This document shows positions 1 to 64,000 of a DNA stretch of 64,000 nt, in pieces (the first letter of the stretch is position 1; each line of letters begins with the position of its first letter). Below the pieces are notes generated by a model. The model saw nothing but the letters and a program-made list of their open reading frames with translations. It did no database searches and was not told the origin of the DNA. Origin of the DNA: Lactococcus lactis (GTDB lineage: Bacteria > Bacillota > Bacilli > Lactobacillales > Streptococcaceae); NCBI RefSeq assembly GCF_029023865.1, contig NZ_CP118969.1:744001-808000 (forward strand), in the 5' to 3' direction. The position numbers and the translations under genes were made by a program.

Positions 1-2
1 AG

Positions 3-59
3 GATTATCTTAATATGGAGGTAAACTGGGTGGGAGTCTATTCAATTTATGTTCCGTAA
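3..59 (+). CDS. 3' end of an upstream gene (partial)
   Basis: An open frame enters from the left edge and stops at TAA 57-59. It gives about 18 residues ending in VYSIYVP. The other two forward frames have stops within the first 25 bases. The stop overlaps the Shine-Dalgarno sequence of the next gene, which suits a tightly packed operon. The family cannot be told from so short a tail. Confidence 0.35.
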   Translation, partial: DYLNMEVNWVGVYSIYVP

Positions 60-71
60 GGAGGTAGAGTG

Positions 72-305
72 ATGTTTTTAGTTTTATGGCTGGCGATTAT
101 CGTCATCTCATTTCTTTTACAAATCTATGTTTGGCCACGAATTCCAAAATCAATTTTTAAGTATAGAGGTTTAGTCTTATCTATTTCTCTCATTATTCTT
201 ATTTTTGTTGTAAGAATACCACTAGAAATTACTGCATTGACACTTCCATTTTATTTGATGATGTTTTTCGGGCTCTTTCTTTTTTGGAAAGATAGAAAAC
301 TTTAA
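72..305 (+). CDS. small hydrophobic membrane protein, 77 aa
   Basis: I do not recognise the family. The protein has three hydrophobic stretches (about residues 3-20, 30-47 and 50-70) and ends in a charged WKDRKL tail, so it is probably an integral membrane protein with two or three helices. A GTG lies three bases upstream of the ATG at 72, but the AAGGAGG site at 58-64 is better spaced from the ATG (7 nt), so I use the ATG. It follows the partial gene closely and is closed by a terminator at 328-353, so it is probably the last gene of an operon that begins outside the window. Confidence 0.6.
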   Translation: MFLVLWLAIIVISFLLQIYVWPRIPKSIFKYRGLVLSISLIILIFVVRIPLEITALTLPFYLMMFFGLFLFWKDRKL

Positions 306-327
306 GTAAATCTGTAGTTAAAAAATT

Positions 328-353
328 AAAGGTACTCGATTGAGTGCCTTTTT
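328..353 (+). terminator. rho-independent terminator
   Basis: The stem GGTACTC/GAGTGCC (one G-T pair) encloses a GATT loop and is followed by TTTTT. It ends the operon of the small membrane protein. Confidence 0.8.
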
Positions 354-473
354 GAGTAAATTTATACAGGTGATGTGTATATTATTAAAAGTACAAAACA
401 TAAGGAATCTATTTTATGGTATAATAATCTTGCTTAAAAATTTATTAAAATAAGCGTTAGTAGGGAAGTAGTA

Positions 474-2012
474 ATGAAATTAAAAGATATAGAGAAATCA
501 ACAAATAAAAATCTTTATCTGCTTTTTCTAAGTGTACTCGTGGGCTTGACTGCGGGTTTTTTGGCCAGTCTTTATCGGTTGGCACTGGAAAAAGCTGAAA
601 CTTGGGGCTTGAGTATTTATCGCTTTGTTAGCTCACACATTATTTTTATTCCCCTCCTTATTTTGGGTTTGGCTTTCTTAGCCTTTGTGGTTACTTTCTT
701 TATGAAGAAATATCCGATGAGTTCAGGTTCTGGGATACCACAAGTTAAAGGGCAATTACAGGGTTATTTTAAAAATAATTGGTTCACGACTGCTTTTGCT
801 AAATTTATCGCTGGGACTTTAGCAATGTTTGCAGGTCTATCACTGGGGCGTGAGGGTCCCTCAGTTCAACTTGGGGCTTCAATGGGTCAGATGGTTTCTA
901 GCCGGTTGGCTGAAACTGAACGTCATAAAAGAATTCTAATTGCTTCTGGAGCATCTGCTGGTTTATCTGCTGCTTTCAATGCACCTTTGTCAGGTGTCAT
1001 GTTTACTTTGGAAGAAGTATTTAAATACTTTTCTCCATTGATTTTATTAACTTGTATGACCTCAGCAATGGTTGCTGATATGGTTGCACGAATAATGTTT
1101 GGGAGTGGTCCAGTTTTTCATTTCCAAATTGTTGGTTCAATTGAACTCTCAAATTATTGGCTACTTATTATTTTAGGAATTATTTTAGGACTTTTCGGTG
1201 CTTTTTATAACTGGACACTCCTCACAAGTCAAAATTTGATGAAGAAAATAAAGAGTCCATTTCTTCGTGTTTTACTTACTTTTTTAGTGGTTGGGGCAAC
1301 TGGTTTATTGTTTCCTAATATAATTGGGAGTGGCCATCGTTTAATGGATTCCTTTAGTTTAGAAATGGGATTAGCCTTTCTATGTTTGATTCTCATTGGG
1401 AAATATCTGATTTCAATGGTATCTTATTCTTCGGGTGTGCCAGGAGGAATTTTCTTTCCCCTGTTAGTTTTGGGTGCTAGTCTTGGAGCTGTTTTTGCGA
1501 CAATTGTTATTTCACTTTTTCATCTTCCAAGCCATTTATTTGCCAATCTAGTAATTTTAGCGATGGCTGGGACTTTTACAGCAATTGTTCGAGCACCGAT
1601 GACTGGAATCCTTCTTTTGGTGGAAATGACTGGTTCATTTGACCATTTACTTCCTCTGGCTCTTGTCTCTTTAATTGCTTATGTCGTTGCTGATTTATTA
1701 CAATCTGAGCCAATTTATGATTCCTTATTAGACAACATGTTGAAAGAAAAAGAAATTGATGTTGATGATTCGGATAAGCAGATGATGTTTGAAACAATTG
1801 TTCAATTTGATTCAGTTGCGGATCGTAAGAAGTTGTCAGAGATACATTTACCAGAAGGATGTTTGCTGGTTTCGGTTCATCGTTCAGGTAAGGATATCAT
1901 TCCACACGGGAATACTGAATTACAAGCAGGAGATTATTTGACCTTTTTGATTAGACGAGAAGATGAAGTGATTGCTAGAGAACAACTTCGTCAGGTTTTA
2001 AATGAAAAATAA
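474..2012 (+). CDS. ClC-family chloride/proton antiporter with C-terminal TrkA-C domain
   Basis: This is a membrane transporter of 512 residues. The ClC selectivity motifs are all present: GSGIP at 85-89, GREGP at 125-129 with the gating glutamate, and GGIFFP near 325-330. The pair EE at 180-181 matches the internal proton glutamate of ClC exchangers, so a Cl-/H+ antiporter is more likely than a channel (inference). The last ~75 residues form a soluble TrkA-C (RCK_C) like domain with a GDYLTFLIR motif, a possible ligand sensor. A TATAAT at 420-425 suggests its own promoter. It converges with menA on a shared terminator. Confidence 0.92.
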   Translation: MKLKDIEKSTNKNLYLLFLSVLVGLTAGFLASLYRLALEKAETWGLSIYRFVSSHIIFIPLLILGLAFLAFVVTFFMKKYPMSSGSGIPQVKGQLQGYFKNNWFTTAFAKFIAGTLAMFAGLSLGREGPSVQLGASMGQMVSSRLAETERHKRILIASGASAGLSAAFNAPLSGVMFTLEEVFKYFSPLILLTCMTSAMVADMVARIMFGSGPVFHFQIVGSIELSNYWLLIILGIILGLFGAFYNWTLLTSQNLMKKIKSPFLRVLLTFLVVGATGLLFPNIIGSGHRLMDSFSLEMGLAFLCLILIGKYLISMVSYSSGVPGGIFFPLLVLGASLGAVFATIVISLFHLPSHLFANLVILAMAGTFTAIVRAPMTGILLLVEMTGSFDHLLPLALVSLIAYVVADLLQSEPIYDSLLDNMLKEKEIDVDDSDKQMMFETIVQFDSVADRKKLSEIHLPEGCLLVSVHRSGKDIIPHGNTELQAGDYLTFLIRREDEVIAREQLRQVLNEK

Positions 2013-2036
2013 AAAAGTGATATTCTATCACTTTTT
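2012..2036. terminator. bidirectional terminator between clc and menA
   Basis: GTGATA/TATCAC with a TTC loop is flanked by an A run and a T run, so it can terminate both converging genes. It starts at the stop codon of the ClC gene. Confidence 0.85.
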
Positions 2037-2996
2037 TTATTTGCTTAAATATTGCCAAAGGATTGATAAAAACAGACTCACAGCATAAGCGCTGTTAAAT
2101 AGAACCATATTTCTCAGTGAATAAACAAAGCTGCGAGGACTTGGAACTTGACTAGCATGAGATTTTAGATTCTTTCTGATAATTGGAAAAGTGAGTAAAC
2201 TAAGTAAAGTTGGCCATTCAAATATTCTAAAGATAAATCCAATAATAATAGCTAAATAGGAAGAATACATCAAAAGTTGAAAAAGTTTGATTCCGTTTGG
2301 ACGACCGATATAATAAACTAATGTGTAACGATGATTTTTTATATCGCTATCTAAATCACGTAAATTATTGGCCAGCATGATGTTTGCAATGGTAAAAATG
2401 AGTGGTAAACTTGCAATTATCATGGCGATGGCTGCAAAAATACTACCAGTAAAGCTAAAAGAGTCGTTTGTGAAATCAAGATTTAGGTTAAAAATAGGTG
2501 ATTGAGCGCTGTTGATTAAGATGATCATTGCAAAAATTCCAAAGCCCATTGTCCCACCAGAAAAAATTTCTCCTAAAGGCATACGTGAAAGTGGAATAGG
2601 ACCGTAAGTATAGAAAACGCCAATAAAGAAGACGATTCCACCAAGAATAAAGAAAAGCCAGCCAACAAAATAAGCGAGGAGAAATCCTAAAAAAAGGCTC
2701 AAAATAAGCATAAACAAGATAATAGAAGCTACCAATCGGGTGGAAAGATTGGCTTGACCAATGATATTTTCTTGCTTTTTATAATCTTCATCTTTGGCTT
2801 TTTTGAAATCTTGATAATTGTTAATAGCAGTTACGGTCATATCAAAAAGGAGCATTGCTATTAAAAATAAGAGAGATAGGCCAATATTTATCATTTTAAA
2901 ATAGCTTAAACTAAAAAGTAAACCAATAATGTAAGGGAAAATACTGGCGATTTTAGTTTTTATTTCGACGAGTTCTAAAAAATTTTTGAGGGACAT
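2037..2996 (-). CDS. menA: 1,4-dihydroxy-2-naphthoate polyprenyltransferase (UbiA family)
   Basis: MenA attaches the polyprenyl tail to DHNA at the membrane to give demethylmenaquinone; in lactococci menaquinone serves haem-dependent respiration and redox reactions. The 319-residue protein is highly hydrophobic (about eight or nine helices) and has both aspartate-rich UbiA motifs: NNYQDFKKAKDED at 59-71 and NNLRDLDSD around 209-217. The start is ATG at 2996 behind AGGAGT. Other men genes are not adjacent. A cre-like site lies 115 bp upstream of the start. MenA is favoured over other UbiA members from its overall resemblance. Confidence 0.87.
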   Translation of the reverse strand: MSLKNFLELVEIKTKIASIFPYIIGLLFSLSYFKMINIGLSLLFLIAMLLFDMTVTAINNYQDFKKAKDEDYKKQENIIGQANLSTRLVASIILFMLILSLFLGFLLAYFVGWLFFILGGIVFFIGVFYTYGPIPLSRMPLGEIFSGGTMGFGIFAMIILINSAQSPIFNLNLDFTNDSFSFTGSIFAAIAMIIASLPLIFTIANIMLANNLRDLDSDIKNHRYTLVYYIGRPNGIKLFQLLMYSSYLAIIIGFIFRIFEWPTLLSLLTFPIIRKNLKSHASQVPSPRSFVYSLRNMVLFNSAYAVSLFLSILWQYLSK

Positions 2997-3653
2997 AATT
3001 ACTCCTGAAAATATAATTTGAATAAAAACAGCCGTTATTTTACGGCTTTTACTTATTTATTTTTTGAGAAAATAATTCTCTATTTTTTAATCATATTAAA
3101 AAAGTTTAAGTAAAAACGTTAACAAATGTTACTCATTTTACTGAAGTGCTTTCATTTCTATTGTAATTATAACTGATTATAGGTTAAGAATCAACATAGA
3201 CTTGAAGATTATATTTAGTAATCTTTGTTAAGATAAATATAAAATATGCTAATTTTAATTGATTTGGGAACGGTTTAAGCTTCCAATAGTTCGTACTAAA
3301 GATACTACAATATGAGAATAAGATTTGAAGGAAAAGGCTTTATAATCACTTTTGTGAGGGATTCTTAGCATTTATTTTAAGGTTCGGTTAAGTAATGGGT
3401 AATATAATCATTTCTCATGAGTGGTGGAGAAAATTTACTACTGATGTTAAATTGTTTTTTAACTCACAATAAGTTGTGAGAAATGAATTTTTAAACGTCC
3501 ATAGCGTGCAATGACGTTAAACTGCTTACGGTAATCCTACACAAGCGTTCGGACTTTATGATGTGTATGGGAAGTAACCATGTTAATAGAAGATAGACTG
3601 GATTCAGTTTGAATCCTATGGAATGTTCTTAGTGGCGAAATCGAAAGGTCTAA
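2997..3653. other. 657-bp non-coding gap with stem-loops; divergent upstream regions
   Basis: No convincing gene is present. There are small stem-loops at 3031-3046 (GCCGT/ACGGC) and 3066-3080 (GAGAA/TTCTC), and a perfect 7-bp inverted repeat CTCACAA/TTGTGAG at 3463-3480. Possible -10 boxes are TATAAT at about 3340 and 3398. The segment 3480-3640 looks like a long mRNA leader for the secreted protein gene, with SD-like GAAAGG just before its ATG. I could not match it to a riboswitch family I know. Confidence 0.5.
3111..3124. promoter_or_regulatory. cre-like CcpA site upstream of menA
   Basis: TAAAAACGTTAACA matches the catabolite-responsive consensus TGWAANCGNTNWCA at 13 of 14 positions. It sits 115 bp before the menA start, in the divergent region. 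CcpA itself is encoded at 18894. Control of menA by CcpA is an inference. Confidence 0.5.
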
Positions 3654-4253
3654 ATGAAATTAAGTAAAGTTGCTATTTCAACGGGATTAGTTGCATCATT
3701 CATGTTTATTGGGGGCGGAATCGCTCATGCGGATACACCTAAATCAACTCATGAAGTTGCTATAGAAGTAATTAACGGAAACTACGGAAATGGAGATACT
3801 CGTGTCACTAACCTTCAAAGTAAAGGTTTTGATGTGAAAGCAATCCAAACAGAAGTTAATAACATTCTTACAGGAACAACAACTCAAGTTTCTGCAACAA
3901 CTAAAACTGCTGAAGAACAACCTACTAAAGTTACATCAGTTGCACCAACTCAAGCAACACAAAGTGTTTCTGGTGGGCTTAATATGAGCCAAACTTCTGG
4001 ACAAGTTGACATCCAAGCTCTTGCTAATTATATGGCATCGAATACAGCTAATGCAGCGGGCTATTCTGCTAGCGAATGGGCTTATATCATTACTCACGAA
4101 TCAAATGGTGGGATTGATAGTGTGAATTCAAGTTCAGGTGCTTATGGTGCTTTCCAATTGCTAGGTCATGGCGAATATGCTGGAATGACTTTGGCAGAAC
4201 AAATTGCGATGGCAAGTAAACTTCCTGCTGGTAGCTGGGTTGTTTATAACTAA
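3654..4253 (+). CDS. secreted Cpl-7 domain / transglycosylase-like cell wall protein
   Basis: The 199-residue protein has a signal peptide (about residues 1-26, cut after AHA). Residues 34-72 match the Cpl-7 cell-wall-binding repeat (EVINGNYGNGDTR, then VNNIL). A Thr/Gln/Ser-rich linker runs to about residue 118. The C-terminal domain resembles streptococcal/staphylococcal lytic transglycosylase-like proteins: THESNGG carries the likely catalytic Glu and is followed by SSGAYGAFQ. It probably cleaves or remodels peptidoglycan outside the cell. A long structured leader precedes it and a strong terminator follows, so it is monocistronic. Cpl-7 repeats usually lie C-terminal to a lysozyme domain, so the N-terminal place is unusual. 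Confidence 0.75.
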   Translation: MKLSKVAISTGLVASFMFIGGGIAHADTPKSTHEVAIEVINGNYGNGDTRVTNLQSKGFDVKAIQTEVNNILTGTTTQVSATTKTAEEQPTKVTSVAPTQATQSVSGGLNMSQTSGQVDIQALANYMASNTANAAGYSASEWAYIITHESNGGIDSVNSSSGAYGAFQLLGHGEYAGMTLAEQIAMASKLPAGSWVVYN

Positions 4254-4351
4254 GCATTGATTAAAACTCGTCTTAAAATCTTTGATAAATAAATCAAACT
4301 TAGTGGCTCATAGCAATCAACTCTCAAGTTCGTTTGGGATTGATTGAGTAT

Positions 4352-4383
4352 AAAAAAGAACACCGAATTCGGTGTTCTTTTTT
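4352..4383. terminator. strong bidirectional terminator
   Basis: A 32-base perfect palindrome (GAACACC GAATTC GGTGTTC core with A6/T6 flanks) ends the secreted-protein gene on the + strand and the tRNA-Arg transcript on the - strand. Confidence 0.9.
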
Positions 4384-4389
4384 ATTAGA

Positions 4390-4463
4390 TGGCCCCTGCC
4401 AGAATCGAACTGGCAATCACTGCTTAGGAGGCAGTAGTTATATCCAATTTAACTAAGAGACCA
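4390..4463 (-). tRNA. tRNA-Arg (anticodon CCU)
   Basis: A 74-nt cloverleaf reads on the minus strand. Acceptor TGGTCTC pairs with GGGGCCA through two G-U pairs. The anticodon stem ACTGC/GCAGT encloses loop CTCCTAA, giving anticodon CCU, which reads AGG. The T-arm contains GTTCGATTC. CCA is not visibly encoded after the discriminator base. Confidence 0.93.
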
Positions 4464-4473
4464 GAGATAAATT

Positions 4474-4503
4474 ACTGACAGGCTTACAAAATATTTCTGT
4501 CAG
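4474..4503 (-). terminator. ACTGACAG/CTGTCAG stem-loop after the oxidoreductase gene
   Basis: An inverted pair of the dispersed motif encloses a 15-nt loop, just downstream of the minus-strand oxidoreductase and upstream of tRNA-Arg. The T-run is weak, so it may be a processing or 3'-end hairpin rather than an efficient terminator. Confidence 0.5.
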
Positions 4504-4519
4504 CAACTTTTAATGAGCT

Positions 4520-5500
4520 TTATTTATTGTCAGCATCAAAAACAATGCCAGCACTTTGACGCATTTGGTATGAAGTTTCTGAAACTTCTTGGGCAAATTG
4601 ATGTAGGTCATAACTTGCAGCAAAATCATTATTTTCTAAGATTTGGGCAAAGTCAACAGCTTCATCATAAAGAGAGTGTTTTGGAGCTTCAATGTCGATT
4701 ATAGTTTCTGAACCATCCATAGCAATGAATTTGGCAGAAGTAATCGCATTAACACCATCCAAAATTAAAGTTCCATCAGTAGTATAGATTTCACTAGGAA
4801 GATATGAATTCACATTTCCTGCGCATTTAATCGAAACTTTGTAATCTTGATAGTCAAGAATTCCAACACCAGCTAAATCAACGCCTGACGGAAGTAAAAC
4901 TGCATCATAAGTTGCTTTTTGTGGTTTGCCAAACCAAAAGATTGCAGCATACAAAAGATATACACCAAGATCGGCTAAAAGTCCACCAGAGAATTTTGCA
5001 TTAAATTTATTAGGGATTTCACCGTTTAAAAGAGCAGGCATTTTTGATGAATATTTTGAATAAGTAAAGTCTGCCCCTTTGACTGTTTTGTCAGCAAGAA
5101 AGTCTTTAATAATTGAAAATGAATGTTCATGAATATTTCTGGCTGCTTCAAAGAAGAAGACCTCATTTTCTTTAGCAAGCTTAATAATTTCTGTCAGTTC
5201 TTTAGGATTTGAAAAGGCAGGTTTTTCAACAATGACATTATGTCCGGCTAAAATTGCGGCTTTAGCTTGCTCAAAGTGGAGGGCATTTGGACTGGCAATA
5301 TAGATAATATCAAGTGAAGCTTTAAAAAAATCGTCAAGATTATCGAATTTTTGGATGTCTTTAAAATCGGCAGAAAACTGATCAGCAGATTTGAGCCGAC
5401 GGGAATAGACTGCAGAAAACTGAAATTTTTCAGTCATATGGGCAGCATCAATAAATGAGCGAGCAATCCAGCTCGTACCAATTACTCCAAGTTTTAGCAT
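4520..5500 (-). CDS. Gfo/Idh/MocA family NAD(P)-dependent oxidoreductase
   Basis: This is a cytoplasmic dehydrogenase of 326 residues acting on a sugar, inositol or related polyol; the substrate is not predictable. The N-terminal Rossmann fold (residues 1-120) begins with GVIGTSWIA and has the family EKP motif at 92-94 with the usual catalytic lysine. The C-terminal two-thirds is the alpha/beta substrate domain. A TTG lies one codon upstream, but ATG at 5500 is better spaced from AAGGAG and is chosen. It stands alone, with its own promoter region and a stem-loop after it. Confidence 0.85.
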   Translation of the reverse strand: MLKLGVIGTSWIARSFIDAAHMTEKFQFSAVYSRRLKSADQFSADFKDIQKFDNLDDFFKASLDIIYIASPNALHFEQAKAAILAGHNVIVEKPAFSNPKELTEIIKLAKENEVFFFEAARNIHEHSFSIIKDFLADKTVKGADFTYSKYSSKMPALLNGEIPNKFNAKFSGGLLADLGVYLLYAAIFWFGKPQKATYDAVLLPSGVDLAGVGILDYQDYKVSIKCAGNVNSYLPSEIYTTDGTLILDGVNAITSAKFIAMDGSETIIDIEAPKHSLYDEAVDFAQILENNDFAASYDLHQFAQEVSETSYQMRQSAGIVFDADNK

Positions 5501-5703
5501 CAAATTCTCCTTTATAGGTGGACAGAATCATTCGTTAGAAGATTCTAAAATTCTATTAAAAGCTTGTTCTATTATATCAAATTTTTTCTTAAAGGTCATT
5601 GCTCTACTATTGAATTTTCAGTAAATAAATTATAAAAATAAGAATTCCAAAGATTCCATGTCACTTATTAAGAGCTTTTGTCAGTAAAATTAAGAGTTTT
5701 TGA

Positions 5704-5717
5704 TGTGAACGCTTAAA
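5704..5717. promoter_or_regulatory. weak cre-like site upstream of udk
   Basis: TGTGAACGCTTAAA matches the cre consensus at 12 of 14 positions. It lies about 50 bp before the probable udk -10 (TAGAAT, 5764-5769). The rest of the 297-bp gap before udk shows no gene. Confidence 0.35.
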
Positions 5718-5797
5718 AAGTAAAAAAATTGTCAGTTGATGACAAAAAGCTCAAAAATTGTGGTAGAATATATAGAAGAAAATTTGGAGAATTAATT

Positions 5798-6418
5798 TTG
5801 AAGAAAACGTTGATTATTGGTGTCACTGGTGGGTCAGCAAGTGGAAAGACAAGTGTTTCACATGCTATTTTAGAAACTTTTTCAAATGAACGAATTGCAA
5901 TGATTGAACATGATAGTTACTATAAAGATCAATCGCATTTGACTTTTGAAGAACGGACAAAAACGAACTACGACCATCCATTAGCCTTTGATACAGATTA
6001 TTTAATTGCTCAATTAAAAGAGCTTCAATATGGACGAGCGGTTGATATTCCGATTTATGATTATGCAAAACATACGCGTTCACAAGAAACTTACCGTCAA
6101 GAACCTGTTGATGTTTTAATCGTTGAGGGAATTTTGGTTTTAGAAGATGAACGTTTGCGTGATTTAATGGATATCAAAATATTTGTTGATACAGATGACG
6201 ATGTGCGGATTATCCGTCGAATTCGCAGAGATATTGAAGAAAGAGGAAGAACTCTTGATTCAGTAATTACACAGTATTTAGATGCTGTTAAGCCAATGTA
6301 TCATCAATTTATTGAACCCACAAAGAGATATGCAGATGTGATTATTCCTGAAGGGGTATCAAATACTGTTGGGGTTGATATTATTACGACGAAAATCGCT
6401 AGCATTTTAAACGACTAA
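5798..6418 (+). CDS. udk: uridine kinase
   Basis: Phosphorylates uridine and cytidine to UMP/CMP in pyrimidine salvage. The protein (206 aa) opens with P-loop GGSASGKT at residues 11-18 and carries the EHDSYYKDQ and [10 protein letters not shown] segments typical of uridine kinase. I start at TTG 5798 because GGAG lies 8 nt upstream; the frame is open to 5729, but the likely promoter (TAGAAT 5764-5769) lies inside that extension. The length fits the family's ~210 aa. It stands alone with a terminator after it. Confidence 0.93.
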
Positions 6419-6423
6419 AAAAA

Positions 6424-6444
6424 GCTGTCTATGACAGTTTTTTT
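6424..6444 (+). terminator. terminator of udk
   Basis: The stem CTGTC/GACAG with a TAT loop at 6425-6437 is followed by TTTTTTT. Confidence 0.8.
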
Positions 6445-6522
6445 GTTTTTGGATAGTGAATCTCGTGAAAAATTGGAAAAATAAAAAGGCTAATTGTCCT
6501 TAAATAGCAATAATGGTAATGC

Positions 6523-6618
6523 TTACTTTTTTTGTGAAAGTATGATATACTTAATTCGTAACAATTGCAGAAAGGAAATCCGCAACTTAAAGCGGTGGGT
6601 TATGAGAAATTTGTAACC
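6523..6618 (+). promoter_or_regulatory. pta promoter and structured leader
   Basis: An extended -10 (TGA then TATACT, 6543-6551) has a weak -35 (TTACTT, 6523-6528) 17 bp away. The leader then contains two small hairpins, CCGC/GCGG at 6580-6595 and GGTTA/TAACC at 6598-6618, before the AAGGGA ribosome site. Confidence 0.55.
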
Positions 6619-6634
6619 AAGGGATTTTGTCAAA

Positions 6635-7615
6635 ATGGAACTTTTTGAATCACTGAAACAAAAAATTAGTGGAAAAGGCTTAAAAATTGTCTTTCCTGAA
6701 GGAACTGATGCACGTATTTTAGGTGCTGCAAATCGTCTTAACGCTGACGGACTAATTACACCTGTCTTTATTGGGAATGTAAAAGAAGTCACTGAAACAT
6801 TGATTTCACGTGGAATTAATCCTGAAGGCTTTGAGATTTATGACCCAGAAAATTGTGGACGTTTTGAAACGATGACGGAAACTTTTGTGGAACGTCGTAA
6901 AGGTAAAGTTACAGAAGAACAAGCAAAAGAGCTCTTGAAAGACCCAAATTATTTTGGAACGATGCTTGTTTATATGAAAATTGCTGACGGAATGGTTTCT
7001 GGCGCAATTCATTCAACTGCTGATACTGTTCGTCCGGCCCTTCAAATCATTAAAACGAAACCAGGAGTAAAATCTGTTTCTGGTGCTTTTATTATGGTTC
7101 GTGGTCGTGATGACAATGAAAAATATATTTTTGGTGACTGTGCGATTAACATCAAACCAGATGCACCAACTCTTGCCGATATTGCTGTAGCTTCAGCCGA
7201 AACAGCAGCACTCTTTGATATTGACCCCAAAGTTGCCATGCTTTCATTCTCAACTAAAGGTTCTGGAAAATCAGAAGATGTTGATAATGTAGTAGAAGCG
7301 ACAAAACTTGTTAAAGAAGATTACCCTGAAATTGAAATTGATGGTGAACTTCAATTTGACGCTGCTTTTGTTCCAGCGGTGGCTCGTCAAAAAGCACCAG
7401 ATTCAACTGTTGCTGGTCGTGCCAATGTCTTTATCTTCCCTGATATTCAATCAGGAAATATTGGATATAAAATTGCTCAACGATTGGGTAATTTTGAAGC
7501 GATTGGGCCAATTTTGCAAGGTTTGAACGCACCTGTTTCTGACCTTTCTCGTGGAAGTAACGAAGAAGATGTCTATAAACTTGCAATTATCACAGCTGCC
7601 CAAGCTTTAAAATAA
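6635..7615 (+). CDS. pta: phosphate acetyltransferase
   Basis: Converts acetyl-CoA and phosphate to acetyl-phosphate, the step before acetate kinase in mixed-acid fermentation; cytoplasmic. The 326 residues match the short PTA_PTB form that lacks the N-terminal regulatory domains of the E. coli enzyme. Typical segments are KIVFPEGTDARIL at the N-terminus, GSGKSEDVDNV mid-protein, FPDIQSGNIGYK and, near the C-terminus, PVSDLSRGSN. ATG 6635 follows AAGGGA at an unusually long spacing. No acetate kinase gene is adjacent; it is monocistronic between two terminators. Confidence 0.95.
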   Translation: MELFESLKQKISGKGLKIVFPEGTDARILGAANRLNADGLITPVFIGNVKEVTETLISRGINPEGFEIYDPENCGRFETMTETFVERRKGKVTEEQAKELLKDPNYFGTMLVYMKIADGMVSGAIHSTADTVRPALQIIKTKPGVKSVSGAFIMVRGRDDNEKYIFGDCAINIKPDAPTLADIAVASAETAALFDIDPKVAMLSFSTKGSGKSEDVDNVVEATKLVKEDYPEIEIDGELQFDAAFVPAVARQKAPDSTVAGRANVFIFPDIQSGNIGYKIAQRLGNFEAIGPILQGLNAPVSDLSRGSNEEDVYKLAIITAAQALK

Positions 7616-7672
7616 ATAATGATATTCTGTCAGTAAATTTGTAAATGAATAATTACTGACAAGTCTGTCATT

Positions 7673-7699
7673 AATCCGCCATTTGAGGCGGATTTTTTT
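7673..7699 (+). terminator. terminator of pta
   Basis: AATCCGCC/GGCGGATT with loop ATTTGA is followed by TTTTT. The 55 bases before it contain one CTGTCAG and two near-copies of the dispersed motif. Confidence 0.9.
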
Positions 7700-7749
7700 G
7701 TTGGTCTAAAAATGTTATAATTAAAGAATCAAAAAGGAAATGAGAAAAA

Positions 7750-8142
7750 ATGAGAAAATCAAAAATTTTTGCTCTAGTAGGGTCGATTATTTTTTCAATT
7801 TTGGCACTTGTTGGGCTAATTAGTTTTTGGGCCATTATTTATATGCCAGAGAATTCAGAAATTATGACAGAACTTCAAGATTCAGGATTTGATAAGCAAT
7901 TATTATCTACCGCAGCAATGATTGCAGCTCTGATTTTAATCGCTTTACTAGCTTTAAATTGGGTGGCTTTTGCAAGATTGACAAAAGAAAAAGGTTGGGG
8001 AATTTATTTCTTAGTTGTTGGTATCTTTTATTGTGTAGCCTCTGTTTTTAACGGTGTTGGCTTAATTTTGACCTTACCAGTTGCCCTCTGTTTCATTCTT
8101 GCTTATGTCTATCGAAGACGAGAAGTCCTTGAAAATAAATAA
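7750..8142 (+). CDS. small membrane protein, four predicted helices
   Basis: Unrecognised, 130 aa. Hydrophobic segments lie at about residues 7-32, 53-75, 85-105 and 106-122, with an exposed loop (PENSEIMTELQDSGFDKQ) between helices 1 and 2 and a basic C-terminus YRRREVLENK. It resembles the DUF4064-type four-helix proteins of lactic acid bacteria, but this is a weak impression. ATG 7750 follows AAGGAAATGAG. It is monocistronic, between the pta terminator and the shared terminator at 8150. Confidence 0.65.
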   Translation: MRKSKIFALVGSIIFSILALVGLISFWAIIYMPENSEIMTELQDSGFDKQLLSTAAMIAALILIALLALNWVAFARLTKEKGWGIYFLVVGIFYCVASVFNGVGLILTLPVALCFILAYVYRRREVLENK

Positions 8143-8149
8143 AAAAAAT

Positions 8150-8176
8150 ACTGACAGACTTTCTGTCAGTAATTTT
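8150..8176. terminator. bidirectional terminator built from the dispersed motif
   Basis: ACTGACAGA, a CTT loop and TCTGTCAGT form a perfect 9-bp stem followed by AATTTTTT on the + strand and preceded by an A-run for the - strand. It serves the converging membrane protein and HAD hydrolase genes. Confidence 0.85.
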
Positions 8177-8186
8177 TTATTAGACT

Positions 8187-8972
8187 TTACATGATGCCCC
8201 AATGATTAAAAGCATTGATGATTCCGTGGTTAGTATTTTCTGTAGAAATAAAATCGGCTAACTCTTTTAATTCAGGAACAGCATTTCCCATTGCCGTTCT
8301 GTGGTCAGCTGCTTTGAATAAATCTAAGTCATTGCGACCATCACCAAAGGCAAAAGTTTGACCAGTGAAATTTAGCACCTCTTTGACATGATTAATTCCT
8401 GTCCCTTTGTTAGTTGTGCTGTTTGTAACATCAATCGAACTTGGAGAGTTCATGAAAAAGTTAAGTTCAGGAACGCGTTCTTTATAATAATCAACTTGAC
8501 TGAGTTGATTGGTCAAAACCAAAAGCATATTGACTTCCTGAGAGAGGTAACGTCTAGCATCTGCCTGTGGCATTGGCATATGAGTGTAAGCATAAGCGGT
8601 TTTAGCTAAGTCAGTTAATTCACTCACCCAATAACCTTGACTGTCATAAAAAGAAAGAGCTTCTGAGTGAGGACTTGCTGCCTCAAGTAATTTTTCAACA
8701 CTACTTGTCGGAATTTCTTCTTTATATATTGTTTCACCATCTAAAACAATATACTGTCCGTTCATGGCAACCGCTCCACTAATCCCAGTTAAACTCATGA
8801 TTTCATCAAGTTCAAAATGTCCACGGCCAGTAGCAATGAAAGGTAAAACACCATTTTCGCGAATCCGATGAATTCCTTCAATAACTTCTTGGTCAAGTTT
8901 ACTTTGACTGTTAAGCAACGTTCCGTCTAAATCGAAGAAGGCTAAAGCCTTATAATCATTGATATTTTCCAT
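8187..8972 (-). CDS. Cof-type HAD hydrolase (sugar or flavin phosphatase)
   Basis: A cytoplasmic Mg-dependent phosphatase of 261 residues. Motif I, FFDLDGTLL, at about 13-21 holds the nucleophile and general-acid aspartates; motif II is the threonine in FIATGRG; motif IV is FGDGRNDLDLF near residues 214-224. The insertion between motifs fits the Cof (class IIB) cap. Substrates of such proteins are usually sugar phosphates, FMN or PLP, and cannot be read from sequence. It stands alone, divergent from ftsK. Confidence 0.87.
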   Translation of the reverse strand: MENINDYKALAFFDLDGTLLNSQSKLDQEVIEGIHRIRENGVLPFIATGRGHFELDEIMSLTGISGAVAMNGQYIVLDGETIYKEEIPTSSVEKLLEAASPHSEALSFYDSQGYWVSELTDLAKTAYAYTHMPMPQADARRYLSQEVNMLLVLTNQLSQVDYYKERVPELNFFMNSPSSIDVTNSTTNKGTGINHVKEVLNFTGQTFAFGDGRNDLDLFKAADHRTAMGNAVPELKELADFISTENTNHGIINAFNHWGIM

Positions 8973-9133
8973 AATTTTATTGTATCAAATTTATGATATA
9001 ATTGTAAGTGGAATTATCCATTCTTTTATAAAGAATTTAAATGACTGACAGAACTGTCAGTTTGTGTTAACTATAAAAATAAATAAATATAATTAATATT
9101 ATTTTACTGACAAACCTGTCAATATTATTAAAA

Positions 9134-11431
9134 ATGAGTGAAAGTAAAAAAATGCCTGCAAAGAAAAAAACAACCAGAAGAAATACTAAAAAAGAACAAC
9201 AGAAAAAGGCCGCAACACGCAAAATGATTGCTTTTTTTGTTGGGCTTCTTTTAATCTTATTTGCGCTTGCTCGCCTAGGAATTGTCGGAGTCTTACTTTA
9301 TAACATTGTCCGCTTGTTTGTTGGTTCTCTTGCGATTGTTTTTCTTCTCTTGCTTGCTGGACTAATGATTATTTCCGTCTTTCGTAAGCAAGTTTTAAAA
9401 GAAAATAAAAGAATTACTCCAGCCATTATTTTAACTTTTATCGGCCTAATGTTTGTCTTTCAAATTCGACTTCATCAAGGATTTAATGAAACTTTTCATC
9501 TTATCTGGTCTGATTTAATGGCTGGCCGTGTCATTCATTTTGTCGGCTCAGGTGTTATTGGAGCATTAATCACCGAGCCTGCTAAAGCCTTGTTTTCAGT
9601 CATTGGTGTCTATATTATTGCTGCAGTACTTTGGTTAGTTGCTATTTATCTTATGATTCCAGGACTTTTCCCTAAAATGCGTGAAGATTTACATCAACGT
9701 TTAGCGAAATGGAAAGAAAAGCATGCCGAAAAAGCAGAAGCTAAAAAAGCAGCGAAAGCACTTGCTGAGCTAGAAAAAAAACAAGCTGTAGCAGAAAGAG
9801 AAGAGCTTCCAGAGGCAGCAGAAAATTCATTATTTACCTCAGCACCTACTGAAATTCCAATTAATATACCAGAAGCGCCTTTTGAAGAAAATGAAACTGA
9901 AACTGAAAGTCCAGTTTTAGCAGAAGTTTCTCTTGATGATGAACCTGTCAATTTTTCAAATACTAATAACTATAACGGTAACTATAAATTACCAACCATT
10001 GATTTACTGGCAGAAGTTCCTGTCAAAAATCAATCAGGCGAACGTGAGAATGTTCGTAAAAATATTGGTATTTTAGAAGAAACTTTCAAATCTTTTGGGA
10101 TTGGTGCCAATGTTGAATCGGCAGTCGTTGGTCCATCAATTACAAAATATGAAATCAAATTAGCGACTGGAACAAAAGTTTCACGCGTTGTTAATTTATC
10201 AGATGATTTAGCATTAGCCTTAGCTGCTAAAGATATCCGAATTGAAGCACCAATTCCTGGGAAATCTTTAGTCGGCGTCGAAATTCCTAATGCCGAAGTT
10301 GCAATGGTTGGTTTCCGCGAAATGTGGGAGGCTGGCAAAACTAATCCAAGCAAATTGTTAGAAATTCCTCTTGGTAAATCATTAGATGGTGGAATTCGCA
10401 CATTTGATTTAACAAGAATGCCTCACTTATTGGTTGCAGGTTCAACTGGTTCAGGTAAATCAGTGGCGGTAAATGGTATTATTACTTCAATTTTGATGAA
10501 AGCTTTGCCTAGTCAAGTGAAGTTTCTGATGGTTGACCCTAAAATGGTCGAACTTTCTGTTTACAATGATATTCCTCATCTATTGATTCCAGTCGTAACA
10601 AATCCACGTAAAGCTTCACGTGCCCTTCAAAAAGTTGTTGACCAAATGGAAGAACGCTATGAACTCTTTAGTCGTTATGGCGTCCGTAACATTGCTGGCT
10701 ATAATGAAAAAGTACAAAGATATAATGCAGAATCAGATGAAAAAATGCTTGAACTTCCTCTGATTGTAGTCATTGTTGATGAATTAGCCGATTTAATGAT
10801 GGTTGCCAGTAAAGAAGTGGAAGATGCAATTATTCGTTTGGGACAAAAAGCTCGAGCAGCAGGGATTCATATGATTCTTGCGACACAACGTCCATCTGTT
10901 GATGTCATTTCTGGACTAATTAAAGCAAATGTTCCTTCAAGAATTGCCTTTGCTGTTTCATCTGGAACAGATTCACGAACAATTTTAGATACTAATGGGG
11001 CTGAAAAATTACTAGGTCGTGGGGATATGCTCTTTAAACCTATTGATGAAAATCATCCGATTCGTTTGCAAGGGGCTTTCTTATCTGACGATGATGTCGA
11101 ATCTGTTGTGACCTTTATTAAAGACCAATCAGAAGCTCAATATGACGAAAGCTTTGACCCTGGTGAGGTAGATGAGAGTCAAGTTGGTACGGGCGCTTCA
11201 AATACAGGATCTGGTGACCCCTTATTTGAAGAAGCACGAAATATGGTTATTATGGCTCAAAAAGCTTCAACGGCTCAATTGCAACGGGCTTTAAAAGTTG
11301 GATTCAATCGCGCCTCTGACTTGATGAATGAGTTGGAAGCGCAGGGAATTGTTGGTCCTGCTAAAGGAACGACTCCTCGTAAAGTCCTTGTTAGTCCAGA
11401 TGGAGAATTTATTGGAGGAGTAGAAGAGTGA
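9134..11431 (+). CDS. ftsK: DNA translocase FtsK/SpoIIIE
   Basis: Pumps DNA across the closing septum and helps resolve chromosome dimers. Of 765 residues, about 25-180 hold four or so membrane helices, about 190-285 form a charged linker, and the rest is the motor: Walker A GSTGSGKS at 436-443, Walker [12 protein letters not shown], and a C-terminal winged-helix gamma domain ([19 protein letters not shown]). No clear Shine-Dalgarno precedes ATG 9134; the upstream 100 bp instead carry two exact copies and near-copies of the dispersed motif. The next gene overlaps by 4 bases, so the two are coupled. Confidence 0.95.
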
Positions 11432-12003
11432 GTGAAGAACTATATTATCGTCACTATTTTCTACAAATCTATGAAATCTTACGAGAAGATGAACAAAATA
11501 AAAAACTTTCAATCAAGGAAAAAAATGTTTTAGCTGATGCTTTGGTTTTAAATGAACGCAAAGAACCAGTTTTACAAATATTAGGCCAGCTTTATATGCG
11601 CTTAGAATTTTGGAATCGGCCTGCTGATGATGAGATTTTAAAAGGCGGCATGAAAGCCCCAGTCAGAACACTTTATGAAGAATTAAAGGCAGATAAAAAT
11701 ATCACTTCTTCACAAAAATTTATTCCAGGAGTTGAAGCGTATCGACCGATTACATGGAATGATGCTTTGTATGGAAATAAAATGACCGAAGATGATGGCT
11801 TTATCGGTGGGGGCTATGTCACTTTTGACTCTAATGAAAAATATAAATCAATGGAAGAGAGAATAGCCGTACCTGATAATGAAATTGTTAGAAATGCAAA
11901 ATCAAGTTTTGCTAAACTCTTTCAAGTTGGTTGTTTAGGTTTTGCTCTGCTCATCCTGCTCCTTGTTCTCTTGGGGTTTGCTTTAAAAATGGTAACGAGG
12001 TAG
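11428..12003 (+). CDS. C-tail-anchored protein co-translated with ftsK
   Basis: I do not recognise this 191-residue protein. Residues 1-165 are soluble and charged with no motif I can name, and about 168-188 form a single strongly hydrophobic segment followed by MVTR, so the bulk is probably cytoplasmic and anchored by its C-terminus. It starts at GTG 11428, overlapping the ftsK stop by 4 bases, and holA begins 7 bases after it. This operon position suggests a link to chromosome or division work, an inference only. Confidence 0.75.
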
Positions 12004-12009
12004 TTAAAA

Positions 12010-13014
12010 ATGACAGTATTTGATGAATTTAATGAAATCAAAAGAAAAGGACTCCCTCAAATTTTAGTAATTTTTGGTGAGTCAAGGGAACTAGTTGGAG
12101 AATTGAAAAATCAACTCTTAACAGAGGTTAATTTCGAGCCAACGGATTTGAGTCAGACTTATTATGACTTAACTCCTAGTAATAGCGATTTAGCCCTTGA
12201 AGATTTGGAATCTCTCCCTTTTTTCTCAGATTCTCGGTTGGTAATCCTGGAAAACTTGGTTAATTTAACAACGGCTAAAAAAAGTGTTTTAGATGAAAAA
12301 CAGTTGAAGCGCTTTGAAAATTTTTTAGATGATCCGCCGGAAACTACGCAACTTGTTTTAATCCTTTATGGAAAATTGGACAGTCGTCTTAAAGTTGTTA
12401 AAAAATTAAAAGCTAAAGCAGCTTTGCTTGAAGCACAAGAATTAAAGAGTCAAGAATTAATTCAATATTTTAGTCGAATAAGCCCTTTACCAAAGGCAGT
12501 TTTGAGTTTAATTGCCGCTAAATCAAATGATAATTTTTCAGTAATGAAGCAAAATATTGACCTCGTTCAAACTTATGCACTAGGGCGAGAAGTGACACTT
12601 GATGATGTGGAAAAAGTCGTCCCAAAATCGCTACAAGATAATATTTTTGCCTTAACTGATTTAATTTTTAAAGGAAAAATTGATGAGGCGCGTGATTTAG
12701 TACATGATTTGACCTTGCAAGGGGAAGATTTAATTAAAATATTAGCTATTTTGACAAATTCTTATCGTTTGTATTTACAAGTCAAACTTTTCCAAGCCAA
12801 GGGTTGGCAAGAAAATCAACAAGTTGCCTTTTTAAAAATGCACCCTTATCCTGTAAAATTGGCCAATCAATTGGTTAGAAAATTAAACGTTAAATCCTTA
12901 AAAAATGGACTTTCTGATTTAATTAAACTTGATTTTGATATAAAAACAAGTGCAGCTGATAAATCCTATCTTTTTGATATCACTTTAATCAGGTTGACCT
13001 TGAAAAAAAACTGA
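12010..13014 (+). CDS. holA: DNA polymerase III subunit delta
   Basis: The delta subunit opens the beta clamp within the clamp loader. At 334 residues it fits the Gram-positive HolA/YqeN length. The order of features is an N-terminal P-loop-like fold without a true Walker A (QILVIFGESREL), then SLPFFSDSRLVIL, a lid region around PPETTQLVLILYGKLDSR, and a helical C-terminal collar domain (GEDLIKILAILTNSYRLYLQVK). ATG 12010 follows GAGG. It sits at the end of the ftsK group and overlaps nothing downstream. Confidence 0.88.
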   Translation: MTVFDEFNEIKRKGLPQILVIFGESRELVGELKNQLLTEVNFEPTDLSQTYYDLTPSNSDLALEDLESLPFFSDSRLVILENLVNLTTAKKSVLDEKQLKRFENFLDDPPETTQLVLILYGKLDSRLKVVKKLKAKAALLEAQELKSQELIQYFSRISPLPKAVLSLIAAKSNDNFSVMKQNIDLVQTYALGREVTLDDVEKVVPKSLQDNIFALTDLIFKGKIDEARDLVHDLTLQGEDLIKILAILTNSYRLYLQVKLFQAKGWQENQQVAFLKMHPYPVKLANQLVRKLNVKSLKNGLSDLIKLDFDIKTSAADKSYLFDITLIRLTLKKN

Positions 13015-13067
13015 AAATCTGTTATCATAAATAATGGACATTTTATAATGATGATGAAGAGGTAAAA

Positions 13068-13454
13068 ATGCCGACATTTAAATTTACGCCTAAAGATATC
13101 TATGAAGCAGACTTCTCTACAAAGATGCGTGGTTACGATAAAGAAGAAGTCGATGAACTCCTTGATGACGTTATTGCTGATTATGAAACTTATCAGACTG
13201 AAAACTTGCGTCTTCAAGAGGAAAATGAGTTTTTGAAGAAAAAGATTGCTGAATTAGAAATGCAAGTTTCTAAACCAAATCAAGCAAATCTTGATGATAC
13301 ACAACGCTTTGACCCTAACCAAATTCTTCAAGCACGTTCAAGTAAACCAAAAGTGGAAATGCGTAATCCAAGTAATTTTGATTTACTCAAACGAATTAAT
13401 CGTTTAGAACAAGCTGTATTTGGACCTAACGGCATTGCTAGTGAAAACAACTAA
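13068..13454 (+). CDS. gpsB: cell division regulator GpsB (DivIVA family)
   Basis: A septal protein that coordinates peptidoglycan synthesis in cocci. The 128 residues have the DivIVA/GpsB N-terminal domain (FTPKDIYEADFSTKMRGYDKEEVDELLDDV, split here at natural turns: IYEADF, MRGYDKEEVDEFL-like), followed by a coiled coil at about residues 35-68 and a short C-terminal helix (NPSNFDLLKRINRLEQAVFG). It lies directly before rnpB, as in streptococci. ATG 13068 follows GAGG. Confidence 0.93.
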   Translation: MPTFKFTPKDIYEADFSTKMRGYDKEEVDELLDDVIADYETYQTENLRLQEENEFLKKKIAELEMQVSKPNQANLDDTQRFDPNQILQARSSKPKVEMRNPSNFDLLKRINRLEQAVFGPNGIASENN

Positions 13455-13581
13455 GAAAATATAAAATTGAAATGTTTTATGTTCTGCATTAGGTTTAGCA
13501 ATGAACCTTTTTGCAAACTTCACAAGATGTGAAGGCAAAGATTTTGGTAAATGAACTTTATTGTTCTGCTTAATTTTTGAT

Positions 13582-13980
13582 AGAAACAGTTTTCGGATAA
13601 TCGCGCGATTTTTTTGTAAATCGTGAGGAAAGTCCATGCTCGCGCGTTGCTGAGATGCACGCAGTGATTGTGCTAGGTCAAACAATAAACCTAGGTAGGA
13701 GCGTCATGCCTAACGGCTGGCCAAAACGCTAAGTCTTTTGATATGCGTGAGTAGCCTGTAAAAGTGCCATAGAGACGAGTCTTAGAGGAAACTCTAAGAA
13801 TGGAACGTGGTAAACCCCTCAAGCGAGCAACCCAAACTTATGGTCGGGGCACTTGACTAGCCAAAATGAAGGCGTGGTCGAGGCTGAAATTAAGAATTTT
13901 GGCAGACAGATGATTATCGAAGGGGAGATTCACGAATGTGAATTGAACTGGAACAAAACATGGCTTATAGAAAACTGTAT
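13582..13980 (+). ncRNA. rnpB: RNase P RNA (type B)
   Basis: The catalytic RNA of tRNA 5' processing. The P1 strands ACAGTTTT (13586-13593) and AAAACTGT (13971-13978) pair. The universally conserved CR-I (GAGGAAAGTCCATGCTCGC) lies at 13623-13641, and the 3' part has the conserved ACAAAACATGGCTTATAG. The ~395-nt length and the Gram-positive layout indicate type B. The gap from gpsB to P1 (13455-13581) holds two hairpins, including CTTCACA/TGTGAAG at about 13519-13535. Exact ends are estimated from P1. Confidence 0.94.
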
Positions 13981-13986
13981 GACACA

Positions 13987-14015
13987 GGCTGGGGCTTTTA
14001 GCCTCGGCTTTTTTT
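13987..14015 (+). terminator. terminator of rnpB
   Basis: GGCTGGGGCT pairs with AGCCTCGGCT (some G-U) around a TTT loop and is followed by TTTTTT. Confidence 0.85.
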
Positions 14016-14087
14016 GATAAATAGTGTTTAATTGAAATAGATAGAATTATCTCTGTTCATTTTATGCAGAGAATGGAAAGTTAAAAA

Positions 14088-15242
14088 ATGCAAAAGAAAT
14101 TCAAGTTATTAGCAACTTCTTCAAGTGGTTTAGAGAGTTTAGTTGCTCGCGAACTTCGTAATCTGGAAATTGAAAATGTTTCGATTGACGACCGTTCACG
14201 TGTCTTCTTTGAGGGAAATTTGGCAACAATTGCTAAGGCGAATCTTTGGTTAAGAACGGCTGACCGTGTAAAAATTGTAGTTGGGGAATTTAAAGCTAGA
14301 ACATTTGATGAATTGTTTGAAAATGTTTATGCGCTTCCCTGGGCAGAGCTCATTCCTTTTGGAAGCCAATTTCCTGTCAGCAAAGCTAAAGCGGTGAAAT
14401 CAACTTTACATAATGAGCCGTCAATTCAAAGTATCACTAAAAAAGCGATTGTCAAAAAATTACAGACGACATATCATCGTCCTGAAGGTGTTCCAATTCC
14501 TGAAAATGGAGCTAAATTTTCAATTGAGATTGCTTTACATAAAGATATGGCAACTGTATTGATTGATACGACTGGCGATTCTTTATTTAAACGAGGCTAT
14601 CGTTCAGAAAAAGGAGAAGCTCCTTTGAAAGAAAATATGGCAGCTTCGATTATTTTATTAACCAATTGGTTAGCAAATCCTCGTCGTGCTTTTGTTGATC
14701 CTACTTGTGGTTCTGGAACATTTACAATTGAAGCAGCAATGCTGGCTTTAAATATGGCACCAGGAATGAATCGTCCATTTGCTTTTACTGCATGGCCTTG
14801 GTTTGATGAAGAAATTTTGAAACAAGAAAAAGCTTTGGCCAAAAAACAAATTCGTACAGATTTAGAATTGGATATTCAAGGTTTTGACATTGATGGAAAA
14901 ATGATTGAAATTGCAAAACATAATGCACTTGCGGCAGGCCTTTCAGATGTGATAAAATATAAGCAAATGCGACTTCAAGATTTTAGAACTGATAAGCTTG
15001 ACGGTGTCTTAGTTTCTAACCCGCCTTATGGGGTGCGTTTGGAAGATGAAGAAGCTGTTGCAGCTCTTTATGGTGAAATGGGTAAAACTTTTGCGCCACT
15101 AGAAACTTGGAGTAAATACATTTTGACGAGTGATGTCGCTTTTGAAAAGCATTATGGGGCAAAAGCAACTAAAAAACGCAAACTATATAACGGAACACTT
15201 AGAACAGATTTGTATATGTATTTCGGAAAACGTATGAAATAA
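14088..15242 (+). CDS. THUMP-domain class I SAM-dependent rRNA methyltransferase (RlmL/YpsC type)
   Basis: Probably methylates a guanine N2 of 23S rRNA, by analogy with RlmL. Residues 1-160 hold a ferredoxin-like plus THUMP RNA-binding region. The methyltransferase fold follows, with the SAM-binding motif DPTCGSGTF near residues 205-213 and the catalytic (D/N)PPY-type motif SNPPYG near 310-315. The length of 384 fits YpsC rather than the fused RlmKL. It lies between rnpB and mapZ, the arrangement known in streptococci. ATG 14088 follows GGAAAG. Confidence 0.9.
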   Translation: MQKKFKLLATSSSGLESLVARELRNLEIENVSIDDRSRVFFEGNLATIAKANLWLRTADRVKIVVGEFKARTFDELFENVYALPWAELIPFGSQFPVSKAKAVKSTLHNEPSIQSITKKAIVKKLQTTYHRPEGVPIPENGAKFSIEIALHKDMATVLIDTTGDSLFKRGYRSEKGEAPLKENMAASIILLTNWLANPRRAFVDPTCGSGTFTIEAAMLALNMAPGMNRPFAFTAWPWFDEEILKQEKALAKKQIRTDLELDIQGFDIDGKMIEIAKHNALAAGLSDVIKYKQMRLQDFRTDKLDGVLVSNPPYGVRLEDEEAVAALYGEMGKTFAPLETWSKYILTSDVAFEKHYGAKATKKRKLYNGTLRTDLYMYFGKRMK

Positions 15243-15246
15243 ATTT

Positions 15247-15309
15247 TACTGACAGAACAAAAAGCTATTACTAAAACAAAAAAATTTTAGTGATGACGGC
15301 TGTCAGTAA
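15247..15309 (+). terminator. long stem-loop between the methyltransferase and mapZ
   Basis: TTACTGACAG pairs with CTGTCAGTAA, and inside it TACTAAAA pairs with TTTTAGTG around an A-rich loop. The outer arms are an inverted pair of the dispersed motif. The sequence after it is AAAATT, so termination may be weak. Confidence 0.5.
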
Positions 15310-15389
15310 AAATTCAGACGAGTTTGAGCAACTCTCGTTGTCTGATTCACCATTTTATTGGAATTGTGGGAATCTTATTCGGAGGAAAA

Positions 15390-17390
15390 ATGTCAAACAA
15401 AAATAAAAAAAATAGAAACAAAAACAAAAATAATAACAATAATAAACCAAAAAATGAGCAACAAATTGGTGAAAAAACTTTGAAACTTCAAGATTTACAA
15501 GATTTTACCGTAGGGCAAATTGTTGCAGAATCAAAACGTGTTGATAAAGAAAATGAAGAAAATGAGTCTGTTTTAGATAAATATATTCGTCAGCACCGTG
15601 GAGAAATTGAAGAAGCTAAAAGTAAAAATTTGGACGAATTCATTCAGGCAGAACGTACAAATATAGAAGTTCCGGTTGAAGAAGATAAAGAAGCTAAGTC
15701 AGAAAAACTTCAAGAAGTTTCCAAAGAGGAAATCGACGAGAATGATGAATTAGCAGCTTCAAAAATTGAAACTGAAAAAGTTACTGACAGTTCTGATTCT
15801 GATTTGTCAGCAGAAAATAAAGACTTAGAAGTTGCTGACAAGGAAAGCGAAGAAACTAAAAAATCAAAAAATGATTTAGTTTTAGATCCAGTTGTGATGG
15901 TCGACGCTCCTGTCAGTACTTTGCCAGAGCAAAAAGAAGCTCCGCAAGTTGAAGAAGTCAAGAAAACTGAACCAACTGACGAAGAAGAAGCCGAAAGTCC
16001 ACAAGATGAGAAGGTAGTTGCTGCACCAGTTATGATGTCAGCAAACGAAGTTCCAATGGACGAGCCAAGTGAACCAGAAATTTCTGAAACTGACACTAAA
16101 ACTGATTCAATAATTGACGAAAAATCAGAAGTTGAACCAAAAGTAACAGAAGAACCAGCAGAAGAAATTAAATCTGATTCAAAAGAAGATTCTACTGAAA
16201 ATAATCAAGCCCTTGAATCGGGAGCTGAGGAAAAAGTGACAGATTCACCAAAAGAGACAAAAAGTGATATTCCTGATAAAGTTATTACTGCTGAATCAGT
16301 TTCACCTCACTTACTAGCTGAAACAACATCCTTTAAAGCAGATAAAGTAGAAGAAAATGCGGCAAAAATTACTGACGAAAAGTCAAAAAATCGTAAAAAA
16401 CCAATCATTATTGGTCTATGTGCAATTGTTTTAATTGCAGCTGGAGCGATTGGATTTGCCCAATATAATAGTCATCAAAAAGGGAAAACGGTTCAAACTT
16501 ATCAAAGCAGTCAGAGTGATTTAGATAAATATCAGAAACAATACGATGCTTTTTTCACTGACAAATCACATACTATTTTGAGAAATAGTCAATTTAGCAA
16601 GTTATCAGCTCTTGAAACTTTAGTTGATGCTCACAAAAATTCCATGGCATGGTCAAATGCAGTTTCTGATACAGAAAGCCTAAAAGACCAAATTAATGCG
16701 ATTAAGAAAGTGAATGCTCTCTTTACTAGCGCAGCAATTACTGACGGAAAACTTGATTCATCAGCTAAAATAGTGGCAAATGTAAAAGTTCCAGAAACTC
16801 CTAAAACAACCAATGAAACCCTGAATAAATTACTGACACAAGCCATTGATTTAGCTAAGAGCCAAGTTGCTAAGGAAAGTTCAGCTAAAGCGTCTGCAAG
16901 TGCAGCAGAAGCCAAAGCGAATCAAGGAGCTACTAGCCAAAGTTCTACATCAAGTACAGCTAGTCAAAGCAATTCTACGACGACTCCTTCGTCAGCAGCT
17001 TCAGCAGGTTCAAGTACAAATGCCAGCACAAGTAGTAATGCTAATGGTTTGAGTAGCAACGGAGTTAATTTAGAAGTATCAGCAGCACGTGTCCAACCTC
17101 AAGCTGGAGTCAACACGAATGATCCTGCTTTCACATGGGGAGCTGGAATTAAAGAAATGGTTCTGAATAAAGCCCGTGAACGCGGCTATATTACAGGAGA
17201 TAATTATATTTTAGTTCCAACAGCGATTCATACAACCAATGGTTCCCAAGGTTTCCCAGCCGGAATTGTTAGTGGTTATTACAATCTTTATGCACCAGAT
17301 GGTCGGTATTTAGTATCAATCAATGCTAAAACAGGTTTCTTTGTTGGTAATGGTTCTGGTCATGCTGATAACTTAGATTATGACGCATAG
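15390..17390 (+). CDS. mapZ: mid-cell-anchored division protein MapZ (LocZ)
   Basis: Marks the division site and positions FtsZ in streptococci and relatives. The start is ATG 15390, after GGAGG; the frame is open to 15324 but without a ribosome site. The N-terminal motif (FTVGQIVAESKR, then SVLDKYIRQHRGEIEEAK) is the conserved FtsZ-contacting segment of MapZ. A long acidic cytoplasmic region follows, with a single membrane helix at about 337-357, an extracellular helical domain, a Ser/Thr-rich linker (about 505-560) and a conserved C-terminal domain to residue 666. Synteny with gpsB, rnpB and the THUMP methyltransferase supports the call. It is longer than the pneumococcal protein, mainly in the acidic part. 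Confidence 0.92.
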   Translation: MSNKNKKNRNKNKNNNNNKPKNEQQIGEKTLKLQDLQDFTVGQIVAESKRVDKENEENESVLDKYIRQHRGEIEEAKSKNLDEFIQAERTNIEVPVEEDKEAKSEKLQEVSKEEIDENDELAASKIETEKVTDSSDSDLSAENKDLEVADKESEETKKSKNDLVLDPVVMVDAPVSTLPEQKEAPQVEEVKKTEPTDEEEAESPQDEKVVAAPVMMSANEVPMDEPSEPEISETDTKTDSIIDEKSEVEPKVTEEPAEEIKSDSKEDSTENNQALESGAEEKVTDSPKETKSDIPDKVITAESVSPHLLAETTSFKADKVEENAAKITDEKSKNRKKPIIIGLCAIVLIAAGAIGFAQYNSHQKGKTVQTYQSSQSDLDKYQKQYDAFFTDKSHTILRNSQFSKLSALETLVDAHKNSMAWSNAVSDTESLKDQINAIKKVNALFTSAAITDGKLDSSAKIVANVKVPETPKTTNETLNKLLTQAIDLAKSQVAKESSAKASASAAEAKANQGATSQSSTSSTASQSNSTTTPSSAASAGSSTNASTSSNANGLSSNGVNLEVSAARVQPQAGVNTNDPAFTWGAGIKEMVLNKARERGYITGDNYILVPTAIHTTNGSQGFPAGIVSGYYNLYAPDGRYLVSINAKTGFFVGNGSGHADNLDYDA

Positions 17391-17400
17391 AAAATAAAAA

Positions 17401-17430
17401 ATAATCATCATTTTGATGATTATTTTTTTT
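17401..17430 (+). terminator. terminator of mapZ
   Basis: ATAATCATCA/TGATGATTAT with a TTT loop is followed by eight Ts. Confidence 0.88.
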
Positions 17431-17540
17431 ACTGACAGAAACCTACTGACAGAAACCTACTGACAGAAACTTACTGACAAAAAATTCACTGACAAAAATT
17501 TACTGACAAAAAATTCACTGACAAAAATTTACTGACAAAA
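17431..17540. repeat. eight tandem copies of a 14-15-bp ACTGACA unit
   Basis: ACTGACA begins at 17431, 17445, 17459, 17473, 17488, 17502, 17517 and 17531. The first three units read ACTGACAGAAAC(C/T)T; the next alternate ACTGACAAAAAATTC and ACTGACAAAAATTT. The array lies exactly between the converging terminators of mapZ and pepQ. Confidence 0.95.
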
Positions 17541-17571
17541 AAACTTTCGCCAAAATCAGCGAAAGTTTTTT
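17540..17571 (-). terminator. terminator of pepQ
   Basis: AAAACTTTCGC/GCGAAAGTTTT around an 8-nt loop, read on the minus strand after pepQ, with an A/T-rich flank supplying the U-tract. Confidence 0.85.
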
Positions 17572-17590
17572 ACTTTTATCAATTATTCGA

Positions 17591-18721
<1,131 letters not shown>

Positions 18722-18800
18722 TCATGAAAATAAAAAACACTATATCCCCTATTCTACGCTATTTTTATTAAAAAATCACGTAAAAAAACATAGCTGAAGG

Positions 18801-18851
18801 TTGAAAAGGTTTACAGTTAATGATATAATTTGTAAATGAAAATGGTTTTCA
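18801..18851 (+). promoter_or_regulatory. ccpA promoter with operator-like palindrome
   Basis: TTGAAA (18801-18806) and TATAAT (18824-18829) are 17 bp apart. A 15-base palindrome, TGAAAA TGG TTTTCA, at 18837-18851 lies at the expected transcription start. It resembles a cre but has a one-base-longer centre lacking CG; autoregulation is an inference. Confidence 0.6.
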
Positions 18852-18893
18852 TAAATACTATGAATAAAAAGAAAAGAAAGAGGATAGCCAATT

Positions 18894-19892
18894 ATGGTAG
18901 AATCAACAACAACAATTTATGATGTGGCACGTGTCGCCGGAGTGTCAATGGCAACCGTTAGTCGTGTTGTAAATGGAAATGCAAATGTAAAGGAAAAGAC
19001 GCGCCAGAAGGTCTTAGAAGCTATTGCTGAGCTTGACTATCGTCCTAATGCAGTTGCGCGCGGACTCGCAAGTAAACGTACAACAACAGTTGGTGTTATC
19101 TTGCCAACCATCACTTCAACTTACTTCGCAGCGATTACTCGCGGGGTTGATGATATCGCTTCCATGTATAAATACAACATGATTTTAGCTAATAGTGATA
19201 ATGATGTTGAAAAAGAAGAAAAAGTTTTAGAAACTTTCTTATCAAAACAAGTTGACGGAATCGTCTATATGGGTTCATCTTTAGATGAAAAAATTAGAAC
19301 TTCCCTCAAAAATTCAAGAACACCTGTCGTTTTAGTTGGAACAATCGATGGAGATAAAGAAATTCCATCTGTTAATATTGATTACCATTTGGCTGCTTAT
19401 CAATCAACTAAAAAATTGATTGATAGTGGAAATAAAAAAATCGCTTATATCATGGGTTCATTGAAAGACGTTGAAAATACAGAACGTATGGTTGGTTATC
19501 AAGAAGCTTTGCTTGAAGCAAATATTGAATTTGATGAAAACCTCGTTTTTGAAGGTAATTATAGCTATGAACAAGGAAAAGCACTTGCTGAACGTTTACT
19601 TGAGCGAGGAGCAACTTCTGCAGTAGTATCACATGATACAGTAGCCGTTGGACTCTTGTCTGCAATGATGGATAAAGGAGTGAAAGTTCCTGAAGATTTC
19701 GAAATTATCTCAGGTGCAAATTCACCAATTACTCAATATACATATCCAACTTTAACTTCTGTTAACCAACCCCTTTACGATTTGGGAGCAGTAGCAATGC
19801 GTCTTTTGACAAAATTAATGCTTAAAGAAGATGTTGAACAAAATCAATTAGTTTTGGATCATGAAATCTTTTCTCGTCGTTCTACCAAATAA
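18894..19892 (+). CDS. ccpA: catabolite control protein A (LacI family)
   Basis: The master regulator of carbon catabolite repression; with HPr-Ser-P it binds cre sites. The 332 residues start with the LacI helix-turn-helix (TIYDVARVAGVSMATVSRVV at 7-26) and the hinge helix NAVARGLASKR typical of CcpA. The periplasmic-binding-protein-like core begins TTVGVILPTITSTYF. ATG 18894 follows AGAGGAT. Possible targets in this window are the cre-like sites near 3111, 5704, 27455, 35705 and 44571. Confidence 0.96.
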   Translation: MVESTTTIYDVARVAGVSMATVSRVVNGNANVKEKTRQKVLEAIAELDYRPNAVARGLASKRTTTVGVILPTITSTYFAAITRGVDDIASMYKYNMILANSDNDVEKEEKVLETFLSKQVDGIVYMGSSLDEKIRTSLKNSRTPVVLVGTIDGDKEIPSVNIDYHLAAYQSTKKLIDSGNKKIAYIMGSLKDVENTERMVGYQEALLEANIEFDENLVFEGNYSYEQGKALAERLLERGATSAVVSHDTVAVGLLSAMMDKGVKVPEDFEIISGANSPITQYTYPTLTSVNQPLYDLGAVAMRLLTKLMLKEDVEQNQLVLDHEIFSRRSTK

Positions 19893-19898
19893 AAAATC

Positions 19899-19922
19899 AA
19901 GCCCTTTTGAGGGCTTTTTTTA
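19899..19922 (+). terminator. terminator of ccpA
   Basis: AAGCCC/GGGCTT with loop TTTTGA is followed by a T-run. Confidence 0.88.
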
Positions 19923-19939
19923 TTTAAAGTAAAAAGTAT

Positions 19940-19968
19940 TTGACATTTGAGAGAAAAGTCGCAATAAT
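19940..19968 (+). promoter_or_regulatory. promoter of the FNR-like gene
   Basis: TTGACA (19940-19945) and AATAAT (19963-19968) are separated by 17 bp. Confidence 0.7.
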
Positions 19969-20030
19969 AGAGAGATGATAAAAAGAATTTATTCAATAGA
20001 TTAAATGAATAAATTGTTAAGGAGTTTGAT

Positions 20031-20996
20031 ATGCAAGAATTAGATTTAATTATTGTTGGAGCAGGTCCTGTTGGTCTATATGCGGCTTTTTACGCAGGAA
20101 TGCGCGGTTTATCAGTTGCAATAATTGAATCAGCGCAAGTTCCAGGTGGTCAACCCCAAAATCTTTACCCTGAAAAATTAATCTACGATATTGCTGGCCT
20201 ACCAGCAGTGACAGGGGCAGATTTGACAAAAAATCTTTTAGAACAACTAGCACAAATCTCTCATCGATTATTTCTTGGGGAGAGCGTTCAAAAAATTGAA
20301 AAAGAAGAGGGGATTTTTTCTGTAACTACTGATAAATCAACCAGAAGAGCCAAAGGCGTTTTGTTGACGACTGGTGCCGGCCTTTTGAAACCTCGAAAGT
20401 TAGGAATTGATAACGAAGAAACTTTAGCCAATGAAGGAAAAATATCTTACTTTATCACTTCTCTAAAAGAGTTTGAGGGAAAAAATGTTGCGGTTTTTGG
20501 TGGAGGAGATTCGGCTTTAGATTGGTCATTAATGCTTGAAAAAGTAGCTAAAAATGTTCATTTGGTTCATAGAAGAACTGCTTTTCGTGGTCATGAAATT
20601 ACAGTTGACCGAGTGATGAATTCTAATATTCAAGTTCATACGCCTTATACTTTTTCAAATTTGATTGAAAATGAATTAGAATTAAAAAAAATAAAATCAG
20701 AAGAAAGCTTGAACTTTTCGATTGATAAAATTTTGGTTAATTATGGTTTTTTAACAAATCAAGTGACTTTAGCTGAAAACTTAGAAGTCAGTCGTAATGG
20801 TCGCGTTAAGGCCGATTCAATGATGCAATCCAATATTGAGGGACTTTATGTCGCAGGAGACGCAAGTGATTATCCGGGAAAAATGCCCTTGATGTCCGTT
20901 GGTTTTGGTGAAGCAGTCCATGCGATTAATGCCATGACGAAAAAACTTGAATTTGACCACCCACTTAGAGGGGGACATTCTTCATCCATTTTTTAA
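20031..20996 (+). CDS. ferredoxin--NADP+ reductase, thioredoxin-reductase-like (YumC type)
   Basis: A flavoprotein that moves electrons between NADPH and ferredoxin or flavodoxin. The 321 residues contain an N-terminal FAD dinucleotide fold (IIVGAGPVGLYAAFYAG at 7-23), an NADPH fold (VAVFGGGDSALDW) with the HRRTAFRGHE segment, and the FAD-binding GLYVAGDASDYPGK near the C-terminus. The CxxC active site of thioredoxin reductase is absent, which is the mark of the YumC/FNR2 group. It is monocistronic, with a good promoter and a terminator. Confidence 0.88.
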   Translation: MQELDLIIVGAGPVGLYAAFYAGMRGLSVAIIESAQVPGGQPQNLYPEKLIYDIAGLPAVTGADLTKNLLEQLAQISHRLFLGESVQKIEKEEGIFSVTTDKSTRRAKGVLLTTGAGLLKPRKLGIDNEETLANEGKISYFITSLKEFEGKNVAVFGGGDSALDWSLMLEKVAKNVHLVHRRTAFRGHEITVDRVMNSNIQVHTPYTFSNLIENELELKKIKSEESLNFSIDKILVNYGFLTNQVTLAENLEVSRNGRVKADSMMQSNIEGLYVAGDASDYPGKMPLMSVGFGEAVHAINAMTKKLEFDHPLRGGHSSSIF

Positions 20997-21001
20997 AATA
21001 A

Positions 21002-21034
21002 AAAGCGTATTCTAAATAGGGGTACGTTTTTTTT
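21002..21034 (+). terminator. terminator of the FNR-like gene
   Basis: AGCGTA/TACGTT (one G-U) around a 13-nt loop is followed by eight Ts. Confidence 0.7.
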
Positions 21035-21155
21035 ATGAAATACGGTATAATAGAGAAAGAAAAATGACTTGAACTTAGCTTCATTAATAAAAATGAGCCA
21101 AGTTTTATGAGTGCTTTGTTTAAAAAGCAAAATAAAAGTAAATTGGGAATGTTTG

Positions 21156-21716
21156 ATGATATTAAATTTGATTATTTTAGTAGCCTTGGTTTGGGCTTTC
21201 ATGGTTGGTTACTCACGAGGCTTGATTTTACAAGTCATCTACAGTTTTGGTACGATTATTGCGGCCTTCATTGCAGCCAGTAATTATAAAGAGTTAGCAC
21301 AAAAATTGAGTATTTGGGTTCCTTTTTCAAATGCCACAGAAAACTCACATCTCTTACTTTTTAGTGATAAGCTTCTTTTTCAACTCGATGATGCTTTTTA
21401 TGCGAGCATTTCGTTTTTAGCAATTTTTATTGTCGTTTATGCTATTATCCGTCTTATCGGTTTATTTTTACATTTTGCACTTAGTCCTCTGGGAAGAAAT
21501 GGAAAAATCATTGCTGGAATTTTAGGATTTGCGGCGACTTATTTTGGTTTACAAATGGTCTTGATGGTCTTGAGTTTGGTTCCTATTGCAGCGGTTCAAA
21601 GTCAACTTGATGCTAGTTTTCTAGCTCGTTTTATGGTTTTACATACACCGATTTCATCAGGAATCTTGCAAAACCTTTTTATTGAAAATATTGTCCACAT
21701 TAATCCTCTAGGATAG
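21156..21716 (+). CDS. CvpA family membrane protein
   Basis: The 186-residue protein has four predicted helices (about 2-20, 26-46, 83-107 and 119-148) and the CvpA signature MVGYSRGLILQ after helix 1. CvpA relatives are linked to colicin V export, purine synthesis and envelope integrity in enterics; the lactococcal role is unknown. I start at ATG 21156 (GGGAA upstream); the frame is open to 21111 with no ribosome site. It lies 44 bases before mutS2, the same order as in many Firmicutes, so they are probably co-transcribed. Confidence 0.85.
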   Translation: MILNLIILVALVWAFMVGYSRGLILQVIYSFGTIIAAFIAASNYKELAQKLSIWVPFSNATENSHLLLFSDKLLFQLDDAFYASISFLAIFIVVYAIIRLIGLFLHFALSPLGRNGKIIAGILGFAATYFGLQMVLMVLSLVPIAAVQSQLDASFLARFMVLHTPISSGILQNLFIENIVHINPLG

Positions 21717-21760
21717 TGCTAGGGGAGAAATCTACAGATACAACTTGAAATTTAAATAGA

Positions 21761-24091
21761 ATGAATAAAAAAATTCTCCAAATATTGGAATATGATAAAG
21801 TCAAAGAACAGTTCATGAATGCTTTGACGACAGCGCAGGGTCAACAAGAATTAAAAGATTTAAAACCTTTGACAGATAAGGAAAAAATTCAGCTCCTTTT
21901 TGGTGAAGTTGCTGATTTTCGCTTATTGACCCAAGAAAATGGCCTATTAAATTTAGGAAAAACAAATGATTTAACAGAAATACTCAGACGTCTAGAGCTT
22001 GAAGCCAGTCTTTCAGGCAAGGAATTCGTTGAAATAAAAAAAGTGATTCAATTAGGGATTAATATTCAACGCTTTTTTGATGAAGCTGAAAATGTTGAAA
22101 CACCTTCACTAGCTATTACTTTGGAAAAATTGGTTGATTTATCAGCATTAGTCAAAAAATTAGAAATTTTTGATAATGCGGGAAGTCTTTATGATAATGC
22201 CAGTCTCGAATTGATGCATATCCGTGCTTCAATCAAGAGTCATCAATCAGAAATTCGGAAAATCATGCAGGAAATGCTGACCAAAAATCTCTCATCTTTG
22301 AGTGAAAATGTCATCACTATCCGAAATGACCGACAAGTGCTTCCTGTAAAAGCAGAAAACAAAAATAAAATTGCTGGTGTAGTTCATGATATGTCCGCTT
22401 CAGGTCAAACGCTTTATATTGAACCAAATGCGGTTGTTTCATTAAATAATAAACTTAATCAAAAGAGAATCGAAGAACGCCAAGAAATCACAAGAATTTA
22501 TCGTGAGCTTGCTAGTCAATTAAAACCTTATAGCTTTGATATAAGACAAAATGCTTGGCTGATTGGTCATATTGATTTTGTTCGTGCCAAGTATCTTTAT
22601 TTAGCAGCGAATAAAGCGACACTTCCAGAATTAACAACCGATAAAGATATTACCCTCTTTGCAGCTCGCCATCCTTTGATTGAAGCAAAAATAGTTGTGG
22701 CAAATGATATTAAATTTGATGCGGGGCTCAATACGATTGTTATTACGGGTCCTAATACGGGTGGGAAGACCATTACTTTGAAAACAGTTGGTTTGTTGAC
22801 AATATTGGCTCAATCAGGTCTGCCAATTTTAGCCGCTGATGGCAGTCGAATTCATCTTTTTGATGATATTTTTGCCGATATCGGTGATGAGCAATCCATT
22901 GAGCAAAGTTTATCAACTTTCTCAAGTCATATGACTAATATTGTTCATATTTTAGCTCAAGCAGATGAAAATAGTTTGGTCTTGTTTGATGAACTTGGGG
23001 CAGGAACTGATCCAAAAGAAGGAGCGGCTCTTGCTATTGCCATACTGGAAAATTTACGTGAACGAAATGTGAAAACCATGGCAAGTACTCATTATCCTGA
23101 GTTAAAAGCTTATGGGGTCGAAACGCAACGAGTAATCAATGCAAGTATGGAATTTAACATTGATAAAATGCAACCCACTTATCATTTGCAACTGGGAGTG
23201 CCTGGGCGTTCAAATGCCTTGGAGATTTCTAGAAGATTAGGTTTGCCAGAAACCATTATTTCAGTAGCCAGTCAACAAATTTCTGACAGTGAGCATGATG
23301 TCAATCAGATGATTGAAAAGTTGGAAGAAAAAACGCGTGAAGTGATTGAAAGTTCAAGAAATATTAAAAAAATTGAACGAGAAAATCAAAGTTTACATAA
23401 AGATTTGACGAAAGTCTATAATCAAATTAATCGCGAGCGCGAGTTTGAATTAGAAAAAGCACAAAAAGAAGCTCAAGAAGTAGTTAAAAAAGCGAGTCTT
23501 GAAGCGCAAGAAATTTTGAAGAATCTCAATGATAAAGCAGCGTTGAAACCACATGAAATTATTGCTGCTAGAAAAGAACTTGAAGGTTTGGCTCCAACCA
23601 TTGATTTTTCTAAAAATAAGGTTTTGAAAAAAGCGAAAGCACAAAGAGGACTTAAGCAAGGGGCTGAAGTTAATGTCACTTCTTATGGTCAGCGTGGTAA
23701 ATTGATTCGTTTAGAAAAAGATGGACGTTGGACGGTTCAAATGGGTTCAATCACGACTCGCTTAAATGAAGATGAATTTGAAGTGATTGAAAGTCCAGAA
23801 CAAATTCAAGCCAAAACTAAAAATGTCAGCAAGAAGGTGACTTCTAAAGTCAAAGCTCAACTTGATTTACGCGGGATGCGTTATGAAGAAGCAGAACTGG
23901 AATTGGATAATTATATTGACCAAGCTCTACTTGCAAATTTGATTCAAATTACGATTGTTCATGGGATTGGAACGGGTGTCATTCGAGAAATGGTACAGAA
24001 AAAACTTCAAAAACACCGTCATATTAAATCTTATGAATATGCACCAATTAATGCTGGTGGCTCTGGAGCAACGATTGCTATTTTGAAGTAA
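21761..24091 (+). CDS. mutS2: endonuclease MutS2
   Basis: A MutS paralogue without the mismatch-recognition domain; in Firmicutes it limits homologous recombination and rescues collided ribosomes. The 776 residues show helical core and clamp regions, Walker A GPNTGGKT near 329-336, the ABC-type ATPase with LFDELGAGTDPKEGA, a long coiled coil (about 510-600), and a C-terminal Smr nuclease domain (LDLRGMRYEEAE, then HGIGTGVIR). ATG 21761 has no clear Shine-Dalgarno. Confidence 0.95.
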   Translation: MNKKILQILEYDKVKEQFMNALTTAQGQQELKDLKPLTDKEKIQLLFGEVADFRLLTQENGLLNLGKTNDLTEILRRLELEASLSGKEFVEIKKVIQLGINIQRFFDEAENVETPSLAITLEKLVDLSALVKKLEIFDNAGSLYDNASLELMHIRASIKSHQSEIRKIMQEMLTKNLSSLSENVITIRNDRQVLPVKAENKNKIAGVVHDMSASGQTLYIEPNAVVSLNNKLNQKRIEERQEITRIYRELASQLKPYSFDIRQNAWLIGHIDFVRAKYLYLAANKATLPELTTDKDITLFAARHPLIEAKIVVANDIKFDAGLNTIVITGPNTGGKTITLKTVGLLTILAQSGLPILAADGSRIHLFDDIFADIGDEQSIEQSLSTFSSHMTNIVHILAQADENSLVLFDELGAGTDPKEGAALAIAILENLRERNVKTMASTHYPELKAYGVETQRVINASMEFNIDKMQPTYHLQLGVPGRSNALEISRRLGLPETIISVASQQISDSEHDVNQMIEKLEEKTREVIESSRNIKKIERENQSLHKDLTKVYNQINREREFELEKAQKEAQEVVKKASLEAQEILKNLNDKAALKPHEIIAARKELEGLAPTIDFSKNKVLKKAKAQRGLKQGAEVNVTSYGQRGKLIRLEKDGRWTVQMGSITTRLNEDEFEVIESPEQIQAKTKNVSKKVTSKVKAQLDLRGMRYEEAELELDNYIDQALLANLIQITIVHGIGTGVIREMVQKKLQKHRHIKSYEYAPINAGGSGATIAILK

Positions 24092-24187
24092 AATAATAAA
24101 TTTCTCAAAATCTATTTTCTTGAAATTTTAAGTGAATTACACTAGAATAGTCTTACTGAAGAAAATTATTTCAATGAAGGAGATAAA

Positions 24188-24502
24188 ATGGAATATAATA
24201 TTACTGATGCAACGTTTGATGAAGAAACAAAAGAAGGGCTTGTTTTAATTGACTTTTGGGCAACTTGGTGTGGTCCATGTCGCATGCAAGCGCCAATTTT
24301 GGAACAACTTTCAGAAGAACTTGACGAATCAGAACTTAAGATTTGCAAAATGGATGTTGATGAAAACCCAGCAACAGCCCAAGGATTTGGCATTATGTCT
24401 ATCCCAACATTGATGTTCAAAAAAGATGGTGAAGAAGTAAAACGCATTGTTGGTGTTCAAACAAAAGCACAACTTAAAGCCGTTATTGCTGAATTATCAT
24501 AA
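24188..24502 (+). CDS. trxA: thioredoxin
   Basis: Cytoplasmic disulfide reductase, 104 aa, with the redox site WCGPC at 27-31 inside the usual [10 protein letters not shown] context and the cis-proline in SIPTLM. ATG 24188 has AAGGAG 5 nt upstream. It follows mutS2 by about 95 bp, with a separate terminator, so it may have its own promoter (TAGAAT near 24145). Confidence 0.96.
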
Positions 24503-24510
24503 TAAAAATT

Positions 24511-24558
24511 ACTGACAGAACTTTTTTCTTCTTGAAATAAAGTCTGTCAGTATTTTTT
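24511..24558 (+). terminator. terminator of trxA made from the dispersed motif
   Basis: ACTGACAGA-a-CTTT pairs with AAAG-TCTGTCAGT and is followed by ATTTTTTT. The remaining gap to 24745 holds one more CTGTCAG (about 24582) and near-copies, but no gene. Confidence 0.82.
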
Positions 24559-24745
24559 TATATTCAATTCTAGTGAAAAGTTCTGTCAGTAAAAGAGAGT
24601 GAAAGCATGGCACATACTGACAAGTCTGTCATTAAAATGAGCGTGACAAAAGGCTTTTAAAATGATATGATTGAAAAAGAAAAATTACAAAGAAAATAGG
24701 GATTTGGAAGGTCAAAAAGACTTTTCAAATTTTGAGGAGTTTAAT

Positions 24746-24949
24746 ATGTCAAAGAAAAAAGATACTGAACTTGAAATTATTGATACAGCTGACGGAGCTG
24801 TCATTAAAAGTGGAAAAAAAACAATCGCCGAAATTAAAGAAAAATCAGGAAATTTTGTCATTGTTTTTTCAGGTAAAGAAATTGCTACAGTGACTTCTTT
24901 TGAAGCAGCTCTTGAGGAAGCAATTATGGCTTATAATCTTTCGATTTAA
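24746..24949 (+). CDS. small DUF2969-like protein, 67 aa
   Basis: A small acidic protein beginning MSKKKDTELEI. It looks like the DUF2969 family of lactic acid bacteria: a short beta-rich core (KTIAEIKEKSGNFVIVFSG) and a C-terminal helix ending EAIMAYNLSI. ATG 24746 follows GAGGAG. The frame is open upstream to 24671, but that start has no ribosome site. The function is unknown. Confidence 0.7.
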   Translation: MSKKKDTELEIIDTADGAVIKSGKKTIAEIKEKSGNFVIVFSGKEIATVTSFEAALEEAIMAYNLSI

Positions 24950-25043
24950 AGATTTATTTGTGATTGATTTGAAATTTCTAAGTTATAACTTGAAATTAAT
25001 AAGATAATTTGTTAAAATATTTCTTGTCGTCATAAAGCGATCT

Positions 25044-25115
25044 TGGGGTATAGCCAAGCGGTAAGGCAAGGGACTTTGACTCCCTCATGCGTTGGTTCGA
25101 ATCCAGCTACCCCAG
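25044..25115 (+). tRNA. tRNA-Gln (anticodon UUG)
   Basis: A 72-nt cloverleaf: acceptor TGGGGTA/TACCCCA with discriminator G, anticodon loop CTTTGAC giving UUG (reads CAA), and T-arm GTTCGAATC. CCA is not encoded. Confidence 0.95.
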
Positions 25116-25126
25116 TAAAAAAACGT

Positions 25127-25153
25127 AAAAGGAAACGCTGTTTCCTTTTTTCT
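25127..25153 (+). terminator. terminator after tRNA-Gln
   Basis: AAAAGGAAAC/GTTTCCTTTT with a GCT loop is followed by a T-run. Confidence 0.88.
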
Positions 25154-25211
25154 TTTTGCGAAAATATGCTAGAATAGGGGAAAGCATTTATGAAAATGTA
25201 AGGAGAAGTTT

Positions 25212-25892
25212 ATGAGAAAAACAAAAATTGTTGTTCCAATCATGCTGACAGAGTTAGCAGAGCTTGAGAAAGTTTCTGTCAGTGATTATCGAACAGCAGA
25301 TATTGTTGAATGGCGTGCCGATTTTTTGTCAGCAGATGAAATTTTAGAGATGGCTCCTAAATTCTTTGAAAAATTTAAAGAAAGTAAGATTTTATTTACT
25401 TTAAGAACAGTCAGAGAAGGCGGAAATATTCAAGTTTCTGAAAAAAAATATTTACAGATTTTAAAAGAAATTTTGACTTACAATCCCGCATATATCGATG
25501 TCGAATTCTTTACGCATGGCCCTTCATTTGCCGCTTTGAAAGATTTTCGGGATAAAATGGTGCTTTCTTATCATAATTTTGATGAAGTTCCGTCCGATTT
25601 GACCAAACGGTTGATTAAAATGCACGAAGAAGGAACTGCCTTTGTTAAAGTTGCTGTGATGCCAGAACGTGAATGTGATGTTCTTGATTTATTACAAATC
25701 ACTCGTGATATGACTTTAGAATACGGTGAACATTTTATCAGCATGGCAATGGGTGACTTAGGACGACTTTCAAGAATTTCTGGCTATTTGACTGGCTCTT
25801 GCTGGACTTTTGCAAGTTTAGAAAATTCTAGTGCGCCTGGGCAAATTTCTCTCAAAGAAACAGAGTATATTTTGGATATTTTAGAAAAATAG
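25212..25892 (+). CDS. aroD: 3-dehydroquinate dehydratase, type I
   Basis: The third step of the shikimate pathway. The 226 residues include EWRAD (E33, R35), the base H121 (LSYHNFD) and the Schiff-base lysine K146 (FVKVAVMP), all required for the class I mechanism. The C-terminus has SWTFA-like CWTFASLENSSAPGQI. ATG 25212 follows AAGGAG. No other aro gene is nearby, and two motif copies lie inside the gene. Confidence 0.95.
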   Translation: MRKTKIVVPIMLTELAELEKVSVSDYRTADIVEWRADFLSADEILEMAPKFFEKFKESKILFTLRTVREGGNIQVSEKKYLQILKEILTYNPAYIDVEFFTHGPSFAALKDFRDKMVLSYHNFDEVPSDLTKRLIKMHEEGTAFVKVAVMPERECDVLDLLQITRDMTLEYGEHFISMAMGDLGRLSRISGYLTGSCWTFASLENSSAPGQISLKETEYILDILEK

Positions 25893-25912
25893 AGAATGAT
25901 ATAATCAGAGAT

Positions 25913-25925
25913 ATTGTTCGGTTAT
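25913..25925 (-). promoter_or_regulatory. PurBox (PurR activator site) upstream of purB
   Basis: On the minus strand, ATAACCGAACAAT fits the lactococcal PurBox consensus AWWWCCGAACWWT at every position. The nearest -10, TATAAT at 25993-25998, puts its centre about 85 bp before the expected transcription start, close to the spacing reported for PurR activation in L. lactis. Confidence 0.72.
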
Positions 25926-26048
25926 GACAGATAATTTTTTTACTTTTATTAGGACAAGTAGAATGGACCAAAAGCTTTATAAGTGAAAATGTTATAATAG
26001 ATAATGAAAAAGGACGCTTTGTTCATTAGAAATTAAAAATAGGATTAA

Positions 26049-26075
26049 TTTACTGACAGCTATTCTGTCAGTAAA
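26049..26075 (+). repeat. perfect hairpin of the dispersed motif next to the purB ribosome site
   Basis: TTTACTGACAG and CTGTCAGTAAA form an 11-bp perfect stem with a CTATT loop, ending one base before AAGGAG of purB. It has no T-run, so a 5' mRNA structure is more likely than a terminator. Confidence 0.8.
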
Positions 26076-26088
26076 AAAGGAGAAAAAA

Positions 26089-27384
26089 GTGGTTATTAGC
26101 CGTTACTCACGTCCAGAAATGGCAGAGATTTGGTCAGAAGAAAACAAGTATAAAGCATGGCTTGAAGTCGAAATTCTTGCAGATGAAGCTTGGGCAGAGC
26201 TTGGGGAAATCCCAGCAGCAGATGTGAAAAAAATTCGCGAAAATGCAACTTTTAATGTTGAACGTATTCTTGAAATTGAAAAAGAAACACGTCATGATGT
26301 GGTAGCTTTCACACGTTCTGTCAGTGAATCATTGGGTGAAGAACGCAAATGGGTTCATTATGGTCTGACATCAACAGATGTCGTTGATACAGCTTATGGT
26401 TATCTTTATAAACAAGCTAATGATATTTTGCGCAATGACCTAAAAAACTTTGCAGAAATTGTTAAAAATAAAGCTTTAGAGCATAAATACACAGTAATGA
26501 TGGGTCGAACTCACGGCGTTCACGCTGAACCAACAACTTTTGGCTTGAAATTAGCCACTTGGTACAGCGAAATGAAACGAAATATTGAACGTTTTGAACA
26601 TGCTGCGAAAGCTGTTGAAGCTGGGAAAATTTCTGGTGCTGTTGGAACTTTTGCTAATATTCCTCCATTTGTAGAAGCCTATGTTTGTGAAAAATTAGGG
26701 ACTCGTCCGCAAGAGATTTCAACACAAGTCTTACCACGTGATTTACATGCAGAATACTTCCAAACGTTGGCGCTCATTGCGACATCAATTGAACGCATGG
26801 CCACAGAAATCCGTGGATTACAAAAATCTGAACAACGTGAAGTTGAAGAATTCTTTGCTAAAGGTCAAAAAGGCTCGTCAGCAATGCCACACAAACGTAA
26901 CCCAATTGGTTCTGAAAATATGACAGGTTTAGCCCGCGTCATTCGTGGACATGCAATTACGGCTCTTGAAGATGTTAGTCTTTGGCATGAACGTGACATT
27001 TCACACAGTTCTGCTGAACGTATCATTGCACCTGATACAACAGAATTATTGGATTATATGTTGAATCGTTTTGGAAATATCGTTAAAAATTTGACTGTTT
27101 TCCCAGAAAATATGAAACGAAATATGGATGCGACTTTTGGCTTGATTTACAGCCAACATGTCATGTTAATGTTGATTGAAAAAGGAATGACGCGTGAAGC
27201 AGCTTACGATTTAGTTCAACCTTTGACTGCAAAATCTTGGGATGAACAAGTGATGTTTAGACCATTGCTTGAAGAAAATGAACAAATTCGTCAGTATTTG
27301 AATGATGAAGATATTGAAAAAGCTTTTGATTACAATTATCATTTAACAAGAGTCGATGAAATTTTTGACCGTGTCTTTGATTAA
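26089..27384 (+). CDS. purB: adenylosuccinate lyase
   Basis: Acts twice in purine synthesis, splitting SAICAR and adenylosuccinate. The 431 residues fit the Gram-positive PurB. The signature loop [11 protein letters not shown] lies near residues 263-273, with the catalytic histidine regions [12 protein letters not shown] and TSTDVVDTA. The start is GTG 26089, six bases after AAGGAG. It is monocistronic, with a PurBox and -10 upstream and a terminator after. Confidence 0.96.
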
Positions 27385-27390
27385 TAAGAA

Positions 27391-27416
27391 AGCCTACTAA
27401 AAAGTAGGTTTTTTTG
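27391..27416 (+). terminator. terminator of purB
   Basis: CCTACT/AGTAGG with an AAAA loop (27393-27408) is followed by TTTTTTT. Confidence 0.88.
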
Positions 27417-27441
27417 TTATTAAAACGAAATATAAAAAGGA

Positions 27442-27498
27442 TTGACAAATTTAATGAAAACGGATACAATTATAAATGTAAATATGAGAACGTTCCCA
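27442..27498 (+). promoter_or_regulatory. rbs promoter with cre and RbsR operator
   Basis: TTGACA (27442-27447) and TACAAT (27465-27470) are 17 bp apart. TGAAAACGGATACA (27455-27468) matches the cre consensus at 13 of 14 and overlaps the spacer and -10. The near-palindrome GAGAACGTTCCC (27487-27498 with flanks) lies just downstream and looks like the LacI-family RbsR operator. Confidence 0.78.
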
Positions 27499-27517
27499 CA
27501 TGTGAAAGGAGGAAGTA

Positions 27518-28501
27518 ATGACAACAATCAAGCAAGTTGCGCTTGAAGCAGGAGTTTCAAAGTCCACTGTTTCACGTTTTATTGCTCAGAATGGCTATGT
27601 AAGTGATGAAGCCAGAGAAAAAATTGAACGAGCAATTAAAAAACTAAATTTCAGACCCAATCTTTCTGCCCAATCTTTAAAAACTAAAAAGAATCAGCTT
27701 GTTGGACTATTATTGCCAGATATCTCCAATCCTTTTTTCCCAATGCTAGCCAAAGGAGCAGAGGAATTTTTAAAAGAAAAAGGTTATCGTGTGATGCTCG
27801 GAAATATTGGTGAAAAGAATCAATCTGAGCAAGATTATTTGAAAGTTTTGATTCAAAGTAATGCTGCTGGCATCATTTCAACCCATGATTTTAAAGAAGA
27901 CTTTCCTGATTTGGATATTCCAACTGTAATCGTGGACCGAGTAGGCCATAAAAGTAACTATGGTGTTTTTTCGGACAATGAGTCAGGTGGACGATTAGCA
28001 GCAAAAGTGATTGTAACAGCAGGAGCAAAAAAAGTTGCTGTAGTCAGCGGTCCTTTGAATGCCACAAATATCAATAATCGTTTTAAAGCAAGTATTGCTT
28101 ATTTAAAAGAAAAACAAGTTGATTTTAAAGCTTTTTACAGTCAAAGTTATGATTTTGAAGAAATTCAGAAAGAGGCGAGAGAAGTGCTTGCCAATGAAGA
28201 AAACTTTGATAGTATTATTGCACCATCGGATATTCATGCTATGGCTTATATCCACGAAATTCATCGTTTAAATAAGAAAATTCCTGAGGATATTCAAATT
28301 ATTGGTTATGACGATATTCAAATGAGCCAATTCATTTATCCAGCACTCTCAACCATTCATCAATCTGCTTATCAGATGGGGCTTGAAGCTGCTCAACTTA
28401 TTTATAAAATCGCGACTGACCAAGCAATTGAGAAGTCTAAAATTGAACTCCCTGTTCATTATGTAGCGCGTGAAACAATTCGACAAAAGAGAAAAGAATG
28501 A
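27518..28501 (+). CDS. rbsR: ribose operon repressor (LacI family)
   Basis: 327 residues with an N-terminal LacI helix-turn-helix (TIKQVALEAGVSKSTVSRFI at 3-22), hinge segment RPNLSAQSLKTKK and a sugar-binding core of the ribose-binding-protein type. It is the first gene of rbsRKDACB and would repress its own operon through the operator at about 27487. ATG 27518 follows AAAGGAGG. The assignment rests on its operon. Confidence 0.93.
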   Translation: MTTIKQVALEAGVSKSTVSRFIAQNGYVSDEAREKIERAIKKLNFRPNLSAQSLKTKKNQLVGLLLPDISNPFFPMLAKGAEEFLKEKGYRVMLGNIGEKNQSEQDYLKVLIQSNAAGIISTHDFKEDFPDLDIPTVIVDRVGHKSNYGVFSDNESGGRLAAKVIVTAGAKKVAVVSGPLNATNINNRFKASIAYLKEKQVDFKAFYSQSYDFEEIQKEAREVLANEENFDSIIAPSDIHAMAYIHEIHRLNKKIPEDIQIIGYDDIQMSQFIYPALSTIHQSAYQMGLEAAQLIYKIATDQAIEKSKIELPVHYVARETIRQKRKE

Positions 28502-28511
28502 GGAAAAATTA

Positions 28512-29414
28512 ATGACAAAAGTAAGTGTTATAGGAAGTATTTCAATGGATTTAGTCACAAGGACTAACCGAGTGCCGAATGCTGGAGAAACAGTATTTGG
28601 TGAAGATTTCGCTATGGTTCCCGGTGGAAAAGGAGCGAACCAAGCCGTTGCTTTTGCTAGACTTTCTCCTAATGAAGTAAGTATGATTGGAGCAGTAGGC
28701 AAGGATGCTTTTGGTGAGAGTATTTTGCAAAACTTCAAAGAAAATGCAGTTCTTTTTGAAAATGTGGGAACGGTACCACAAACAACAGGGATTGCTCAAA
28801 TTACTCTCTATGATGACGATAATCGTATTATTATTATTCCAGGTGCTAATAATGAAGTTCTACCAAGTTATCTAGCAGACCTTTGGGAGAAAATTAAAGA
28901 AAGCCAACTTGTTATTCTACAAAATGAAATTCCACATGAAACAAATCTAGCGATTGCTAAATTCTGTAAAGAAAATGCGATAAAAGTTCTTTATAATCCA
29001 GCTCCAGCAAGAAAAACAGATTTGGAAATGATTGATTTTGTTGATTATATCACACCGAATGAACACGAATGTAAGGAACTTTTTCCAAATTTAGCACTTG
29101 AAGAAATTCTCAAAAAATATTCAAATCGTCTGATTGTCACCTTAGGAAGTGAAGGAGTCATTTTCCACGATGGAGAGACTCTTCAAAAAATTCCTGCCAT
29201 AAAAGCTAAAGTTGTAGATACAACTGGTGCAGGAGATACATTCAACGGAGCCTTTGCCTTTGGTTTGACTGAGAACTTATCAATTAGTGATTCTATCAGA
29301 TTAGCTGTCGTTGCTTCTCATTTATCTATTCAAAAATTTGGCGCACAAGGCGGGATGCCAAAGCTATCAGAAGTTAAAGCAAAATTAAAAGAACTTGAAA
29401 TTAATCTCTACTAA
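28512..29414 (+). CDS. rbsK: ribokinase (PfkB family)
   Basis: Phosphorylates ribose to ribose-5-phosphate. The protein of 300 residues has the N-terminal GSISMDLVTRTNRVPNAGET, the GGKGANQAVA motif and the C-terminal PfkB signature DTTGAGDTFNGAF with the catalytic aspartate. I start at ATG 28512 because GAGGA lies upstream; the frame is open to 28470 inside rbsR. It is separated from rbsR by 10 bases. Confidence 0.95.
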   Translation: MTKVSVIGSISMDLVTRTNRVPNAGETVFGEDFAMVPGGKGANQAVAFARLSPNEVSMIGAVGKDAFGESILQNFKENAVLFENVGTVPQTTGIAQITLYDDDNRIIIIPGANNEVLPSYLADLWEKIKESQLVILQNEIPHETNLAIAKFCKENAIKVLYNPAPARKTDLEMIDFVDYITPNEHECKELFPNLALEEILKKYSNRLIVTLGSEGVIFHDGETLQKIPAIKAKVVDTTGAGDTFNGAFAFGLTENLSISDSIRLAVVASHLSIQKFGAQGGMPKLSEVKAKLKELEINLY

Positions 29415-29435
29415 AAAAGAAAGAGAGTTAAATTT

Positions 29436-29834
29436 ATGAAAAAAGAAGGAATACTTAATAGTGAATTAGCAAAAATTGCTGACGATTTGGGCCATACTGA
29501 CCAAGTTTGTATTGGAGATTTAGGCTTACCAGTACCATCAGGTGTCAAAAAAATTGATTTAGCCCTGACAAGAGGAAAACCCAGTTTTCAAGAAGTGCTG
29601 GACATCTATTTGGAAAATATTTTAGTTGAAAAAGTCTATCTTGCTGAGGAAATAAAAGAAAATAATCCTGAACAGTTAGCGATTTTACTGACAAAATTAT
29701 CAGCAGATGTTGAAATAGTTTTTGTCAGTCATGAAACCTTAAAATTAATGAATCATGAGGTCAAAGCAGTGGTGAGAACAGGAGAAAATACGCCTTATTC
29801 AAATATTATTTTACAATCAGGTGTCGCTTTGTGA
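29436..29834 (+). CDS. rbsD: D-ribose pyranase
   Basis: Interconverts the pyranose and furanose forms of ribose so that ribokinase can act. The 132 residues follow E. coli RbsD closely: KEGILNSELAKI, the catalytic histidine in LGHTDQV, GLPVPSGV and a C-terminal GENTPYSNIILQSGV. It lies between rbsK and rbsA in the operon. Confidence 0.95.
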   Translation: MKKEGILNSELAKIADDLGHTDQVCIGDLGLPVPSGVKKIDLALTRGKPSFQEVLDIYLENILVEKVYLAEEIKENNPEQLAILLTKLSADVEIVFVSHETLKLMNHEVKAVVRTGENTPYSNIILQSGVAL

Positions 29835-29852
29835 AAAAGGAGGAGGTCAATT

Positions 29853-31331
29853 TTGAAAATAGAAATGAAGAACATTTCTAAATCATTTGGAACGAATAAA
29901 GTTCTTAAAGCAATTGATTTAACGATTAATTCAGGAGAAGTTCATGCCTTAATGGGAGAAAATGGGGCTGGAAAATCTACTTTGATGAATATTCTAACTG
30001 GTCTATTTCCAGCTTCTGGTGGGGAAATTGAGATTGACAGTGAAAAGAAAATTTTTAAAAATCCTCAGGAAGCAGAAGGATTTGGAATTAGTTTTATTCA
30101 TCAGGAAATGAATACTTGGCCTGATTTAACAGTCTTAGAGAATCTTTTTTTAGGACGAGAGATAAAAAATAAATTTGGTATTTTAGATACGAAGGCCATG
30201 CGAAAAAAAGCAAATTTTGCTTTTGAACAGCTGGGAGTAAAAATTGATTTAGACAAAGAAATTGGTAATTTATCAGTTGGTCAGCAACAAATGGTTGAAA
30301 TAGCTAAAAGTTTTTTGTCTGATTTAAAAATTTTGATTATGGATGAACCAACAGCAGCATTGACCGAAAGAGAAACAGAAAGATTGTTTTCAGTTATTGC
30401 TGGTCTAAAAAATCAAGGGGTTGGAATTATTTATATTTCTCATCGAATGGAAGAAATTTTTAAAATCACAGATTGTGTAACTGTCATGCGTGATGGCCTA
30501 GTCATTGATACACAAAAGACGAAAGAAACCAACGTTGATGAATTAGTTAGAAAAATGGTTGGTCGGTCAATTACAGATTACTATCCCCAAAAAAATGCTG
30601 AAATTCGAGAAATTGTATTTGAAGCCGACCATTTATCGGCAGAATCTTTTAAAGACATTTCATTTTCAGTTCGTTCAGGTGAAATTCTCGGATTTGCAGG
30701 ACTCATGGGAGCTGGTAGAACTGAGGTCATGCGAGCAATTTTTGGAATTGATAAGCTAAAATCAGGTACGATAAAAATTAATGGAAAGAGTCTAACTATC
30801 AATAACCCGGCACAAGCAATCAAAGAAGGAATTGGCTTTTTAACAGAAGACCGAAAAGATGAAGGACTTGTTCTTGATTTCTCAATAAAAGATAATATTA
30901 CTCTTCCGAGTACAAAGGATTTTATTCATCATGGCCTCTTTGACGATAAAACAGCAACAACTTTTGTTAAGCAACTCTCTGAGCGTCTTAATGTTAAAGC
31001 GACAGATGAAGAACAAATAGTTGGTTCTCTATCTGGAGGAAATCAACAAAAAGTTGTCCTTGCCAAATGGATTGGCATTACGCCAAAAGTTTTAATCTTA
31101 GATGAACCAACACGAGGAGTCGACGTGGGAGCCAAGCGTGAAATTTATCAATTAATGAATGAACTTGCTGAACGTGGTGTTCCAATTATTATGATTTCAA
31201 GTGATTTACCCGAAATTCTTGGTGTTGCAGACCGAATTGCAGTGATGCATGAAGGAGAAATAGCAGGAATTTTAGCCAAAAATGAAGCAACACAAGAAAA
31301 TGTGATGCAGCTCGCAACAGGAGGACAATAA
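29853..31331 (+). CDS. rbsA: ribose ABC transporter, ATP-binding protein
   Basis: Energises ribose import. The 492 residues carry two ABC domains in tandem: the first has Walker A GENGAGKST (35-43) and signature LSVGQQQMVEIAK; the second has a degenerate Walker A (GLMGAGRTEVM), signature LSGGNQQKV and Walker B LILDEPTRGVDVG, which is the usual asymmetry of RbsA. The start is TTG 29853 after AGGAGGAGG. Confidence 0.95.
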   Translation: MKIEMKNISKSFGTNKVLKAIDLTINSGEVHALMGENGAGKSTLMNILTGLFPASGGEIEIDSEKKIFKNPQEAEGFGISFIHQEMNTWPDLTVLENLFLGREIKNKFGILDTKAMRKKANFAFEQLGVKIDLDKEIGNLSVGQQQMVEIAKSFLSDLKILIMDEPTAALTERETERLFSVIAGLKNQGVGIIYISHRMEEIFKITDCVTVMRDGLVIDTQKTKETNVDELVRKMVGRSITDYYPQKNAEIREIVFEADHLSAESFKDISFSVRSGEILGFAGLMGAGRTEVMRAIFGIDKLKSGTIKINGKSLTINNPAQAIKEGIGFLTEDRKDEGLVLDFSIKDNITLPSTKDFIHHGLFDDKTATTFVKQLSERLNVKATDEEQIVGSLSGGNQQKVVLAKWIGITPKVLILDEPTRGVDVGAKREIYQLMNELAERGVPIIMISSDLPEILGVADRIAVMHEGEIAGILAKNEATQENVMQLATGGQ

Positions 31332-31333
31332 GT

Positions 31334-32275
31334 GTGAAAGCTCTATCTCAAAAATTCAGTTCTTTAACGACAATGATTGCTCTGATTGTTTTGATGATTA
31401 TCATTACGTGTATCAATCCCAACTTTATGACGGCAAACAATTTGCTAAATTTACTCTTACAAGTCACGGCTAATGGATTTATTGCTTTTGGGATGACCTT
31501 CGTAATTCTAACTTCAGGAATTGACCTGTCAGTTGGCGCAATTTTAGCCCTTTCAAGTGCAGTGTCCGCAGGTTTTATAGCCCAAGGAATGCCTTTACCG
31601 CTAGCAGTAGTCTGTGCGTTAATCATTGGTGCTTTTCTTGGAGCGATCAATGGTGCACTTATTGCCTATGGGAAATTGGCCCCTTTCATTGTAACTTTAG
31701 CTACTCAAATGGTTTACCGCGGAGCAACCCTTGTTTTTACTGATGGTAATCCAATTACTAAACACATGGATGGCTATTTCTTAGCCTATATTGGACAAGG
31801 TTATTTACTGGGTATTCCTTTCCCTGTTATTTTAATGATTCTTGTTTTCATTGTTTTATGGATTTTGCTTCATAAAACAGCCTTTGGTAAATCAGTTTAT
31901 GCTTTGGGTGGTAATGAAAAAGCTGCTTATATTTCAGGAATTAAACTAAATAAAGTAAAAATTGCCATTTACACTTTATCTGGAGCAATGTCCGCAATTT
32001 CTGGTTTAATCATCAGTTCTCGTTTGTCATCAGCAACGCCACAAGCAGGTTCTGGATACGAAATGTATGCAATCGCTGCCGTTGTCCTTGGGGGAACCTC
32101 TCTAATGGGAGGAAAAGGGCGTATGTTTGGAACAATGATTGGGGTATTAATCATTGGTGTTCTAAATAATGGCTTAAATATAATTGGTGTGTCAGCCTTT
32201 TGGCAACAAGTCATCCAAGGATTAGTTATTCTCGTTGCAGTTCTTATCGATGTCATTCGTAGCAAACGGAAATAG
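31334..32275 (+). CDS. rbsC: ribose ABC transporter, permease
   Basis: Membrane channel of the ribose importer, 313 aa, with about eight to ten helices. The family segment TSGIDLSVGAILALSSAV lies near 58-75, and ALGGNEKAAYISGI precedes the coupling-helix region. The start is GTG 31334, two bases after the rbsA stop, with the site GGAGG inside the rbsA end, so translation is coupled. Confidence 0.94.
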   Translation: MKALSQKFSSLTTMIALIVLMIIITCINPNFMTANNLLNLLLQVTANGFIAFGMTFVILTSGIDLSVGAILALSSAVSAGFIAQGMPLPLAVVCALIIGAFLGAINGALIAYGKLAPFIVTLATQMVYRGATLVFTDGNPITKHMDGYFLAYIGQGYLLGIPFPVILMILVFIVLWILLHKTAFGKSVYALGGNEKAAYISGIKLNKVKIAIYTLSGAMSAISGLIISSRLSSATPQAGSGYEMYAIAAVVLGGTSLMGGKGRMFGTMIGVLIIGVLNNGLNIIGVSAFWQQVIQGLVILVAVLIDVIRSKRK

Positions 32276-32286
32276 GAGAGTTGAAC

Positions 32287-33261
32287 ATGAAATTAGTAAA
32301 AAAATTAACTTTTGCTTTTGTAGCTACTTTAGCAGTCTCAACTTTGACCGCATGTAGTCTTTATACCGGCATTCCAGGCCGTGATGGAAAAGAAAAAGTA
32401 GAAGAGGTAACGCATAAGAAACCAAATGAATTAAATATTGGTGTTTCTATTTCGACAACAAACAATCCTTATTTTGTTTCAATGAACAATGCGATTAAAT
32501 CAATGGCCAAAGAAAAAAATACAAAATTAACGGTTTCTGATGCCCAAAATGATTCTGCAACACAATTAAATAATGTTCAAAATTTCATCAGCCAAAATGT
32601 GGATGCGATTTTAATTAATCCTGTAGATTCTGATGCCATTGTTCCAGCCATTAAAGCAGCCAATAATGCCCATATCCCAGTGATTGCAATGGATAGAGGA
32701 TCAAATGGTGGAACAGTTTTAACAACCGTTGCCTCTGATAATGTGGCCGCTGGAAAAATGGCAGCTCAAGCCGTTGAAAAATTGGTTGGTAAAAACGTAA
32801 AAGTTCTGGAACTTTCTGGAACACCAGGAGCTTCGGCAACAATAGACCGTGGTAAAGGATTTAATAGTGAAGCTAAGACCTTAGGATTAAATATATTATC
32901 CAGTCAATCAGCTAATTTTGACAGAACAACTGGTTTAAATACGACTCAAAATATGCTCCAATCTCATAAAGACGTCCAAGCAATCTTTGCGCAAAATGAT
33001 GAAATGGCACTGGGAGCAGCTAAAGCTGTGCAAGCCACTAGACAAAAAATAGCTATTTTTGGAATTGATGGTGAGTCTGAAACACATGATGCCATAAAAG
33101 CAGGGACAATGACCGCAACGATTGCTCAACAACCGGCTAAAATTGGTGAAATGGCTTTGCAAGCTACCTATGATTATTATCAAGGTAAAAAAATTGCACA
33201 TATGATAAATTCGCCAATCTATCTTGTGGATAAAGATAATGTTGACCAACATCAATGGTAG
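32287..33261 (+). CDS. rbsB: ribose-binding lipoprotein
   Basis: Extracellular lipid-anchored receptor of the ribose importer. The start is ATG 32287, eight bases after AGGAG; a TTG at 32281 is too close to the site. A lipobox STLTAC puts the lipidated cysteine at residue 23. The periplasmic-binding fold starts NELNIGVSISTTNNPYF and contains AILINPVDSDAI. Length 324. It is the last gene of the operon. Confidence 0.95.
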   Translation: MKLVKKLTFAFVATLAVSTLTACSLYTGIPGRDGKEKVEEVTHKKPNELNIGVSISTTNNPYFVSMNNAIKSMAKEKNTKLTVSDAQNDSATQLNNVQNFISQNVDAILINPVDSDAIVPAIKAANNAHIPVIAMDRGSNGGTVLTTVASDNVAAGKMAAQAVEKLVGKNVKVLELSGTPGASATIDRGKGFNSEAKTLGLNILSSQSANFDRTTGLNTTQNMLQSHKDVQAIFAQNDEMALGAAKAVQATRQKIAIFGIDGESETHDAIKAGTMTATIAQQPAKIGEMALQATYDYYQGKKIAHMINSPIYLVDKDNVDQHQW

Positions 33262-33274
33262 TATAAAAATATAA

Positions 33275-33302
33275 ATTCTGTCGCTAGGACAGAGTTTTTT
33301 TA
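33275..33302 (+). terminator. terminator of the rbs operon
   Basis: CTGTC/GACAG with a GCTAG loop (33278-33292) is followed by AGTTTTTTT. Confidence 0.8.
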
Positions 33303-33461
33303 TTTTTAAAAATAAAGATGAATAATGAATAAAAATATAAATTTGTCCAAGTGACATTTTTAAACTTCGCAAAAAGTAAAATTTATAATATAATAGATAG
33401 CTGGGGCTCTTTTAGGTTTGTAAAATTAAAAAGAGTTTATCCTCTAAAAAAAGGAGAAAAA

Positions 33462-34892
33462 ATGGGAGAAAATACTGTTCCTCAAAAATCTAGTGATAAT
33501 GCGGGTTCAATAGTGGCTTTAATGGTGGCCCTATTGGTAGCAATCTTTGCTTTTCAGCTCAATGCTTCAATGCTCTCGCCTGCTTTGGTTACCATGCAGA
33601 CCCAATTACACACGACAGCTTCGTCTATAGCACTAACACAAACCATCTTTTTTACAGCTGCGGCCTTATTTGCTCTATTTTTGCCTCGTTTGGCGGATTT
33701 GATTGGACGAAAAAAAGTTCTAATTGGAATGCTTACTTTGACAATGATTGGTTGTCTTATCTCAGGATTTGCTACAAATGTAGGGATTTTGATGATTGGT
33801 CGTATTTTACAAGGTGCTGCTGGCCCTGTGGTTCCGCTTTGTTTAATTATTATGCATGTGAAAGTGCGTGATGAGAAGAGATATGCAAAATTAATGGCCA
33901 TACTCACTTCAATCAATGGTGGAATTGCTGGGGTTGATGCATTAGCAGGTGGTTGGCTAGTAAGTCATGGTGGATTTCGTTCTGTATTTTTTGTTATGGG
34001 AATTACTGCGGCACTTGCTATTCTTTTAGTAAGTTTTGGAACGCAAGAGTCAACTGCAAAAGATACACCAAAAATGGATTGGAGCGGAGTCATTCTTTTA
34101 GTAGTGGCAATGGGTGCGCTCTTGAGCGCGGTGAATGCCTTGCAAGGAAGTTTTGGAAATCTTGGACTTCCTAATTGGCTTTTAGCTTCACTCTTGGCTC
34201 TTTTAGGTTTGATTTGTTTTGTTGGATTTTGGCAAGTTGAAAAACGAGTGAATCATCCAATGGTTCCTATTCATTATTTGAAACAAAGAAGAACTTGGGG
34301 GTTATTAATTACAACTCTCCTAACGATGACTGGTGTCTTTGCAATTATGAATGGTATTATTCCAGCTTTGGGTCAAGATGGTAAGTTTGGTTTGGGACTT
34401 GGGGCAGATATGGTTTCTCTTGTTACCCTTACTCCTTATGCGCTTGCTGGCTTATTCTTTGGACCTGTTTCAGGATTCTTGGCTGCTCGCTTTGGCTTTA
34501 CAAAAGTCCTTCGGGTTGGACTTTTAACGACGATTATCGGTATTGGTTTGGCCGTTGTTGGAGTGCTACAACCTTCAATCTGGCTTTTATTGTTGGTATC
34601 TACCTTCATTGGGATTACCTATGCTGGAATAACAAATATTATGTTAAATGGTCTGGGAATCGTGCTTTCACCAGAGGATAATCCAGGTTATCTTCCGGGC
34701 TTAAATGCAGGAATGTTTAATTTAGGAGCTGGTATCAGTTTCATTATCTTGTACGCAGTGCCAACGCTTTTACATACCAGTGTTGGTGGAAGTAGTTCTG
34801 GTTATATTTCTGGAATTGTCACAGGATTGATTCTTGTTATTATTGCTTTCTTTACTTCATTTTTAATTCCAGATTCTAAAAATGTAAAATAA
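33462..34892 (+). CDS. MFS drug-type exporter (DHA2 family, 14 helices)
   Basis: 476 residues with about fourteen hydrophobic helices. Motif A is LADLIGRKKVLIG after helix 2, and the region after helix 4 has GRILQGAAGPVVPLC, close to motif C/D of the DHA2 group. It probably exports drugs or metabolites with proton exchange; the substrate is unknown. The start is ATG 33462, with AAGGAG 5 nt upstream; the open frame to 33351 has no site. It lies between the ribose and hexuronate operons but has its own TATAAT near 33389 and a terminator, so a link to sugar use is not shown. Confidence 0.88.
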   Translation: MGENTVPQKSSDNAGSIVALMVALLVAIFAFQLNASMLSPALVTMQTQLHTTASSIALTQTIFFTAAALFALFLPRLADLIGRKKVLIGMLTLTMIGCLISGFATNVGILMIGRILQGAAGPVVPLCLIIMHVKVRDEKRYAKLMAILTSINGGIAGVDALAGGWLVSHGGFRSVFFVMGITAALAILLVSFGTQESTAKDTPKMDWSGVILLVVAMGALLSAVNALQGSFGNLGLPNWLLASLLALLGLICFVGFWQVEKRVNHPMVPIHYLKQRRTWGLLITTLLTMTGVFAIMNGIIPALGQDGKFGLGLGADMVSLVTLTPYALAGLFFGPVSGFLAARFGFTKVLRVGLLTTIIGIGLAVVGVLQPSIWLLLLVSTFIGITYAGITNIMLNGLGIVLSPEDNPGYLPGLNAGMFNLGAGISFIILYAVPTLLHTSVGGSSSGYISGIVTGLILVIIAFFTSFLIPDSKNVK

Positions 34893-34910
34893 ATGAGTTA
34901 CTTATAAAAA

Positions 34911-34940
34911 ACTCTGTCGGAATTCCGGCAGAGTTTTTTA
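34911..34940. terminator. bidirectional terminator
   Basis: ACTCTG-CGGAATTCCG-CAGAGT forms a near-perfect palindrome with A5/T5 flanks between the exporter and the GntR gene. Confidence 0.88.
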
Positions 34941-35621
34941 TTCGGGTAAATTATCAAAGTATTCAGGAAAAGCTTGTAACACTGCCATTTCTTCGTCAAA
35001 CATCAAGTGCAAATGTTTGGCAGCTGCTGTGACAGCTTGTTCTCCATCATGATTCTCAACAGCGCAAAGTATTTCCTTATGTTGCTCAATCAAGGTATTC
35101 CATGGTAAATCAGAAATCGCAAGACGTAACCAACGGAAACGATTGAACTGAATATTAATGGTTTGAAGCCAGTCCCAGACTTGGGCATGATTAGTCATTA
35201 AATAAAAAGTTTTATGAAATTCTTCATCGGCATTAAAAAAATTGTGATATTCTGCTTTAGCAGCATATTGTTCTTGAAGTTCAATTGCATCACGCGCTTG
35301 GTTGAGTAAAAGATTATTATTCTCTAAAGCCGCGGCTTCGGAAACAATTTTGGCTTCTAAATTTTCTCGAATGAATCGAGCATTGATGGCAGCATCTAAA
35401 TCAATTTTTGTGACGAAGGTTCCTGATTGAGGGATGCTGTAAATGAGTCCATCACGACGTAAACGAAGAAGTGCCTCTCTGACAGGAGTTCGGCCTAATT
35501 GCAAATCAATTTCGATATTTTTTTGTGAAATTTTTTGTCCAGGACGATATTCATTCCTGAGAATTTTGCCTGTAATTTGTTTATAGGCCTGATTCTGTAG
35601 ATTAAAATTCAATTCATTCAT
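34938..35621 (-). CDS. GntR-family regulator of the hexuronate operon (FadR/FCD type)
   Basis: 227 residues. The N-terminal winged helix (RPGQKISQKNIEIDLQLGR, then TPVREALLRLRRDGL) is followed by the wing SIPQSGTFV; residues 80-215 form the helical FCD effector domain. It is divergent from uxuB, and the palindromic site between them (35720-35768) is its likely operator. By position it corresponds to UxuR/ExuR-type regulators that respond to hexuronates or an intermediate. Confidence 0.85.
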   Translation of the reverse strand: MNELNFNLQNQAYKQITGKILRNEYRPGQKISQKNIEIDLQLGRTPVREALLRLRRDGLIYSIPQSGTFVTKIDLDAAINARFIRENLEAKIVSEAAALENNNLLLNQARDAIELQEQYAAKAEYHNFFNADEEFHKTFYLMTNHAQVWDWLQTINIQFNRFRWLRLAISDLPWNTLIEQHKEILCAVENHDGEQAVTAAAKHLHLMFDEEMAVLQAFPEYFDNLPE

Positions 35622-35703
35622 TCTGTAATTATAGAGCAGAGGGGCGGTAAAGTCAAATAATAAAGGTATTCTTTTAAAATAATGTCTTTTTTTTAATATA
35701 TTC

Positions 35704-35768
35704 TTGACAACGGTTTCTTAAAAGTGATATACTAGTTTTCGTAGAAGAAAAACTGATATATCACTTTT
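35704..35768 (+). promoter_or_regulatory. uxuB promoter with cre and paired GntR operator
   Basis: TTGACA (35704-35709) and TATACT (35728-35733) are 18 bp apart. The cre-like TGACAACGGTTTCT (35705-35718) matches 12 of 14. Two 20-base arms, 35720-35739 and 35749-35768, are inverted copies matching at 18 of 20 positions around an 8-base centre; the right arm contains TGATATATCA, a palindrome typical of GntR sites. Confidence 0.75.
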
Positions 35769-35787
35769 GAGATTTAAAGGAGAAATC

Positions 35788-37422
35788 ATGGTGAAATTGC
35801 TTGATGATTATTTGATAAAGGGTGAGGAATTTAAAAAAGTAAAAATTAAAATTCCTAACTTTAATCAAGACAAAGTTATAGAGTCAACAGCTGATAATCC
35901 AGTCTGGGTCCACTTTGGTGGAGGAAATCTTTTTAGATGTTTCCATGCGGTTGTCGCCCAAGACTTACTCAATCAAGGAGAACTCAACTCAGGTCTTATT
36001 GTGGCCGAAACTTATGATGATGAGGTAATTGATAAAATCTATCGAGCCTATAATAATCGTTTTCTGTCAGTGACAATGAAAACAGATGGAACTTTTGACA
36101 AAGAATTGATTGCGAGTGTTGCTGAAAGTTTTTATTTTAATGCAGAAAATACCGAAGGTTGGGCTCATTTAACAAAAGTCTTTGAAAATCCGTCTTTGCA
36201 ATTGACAACTTTTTCGATTACAGAAAAAGGTTATTCACTACGGGATTCAAAAGATCTATTGACGCCTTTGGCACTTGAAGATATGCAAGGAAGAAGCAAG
36301 CCCAAAACCAATATGGGGGCAGTTACTTATCTCCTTTATGCAAGATTTAAAGCTGGTAAATTTCCGATTGCCATGGTGAGCACAGATAATTTTTCAGAAA
36401 ATGGTTTGAAATTGCAAGAAGCGATTTTGACCATTGCTAAAGCTTGGGTGGAAAATGAAATCGTAGAACAAGATTTTTATGATTACCTTATCAATCCTAA
36501 AAAAGTCAGTTTTCCCTGGTCAATGATTGACCGAATTACACCCAATCCGTCTGAAAAAGTTGCAAAATTACTGACAGCTGATGGTTTTGAGGATACAGAA
36601 ATTTTACATAGTCAAAAACATACAAATATTGCTCCTTTTGGTAATACGGAAGAAGTTCATTATTTAGTGATTGAAGATACTTTTCCAAATGGCAGGCCGG
36701 CATTAGAAAAAGCTGGAGTTATCTTGACTGATCGTGAAACAGTCAATGATGCTGATCAGATGAAAGTTACCGCTTGTTTGAACCCCTTGCATACCGCTTT
36801 AGCTATTTTTGGAAGTTTATTAGATTATCATTCAATTTGGGAAGAAGTTGCCAATCCAGATTTGTTAGCACTTATTAAGAATTTGGGGTATGGCGAGGCT
36901 TTGCCTGTGGTTAAGAATCCGAAAATTATCAATCCGAAAGATTTTATTGACCAGTTATTGACTAAACGTTTACCAAATAAAAACATTCCAGATACACCAC
37001 AGAGAATTGCGGCAGATACGTCACAAAAAATTCCTGTTCGCTATGGCGTAACGATTGGACACTATATTGCCAATCCAAGATTTTCTGTTAAAGAATTGGA
37101 ATTTATTCCATTAGTCATTGCTGCTTGGTGCCGTTATTTAATCGGAATTAATGATGAGTTAGAAAGTTTTTCTCCAAGTCCGGACCCTCTTCTTGAAGAG
37201 TTGCAAGCTTTTGTTGCCGAGGTAAAATTAGATGGTAGTCAGCAAGAAATTCATGAAATTCTAAAACCTATCTTATCTAATCACCAAATTTTTCCAAATG
37301 AGATGTACCAAACAGGGCTAGCTCAAAAGATTGAAAATTACTTTGAGCAAATGCTTCAAGGCAAAGGAGCAGTGCTTAAGACACTGCAAATCGTCCTAAA
37401 AGAACACGGAAAAAAATACTGA
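35788..37422 (+). CDS. uxuB: fructuronate reductase / D-mannonate oxidoreductase
   Basis: Reduces D-fructuronate to D-mannonate with NADH. The 544 residues belong to the long-chain mannitol dehydrogenase family: N-terminal WVHFGGGNLFRCFHAVVAQDLL for nucleotide binding and a C-terminal helical domain with the KVTACLNPLHTALA segment (catalytic lysine and histidine region). The start is ATG 35788 after AAAGGAG; the frame is open 21 bases upstream without a site. It is the first gene of the uxu operon. Its stop codon lies inside an ACTGACAG motif. Confidence 0.93.
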   Translation: MVKLLDDYLIKGEEFKKVKIKIPNFNQDKVIESTADNPVWVHFGGGNLFRCFHAVVAQDLLNQGELNSGLIVAETYDDEVIDKIYRAYNNRFLSVTMKTDGTFDKELIASVAESFYFNAENTEGWAHLTKVFENPSLQLTTFSITEKGYSLRDSKDLLTPLALEDMQGRSKPKTNMGAVTYLLYARFKAGKFPIAMVSTDNFSENGLKLQEAILTIAKAWVENEIVEQDFYDYLINPKKVSFPWSMIDRITPNPSEKVAKLLTADGFEDTEILHSQKHTNIAPFGNTEEVHYLVIEDTFPNGRPALEKAGVILTDRETVNDADQMKVTACLNPLHTALAIFGSLLDYHSIWEEVANPDLLALIKNLGYGEALPVVKNPKIINPKDFIDQLLTKRLPNKNIPDTPQRIAADTSQKIPVRYGVTIGHYIANPRFSVKELEFIPLVIAAWCRYLIGINDELESFSPSPDPLLEELQAFVAEVKLDGSQQEIHEILKPILSNHQIFPNEMYQTGLAQKIENYFEQMLQGKGAVLKTLQIVLKEHGKKY

Positions 37423-37503
37423 CAGACTACTTATTTAGAACTGTCAGTAAAAAAATATCTGAAAATTTACTGACAGAATGTTTAATTTTGAGCTGTCAGT
37501 AAA
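37418..37503 (+). repeat. two consecutive hairpins of the dispersed motif
   Basis: ACTGACAG (37418-37425) pairs with CTGTCAGT (37441-37448), and TTTACTGACAG (37466-37476) pairs with CTGTCAGTAAA (37493-37503). The first is followed by A7, not T, so an mRNA-processing or attenuation role is possible. Confidence 0.85.
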
Positions 37504-37541
37504 AATACTGCTATCAGTTTTCCATTTCTGCCAAATTGTGA

Positions 37542-37694
37542 AAAGAAAAAACGGACCAACTTTTTAATCAAGCTTTAAATAAAGTTTTGGCAGATTTGCA
37601 AAATCAAAGTTACGAAATCATTGACGTACAACTTTCAGCTGGCCTTACCGCTTGGTGGGAAGCTACAGCACGCTATTTGATTTTATATAAATAA
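37542..37694 (+). pseudogene. orphan open frame, possible truncated small protein gene (Cse60-like)
   Basis: Between uxuB and uxuA a frame runs from a TGA at 37539 to TAA at 37692 without a start codon. It encodes about 50 residues (DQLFNQALNKVLADLQ, YEIIDVQLSAG, ARYLILYK) with a protein-like pattern: helix, strand, strand. It faintly recalls the small Cse60 family. A GTG shortly upstream is out of frame by one base across an A6 run, so a frameshifted remnant is likely. This is my reading, untested. Confidence 0.45.
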
Positions 37695-37711
37695 GATAAA
37701 GGAATAAAAAA

Positions 37712-38789
37712 ATGGAAATGACAATGCGTTGGTTTGGTTCAAATGCAGATAAGATAAAACTTTCTGAAATTGCCCAAGTTCCAGGTGTTAAAGGAGTCGT
37801 TGGAATGATTATGGACATTCCAGCGGGAGAAATTTGGCCAAAGGAGAGAATCAAAGCACTTAAAGAAGAAATTGAAGCCGCAGGTTTAAGTTTAAAAGTA
37901 ATTGAATCTGTCAATATTCATGATGATATCAAAATTGGTTTGCCAACTCGTGATAAATATATTGAGAATTATAAAGAAACGATTCGAAATCTTGCTGAGT
38001 TTGGGATTGAAGTGATTTGCTATAATTTTATGCCTGTATTTGACTGGTTGAAATCAGATTTGGATTATCATTTATCTGATAATTCACAAACTATGGCTTT
38101 TATTGCTGGGGATATTCCAGCAAACCCTCAGGAGATAATTGACCGCGTTCAAGCAGCGGATGGTGGCTTTTCACTACCGGGTTGGGAACCTGAAAGATTA
38201 TCAGAAGTCAGAGGACTCTTTGAGGCATACAAAAATGTCGATGAGCATAAATTGCGTGAAAATTTTGCTTATTTTCTAAAAGCAATCATTCCTACATGTG
38301 AAGAAGTTGGGATTAAAATGGCGGTTCACCCTGATGACCCTCCTTATCCGATGTTTGGGCTTCCTCGGGGTGGTGAAAAATCGGGAAGATTTAGATTGGA
38401 TATGTAATGTTGTAGATAGTCCGTCAAACGCGATTACGCTTTGTACGGGGTCGATTGCTGAAGATCCAGCTAATAATGTCTATGAAATTATGGCTGAATT
38501 TGTCAAAAGAGACCGAATTCCTTTTGCACATGTGCGGAATATTAAATTTTTGCCAAGTGGTGAAAAAGATTTTTATGAAGCTCCTCATATGTCGGAGTAT
38601 GGTTCGCTTGATATGTATAAAATAATGAAAGCCATGTATGATAATGGTTTTGATGGCTATATTCGTCCAGACCATGGTCGAATGATTTGGGGAGAAACAG
38701 GACGCCCAGGCTACGGTTTATATGACCGAGCACTTGGAGCAAGTTATCTTAATGGGCTTTGGGAGGCGCTTGAGAAAACGAATCAATAA
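37712..38789 (+). pseudogene. uxuA: mannonate dehydratase, frameshifted
   Basis: UxuA removes water from D-mannonate to give 2-keto-3-deoxygluconate. The first frame (37712-38407) gives MEMTMRWFG to FGLPR and then stops; the rest ([16 protein letters not shown] to the end) is one base out of frame and continues to 38789. The break is at the GGGG run 38367-38370; removing one G restores a 358-residue protein of normal family length. The Fe/Mn-binding segments VHPDDPP, and in the second frame AHVRNI and RPDHGRM, are intact, so the mutation is recent, or a sequencing error. If real, the hexuronate pathway is blocked at mannonate. Confidence 0.92.
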
Positions 38790-38841
38790 ATAAAAATGAT
38801 ATGAAGAAATCTATTTTAAAGAACTTTTTGTGAAAAAATGT

Positions 38842-38859
38842 GCGGAGAATACTCTCCGC
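38842..38859 (+). other. stem-loop between uxuA and the transporter gene
   Basis: GCGGAGA/TCTCCGC is a perfect 7-bp stem with an ATAC loop. No T-run follows, so it may be an mRNA-stabilising or processing element. A weak cre-like sequence (GTAAGCGTTTC) lies about 15 bp downstream. Confidence 0.6.
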
Positions 38860-38973
38860 TAAAATTAAAACGTTGGAGTAAGCGTTTCACAAAGTTCACA
38901 AATTAACAAAGTTTATGGAAAAATTTGTCAATTTTCACTGACAAAAATATAAAAATAGGAGAATCTGTTTAAA

Positions 38974-40500
38974 ATGGCAGAAAAACAAAAAACTTCATGG
39001 GTTTATACCCCAAAAGCAATCAATACAAGGCGTGGTCTTCTTTACGGTTTGACTGATTTAATGGGCGGAGGCTGGAATAACATTGTTTCAGGAGTTATCT
39101 TTGTCTTTGTTCTTTCACAAGGAATTAGTCCTCTTTTTACAGGAGCAGTTTTGGGAATTGGTCGGATTATTGATGCCATCTGGTCCCTCTTTTTTGGGGC
39201 AATTACTGACCGTTTTTATCGAACAAGATTAGGACGAAAATATGGCCGACGTCATTTCTTTATTGCACTTGGCGGAATATTATTTGCGATTTTATTTCCA
39301 ATGTTTTGGATTTCAACTAGCAGTTGGCAATATTATCTTTGGGTTTATGTTGCTATTGAGGTAGCGATTTCCATGATTTTAATTCCTTGGGAAACCTTGC
39401 CTACGGAAATGACGCCTGATTATAAAAAAAGAACCACTCTTTCAGGGAGTCGAATGTTTATTTCAGCAACTGGAACGGCTATTGTCTTCTTTACCTTAGC
39501 TGTACTTAAGTCATTTAATAATCCTAATGCTTATCTTTATACGGGAATTACTTGGACAGTCATTTTTGTCATTGCCATTTTCACTTCATGGCGAGCAAGC
39601 TGGGAACGTCCTTTAACTCCAGAATTTCTAGCAGAATTAGATGCTCAACCACGACTTGGATTTAGTGGATTTATGAAAAAAACAGTGACAGATTACTTTG
39701 GCACTTTCAAAAATAAATCATTCAGAAAACATTTATTGGTTTATCTCCTCTCATTTACAGGAAAAGATTTCTATTCTACACTGCTCCCAACTTTTATCGT
39801 GATTGGATTGTCTGGAACATCTGCCAATGCTCCGTGGGTTCTCCAAGCACTCTCAGCATTTGGTATTCTATCGACTATTGCCGCAGTAAAATTAATGGTC
39901 ACTCGTGGTCCGAAATATTTATTTACTTTGAGTTATTTGGCGATTATTGTGGCCATGTTAGGTTATTTTGTTATCTATTTGACAGGGATTAATAATCCAA
40001 TGTGGATGCTTGTGATTGTTTCCATTATTTATCAACTTGGACGAGGAATTTTAGAATTTACTCCTTGGAATGTTTTCCCTTTTATACCCGATGTTGACCG
40101 AATTTTTACACATGGTGATAAAGCGGGCGTATATGCTTCTGTCATGACTTTCTTTCGTAAATCAACAGGGGCACTTGCAACATATATTGCTGGCTGGGCT
40201 CTTGAAGAAATTGGATTTAATTCCACAACAATGACGACTCATGCAAATACACCATTAGGTATTCAGCACGGAATTATGTTGATTTTCATCTTTGTTCCAA
40301 TTGGCTTGTTAGCAGCCGCATTGATTGCAGCTCGCACCTTTAAACTTAATCGAGCCAATCATGATATTTTAAAAGCAGAATTGCAACGCCTTGAAGAAGG
40401 AGGCTCAAAAACTGATGTAACTCTTGAAACACGTCAGGTCGTTGAATTACTGACAGGTCACTCTTATGAAAAATGTTGGCCTGACCAAGCAGACATTTAA
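38974..40500 (+). CDS. uxuT: hexuronate transporter, GPH (MelB-like) family
   Basis: A cation/sugar symporter of 508 residues with twelve predicted helices. The N-terminal YGLTDLMGGGWNN, followed by GAITDRFYRTRLGRKYGRR after helix 2, is the GPH signature region; a hydrophilic C-terminal tail of about 50 residues ends it. By operon position it takes up glucuronate or glucuronides. No beta-glucuronidase is encoded here, so free hexuronate is more likely. A GGAG lies 11 nt before ATG 38974. Confidence 0.85.
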   Translation: MAEKQKTSWVYTPKAINTRRGLLYGLTDLMGGGWNNIVSGVIFVFVLSQGISPLFTGAVLGIGRIIDAIWSLFFGAITDRFYRTRLGRKYGRRHFFIALGGILFAILFPMFWISTSSWQYYLWVYVAIEVAISMILIPWETLPTEMTPDYKKRTTLSGSRMFISATGTAIVFFTLAVLKSFNNPNAYLYTGITWTVIFVIAIFTSWRASWERPLTPEFLAELDAQPRLGFSGFMKKTVTDYFGTFKNKSFRKHLLVYLLSFTGKDFYSTLLPTFIVIGLSGTSANAPWVLQALSAFGILSTIAAVKLMVTRGPKYLFTLSYLAIIVAMLGYFVIYLTGINNPMWMLVIVSIIYQLGRGILEFTPWNVFPFIPDVDRIFTHGDKAGVYASVMTFFRKSTGALATYIAGWALEEIGFNSTTMTTHANTPLGIQHGIMLIFIFVPIGLLAAALIAARTFKLNRANHDILKAELQRLEEGGSKTDVTLETRQVVELLTGHSYEKCWPDQADI

Positions 40501-40514
40501 TGACAAAAGCTTAA

Positions 40515-40545
40515 AAGTTTAGTGACAGGCGCTGTCAGTAAACTT
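40515..40545 (+). repeat. 14-bp hairpin containing the dispersed motif before the epimerase gene
   Basis: AAGTTTAGTGACAG and CTGTCAGTAAACTT pair except at one position around a GCG loop, five bases before the GGAG of the next gene. There is no T-run. Confidence 0.75.
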
Positions 40546-40559
40546 ATCGGAGAAAAACG

Positions 40560-41453
40560 ATGGAAAATCAATTGTTAACACTAAAAAATAATGAGCTTAC
40601 TGTTCAAATTAATCCAAAAGGGGCCGAATTAACTCATGTAATTGAGAATAAAAATAAATTTGATTTTATTTGGAATGGTTCTGAGTGGCCAAAACATGCC
40701 CCAATTTTATTTCCGGCTATTGGACGTTCAACTGATGATGAATATTTGCTGAACCAGAAGATTTATCCGATGCAACAACATGGTTTTGCTTCAGATTATT
40801 TCTTTGAAATTATTGACCAGAAAGAAGACCAGATAAGTTTGTCATTAAAAGATAACGAGGAAACTTATCAATCCTACCCTTTTCAATTTGAATTAAAAGT
40901 CACTTATCAACTGGTCAGTAAAAAATTGAAGATTCAATTTGAAATAAAAAATCTGTCAGTAAAAAAATTGACTTTTGCCTTAGGATTTCATCCAGCTTTT
41001 AACCTGTCAGCAAATTTTGAAGATTACCAGATTTCCTTTGAAACTAAGGATAAGACTTTAAAACAATTTGAAATTGTCAAAAATCCATTTCCTTATCGTT
41101 CGGGAAAAATCATAGAAATTAATAAAGCTGTCAGTAATTTTCCACTTGAAAGAGAATTCTTTGAAAAAGGGCTCGTCATTTTTGACAATAAAATCGAGGA
41201 GGTGAAACTTTTTTCACAAGAGACAGATTATCAAATGACCATGAAAATGGCGGATTTTCCTTATCTTTGCTTGTGGACAAAAGAAGACGAAAATCTTTCT
41301 TACCTCTGTATTGAACCCTTCCAAGGACTGCCTGATATTCTCAATCAAAAACAAGAACTCTTGCAAAAAGAAGGAAATATCAGCTTAAAATCAAATGAAT
41401 CAAAAACTTATGAAGTTGAATTAACTTTTAATAGTAATAAAGGAGAATCATGA
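40560..41453 (+). CDS. aldose 1-epimerase family protein (LacX-like)
   Basis: 297 residues of the galactose mutarotase fold. [12 protein letters not shown] and the FHPAFN strand hold the histidines that match the catalytic pair of the family; the rest is beta-sandwich. It resembles LacX of lactococcal lac operons rather than GalM. In this operon it could interconvert anomers of the hexuronate or a related sugar (inference). It carries three motif copies inside the gene and overlaps uxaC by four bases. Confidence 0.85.
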
Positions 41454-42868
41454 AATTTTTATCAGAAGATTTTTTACTAACGAATGAAAGTGCCAAGATG
41501 CTTTTTCATAAACATGCAGAAAAAATGCCAATTATTGATTATCATTGCCATCTTGAACCCGCAGAAATTTATGAAAATAAAAAATATGAAAATTTAACAC
41601 AAATTTGGCTAGGTGGGGATCATTATAAATGGCGTTTGCTCCGTGCGAACGGCATTCCTGAAAAATTGATTACTGGAGATGGAGAGGATTATGAAAAGTT
41701 TTTAGCATTTGCTAAAACACTCGAAAAATCATTTGGTAATCCAATTTATGAATGGACTCATCTGGAATTAAAACGATTTTTCCATATTGATAAGTTGATT
41801 TCAAGCGAGACAGCCAAAGAAATTTGGGATGAAGCGAACCAAATGCTTGCCACAGATGATTTCAGACCATGCGCATTGATTAAAAATTCACAGGTAAAAG
41901 TTGTTTGTACAACAGATGACCCTGTTTCAACGCTTTCTTATCATAAATTATTAGCCAAAGAGGAAAAAGATTTCAAAGTTTTGCCAGCTTTAAGACCAGA
42001 CCATTTAATTTCGATTACTGACGGACATTTTGCAGACTATTTGACAGAGCTGTCAGCAGTTTCTGGAATTGAAATAAAAGGTTTTAAGACGATGATTAAG
42101 GCACTTGAACAAAGATTTGAATTTTTCACAAGCCTTGGTGGACGTTTGTCTGACCACTCCTTATCTACCTATACTTTTGCAGAAACTAAAAACGTGGATT
42201 TAGATTCTATCCTTCAGAAAGCCAAAGAAAATCAAACTTTAACAGACCTAGAATATAATCAATACATTACGGCAATAATCCTTGAAATTATGAAATTAAA
42301 TAAAAAATTTGAATGGACAATGCAACTCCATGTTAACGTCAACCGTTCTATCAATGGCCCAGCCTTAAGTAAAATTGGTGAAAATACTGGATTTGATAGT
42401 ATGGATACTCAAGCTAATATTTCTGAGGAATTAACCAAACTCTTTAGCAAAGCAGCAGAACTTGAAACCATACCAAAAACCATTCTCTACTCCCTTAATC
42501 AAAATGATTGGCTTGAATTAGCCACAATGATTGGCTGTTTTCAAGGTGAAGGAGTGCAACAATTACAACTTGGAGCTGGTTGGTGGTTCAATGACACCAA
42601 AAAAGGAATGGAAAACCAATTAGAGATTTTTGCTTCACAAAGTTTATTGTCCAATTTTGTAGGAATGTTGACAGATTCACGGAGCTTTTTAAGTTATCCA
42701 CGTCATGAATATTTCCGTCGCGTCCTCTGTAATTTTGTTGGACAGTTGATTGAAAATGGTAGAATCCCTGATAATGAAGCACTTGTTGGAAAAATGATTG
42801 AAGATATTAGTTATAATAATGTGCATGATTATTTTGGATTTTTCAAAGATGAGGACTCTAAGCAATGA
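41450..42868 (+). CDS. uxaC: glucuronate isomerase
   Basis: Isomerises D-glucuronate to D-fructuronate (and galacturonate to tagaturonate). The 472 residues fit UxaC. The metal-site region [11 protein letters not shown] lies at 26-36, with the family segments [16 protein letters not shown] and, near the C-terminus, [21 protein letters not shown] 41450 overlaps the previous stop (ATGA), and the next gene overlaps in the same way, so the three are tightly coupled. Confidence 0.95.
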
Positions 42869-43815
42869 CTGAATTTATAACTCTTGGCGAACCTTTAGTC
42901 GTTCTTGCCTCAGAAAATCAAGATATAAGTTTAGATGCAGCTGAGCATTTCAGCAAATATTTAGCTGGTGCGGAGCTAAATGTTGCGATTGGTTTGAGTC
43001 GTCTAGGACATAAAGGAATTTATATTTCTAAAGTCGGAGAGGATTCATTTGGGAATTTTATTATTGAGTCAGTCAAAAAAGCGGAGATTGAAACGACCTA
43101 TCTCACCAAAGATAAAAACTATTCAACAGGCTTTTATTTAAAACAAAAAGTAAGTGAGGGCGACCCAAAAGTTGATTATTATCGCAAAAATTCTGCAGCG
43201 GCCAATTTATCCATTGCTGAACTAAAAGCTCTAGATTTATCAGGGATAAAAATTGCGCATCTCTCAGGAATTTTTCCAGCCCTTTCAGAAACTAGTTTAA
43301 AAACATTTCAAGGGTTCAATCAAAAATTAAATGAAGCAGATATTTTAACCATTTTCGATCCAAATTTACGACCTGTACTTTGGGATAATCAAGAAAAAAT
43401 GATAAGAATAATCAATGATTTAGCAAAGCAAAGTCAAATCATTCTGCCAGGAATAAATGAAGGTGAAATCTTGACCGGTTCATTTGAACCAGAAAAAATC
43501 GCTGATTTTTACCTTGAGCAGAGCACTCTCACAAAGATTGTAGTTGTCAAATTAGGCGCTGATGGTGCTTTTGTAAAATTAAAAAATGGTGAACAATATT
43601 TTATTTCTGGATTTAAAGTAGCAAAAGTTGTTGATACGGTTGGAGCAGGAGACGGATTCGCCGTTGGTCTTGAGTCTGCCTTACTTGAAGGAAAAACCTT
43701 AAAAGAAGCCGTCAAGCGCGCCTGTGCCGTTGGAGCATTAGCAGTTCAAAGCTCAGGAGATAGTGAAGGTTATCCCACAAAAGAAGAACTAAAAGCATTT
43801 TACAAGGAGATGTAG
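42865..43815 (+). CDS. kdgK: 2-keto-3-deoxygluconate kinase
   Basis: Phosphorylates 2-keto-3-deoxygluconate to KDPG. The 316 residues are PfkB type: N-terminal [12 protein letters not shown], the [15 protein letters not shown] motif and the C-terminal [13 protein letters not shown] signature with the catalytic aspartate. The start is ATG 42865, overlapping uxaC by four bases. Function follows from the operon. Confidence 0.93.
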
Positions 43816-43817
43816 TC

Positions 43818-44459
43818 ATGCAAAGAGCAGAATTATTAAATAAAGTGATTCAATCAGGAGTCGTCTCGGTCGTCCGAGCTGAGAGTGGCGAAAAAGCATT
43901 AAAAATCGTAGAAGCTGTCGTCTCAGGAGGAATCACTTCTATCGAATTGACCTATTCAGTCCCGCGAGCTAACGAAGTTATTTCTGATTTGGTAGCCAAG
44001 TATCTAGGAACAGATGTAGTGATCGGAGCAGGGACAGTTTTAGATCCGACCTCTGCTCGTTTGGCCATTGTTGCAGGGGCTCAATTTATTGTCAGTCCAA
44101 GTTTTAACAAAGAAGTCGCAAAGATATGTAATCTTTATCAGATTCCCTATGTTCCGGGAATTTTAACTCCACTCGAAGCTCAAAAAGCTTTAGAGTATGG
44201 GTCAGAGTTAATCAAACTTTTCCCAGGTGATATTACAGGTCCCAAAATGATAAAAGACTTAAAAGGTCCATTTCCTTATATTAATATCCTTCCATCGGGA
44301 GGAGTAAATGTTGATAATGTTGCTGAATGGTTTGCAGCAGGAGCAGTAGCTGTAAGTGCTGGAGGTGGGGTTACAGCTCCAGCAGCCAACAACAATTATA
44401 GTGGGGTTACTGAAAATGCCAAGAAATTTATGGCAGCATTTAAGGCAGCTAAGAAATAA
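43818..44459 (+). CDS. kdgA: 2-dehydro-3-deoxyphosphogluconate aldolase
   Basis: Splits KDPG into pyruvate and glyceraldehyde-3-phosphate. The 213 residues form a class I TIM barrel: the catalytic glutamate in SIELTYSVP near 48-56, GAGTVLDP, and the Schiff-base lysine in ELIKLFPGD near 134. ATG 43818 follows AAGGAG, two bases after the kdgK stop. It is the last gene of the uxu operon before a terminator. Confidence 0.95.
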   Translation: MQRAELLNKVIQSGVVSVVRAESGEKALKIVEAVVSGGITSIELTYSVPRANEVISDLVAKYLGTDVVIGAGTVLDPTSARLAIVAGAQFIVSPSFNKEVAKICNLYQIPYVPGILTPLEAQKALEYGSELIKLFPGDITGPKMIKDLKGPFPYINILPSGGVNVDNVAEWFAAGAVAVSAGGGVTAPAANNNYSGVTENAKKFMAAFKAAKK

Positions 44460-44491
44460 AAATTAGCTATTAATTTTCCCTTTTGAATAAT

Positions 44492-44521
44492 AAAAAACTT
44501 CATTTTTTGGAGTTTTTTTAT
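44492..44521 (+). terminator. terminator of the hexuronate operon
   Basis: AAACTTC/GGAGTTT with a T-rich loop is followed by TTTTT. Confidence 0.7.
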
Positions 44522-44564
44522 TTTCTAAAGTTCAGTCCAATTATTTTTATTTAGTAAAAGTAAT

Positions 44565-44609
44565 TTGGACTGTAAGCGCTATATTTTGGTAAAATAATTG
44601 AGTTATAAT
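44565..44609 (+). promoter_or_regulatory. promoter region of the PTS regulator gene with cre-like site
   Basis: TGTAAGCGCTATAT (44571-44584) matches the cre consensus at 12 of 14. It lies between TTGGAC (44565-44570) and two possible -10 boxes, TAAAAT (44590-44595) and TATAAT (44604-44609). Confidence 0.55.
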
Positions 44610-44632
44610 AAAAAATACAAGGGAGCGTTTTT

Positions 44633-46573
44633 ATGATTAATTATGATTTAGACATTCTCTTTTTTTCAAAACATAAATTATGGAAATTAGAGCGAATATT
44701 GGAGGTCACTAATCTAGATAAAGAAAAATTTTATCGAATATTGGAGGAATTTAATCAAAAATTAGAAAATCAAGGTTTAAAAAAATTAGATTATAAAAAT
44801 GAATGCTTAGCAATTTTTGATAAAATAGAAAATTTTGAAGAAACTCGTTATTCTATCAATCAAAAGACATTTATTTTATCAGAAGTTGAAAGACGTTCCC
44901 TTATATATCTACTTATTTTTACAAATGAATCTTCCCTCTCAATAGCTCTTTTTCAAAAATATCTTCAAGTAAGTAAAAATACGGTTTTAAGTGATTTAAA
45001 AAAACTTAGAGAGGAGCTTATGCGCAAAAATATTCAGATTGAATATTCAAGAAAAAAAGGATTTTACCTTAATTTTGAGGAGAAAATTTTACAGGAGAAG
45101 GCTTGGTATTATTTGCAAAATTTATCTGAGGACGCAGGATTTTATACCTTATCAAAAGTTTTAAATGATAAGGATCCATTAACTATTTTTAAGAATAATC
45201 AGCTATTGAAAAAGATAATGCAAGAACTACAGATTGAGATTGTTTATAGTCGATATCTTTCGACATTACTGTTTGCAAGTCTGCTCAAGTGTAGAGGTTT
45301 TGAAAAGGGGAGTGAAAATATTAATGAGCTACTCAAATCATTAATTATTGGGATGTCGGATGGAAAAAATACAATTGAGCAAGACAATGGTTTATACCGA
45401 ATGGCCTTTAACATTATGGAAAATGTTATGAAATTAGCAGCAATTGAATTCGATGATTTCACAAAGACCTTTATGGCACTATTAGCTCACCTAACTCCTG
45501 CATACTATCGATTAAAAAATCATTTTGAATTAAAAAATGTCCTGCTTGAACGGATAAAAAAAGAGTACCACTCCTTGTTTTTACTGATGGATAACGTCCT
45601 TCAACCATTAAAAGAAGAGGTCGGTGAAATTTCAGAATCTGAGAAAGCTTATTTTGTCATTTTATTTGGTGGAGAGATTTATAAAAATAAGTACTCAGGT
45701 AAATCATTAAAAGCAATTGCACTCTGTGTAAATGGAATCAGTTCGAGTTTAATTATGCAAAAAAGACTAGAGAGTTTATTCCCGACAATGGAATTTATTC
45801 TGAGTGCTCGAGTCTCTCATTTCGAAAAATTACCTATAAATTCATATGATATTATTTTTTCAACGGTTCCTGTAAAGTCAGACAAAAAAGTTTATCTTAT
45901 GTCAGCTTTTCCAGAGCAGCGTGAAGAAAATAAGCTCTATAATCAAGTTTTACAAGATTTTCAGCTCCCAGGTTTTATAAAACCATCTGCTCAAACTATT
46001 TTAGATTCAATAGAACCGTACATTATTATAAAAAAACCAGCAAGTAAACTGGATTTAATAAAAATTATTGAAAAAAAATTAAATCGTACTAGAAAAGAAG
46101 GGAAACTATCAGGAGTTATGCTAACAGATTTACTTACAAAAGAAAAAATAAATTTTACCAATAGAGAATTGACCTGGCAAGAAGCAATTGAATTAGCTGC
46201 ACAGCCCCTTCTTGATAAACATGAAATTGAAGAGCGTTATATCAAAGCTATTATTGATAAAGTAGAAGCTTTCGGCCCTTATATTGACTTAGGATTGGGA
46301 ATTGCCCTTCCTCATGCTCGTCCAGAGGAAGGGGTCAAAAAATTAGGAATGTCATTTTTAAGATGTGAACATCCAGTAAAGTTAATGAACGATGATAAGC
46401 ATGAAATTAAACTTTTTATTGTTTTAGCAGCTATTGATAATGAGACCCATCTTAGAGCTTTATCAACACTTACTAAGATATTATCAAATAAAGAACGCTT
46501 GGGTCAGTTACTTGCAGCAACAAATGCAACAGAAGTTGAACAAATACTTTTAGAAGAAGAAGGAGAAAAATAA
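44633..46573 (+). CDS. BglG/MtlR-type PTS-controlled activator with EIIA domain
   Basis: 646 residues. Two N-terminal helix-turn-helix regions (the second near LFQKYLQVSKNTVLSDLKKLR), then PRD-type helical regulatory domains, an EIIB-like domain (IALCVNGISSSLIMQKRL near 362-379) and a C-terminal type II EIIA domain whose phosphorylatable H561 lies in IALPHARPEEG. Such proteins activate their PTS genes when the sugar is transported, and the EIIA part may also supply phosphate to the IIB encoded next. The gene is unusually AT-rich. Confidence 0.85.
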   Translation: MINYDLDILFFSKHKLWKLERILEVTNLDKEKFYRILEEFNQKLENQGLKKLDYKNECLAIFDKIENFEETRYSINQKTFILSEVERRSLIYLLIFTNESSLSIALFQKYLQVSKNTVLSDLKKLREELMRKNIQIEYSRKKGFYLNFEEKILQEKAWYYLQNLSEDAGFYTLSKVLNDKDPLTIFKNNQLLKKIMQELQIEIVYSRYLSTLLFASLLKCRGFEKGSENINELLKSLIIGMSDGKNTIEQDNGLYRMAFNIMENVMKLAAIEFDDFTKTFMALLAHLTPAYYRLKNHFELKNVLLERIKKEYHSLFLLMDNVLQPLKEEVGEISESEKAYFVILFGGEIYKNKYSGKSLKAIALCVNGISSSLIMQKRLESLFPTMEFILSARVSHFEKLPINSYDIIFSTVPVKSDKKVYLMSAFPEQREENKLYNQVLQDFQLPGFIKPSAQTILDSIEPYIIIKKPASKLDLIKIIEKKLNRTRKEGKLSGVMLTDLLTKEKINFTNRELTWQEAIELAAQPLLDKHEIEERYIKAIIDKVEAFGPYIDLGLGIALPHARPEEGVKKLGMSFLRCEHPVKLMNDDKHEIKLFIVLAAIDNETHLRALSTLTKILSNKERLGQLLAATNATEVEQILLEEEGEK

Positions 46574-46574
46574 T

Positions 46575-46874
46575 ATGAAATTTGCATGTGTATGTCAATC
46601 TGGGTTAGGAACGAGTTTTATGGTTCAAATGAACATTCAGTCATTATTAGAAGAATCAGGAGTAAATATTGATTATTTCGAATTGGAGCATATGGATGTT
46701 GGGTCAGCAACACCAGATGCAGCGGATTATTTTTTTGTTGAGGCAACATTAGTATCTGCTCTTCCTAATATTCCAACAGAAAAAATTATGCCACTTCAGT
46801 CAATTATTGATAAAGAAGTTGCGCGTGAAGCACTTTATAAAGTGCTTGATGAAAATAACATAAGTCATCAATAA
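46575..46874 (+). CDS. PTS IIB component, ascorbate/SgaB type
   Basis: 99 residues beginning FACVCQSGLGTSF; C7 in the CxxGxGxS loop is the phosphorylation site of the lactose/ascorbate IIB fold. It passes phosphate from IIA to the sugar bound by IIC. It starts one base after the regulator stop (AAGGAG inside the regulator end), so the pair is coupled. The IIC partner downstream is broken. Confidence 0.9.
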   Translation: MKFACVCQSGLGTSFMVQMNIQSLLEESGVNIDYFELEHMDVGSATPDAADYFFVEATLVSALPNIPTEKIMPLQSIIDKEVAREALYKVLDENNISHQ

Positions 46875-46934
46875 GAAAAAATAAATCGAATCTATAAAGT
46901 ACAAAATTTTTCTAGACTAGAGGAGAAAAATAAA

Positions 46935-48192
46935 ATGAATGGTATTTTAAACTTTATTGTATCAGTCGCAACTACTCCAGCGCTTTTAGTTGGATTAATT
47001 GCAATGTTGGGATTGATTTTGCAGAAAAAAACAGCAAGTACAGTTATCCAAGGTTCAATTAAAACATTTGCAGGTTTTTTGGTTTTGACTGGGGGTGCGG
47101 GGATATTAGTTACCTCATTGAATCCCTTTGCAACGATGTTTCAACATGTCTTTAATGCTAAGGGAGTTGTACCATCCAATGAAGCGGTGGTTGCTTTAGC
47201 ATTAGTGAAGTATGGAACACCCGCAGCCTTAATTATGATTGTGGGATTTATTGTCAATGTAATACTTGCACGTTTTACAAGATTTAAATATATTTTCTTG
47301 ACTGGGCAAGCAATGCTCTATGTATCAACAATGTCAGCTGTTGTACTTATTTCTGCTGGACTAGGAAATGGTTGGTTGACAATCTTGTTAGGAGGAATAT
47401 TTGAAGGAACATTGCTGACAATCACACCCGCTCTAACTCAACGCTATATGCGGAAGATCACTAGTAATGATGAAGTTGCAATGGGCCATACTGGCAATAT
47501 GGGCTATGCTCTATCCGGTTGGCTTGGAGAAAAATTTGGAAATAAGGATCCAGAAAAATCAACTGAAAAATTAAATATCCCTTTATATTGTCTATGCGGT
47601 CATTCAAGCAGGGACTTTTGCAGCAGGATTTGTGGTTGTTCTTCAAGGCGTTCGTATGATTTTGTCAGAAATTATTCCAGCATTTCAAGGGATTGCTAAA
47701 AAGCTTGTTCCTAACTCAAAACCAGCATTAGATGTTCCAATAGTATTTCCTTATGCGCCCAATGCTGTTTTAATTGGATTTTTTGTCTCATTTATTGTTG
47801 GAGTTATTTCTATGCTAATAATGCTTGGCTTAGGAACAACTGTGATTATTCCTGGTGTTGTTGGTATCTTCTTTTGTGGAGGAGCAGCAGGAGTTTATGG
47901 CAATGCTTTTGGAGGTTTGCGTGGGGCGATTATCGGCTCAACAGCGAATGGATTACTGTTAGCTTGGGGTCCACTTTTAATTCTGCCTGCCTTAGGTTCG
48001 TTTGGAGCGAATTCTGCATCGACCTTTGCAGATTCAGATTATATTGTTTCAGGAGGATTGCTTGGGGTAATTGGCAAAGCTGGATCAATAGCATTAATTT
48101 CCTTTATAATAATTTTTCTCTTAATTGTATTAATGACGAGTTTGATTTTGAATAGAAGAGATAAAATTAATTCAAAAAGCAAAGAATTATAA
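46935..48192 (+). pseudogene. PTS IIC component, UlaA/SgaT type, with internal deletion and frameshift
   Basis: The first frame (46935-47699) matches UlaA-type permeases up to STEKLNIP near residue 212, then runs out of frame to a stop. The second frame resumes family similarity at IVYAVIQAGTFAAGF (from about 47597) and continues to 48192. From the known family, a ~40-residue stretch (the F-x-R-D region and one helix) is missing between these points; the combined length of ~418 against the usual ~460 agrees. Both halves otherwise keep their helices and motifs (PIVFPYAPNAVLIGF). The transporter is presumably dead. Confidence 0.85.
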
Positions 48193-48312
48193 TTGAAAAA
48201 ATAATTTTTTTGAAGATTTATAAAAACAGGTCAACCGCAACCTTTCCTACCAAAATTAAAAAGATTTTCATATAAAAACATAAAAAAAGAAAAAAATTTT
48301 AATTTCAGAGAA

Positions 48313-48341
48313 TGAAAACCGTTTCTAACTTGTGTTATAAT
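48313..48341 (+). promoter_or_regulatory. tkt promoter
   Basis: An extended -10 (TGT then TATAAT, 48333-48341) has only a weak -35 (TGAAAA, 48313-48318). The spacer starts with AAAACCGTTTCT, a cre-like sequence that fits the consensus poorly. Confidence 0.55.
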
Positions 48342-48373
48342 GTGAGTATAAATAAAAAATATGGAGAAATCTT

Positions 48374-50350
48374 ATGTTTGATACTACTGATCAATTGGCT
48401 GTAAATACGATTCGTACTCTATCATTAGATGCGATTCAAAAAGCAAATTCAGGACATCCTGGACTTCCAATGGGCTCTGCACCAATGGCTTATGTACTTT
48501 GGAGCAAATTTCTTAATGTGAACCCTAAGACAAGTCGTAAATGGTCAAATCGTGACCGTTTTGTCTTGTCTGCTGGTCATGGTTCTGCAATGTTATATAG
48601 TTTATTACATTTGGCAGGTTATAATGTAACGACTGATGATTTAAAAGGTTTCCGTCAATGGCAATCAAAAACACCGGGACATCCAGAAGTTAATCATACA
48701 GATGGTGTTGAAGCAACAACAGGTCCTTTAGGACAAGGAATTGCCAATGCTGTCGGTATGGCAATGGCTGAAGCACATTTAGCTGCGCAATACAATAAAC
48801 CTGGTTTTGATATTGTTGACCATTACACTTACGCCTTAAATGGTGATGGTGATTTGATGGAAGGTGTTTCACAAGAAGCAGCTTCACTTGCAGGTAAATT
48901 GAAACTTGGTAAATTGATTCTTTTCTATGATTCAAATAATATTTCTCTAGATGGTGACTTATCTATGTCATTTATTGATGATATTCAAAAACGTTTTGAA
49001 TCATATGGCTGGCAACATTTATTGGTAAAAGATGGAAATGATTTAGAAGAAATTGCAGCAGCTGTTGAAGTGGCTAAAGCTGAAAAATCTAAACCAACAA
49101 TTATTGAAGTTAAAACAGTCATTGGTTTTGGTGCCGAAAAACAAGGAACTTCAGCAGTTCACGGAGCTCCTCTTGGAGCTGAAGGTGTTGCATTTGCCAA
49201 GAAAGCATATGGTTGGGATTACCCTGAATTTACAGTTCCTGAAGAAGTTTCAAAACGCTTTTTAGAAACGACAGTTGCGCGTGGTGAAGCAATGGAGCAA
49301 GTATGGCGCAATACTTTTGATGATTATTCTGAAAAATACCCTGAGCTTGCTGAGCAATACGCAAAAGCTTTTGAAAATGAAACGCCAGAGCTTACTTTGA
49401 CCAAGCATGAAATGGAAACAAGCAAGGCCAGCCGTGTAACTTCACAAGAATCTATCCAAGAATTATCAGCTCAAATGCCAAATCTTTGGGGCGGGTCTGC
49501 TGACCTTTCGGCTTCAAATAATACAATGGTTAAAGTTGAAGAAGACTTCATGCCAGATAACTATGCTGGACGTAATATTTGGTTTGGTGTACGTGAATTT
49601 GCGATGGGAGCCATTATGAATGGGATTGCTTTGCATGGTGGAACTCGTGTCTATGGTGGAACATTCTTCGTCTTCTCAAACTACATGCTTCCTTCTGTTC
49701 GGATGGCTGCTCTACAAAGCTTGCCAGTCACTTATGTTTGGACACATGATTCCATTGCTGTTGGGGAAGATGGTCCAACTCACGAACCTGTTGAACAATT
49801 AGCTTCTGTTCGCTCAATTCCTAATTTGGATGTAATTCGTCCAGCTGATGGAAATGAAGTAGTGGCTGCATGGCGTCGTGCTGCATCAAGTAAAAGCCGC
49901 CCAACCGCACTTATTTTGACTCGTCAAAATCTTCCAGTTTTACCTGATACTTATGAATTGGCTGAAGAAGGTCTGAATCGTGGGGCCTATATTCTTTCAA
50001 AAGAAGAAGGAAAACTTGAAGGAATCATCATTGCGACTGGTTCAGAAGTAGCATTAGCTCTTGAAGCTAAGAAGACTTTGGGTTCTGGCATTCGTGTCGT
50101 TTCAATGCCTTCAATGAATATTTTTGACGAACAAGAAGCAGCTTATCGCGAAGAAATTTTACCAAAAGCTGTAAGACGTCGTTTAGCGATTGAAGCTGGT
50201 ACAAGTTACGGATGGGGTAAATATGTTGGACTTGATGGTGCAACAGTTACAGTAGATACTTGGGGCGCTTCGGCACCAGCAAATATCGTTCTTCCGGCTT
50301 ACGGATTTACTGCTGAAAATGTAGTTAAAGCATACAAAGAGCTTGACTAA
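48374..50350 (+). CDS. tkt: transketolase
   Basis: Moves two-carbon units among pentose and other sugar phosphates using thiamine diphosphate. The 658 residues fit the family: N-terminal [20 protein letters not shown], the ThDP/Mg motif [22 protein letters not shown] (split by region at 154-175), the pyrimidine domain with [13 protein letters not shown], and the TKC domain. It sits after the broken PTS, with its own promoter, and is probably needed for ribose or pentose use. Confidence 0.96.
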
Positions 50351-50356
50351 TATTGA

Positions 50357-50391
50357 AAAAGGAGTTCTGATTTTTTGTCAGAGCTCTTTTG
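50357..50391 (+). terminator. terminator of tkt
   Basis: GAGTTCTGA pairs with TCAGAGCTC around a T-rich loop and is followed by TTTT. A CTGTCAG lies about 12 bp downstream. Confidence 0.78.
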
Positions 50392-50444
50392 ATTACAAAC
50401 AAGTCTGTCAGTAAATTTTAATTAAAAAATAGAAAGGAAATAAG

Positions 50445-50699
50445 ATGGGAATTTTACTTGCAATTATTGTGGGAGTAGCTTCAATTTTGAACTTAATGTA
50501 TGGACAAAATCAGCCAATCCAATATTTACTGACAGTTCTGTCAGTAATATCTTTAATCCTTTATCGTGGGAAAAGAACTAAAAGGGTTCATTATAATGGA
50601 TATGGTCAGAATTATTTTACGATAGGATTTACTATTTGTATCCTTAGTTTTGTGGGAACGGTAGGAATTTTGATTGGCTTCTTGTTTCATTTAGCATAA
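50445..50699 (+). CDS. small membrane protein, 84 aa
   Basis: Unrecognised. Three hydrophobic segments (about 3-18, 26-40 and 57-82) are joined by a basic stretch YRGKRTKRVHY. ATG 50445 follows AAAGGA, so translation is likely. Both an ACTGACAG and a CTGTCAG lie side by side within the coding sequence, at about 50527-50545. No operon partner is evident. Confidence 0.6.
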   Translation: MGILLAIIVGVASILNLMYGQNQPIQYLLTVLSVISLILYRGKRTKRVHYNGYGQNYFTIGFTICILSFVGTVGILIGFLFHLA

Positions 50700-50714
50700 T
50701 ATGTTAAAATTTAA

Positions 50715-50885
50715 GTATGCGATGAGTCGAATAATTCTACTTTGTAGAATTTCGAAGCTAAGGAATACTGGGAAATTGGGTTTTCCGCGCAGGAAGCGTG
50801 AGTATTTGTCAAATTGTGTGAACCTTTTTGACACACTTTTAGTGCCTTTAAAAGCCCTCGAAAGAGGGCTTTTTTTACGTAACGA
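50715..50885 (+). ncRNA. unassigned structured RNA with terminator
   Basis: The 371-bp stretch before glpF begins with a likely non-coding RNA. A first hairpin pairs TCGAA-ATTCTAC with GTAGAAT-TTCGA around TTT. A second region pairs AATACT with AGTATT and encloses GGGAAA/TTTTCC and CGC/GCG. TGTCAAA can pair with TTTGACA. The stem AAAGCCCTC/GAGGGCTTT, with a GAAA loop, and a T7 run end it near 50878. A possible promoter is TTGTTT and TAAAAT across the 50682-50710 region. I could not match SRP RNA, tmRNA or a known riboswitch; 6S RNA is possible but unproven. From 50886 to 51070 I see only AT-rich promoter sequence. Confidence 0.55.
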
Positions 50886-51070
50886 TTAAAATAATTAATA
50901 AAAAAATCTTGTTATAATCAGATGAATACAATGCTGAAAAAACTTCAAAACAATCTATTATAGGAGTTAATCATATTTTCAATGTTATTATTAGCAAGAG
51001 TTAAGAAAAATATGATAAAATTAAAGTGTCAACATCTTTATATATTTTTTAAAATAGAAAGGAAATTATC

Positions 51071-51934
51071 ATGGATGTTTCATGGATGACAAAATATATT
51101 GCTGAGGGATTGGGAACTATGCTTCTCGTCTTGCTTGGTAATGGTACAATTGCTGGGGTAACCCTCAAAGGCTCTAAAAATGAGGGCATGGGTGGTCTTG
51201 CAATTGCATGGGGATACGGAATTGCGATTTTAGTTCCTGTACTTGCTTTTGCAAATGTTTCAGGTGCACATATTAACCCAGCAATTACAATTGGACTCGC
51301 TTCAGCTGGTTATTTCCCTTGGGCACATGTTGCACAATATATTTTGGCACAACTTATTGGTGCAATTATTGGTCAATTACTTGTTGTAGCGATTTATAAA
51401 GAATACTTCGCTAAAACTAATGATGGAGCAATTTCTTTAGGCGCTTTTTCAACAACTAACGCTTTGGATAATGGTTCAAATCGTGGAAAAGCAATTTTCA
51501 ACGGATTTATCAATGAAGTAATCGGAATGTTTGTATTTGTTTTCGGAATTCTCAGTTTTACAACGAACTTCTTTGGTGCAGAATCAATCAAATGGATGAC
51601 AAGTTACGCTCAACAACAAGGAGCTGATGTTACAGCGAATGCAACAGTAAGCCAAATTTGGGCTTCTGTTTCAGGCGCTTCATCATCTAAAATGATTGGT
51701 GCGCTTGCTATTGGTTTGATGTTTGTTGGTTTGGTTACAGCATTTGGTGGACCAACTGGTGCAGCATTGAATCCAGCACGTGACCTTGGTCCTCGTATCG
51801 TTTATAGCTTCTTGCCACAATCAGTTGTTGGTGAAAATAAAGACGCTAAATGGTGGTACGCTTGGGTTCCAGTTGTTGCCACAATCGTTGGTGCAGTAAT
51901 TGCAGCTACAGTCTTTAAACTTATGTTTAAATAA
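51071..51934 (+). CDS. glpF: aquaglyceroporin (MIP family glycerol facilitator)
   Basis: A membrane channel of 287 residues for glycerol, water or small solutes. Both NPA half-helix motifs are intact: GAHINPA at 65-71 and ALNPARD at 232-238. The aspartate after the second NPAR is the mark of glycerol-conducting members. A long loop (about 165-205, Thr/Ala/Ser-rich) separates helices 4 and 5, larger than in E. coli GlpF. No glycerol kinase is nearby, so it may serve solute or lactic acid flux instead. Confidence 0.92.
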   Translation: MDVSWMTKYIAEGLGTMLLVLLGNGTIAGVTLKGSKNEGMGGLAIAWGYGIAILVPVLAFANVSGAHINPAITIGLASAGYFPWAHVAQYILAQLIGAIIGQLLVVAIYKEYFAKTNDGAISLGAFSTTNALDNGSNRGKAIFNGFINEVIGMFVFVFGILSFTTNFFGAESIKWMTSYAQQQGADVTANATVSQIWASVSGASSSKMIGALAIGLMFVGLVTAFGGPTGAALNPARDLGPRIVYSFLPQSVVGENKDAKWWYAWVPVVATIVGAVIAATVFKLMFK

Positions 51935-51945
51935 AAACAAAAATT

Positions 51946-51968
51946 TCTGTCGAAAGGCAGATTTTTTC
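51946..51968 (+). terminator. terminator of glpF
   Basis: TCTGTC/GGCAGA (one G-U) with a GAAA loop is followed by TTTTTT. Confidence 0.78.
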
Positions 51969-52028
51969 TTGCCCTTAGAACTTAAAAGCGCTATAATAAT
52001 TATAATTTACTGAAAAGGACAGACAATT

Positions 52029-53105
52029 ATGACACAATATAATATCGCCGTCGTTGGTGTTACTGGTGCCGTGGGTACACGTATGCTTGAACAATTAGAA
52101 GAATCTACACTTCCTATAGAAACCGTACGTGCGCTTGCAAGTAAACGTTCGGCAGGAAAAATTGTTGAATTTAAGGGGCAAGAGCTTGTTGTAGAAGAAT
52201 TGACTGAGGATAGTTTTGAAGGTATTGATATTGCTCTTTTTTCAGCCGGAGGCTCAGTATCAGAAAAATATGCCCCTTATGCTGTAAAAGCTGGAGCTGT
52301 TGTCGTAGATAACACCTCATTTTTCCGTCAAAACCCTAATGTCCCCTTGGTTGTTCCAGAAGTTAATGCACATGCTTTGGAAAAACACAATGGAATAATT
52401 GCCTGTCCTAATTGCTCAACGATTCAAATGATGGTTGCTTTAGAGCCGATTCGTCAAGCTTATGGGCTTGAGCGAGTAATTGTCAGCACTTATCAAGCGG
52501 TCTCTGGTGCGGGTCAATCAGCAATTAATGAAACAAATCGTGAACTCCAAGAAGCACTTGATGGAAAAGCACTGACAGAATTGTCAGCAGAAATTTTACC
52601 GTCTGCTGGAGATAAAAAACATTATCCAATTGCTTACAATGCGCTTGCACAAATTGATGTATTTACTGACAACGATTATACTTATGAAGAAATGAAAATG
52701 ACAAATGAAACCAAGAAAATCATGGAAGATGATTCAATTGCGGTTTCGGCAACTTGTGTCAGAATTCCAGTTCTTTACGGTCATTCTGAGTCAGTTTATG
52801 TTGAAACGAAAAAAGTAGCAGATATTGCTGAGGTTAAACGTTTGATTTCTGAATTCCCAGGAGCTGTTTTAGAAGATGATGTTGCTCATCAAATTTATCC
52901 ACAAGCCATTAATTCAGTTGGTCGTCGTGAAACTTTTGTGGGTCGTATTCGCCGTGATTTGGATGCAGCAAATGGGATTCATCTTTGGGTAGTTTCTGAC
53001 AATTTACTCAAAGGAGCAGCTTGGAATTCTGTTCAAATTGCTGAAACGCTACATGAGCGTGGCTTAGTTAGACCAACTCATGAGTTAAAATTTGAACTGA
53101 AATAA
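52029..53105 (+). CDS. asd: aspartate-semialdehyde dehydrogenase
   Basis: Reduces aspartyl-phosphate in the lysine, threonine and methionine pathway. The 358 residues start with the NADP-binding [14 protein letters not shown]; the nucleophile C129 is in ACPNCST, and the catalytic histidine region is [13 protein letters not shown]-like [13 protein letters not shown] 52029 follows AAAGGA. It lies about 0.8 kb before dapA, which takes its product, with a Nudix gene between. Confidence 0.95.
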
Positions 53106-53115
53106 TGTCTGTTAA

Positions 53116-53571
53116 ATGAGTTATATCAGTAAAATTCGTGAAAAAATTGGCCATGAGCTTTTGATTTATCTGGGAGCAGGCGTTATTGTCTATTCTGATG
53201 AAAAAATCCTCTTACAAAAATGTAAAGATAACGGAACTTGGGTTTTACATGCGGGTGGCATAGAAGTTGGTGAAGAACTTGAGGAAACTGCTCGCCGAGA
53301 ATTATTTGAAGAAACGGGACTAAAAGCAGGTAAACTTGAGCTTTTAGGAATTTATTCAGGACAAGACCGTTTTATAACTTATCCCAATATGGACCAAGTT
53401 TATATGCCAGGCCTTTATTATATTTGTCGAGATTTCACAGGGAGTTTAAGACCACAAATGAGTGAAGTTGAAGAGCTGAAATGGTTTAAATTTAAAGAAA
53501 TTCCAAAAAATATTCATGAGCCAAATCGCCGTGTTATCGAAGATTTCATCCAATTAATTGCGAAAGAATAA
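53116..53571 (+). CDS. Nudix hydrolase
   Basis: Hydrolyses a nucleoside diphosphate linked to another group; the substrate is unknown. The 151 residues contain a full Nudix box (G at about 52, then E, then RELFEETGL) with all Mg-binding glutamates. No Shine-Dalgarno precedes ATG 53116, only ten bases after the asd stop, so translation may depend on asd. Confidence 0.87.
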   Translation: MSYISKIREKIGHELLIYLGAGVIVYSDEKILLQKCKDNGTWVLHAGGIEVGEELEETARRELFEETGLKAGKLELLGIYSGQDRFITYPNMDQVYMPGLYYICRDFTGSLRPQMSEVEELKWFKFKEIPKNIHEPNRRVIEDFIQLIAKE

Positions 53572-53623
53572 TAAACTAGACTGTATAAAAATAAAATTTT
53601 TGACCTCGTTTACTAAAGTATGC

Positions 53624-53865
53624 TATAATAGGTCAAACAAAATTAGAGGTTGCGAAGACGAAGAAGTTAGTGGAGCGGTGAACGCACTGAAGCTGATGGC
53701 GGCGTTCTTTGCCGAAAGAAAAATTGTCACAAAATTTTTCTTGGGCTGTGTGGTTAAATCCTACAGACTGTCTTTCTGTCAGTACTGACAGAAAGGGGAG
53801 CTAATCAAAATCATTTTTGACGAACTTTTGAGAACCTCTTTTGCATAAAAAGAGGTTCTTTTTGA
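53624..53865 (+). promoter_or_regulatory. lysine riboswitch (L-box) with terminator, controlling dapA
   Basis: An extended -10 (TGC then TATAAT, 53624-53629) with TTGACC 18 bp upstream starts the leader. From 53645 the conserved L-box elements follow in order: AGAGGTTGCGAAGACG, AAGTTAGTGGAG, GCTGATGGCGGCG, TTTGCCGAAAG and TTGGGCTGTGTGGTTAAATCC. A 24-base perfect palindrome of the dispersed motif is at 53772-53795. The terminator AGAACCTCTTTT/AAAAGAGGTTCT at 53831-53859 ends in TTTT. Lysine binding would stop transcription before dapA. Confidence 0.9.
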
Positions 53866-53911
53866 CCTCTTGACAAGAGCTTGTCAGTAAGCTCACACAT
53901 AAGGAGAAATT

Positions 53912-54805
53912 ATGTCAGCAAAAGAAACAATTGAAAAATTACAAAATGCACGTATCATCACGGCCCTAGTGACCCCTTTTAAAGAAAATGGCCAAATTAA
54001 TTTTGGAGCATTTCCTAAGCTCATTGAGGATTTACTTGCTAATCATACGGAAGGCCTTATCTTAGCTGGAACAACGGCTGAATCGCCTACTCTTACTCAT
54101 GATGAAGAATTGGCAATTTTTGCTGCGGTTAATAAAATAGTGGATGGCCGTATTCCATTGATTGCAGGTGTTGGGACTAATGACACACGTGATTCGGTTG
54201 AATTTGTCAAAGAAGTTGCTGAACTTGGTTACATCGATGCGGGACTTGCAGTGACTCCTTATTACAACAAACCTTCTCAAGAAGGAATTTATCAACATTT
54301 TAAAGCCATTGCTACTGCGAGTGATTTGCCAATTATTTTGTATAATATTCCAGGAAGGGTGGTCACTGAAATTCAGGTAGAGACCATCTTACGATTAGCA
54401 GAACTGGAAAATGTAATTGCCATCAAAGAATGTACAAATACTGATAATCTGGCTTATCTCATTGAAAAGCTACCCAAAGACTTTTTAGTTTATACTGGAG
54501 AAGATGGGCTAGCTTTTCACACTAAAGCTTTGGGAGGTCAGGGTGTAATCTCGGTTGCCAGTCATATCCTAGGTCAAGAATTTTTTGAAATGTTTGCAGA
54601 AATAGACCAGGGCTCTATTCAAAAAGCAGCGGCTATCCAAAGAAAAATATTACCCAAAATAAATGCACTTTTTAGTGTCACAAGTCCGGCTCCAATCAAA
54701 ACGGTTTTGAATGCAAAAGGATATGAAGTTGGTGGCTTACGTTTACCACTTGTAGCTTGTACTACTGAGGAAAGTAAAATAATTCTTGAAAAAATTGGAA
54801 ATTAA
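53912..54805 (+). CDS. dapA: 4-hydroxy-tetrahydrodipicolinate synthase
   Basis: Condenses pyruvate with aspartate semialdehyde, the first step committed to diaminopimelate and lysine. The 297 residues form a TIM barrel with the Schiff-base lysine K172 (IAIKECTN), the tyrosine in ILYNIPGRV and the GTTAESPTL pyruvate site. That last motif is GTTGE in many species, but A is common in lactic acid bacteria. ATG 53912 follows AAGGAG. It is under the L-box upstream. Confidence 0.96.
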
Positions 54806-54831
54806 AAAATACCCTTTTAGGGTATTTTTCT
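54805..54831. terminator. bidirectional terminator between dapA and mgtC
   Basis: AATACCC/GGGTATT with a TTTTA loop has A5 and T5 flanks, so it serves both converging genes. It lies 14 bases after the original mgtC stop. Confidence 0.87.
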
Positions 54832-54844
54832 TTATAAAAGTAGG

Positions 54845-55516
54845 TCAATATTCAATTGATTTAATCTTATCATTCGATTCCAAAAGACTCATTAACGAAG
54901 CGACTTCATAAGCTTTTGGTAAGTTCAAATATAGCTCTGTTTTTAAAGAATTATTTGATTTTTTTTCAACTTTTATACTAAGAATTTTGACATCTTCCTC
55001 TTTCAGCTATTGTTGCAACAGTTGAAGCCCTTCAAAATCTTCTAATTGAAGAATAAGATGATCGCTCGTCGCTGATTTTATCCATCGATAATTTTGGTGT
55101 AAAATAATTTGAAAAAGTAAAATAAGTAAAGTAGCTACAATACCTATAAAATATAATCCAGAACCGATAGCCATCCCAATACCAGAAGTTGCCCAAATTC
55201 CAGCCGCAGTAGTCAATCCATTAACGGATTGATTGTGAACAAAAATCATTCCAGCTCCTAAAAAGCCAATACCACTTACAATTTGAGCCGCAATTCTGGA
55301 AGGATCAAGATTGACTCCATGAGTACTGATGATGTCCATAAAACCATATTTTGAGACAATAATCATTAAAGCAGCACTCAACGCAACAATTAAATGAGTA
55401 CGTGTGCCAGCATTTTTGGAACGGCTATTTCTTTCATAACCAATGGCATATCCACATACCCCAGCTAATATTAATCGAATTAACCAATCAAGTTGTGTTA
55501 AGAAAGTAATCTGCAT
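54845..55516 (-). pseudogene. MgtC/SapB family membrane protein, interrupted by an amber codon
   Basis: The first 169 codons encode a normal MgtC membrane domain (RLILAGVCGYAIGYER, GFLGAGMIF, TTAAGIWATSGIGMA) and stop at TAG 55007-55009 after LLQQ. The same frame stays open beyond it for 53 more codons to TGA 54845-54847 and encodes LKEEDVKILSIKVEKK through ASLMSLLESNDKIKSIEY, the pattern of the MgtC C-terminal ACT-like domain. One C-to-T change (CAG to TAG) explains it. The truncated membrane part may still be made. The start ATG 55516 follows AAGGAGG. Confidence 0.85.
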
Positions 55517-55865
55517 AAAATTTCCTCCTTGTCATTTAAAACTTACCTTCCATTATATCGCTATTTTGATTAGAAAAAAAGTAAGACCCATAAAAAATGA
55601 AACTGACTTGCTTTTTTACTTGCTTTGGGTTAAACTTATATTAGTGTATTCTCGGTAGAGATTGGAATGCCAATCTCTTTTATTTTAATTCTAAGTAGAA
55701 TTATCTTTTCAATATCGCTTGTCCCACTCGACCGATTTCGAGAGTGAATATGGCAAGGAAATTGCTAAAAACAGGACTGTAAATTTACTGACAGAATTTG
55801 TCAATAACTTACAGATTCTTTTTATATCGAAAAAATTATAAATTACACTGACAAGAAAGGTTTTT
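55517..55865 (+). promoter_or_regulatory. leader region of the RNase J2-like gene with attenuator-like hairpins
   Basis: This 349-bp gap holds no gene. The + strand shows a terminator-like hairpin AGAGATTGG/CCAATCTCT with an AATG loop at 55657-55678 followed by TTTATTTT. A second hairpin, TAATTCTA/TAGAATTA, lies at 55686-55703, and an imperfect stem CACTC/GAGTG lies near 55725-55750. One ACTGACAG copy is at about 55788. On the minus strand, TATAAT near 55552-55557 suits the mgtC promoter. Confidence 0.6.
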
Positions 55866-57578
55866 ATGTCTAATATTAAAATCACTCCATTAGGTGGTGT
55901 GCGTGAATTTGGTAAGAACATGTATTTAGTTGAGGTTGAAGAGCAAATTTTTGTGCTTGATGCAGGACTTAAATATGCTGAAATGGATCAACTTGGTGTT
56001 GACTTTGTTATTCCTGATATTACATATCTTTTAGAAAATGCGGATCGTGTCGCAGGAATTTTCTTGACTCACGGACATGCTGATTCAATTGGGGCTTTGC
56101 CTTATATCGTTTCTGAATTAAAAGTTCCTGTTTTTGGTTCAGAATTAACAATCGAACTTGTAAAAATTAATGTCAAAAATTATGCTGACAGTCGCAAATT
56201 CAACGATTTTCATGTTGTAACTGAAGATACAGAAATTGATTTTGGTAAAGCCGTCATTTCATTCTTCTCAACAACACATACAATTCCAGAAAGCTTAGGA
56301 ATTGTGATTTCTACAAATGACGGAAACATTGTTTATACAGGTGATTTCCGTTTTGATCCAGCTGTTGCAAAAGGCTATCGTACCAATATGCGCCGATTGG
56401 CTGAAATTGGGAATAGTGGAGTCCTTGCTTTACTTTCGTCATCACCAAACGCTTTGTCAACAATGCAATCTGCTAGCGAGCATGAAATTTATGAAAAAAT
56501 TTATGACTATATTGATGACAATGAAGGGCGGGTCATTATTGCTTGTAATGCAGGTAATTTAGGTCGTATTCAACAAACGATTGATGCTGCCATTAAACTT
56601 GGTCGTCGTGTTGCTTTTACAGGCGAAGATATGGACCAAATCATCGAAACAGCAACTCGTCTTAACAAATTACAAATTGTTGATAAAAAATCAATTATTA
56701 AACCAGCAGAAATTAAAAAATATGCTGACAATGAGTTAGTTATTTTAGAAACAGGACGAATGGGTGAACCACTTAAATCTCTTGGAGACATGGCTCATCG
56801 TCGTCATAAATACGTTAAAATTAAAGATGGAGATTTAGTACTTGCTGTTACAAGTCCATCTGTCTCTTATGAAACAACAATTGCTCGTATTGAAAATGAA
56901 ATCTATAAAGCTGGCGGAGTCATGAAAATGTTGGCTTCAGATTTGAAAATATCTGGTCACGCGAATGCTCGTGATTTGCAATTCTTACTTGATATCTTCC
57001 GTCCAAAAAATTTGATTCCAATCCAAGGGGAGTATCGTGAACTTAGTGCCCATGCTGATTTAGCAATGGAAATGGACATTTTACCAGAACATATCTTTAT
57101 CGCTAAACGTGGTGAAACAGTCAGTTTGGAAAATGGAGACATGATCCCATCTGGTGTTATTCAAGCTGAAAATGTTATGATTGACGGTTCAGGAGTTGGA
57201 GATATCGGTTCAGTTGTTTTACGTGACCGTAAAGTGTTATCAGAAGATGGTATTTTCATTGCCGTTATCACAATTTCTAAGACTGAACGTAAAATCGTCA
57301 GCAAATCTCGTGTTCACACTCGTGGTTTTGTTTATGTTAAAACTTCACGTGATTTGATGCGTGAAGCTGGTGAGTTGGTCAACGAAACTGTTGATAAATA
57401 TCTTTCTGGAAAAGAATTTGATTGGGCAGAAATCAAAGGTTCTATCCGTGATGCTCTTGGAAAATTTTTATACGAGCAAACAAAGCGTAAACCAGTGATT
57501 CTTCCAGTAGTTATGGAAGCACGTCAACCTCAAGATTTAAATAAACGTTACACTAAAAAAAATCATAATAAAAAATAA
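55866..57578 (+). CDS. rnjB: RNase J family protein, J2-like (degenerate catalytic site)
   Basis: A beta-lactamase/beta-CASP ribonuclease of 570 residues acting in mRNA decay and processing. The first metal motif, HxHxDH in active enzymes, reads HGHADS at 69-74, so one ligand is lost. Motif LLSDST of J1 reads LLSSSP. Other parts are kept: TTHTIPESLG, YTGDFRFD, SGHANARDLQ, and the C-terminal dimerisation domain. This pattern fits streptococcal RNase J2, which is the weaker partner of J1. It follows a leader with possible attenuation. Confidence 0.85.
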   Translation: MSNIKITPLGGVREFGKNMYLVEVEEQIFVLDAGLKYAEMDQLGVDFVIPDITYLLENADRVAGIFLTHGHADSIGALPYIVSELKVPVFGSELTIELVKINVKNYADSRKFNDFHVVTEDTEIDFGKAVISFFSTTHTIPESLGIVISTNDGNIVYTGDFRFDPAVAKGYRTNMRRLAEIGNSGVLALLSSSPNALSTMQSASEHEIYEKIYDYIDDNEGRVIIACNAGNLGRIQQTIDAAIKLGRRVAFTGEDMDQIIETATRLNKLQIVDKKSIIKPAEIKKYADNELVILETGRMGEPLKSLGDMAHRRHKYVKIKDGDLVLAVTSPSVSYETTIARIENEIYKAGGVMKMLASDLKISGHANARDLQFLLDIFRPKNLIPIQGEYRELSAHADLAMEMDILPEHIFIAKRGETVSLENGDMIPSGVIQAENVMIDGSGVGDIGSVVLRDRKVLSEDGIFIAVITISKTERKIVSKSRVHTRGFVYVKTSRDLMREAGELVNETVDKYLSGKEFDWAEIKGSIRDALGKFLYEQTKRKPVILPVVMEARQPQDLNKRYTKKNHNKK

Positions 57579-57585
57579 AAGTTAC

Positions 57586-57626
57586 AAAACCTCCATTTTT
57601 TCGTATAGAAAGTTAGGAGGTTTTTT
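57586..57626 (+). terminator. terminator-like hairpin that includes the next gene's ribosome site
   Basis: AAAACCTCC (57586-57594) pairs with GGAGGTTTT (57616-57624), followed by TT then ATG 57627. The same GGAGG is the Shine-Dalgarno of the surface protein. The structure could both end transcription of the RNase gene and hide the start site. Confidence 0.6.
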
Positions 57627-60600
57627 ATGTCTCAAAAATCAATAAAGAAAATAACGATGACTGTTGGAGTGGGATTACTGACAGCCACTCTTAATCCCAC
57701 ATTCTTGAATCATCAGTTGCTGACAGAATTGCCGGTGGAGGCCACGACAAGTAAAATTACTTATACTGATGAGCAAAAAATTACTTACAATCTTGATAAA
57801 GTTTCAATGACAGCTGAAGTTGCCTCCTATGCTGGCTTAGCGGGAGCTGATATTGTAATTCCGGATATCATTGTAAATAACGGTCAAACCTATGCAATAA
57901 CATCAATTGGAACTTATGCATTTTCAAATAGTGGAATTCATTCGGTTATTATCGGAAATAATGTTGTAGATATTAATACGAGTGCCTTTCAAACAACAAC
58001 AGCTTTTCCTGACTATTATAAGAAATCACTGACAGAAGTAGTTTTAGGAGCAAAAGTCCAAAATATAAAAACAGATGCTTTTGCTGGAAACGCCATAAGT
58101 AGTATAGAATTTCCAAATTCTGTCCTAAAGATTGCGACAAGAGCTTTTGCAAATAATAATTTAGCAGAACTTTCATTGGGTCCAAATATCACAGAAATTA
58201 TGGCCAAAGCCTTTCAAAGTAACCAAATCACTACAATAAAATTTGCTGATGAATCATTGACAATAGTAGATTCAGCAGCCTTTTCTGGGAGTCCCGTTCA
58301 AAGCTTGACTTTGGGAATTGGAGTGACTTTGGCTGATGACGTATTCAATAAAACGAGTCCTTTATTTGGTCAGTTATCAGATTTACCGACAGATGGAATT
58401 CGGACAATTTCTGTCAACTCTAGTGGTCTTTTGGATAAAAGTTGGATAAATTCTGACAGTTCACAGTCGGCTTCTGTGATTACTGAACATGCAGATACAG
58501 CCCCTGTCTCTTCTTCCAATTCAGTAGAGCAAGTTGATGTTGCCAATTCAGAATCAACACAAGAGGCAAATTCGGCTTCATTCTATCCAATATCTGAAGC
58601 GAGTAGTATTACAGATAATACTTTAAATTCAATCTCTTCTTTAGACAGTAGTATTTCTAGCTCACAAACAGAGAATAGTCAGTCAGGAGCTTCCAGTACA
58701 GCAGAAATCAGTTATGATTCAGAAAACCCAAATAGTTTGTCTTCTTCAAACCAAATCAATTCCAATTCCAATTCAAATAGTGAAAATGATTCAAACCAAT
58801 CCTCATTATATTCAAGTATGTCCTCTAACGAAGAAAGTAAGCAATCTAATTCTTCCAATATCAACGAAACGAATAATAGTTCAGAAATAACCAATATTTT
58901 ACCATCATCAAATCCGGCAGAAAGTAATTCAGTATCAGATCAAACAAGTTCTGAAGCTTCAACCAATTCAAATAGTAGTATCAGTTTATCCCCCTCAAAC
59001 ATAAGTTCGACTTCTGATTCAGAATCAGCAACTAATTCGTCAGATTTTTCTAATGTAGCAGAAGTGGCTAATAATTCCTTAGCTTCCATAAACAATAGTT
59101 CAAGTTCAGTTTTATCCAGTACAAGCACGGCTGATAATTTAGAAATCAATCAATCTGGTTCTGATAATCTTACAAAGGATAGCACGGAAATATCTACTTC
59201 AGAAGCCGTTTCGACTTCAAATCAAACAAGTTCTGAAGCTTCAAGCAATTCAAATAGTAGTATCAGTTTATCTCCCTCAAACATAAGTTCGACTTCTGTT
59301 TTGGAATCAACAACTAGTTCGCCAGATTTTTCTAATGTAGCAGAAGTAGCTAATAATTCCTTAGCTTCCATAAACAATAGTTCAAGTTCAGTTTTATCCA
59401 GTACAAGCACAGCTGATAATTTAGAAATCAATCAATCTAGTTCTGATAATCTTACAAAGGATAGCACGGAAATATCTACTTCAGGAGCCGTTTCGACGTC
59501 AAATCAAACAAGTTCTGAAGCTTCAAGAAATTCAATGAGCAGTATAAATTCACCATCATCAAGTATGAGTTTAACTTCCAACTCAGAATTAGCAACTAAT
59601 CAGTCTAATTCTTGCGAAGCAACAGAAGTATATAATAATTCATCAACTCATTCTTCAGATCTTTTAAATAGTGGTTCAAATGATAGTTTAGATTCAGATT
59701 CAGATTCAGATTCTTCAAACCTTAGTAGTATCCCTAATTTGGAAACGAATCAAACTATTTCGTCCAGACCAAGTGAAGTAAATAATATATCAGAAAACCC
59801 TAAGAAAGTTTCTTCTTCAAATTCAGTTCAAGAAAACTCAACAGACCATGAGATGTCTACTAACCCAAAAAGTAGCATAAGTTCACCTGTCAGCACAACT
59901 TCTAGCTCACAACCAAAAGAGAGTCAGTCGAATCTACTTAATACAACAGTAGGAATCAACAATCCGATAACTTTTAATAATTCGTCATCAGAAAATTTTG
60001 CTGCCTCTAATCTAACTAGTTATTCAAATAATAACCCAGAATCATCAGAATCAAGATATTTAAATATATCTAATGAGGCACAAAGAAACAATCATTCAGA
60101 AATTTCTTATAGTTTGCCATCTTCAAATTTAAATGAAAACAACACGTCTTCTATACAATCACAGGTAATTTTAGAAAGCTCTAAAAGCTCAACAAATAAG
60201 AGAAGTTCATTATTATCAATTATAAACTCAACTTCTCACCCACAAAAAGAAGATCATCAGTCAAATTCTTCTGATGAAGTAAAATCAAATAATAATATAG
60301 AGTCAATTTTAGGTCAATTAAATTCCATAAGTAACAAAACTCATGTGAATTCTTTGACTAGCCAAAAACTATCAGTAAGTTACACCTTACCAAGCAAATC
60401 GAAAGTGATGAATGAAAAAAATAAAAATTCAAATATAATAAGCGAAGAAAAACTCATCAGAACTCCTCAAAAAAATGATGAAAGTCAAAATTTAGGACAA
60501 ATAACTGCTCTTGACTTATCTTTTAACAAAGAAGTAGAGACTATGGAAGATTCTAAAACAGTTCCAGATAAAGTTCTAGATAATGAAAATGGTGATCGGA

Positions 60601-60845
60601 GTCAAAATAATAAAACGAGTACTATTGCTAAAGATAAAAATAAAGTTTTTTTCAAAAGGTCTGAATTTAATTCTAAAATACTTGATAGCGACAATAATAT
60701 TTTAAAGAAAACTGTTCTTTTAAAAAAACATGGCTTTATAAGTGACAATTTTTTCATTGGACTAATAACAATTTTAGAAGCTTGTTTTATTTTCATATTT
60801 ATATTATTTAAAAAGAAAAAAAGAGTGAAAAAAGATATCGACTAG
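57627..60845 (+). CDS. large Ser/Asn-rich surface protein with BspA-type leucine-rich repeats
   Basis: 1072 residues. A signal-like N-terminus (1-40, ending PVEA) leads to a BspA/LRR_5 repeat domain at about 45-255 (repeats such as ITSIGTYAFSNSGIHSVIIG and IATRAFANNNLAELSLG). Residues 275 to about 900 are mostly Ser and Asn and include a 94-residue tandem duplication. The C-terminus has a membrane helix (FFIGLITILEACFIFIFILF) and a basic tail KKKKRVKK, the plan of a sortase substrate, but the expected LPxTG reads LKKHG. It is probably exported and membrane-held. I do not know its binding partner. Confidence 0.82.
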   Translation: MSQKSIKKITMTVGVGLLTATLNPTFLNHQLLTELPVEATTSKITYTDEQKITYNLDKVSMTAEVASYAGLAGADIVIPDIIVNNGQTYAITSIGTYAFSNSGIHSVIIGNNVVDINTSAFQTTTAFPDYYKKSLTEVVLGAKVQNIKTDAFAGNAISSIEFPNSVLKIATRAFANNNLAELSLGPNITEIMAKAFQSNQITTIKFADESLTIVDSAAFSGSPVQSLTLGIGVTLADDVFNKTSPLFGQLSDLPTDGIRTISVNSSGLLDKSWINSDSSQSASVITEHADTAPVSSSNSVEQVDVANSESTQEANSASFYPISEASSITDNTLNSISSLDSSISSSQTENSQSGASSTAEISYDSENPNSLSSSNQINSNSNSNSENDSNQSSLYSSMSSNEESKQSNSSNINETNNSSEITNILPSSNPAESNSVSDQTSSEASTNSNSSISLSPSNISSTSDSESATNSSDFSNVAEVANNSLASINNSSSSVLSSTSTADNLEINQSGSDNLTKDSTEISTSEAVSTSNQTSSEASSNSNSSISLSPSNISSTSVLESTTSSPDFSNVAEVANNSLASINNSSSSVLSSTSTADNLEINQSSSDNLTKDSTEISTSGAVSTSNQTSSEASRNSMSSINSPSSSMSLTSNSELATNQSNSCEATEVYNNSSTHSSDLLNSGSNDSLDSDSDSDSSNLSSIPNLETNQTISSRPSEVNNISENPKKVSSSNSVQENSTDHEMSTNPKSSISSPVSTTSSSQPKESQSNLLNTTVGINNPITFNNSSSENFAASNLTSYSNNNPESSESRYLNISNEAQRNNHSEISYSLPSSNLNENNTSSIQSQVILESSKSSTNKRSSLLSIINSTSHPQKEDHQSNSSDEVKSNNNIESILGQLNSISNKTHVNSLTSQKLSVSYTLPSKSKVMNEKNKNSNIISEEKLIRTPQKNDESQNLGQITALDLSFNKEVETMEDSKTVPDKVLDNENGDRSQNNKTSTIAKDKNKVFFKRSEFNSKILDSDNNILKKTVLLKKHGFISDNFFIGLITILEACFIFIFILFKKKKRVKKDID
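58941..59525 (+). repeat. 282-bp tandem repeat inside the surface protein gene
   Basis: A unit beginning CAAACAAGTTCTGAAGC starts at 58941, 59223 and 59505. The first two copies are complete and nearly identical (a few substitutions, such as Asp-Ser to Val-Leu); the third diverges after about 25 bp. Each full unit encodes 94 residues in frame. Confidence 0.93.
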
Positions 60846-60923
60846 AACTTTTGATGTATTCAATTTTAGCTAAAGAAATGTTATAATGAAGTAATTGTAA
60901 AAAATAGAATTGGATTATAAAAT

Positions 60924-62477
60924 ATGGCATTTGAAAACTTAACTGAACGCTTACAAAACGTTTTTAAAAATCTACGTGGAAAGAAAAAAATTACTGAGAC
61001 AGACGTCACAGAAATTACAAAAGAAATCCGAGTTGCTCTCCTTGAAGCCGACGTTGCTCTCCCAGTTGTCAAGAAGTTTATTAAGGCAATCCGTGAACGA
61101 GCTGTCGGTGTTGAAGTATCAGAAGCATTAAACCCAGCTCAACAAGTAATTAAAATTGTTGATGAAGAATTAACAGCTATTTTGGGTGGTGGCGAAGCTG
61201 AATTACTTAAATCTCCTAAAATTCCAACAATTATCATGATGGTTGGGTTGCAAGGGGCAGGTAAAACAACTTTTGCTGGTAAACTTGCCAAAAAACTCAA
61301 AGAAGAGCAAAATGCTCGCCCTTTAATGATTGCAGCCGACGTTTATCGTCCAGCAGCGATTGACCAATTAAAAACCTTAGGTGAACAGCTTGAAATTCCT
61401 GTCTATGATGAAGGAACTGCTGAAAAACCAGTTAATATTGTTCGTAATGGTCTTTTAAAAGCTCAAGAAGAACGTAAAGACTATGTTTTGATTGATACTG
61501 CAGGTCGTCTTGAAATTGACGACACTTTAATGAACGAATTGCAAGAGATTAAAACACTTGCTGAACCAACTGAAATTTTGCTTGTTGTTGATGCAATGAC
61601 TGGTCAAGTTGCAGCACAAGTTGCCAAGACTTTTGATGAAAAATTGGACATTACAGGTGTGATTATCACTAAACTTGATGGTGATACACGTGGTGGTGCG
61701 GCATTATCAATCCGTGAAATTACAGGAAAACCAATTAAATTTACAGGGACTGGTGAAAAATTAACAGACCTTGAAGTTTTCTATCCTGATCGAATGAGTT
61801 CACGAATTCTTGGAATGGGTGATATGCTCACCTTAATTGAGAAGGCTCAAGCAAATTATGACGAAGAACAATCAGCAAAACTCGCTGAAAAAATGGCTGA
61901 AAACCGTTTTGATTATGAGGACTTTGTTGAACAACTTGATCAAGTGACAAATATGGGACCAATGGAAGATATTATGAAAATGATTCCAGGAATGTCACAA
62001 ATGCCTGGTTTAGATAAGGTTAAAGTTGATCCTAAGGATGTTGCCAGAAAACGAGCAATGGTCTTGTCAATGACACCGGCAGAACGTCATTTAGAGGCTG
62101 AACTGTCACCAGCCCGTCGTCGTCGGATTGCCGCAGGTTCTGGAAATTCATTTATTGAAGTAAATAAATTCATTAAGCAATTCAATCAGTCCAAAGAAAT
62201 GATGCAAGGAATCATGAATGGTGATATGAATGCTATGATGCAAAAAATGATGGGTGGAGCCGGTGGACAAATGCCGAATATGCCTGCAGGTTCTGGAATG
62301 CCCGATATGTCATTGGGTGATTTACAAGGGATGATGGGCAATGGTTCAGCAAATGGGATGCCCGATATGAGTTCTATGTTTGGTGGTGGTTTAAAAGGTA
62401 AAGCAACTGAGTTTGCTATGAAACAAGCCATGAAACGTGCTCAAAAGAAAATGAAAAAAGGTAAGAAAAAACGCTAA
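60924..62477 (+). CDS. ffh: signal recognition particle protein (SRP54)
   Basis: Binds signal sequences and SRP RNA and delivers ribosomes to FtsY. The 517 residues contain an N-domain, the G-domain with P-loop GLQGAGKTT near 107-115, DTAGR, TKLDGDTRGG, and the methionine-rich M-domain with a long Met/Gly tail (QKMMGGAGGQMPNMP) and a lysine-rich end. An extended -10 (TGT then TATAAT, 60879-60887) drives it. The Shine-Dalgarno is weak. The SRP RNA gene is not visible nearby. Confidence 0.96.
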   Translation: MAFENLTERLQNVFKNLRGKKKITETDVTEITKEIRVALLEADVALPVVKKFIKAIRERAVGVEVSEALNPAQQVIKIVDEELTAILGGGEAELLKSPKIPTIIMMVGLQGAGKTTFAGKLAKKLKEEQNARPLMIAADVYRPAAIDQLKTLGEQLEIPVYDEGTAEKPVNIVRNGLLKAQEERKDYVLIDTAGRLEIDDTLMNELQEIKTLAEPTEILLVVDAMTGQVAAQVAKTFDEKLDITGVIITKLDGDTRGGAALSIREITGKPIKFTGTGEKLTDLEVFYPDRMSSRILGMGDMLTLIEKAQANYDEEQSAKLAEKMAENRFDYEDFVEQLDQVTNMGPMEDIMKMIPGMSQMPGLDKVKVDPKDVARKRAMVLSMTPAERHLEAELSPARRRRIAAGSGNSFIEVNKFIKQFNQSKEMMQGIMNGDMNAMMQKMMGGAGGQMPNMPAGSGMPDMSLGDLQGMMGNGSANGMPDMSSMFGGGLKGKATEFAMKQAMKRAQKKMKKGKKKR

Positions 62478-62480
62478 ATA

Positions 62481-62508
62481 AAAACAGGAGTTCTCCTGTT
62501 TTTTTATT
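62481..62508. terminator. bidirectional terminator between ffh and speG
   Basis: AAAACAGGAG/CTCCTGTTTT with a TT centre is followed by T-run. Confidence 0.88.
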
Positions 62509-63046
62509 TAACCGCTTTTTCTCTTTGAGTATATTCAGATTTAAGAATCCCCATAAAGTAGCTATCATGATATCTACCGCCAGCAAAGAATTGTTCCTTA
62601 ATCGTTCCTTCAATTTTGAATCCTAATTTTTTATAGATATGAACAGCAGGAGCATTATCAATATCTACCCATAAATAAACTTTATGCATATTTAGAGTAT
62701 TGAAAGCATAGTCAACACCTGTTTTTAACGCTTTTTGAGCGTAGCCTTTTCCAGAAAAACCTGAAATGATAATGATTTGAATTTCGCAGGTACGATGAAT
62801 GTAATCAATAGACATAAGTTCCACAATTCCAATAAAAGTATCATTGGCTTCAATTACAAAGCGACGTTCAGTATTATCATGGATATGTTTATCATAAAGA
62901 CTGGTTAACTCGTCTAGAGATTCATAAGGTTCTTCAAACCATAGCCGCATTGTTTCAGCCTTATTATTGATGATATGAATATTTTTTAAATCTGTTCGTT
63001 CCAATGCTCTGATTTTCATTGTTGGTTCATTTGTTAATGTAGTCAT
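62504..63046 (-). CDS. speG: spermidine N-acetyltransferase (GNAT)
   Basis: 180 residues closely like SpeG: MRLWFEEPYESLDELTSLYDKHIHD near the N-terminus (split here: WFEEPYES, LYDKHIHD) is the polyamine and allosteric region; acetyl-CoA binding is by GKGYAQKAL, and the C-terminus has AVHIYKKLGFKIEG. It would acetylate spermidine or spermine to lessen toxicity. The start is ATG 63046 after AAGGAG. Convergent with ffh. Confidence 0.88.
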   Translation of the reverse strand: MTTLTNEPTMKIRALERTDLKNIHIINNKAETMRLWFEEPYESLDELTSLYDKHIHDNTERRFVIEANDTFIGIVELMSIDYIHRTCEIQIIIISGFSGKGYAQKALKTGVDYAFNTLNMHKVYLWVDIDNAPAVHIYKKLGFKIEGTIKEQFFAGGRYHDSYFMGILKSEYTQREKAVK

Positions 63047-63080
63047 TATTCTACTCCTTGATGATATTTCTTTATAAAAT

Positions 63081-63116
63081 AAAAAGCCTTGTTATTCAAT
63101 TATAACAAGACTTAAA
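63081..63116 (-). terminator. terminator of the reductase-like gene
   Basis: CTTGTTAT/ATAACAAG with a TCAATT loop (63088-63109), read on the minus strand, is followed by a U-rich tail. Confidence 0.78.
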
Positions 63117-63127
63117 TTTTTAAGCGA

Positions 63128-63703
63128 CTATTTGAAAATCCCAAAACCGCCGTCCCAAGAAATTTTTTCAGAAGCAGCTAAAGTAATTTGCAGAAAACCA
63201 ATAGCTTCTAGTTCGCGAGCCCTTTTTAGTGAACCAGCGTCTAATAGACTCAAACCACTATTTTCAAGAGATTTAATAATGGTCTCTTTTGCTTCCTGAC
63301 TATCACTAGCGAGTAAAACTGTTGTTTGATGTTCATTTGCCACTTTTTTTGTTGCCAATGTATCGGAAAAAGTCGTATTAAAAGCCTTAACAATCATTGA
63401 ATTTGGGAGTTGCTTAGCAATGAGAGCCGCAGCAGAAGTATCCGAAGGCACTAATAGACTATCAAATGTTGTGAAATCAACGGGATTTGTAATATCGATA
63501 ATTACTTTTCCTTGTAAATCAGTCGAATATTCTTGGATGATTCCAGCAATTGCGACATAGGGAACAGCTAAAACAACAATTTCACCCAATTCTGTTTTAG
63601 CTGAGTTTGATAAGATATAGTTGACTTTATTACCAGATGAACTAAAATTATCACCGATTGCTTTTCCCATTTTTCCTTTACCAAAAATACTAATTGTTGC
63701 CAT
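63128..63703 (-). CDS. NADPH:F420 reductase-like NAD(P)-binding protein
   Basis: 191 residues with an N-terminal dinucleotide fold (ISIFGKGKMGKAIG at 4-17), the core VVLAVPY, a KVIIDITNPV strand and MIVKAFNTTF, the segments of the F420-dependent NADP reductase / STEAP-like group. Lactococci lack F420, so its true electron partner is unknown. The start is ATG 63703 behind AGGAGGAAG. Divergent from azlC. Confidence 0.82.
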   Translation of the reverse strand: MATISIFGKGKMGKAIGDNFSSSGNKVNYILSNSAKTELGEIVVLAVPYVAIAGIIQEYSTDLQGKVIIDITNPVDFTTFDSLLVPSDTSAAALIAKQLPNSMIVKAFNTTFSDTLATKKVANEHQTTVLLASDSQEAKETIIKSLENSGLSLLDAGSLKRARELEAIGFLQITLAASEKISWDGGFGIFK

Positions 63704-63811
63704 AGTCTTCCTCCTCTAAGATTGATGTTGTTATTAATTTGATTATATCATTGAAAAAATGAAATCTATAGCAATATACCTTGCAAAAATCAAGTGATTA
63801 ATAAATTTTTA

Positions 63812-63841
63812 TTGACAGTTAGTTAATATTTATGTGATAAT
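63812..63841 (+). promoter_or_regulatory. azlC promoter
   Basis: TTGACA (63812-63817) and an extended -10, TGT then GATAAT (63833-63841), with 18 bp spacing. Confidence 0.65.
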
Positions 63842-63875
63842 GGTTAGATATAATCTTTTAGGGAGTGAGGGGAAT

Positions 63876-64000
63876 ATGAATTCGGAATTAACTTTTAAAC
63901 AAGGCTTGAAAGATACAATGCCGACAGCTTTTGGATATATTGGGATAGGAATTGCGTTTGGGATGATAGGGCACAGCGAGGGGTTTAGCGTTTGGGTAAT
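63876..64000 (+). CDS. azlC: AzlC family branched-chain amino acid exporter (5' part)
   Basis: The gene runs off the right edge; about 41 residues are visible: NSELTFKQGLKDTMPTAFGY and then IGIGIAFGMIGHSEGFSVW. The first helix with PTAFGYIGIGIAFG is typical of AzlC. AzlC with AzlD exports branched-chain amino acids; azlD would be expected just outside. ATG 63876 follows GAGGGG. Confidence 0.8.
   Translation, partial: MNSELTFKQGLKDTMPTAFGYIGIGIAFGMIGHSEGFSVWV

Follow-up and report, generated by a model that had tools for sequence, protein, structure and literature searches.

The eight head-to-tail copies of a short motif that lie between mapZ and pepQ of Lactococcus lactis are most likely an incidental local tandem duplication, that is, a minisatellite without a special role. 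The octamer on which they are built, ACTGACAG, is dispersed through the chromosome and through the genomes of related species, and these dispersed copies are helically phased. We regard as very nearly an even call the reading that joins the two parts, namely that the array is a chance duplication and that the word is a genome-wide recognition word, most likely one for the uptake of self-DNA. Throughout, "the window" denotes the whole stretch of 64,000 nucleotides of L. lactis DNA that was analyzed, and genomes are given by species name or by our own handles, with G000 for L. lactis.

The array between mapZ and pepQ

The original prediction described eight tandem copies, and eight are present. 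Read from the sequence, they occupy 17431-17538 and all start with ACTGACA; the first three carry the exact octamer and the last five carry ACTGACAA. Successive units start 14, 14, 14, 15, 14, 15 and 14 bp apart, in agreement with the predicted mixture of 14- and 15-bp units. Growth by pairwise duplication, which had likewise been proposed, is borne out by a 29-bp block, ACTGACAAAAAATTCACTGACAAAAATTT, that occurs twice inside the array in perfect copy; given these two identical copies, duplication of the dimer was probably the last step in the growth of the array. Tandem Repeats Finder reports the repeat at 17431-17542 with a score of 161 and a period of 29, which is not a chance arrangement. 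With eight copies within 108 bp, the array is the densest cluster of the word that we found, and it is the only array of the motif with more than three units among 18 Lactococcus genomes. The claim that it is the only array in the window is correct for this motif but not overall: an unrelated tandem repeat, consisting of two 282-bp units that are 95 per cent alike, lies at 58935-59535. This second repeat is serine-rich if coding.

Both mapZ and pepQ end at the spacer that holds the array. Its predicted position between the terminators of these two genes was confirmed by Pfam matches and by the flanking elements, a hairpin with a T-run on one side and a 13-bp stem on the other (Table 1). Unit 1 adjoins the T-run of the presumed mapZ terminator, and the last unit adjoins the pepQ terminator stem, which starts at 17538. 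Since an A-run and a T-run flank this stem, the pepQ-side terminator could act on either strand. A search of Rfam matched no family at the array, and the RNA structure of the array is weak (z = -1.7).

The PepQ protein is 97 per cent identical to that of L. cremoris and 94 per cent identical to that of L. taiwanensis. The array was not found in the 17 other Lactococcus species examined. Their mapZ-pepQ spacer often holds the word, differently in each species: L. cremoris has a single TTGTCAGT in reverse, L. taiwanensis an inverted ACTGACC...GGTCAGT, G006 four copies of ACTGACG, G004 and G016 an inverted pair within the terminator, and L. nasutitermitis pairs of TTTTGACAG. Within the array of L. 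lactis, spacing averages 14.3 bp, so that the sites point in every direction around the helix (R = 0.06 for individual sites and 0.13 for pairs), whereas the rest of the motif in this genome is strongly phased (R about 0.55).

These observations bear on the original suggestion that the array is a functional cluster, either a decoy that titrates the protein bound to it, a source of the motif's spread, or a domain border. The density of the array speaks for such a role. Against it, the array is unphased and absent from all other species examined, five units of the eight carry ACTGACAA, a variant with weaker enrichment, and species that lack it hold as many dispersed copies, so that we find none of the three roles supported and consider a functional cluster very improbable. 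At the species level, the array is missing from relatives while the motif is still dispersed in at least nine genomes, which is the outcome that, by the original prediction, would show the array to be incidental. Because the array is absent from other species and unphased, and because the motif is dispersed anyway, we regard it as incidental; nor did it seed the motif, since species without the array carry the word by the hundred. Slippage or unequal recombination on one copy of the dispersed word may have begun the array, followed by duplication of the 29-bp dimer, and the spacer between two terminators would be a site where additional DNA costs little. Like bacterial minisatellites (VNTRs), the array has short near-identical head-to-tail units, higher-order duplication and an intergenic site; it differs from them in that its unit happens to contain a genome-wide word.

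Table 1. Features of the array, its surroundings and selected dispersed copies, in window coordinates.
Feature	Position	Strand	Details
Array units 1-3	17431..17472	+	ACTGACAGAAACCT, ACTGACAGAAACCT, ACTGACAGAAACTT; 14 bp each; exact octamer ACTGACAG at 17431, 17445, 17459
Array units 4-8	17473..17538	+	ACTGACAA at 17473, 17488, 17502, 17517, 17531; spacings 15, 14, 15, 14; 29-bp dimer twice, perfect copy
Low-GC hairpin and T-run, presumed mapZ terminator	17397..17430	+	Read from the sequence; G-C pairs too few for the terminator scan
Intrinsic terminator beside pepQ	17538..17571	.	13-bp stem; terminator scan
mapZ, convergent with pepQ, upstream of the array	15387..17390	+	Pfam MapZ_EC1, MapZ_C2
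pepQ, Xaa-Pro dipeptidase (M24 prolidase)	17591..18679	-	Pfam Peptidase_M24
Phased motif cluster in mapZ coding sequence	15784/15805/15835		21 and 30 bp apart
Dispersed-motif cluster, example	24511..24623	.	Spacings 33, 39, 33
Two inverted motif pairs, example	37418..37500	.	ACTGACAG...CTGTCAGT twice
Inverted motif pair, terminator-like	8150..8170	.	5-bp spacer, T-rich run after
Inverted motif pair, example	9044..9061	.	2-bp spacer

Abundance, spelling and turnover of the word

The word occurs 41 times in the window, where 1.07 copies are expected, and 1,216 times in the 2.59-Mb L. lactis genome, compared with 75 copies of a reversed-word control. The genomic copies are divided 606/610 between the strands, and in 380 kb sampled from this genome no octamer is more over-represented. 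The extended motif is about AAAATTACTGACAGA, with an A-rich flank at its beginning and ACTGACAG as its core, and its information ends within about 20 bp. In the sampled DNA, 188 copies are coding and 186 are intergenic, which corresponds to densities of 2.6 and 15.4 per 10 kb, respectively (about a sixfold difference). Inverted pairs within 30 bp number 171, compared with 0 in the control; by their sequence, such pairs would form terminator hairpins, many of them with A- and T-rich flanks. Copies in coding sequence are mostly unpaired. Rfam matches in the window include a MarS sRNA (asd family) at 50717-50876 and a lysine riboswitch at 53636-53811; at its 3' end, the latter match overlaps with an inverted motif pair (53776-53791).

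Mobile DNA is poor in the word. C2 and C3, two small contigs that are presumably plasmids, hold 5 copies in 71 kb and lactococcal phage DNA holds 7 copies in 75 kb, that is, 0.7 and 0.9 copies per 10 kb compared with about 4.4 for the chromosome. The 60 kb of stretches L144, L145 and L078, which include an ICE-like island, hold no copy of ACTGACAG; conjugation-type genes lie in L078. A 20-kb stretch of ordinary-looking metabolic genes, L077 (G000:C1:1250001-1270000), located 16 kb from the predicted dif site, likewise contains neither ACTGACAG nor ACTGACAA. A literature search, with most subscription journals outside its reach, did not find ACTGACAG or TTACTGACAG as a described genome motif among the papers listed, whose titles point to primers, and a survey of abundant oligonucleotides makes no mention of the word.

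An excess of ACTGACAG is also found in G004 (1,545 copies), G016 (1,413), G010 (993), L. cremoris G015 (948), L. taiwanensis G009 (591) and G013 (399). Genome counts gave no comparable excess in the garvieae clade or in other families. Instead of ACTGACAG, G006 is enriched in ACTGACGR and L. nasutitermitis G011 in TTTGACAG, and the spelling of G007, of which 21 kb was read, is probably TTTGACGA. The species spellings are dialects of one pattern, [AC/TT]TGAC[AG/GR]. The words GAGTTAGA and GACTCAGA of L. termiticola were considered as a further dialect and rejected, as they reflect a 6-bp periodicity. In the stretches sampled, G004, G016 and G010 differ from L. lactis in favoring a head-on arrangement, the 16-bp palindrome CTGTCAGTACTGACAG, instead of spaced pairs.

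Alignment of L. lactis with L. cremoris showed 58 per cent of the sites of the former to be intact in the latter, compared with 37 per cent of 8-mers on average (n = 19). For the G016/G004 pair, conservation is 91 and 74 per cent compared with 71 per cent, and by G006 it is 13 per cent against a background of 15 per cent, so that positions have turned over; all of these comparisons rest on small numbers. Density is kept while positions move, a pattern that drive or a density-dependent function would fit better than fixed regulatory sites.

Helical phasing of the copies

We pooled nine genomes, each searched with its own spelling, and found that distances between copies peak at 21, 30-31, 42, 51, 62, 71-72, 82, 93, 102, 114 and 124 bp. 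A period of 10.40 bp fits both head-to-tail and convergent pairs best, divergent pairs are best fitted by 10.45 bp, and head-to-tail pairs are phased at least as strongly as inverted ones. Pairs are in 9-fold excess at 15-45 bp; the excess declines to 3-fold near 150 bp, and phasing is weaker beyond about 170 bp. Because pairs are partly non-independent, a jitter test is the safer statistic. In L. lactis, R is 0.42 within genes and 0.42 between genes, compared with maxima of 0.22 (coding) and 0.20 (intergenic) in 300 jittered replicates. Phasing is also present in two further dialects, and unrelated control words of similar frequency have no significant phasing. The extended motif carries information over no more than about 20 bp, so motif extension cannot cause the peaks at 60-124 bp.

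Phasing of this kind implies a multivalent binder that would read one face of the DNA. Neither the orientation of the copies nor the number of turns between them (about 2 to 15) affects it, which indicates that several copies are held at once on one face, and a rigid dimer is disfavored because it would favor one distance and one orientation. A 10.4-bp phasing found in coding and non-coding DNA and in several dialects would be the direct footprint of a protein machine. The phasing of the dispersed copies is strong, though indirect, support for the idea in the original prediction that a protein reads the motif.

Candidate functions of the word

By analogy with the uptake words DUS (Neisseria) and USS (Haemophilus), we lean, with a little less than even confidence, towards self-DNA recognition in natural transformation as the function of the word. 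The word resembles uptake sequences in all genomic features that we tested: copy number, presence on both strands, inverted pairs, dialects and depletion from mobile DNA. Like the DUS and USS of the Neisseriaceae and Pasteurellaceae, it is a short non-palindromic word that is found on both strands, within genes and between them, at a copy number of about 1,000 or higher. The likeness extends to terminators that hold the word as inverted pairs flanked by A/T (PMC1852404), to dialects among relatives (PMC3630211), to scarcity of the word in foreign DNA and, probably, to natural transformability of the host genus, transformation having been reported in some L. lactis strains (PMC11244767). In contrast to DUS and USS, the Lactococcus word has a Gram-positive host, its uptake role and receptor are only proposed, and its copies are phased over about 15 turns; this last contrast rests on the published descriptions of DUS and USS, in which our search found no description of helically phased copies. 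Uptake outside Neisseria and Haemophilus, Gram-positives included, is held to be sequence-independent (PMC12040237), and in H. influenzae two USS less than 100 bp apart do not raise uptake (PMC7811141).

More tentative still is the specific proposal that the dialectal word of Lactococcus is read on one helix face by a multivalent surface receptor during uptake. DNA lying against a surface, membrane or filament with many receptors would have several same-face copies bound together, with avidity coming from membrane-anchored receptors, for which ComEA and the tip of the competence pilus are candidates. Fragments bearing same-face copies would have an advantage in uptake or retention, recombination of these favored fragments would then spread both copies and phasing, and the density of the word would be held high by selection or by biased gene exchange. 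If the one-face proposal is true, this would be the first Gram-positive uptake sequence, and its copies would work as phased clusters, not singly. Were the word indeed an uptake sequence, specific recognition of self-DNA by its sequence in transformation would reach beyond two Gram-negative families and become accessible to study in a harmless food organism, and the correct spelling on donor DNA might make L. lactis easier to transform, which has long been a practical difficulty.

Two further observations weigh against an uptake function, namely that the garvieae clade has com genes yet no word, and that ordinary-looking genes in L077 hold no copy. The main rival, a serious alternative although on balance an unlikely one, is that the word is the site of an abundant chromosome-organizing protein, nucleoid-associated or membrane-tethering as has been proposed for RocS and Noc, that holds several sites on one face, and that the dialects reflect drift of its DNA-binding domain. 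Phasing in all orientations, in coding and intergenic DNA alike, would suit such a protein, as would about 1,200 chromosomal sites with an intergenic preference and few in mobile DNA. Rapid turnover does not suit it, since by G006 sites are conserved no better than background; nor does a word whose spelling varies within a single genus and which the garvieae clade lacks, a behavior that is not known from the sites of ParB or Noc. No sharp gap was seen at the terminus either. The query for dif was a core that we take to be streptococcal/lactococcal; it has exactly one match in 13 of the 18 genomes, and in L. lactis its single match, at the GC-skew switch, predicts dif at G000:C1:1233954-1233974, inside L140. 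Copies lie close to this site at a somewhat lower density, the neighboring 20-kb stretches holding 12, 4, 0, 9 and 10 (G000 only), and, with no clear gap at dif in this genome, we tend to disfavor terminus-avoiding sites of the Noc/SlmA type. If the word is nevertheless a chromosome-organizing site, Lactococcus would have a dense, phased and rapidly evolving binding code.

Other explanations fare less well than chromosome organization. A modification or self-marking site, whether of a restriction-modification system or of an orphan methylase as proposed for HIP1, would account for high copy number and species dialects, and cyanobacterial HIPs are reportedly linked to methylases. HIP1 (GCGATCGC) resembles our word as a genome-wide high-copy octamer but is palindromic, whereas ACTGACAG is not its own reverse complement and has helically phased copies. 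Modification gives no reason for 10.4-bp phasing across about 15 turns, and restriction sites are as a rule avoided rather than enriched, all of which makes this explanation improbable. A role as nothing more than a favored stem for intrinsic terminators is highly improbable: many inverted pairs are flanked by A- and T-rich DNA, but coding sequence holds half of the copies, most of them unpaired, and the phasing of head-to-tail pairs is at least equal to that of inverted ones. Terminator use of the word is probably secondary. Over-representation of an octamer in the chromosome could also point to a polar site of the Chi or KOPS type. The lactococcal Chi, GCGCGTG, is a short word over-represented in the same genomes, and it served as a positive control: its counts by replichore and strand in the same DNA are polar (26/3/10/25), whereas those of ACTGACAG are symmetric (98/94/87/95). 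This symmetry led us to reject a polar site, which we give almost no chance.

As for the competence genes, comGA is present in all 18 Lactococcus genomes and comEC in 17 of them. A comparison of ComGA-GG, ComEA and ComEC among few genomes revealed no residue that separates the dialects; no receptor was found, and this counts against an uptake function. In G010, comGC-comGG are unmatched beside comGA-comGB (L219) and the word still stands at 993 copies; L. cremoris G015 has truncated com genes (L217, L237) and still 948 copies. Because of these missing or damaged genes, an uptake function requires that recent com loss be assumed in G010 and L. cremoris. ComGG, which is the capping minor pilin in a model of the S. 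pneumoniae pilus tip (PMC12040237), is without its C-terminal part throughout the garvieae clade (G001, G002, G008, G014 and G017; L225-L229), which also has no word. Every word-bearing species that was examined and has a match for comGG keeps the C-terminal part, as do some species without a clear word; its loss fits the loss of the word, yet it concerns one clade, and the part persists where the word is not clear. In the comG operon of the L. lactis genome (L213), the listed comGC frame begins inside the prepilin motif (LIEMLIV), suggesting that comGC may be broken in this strain.
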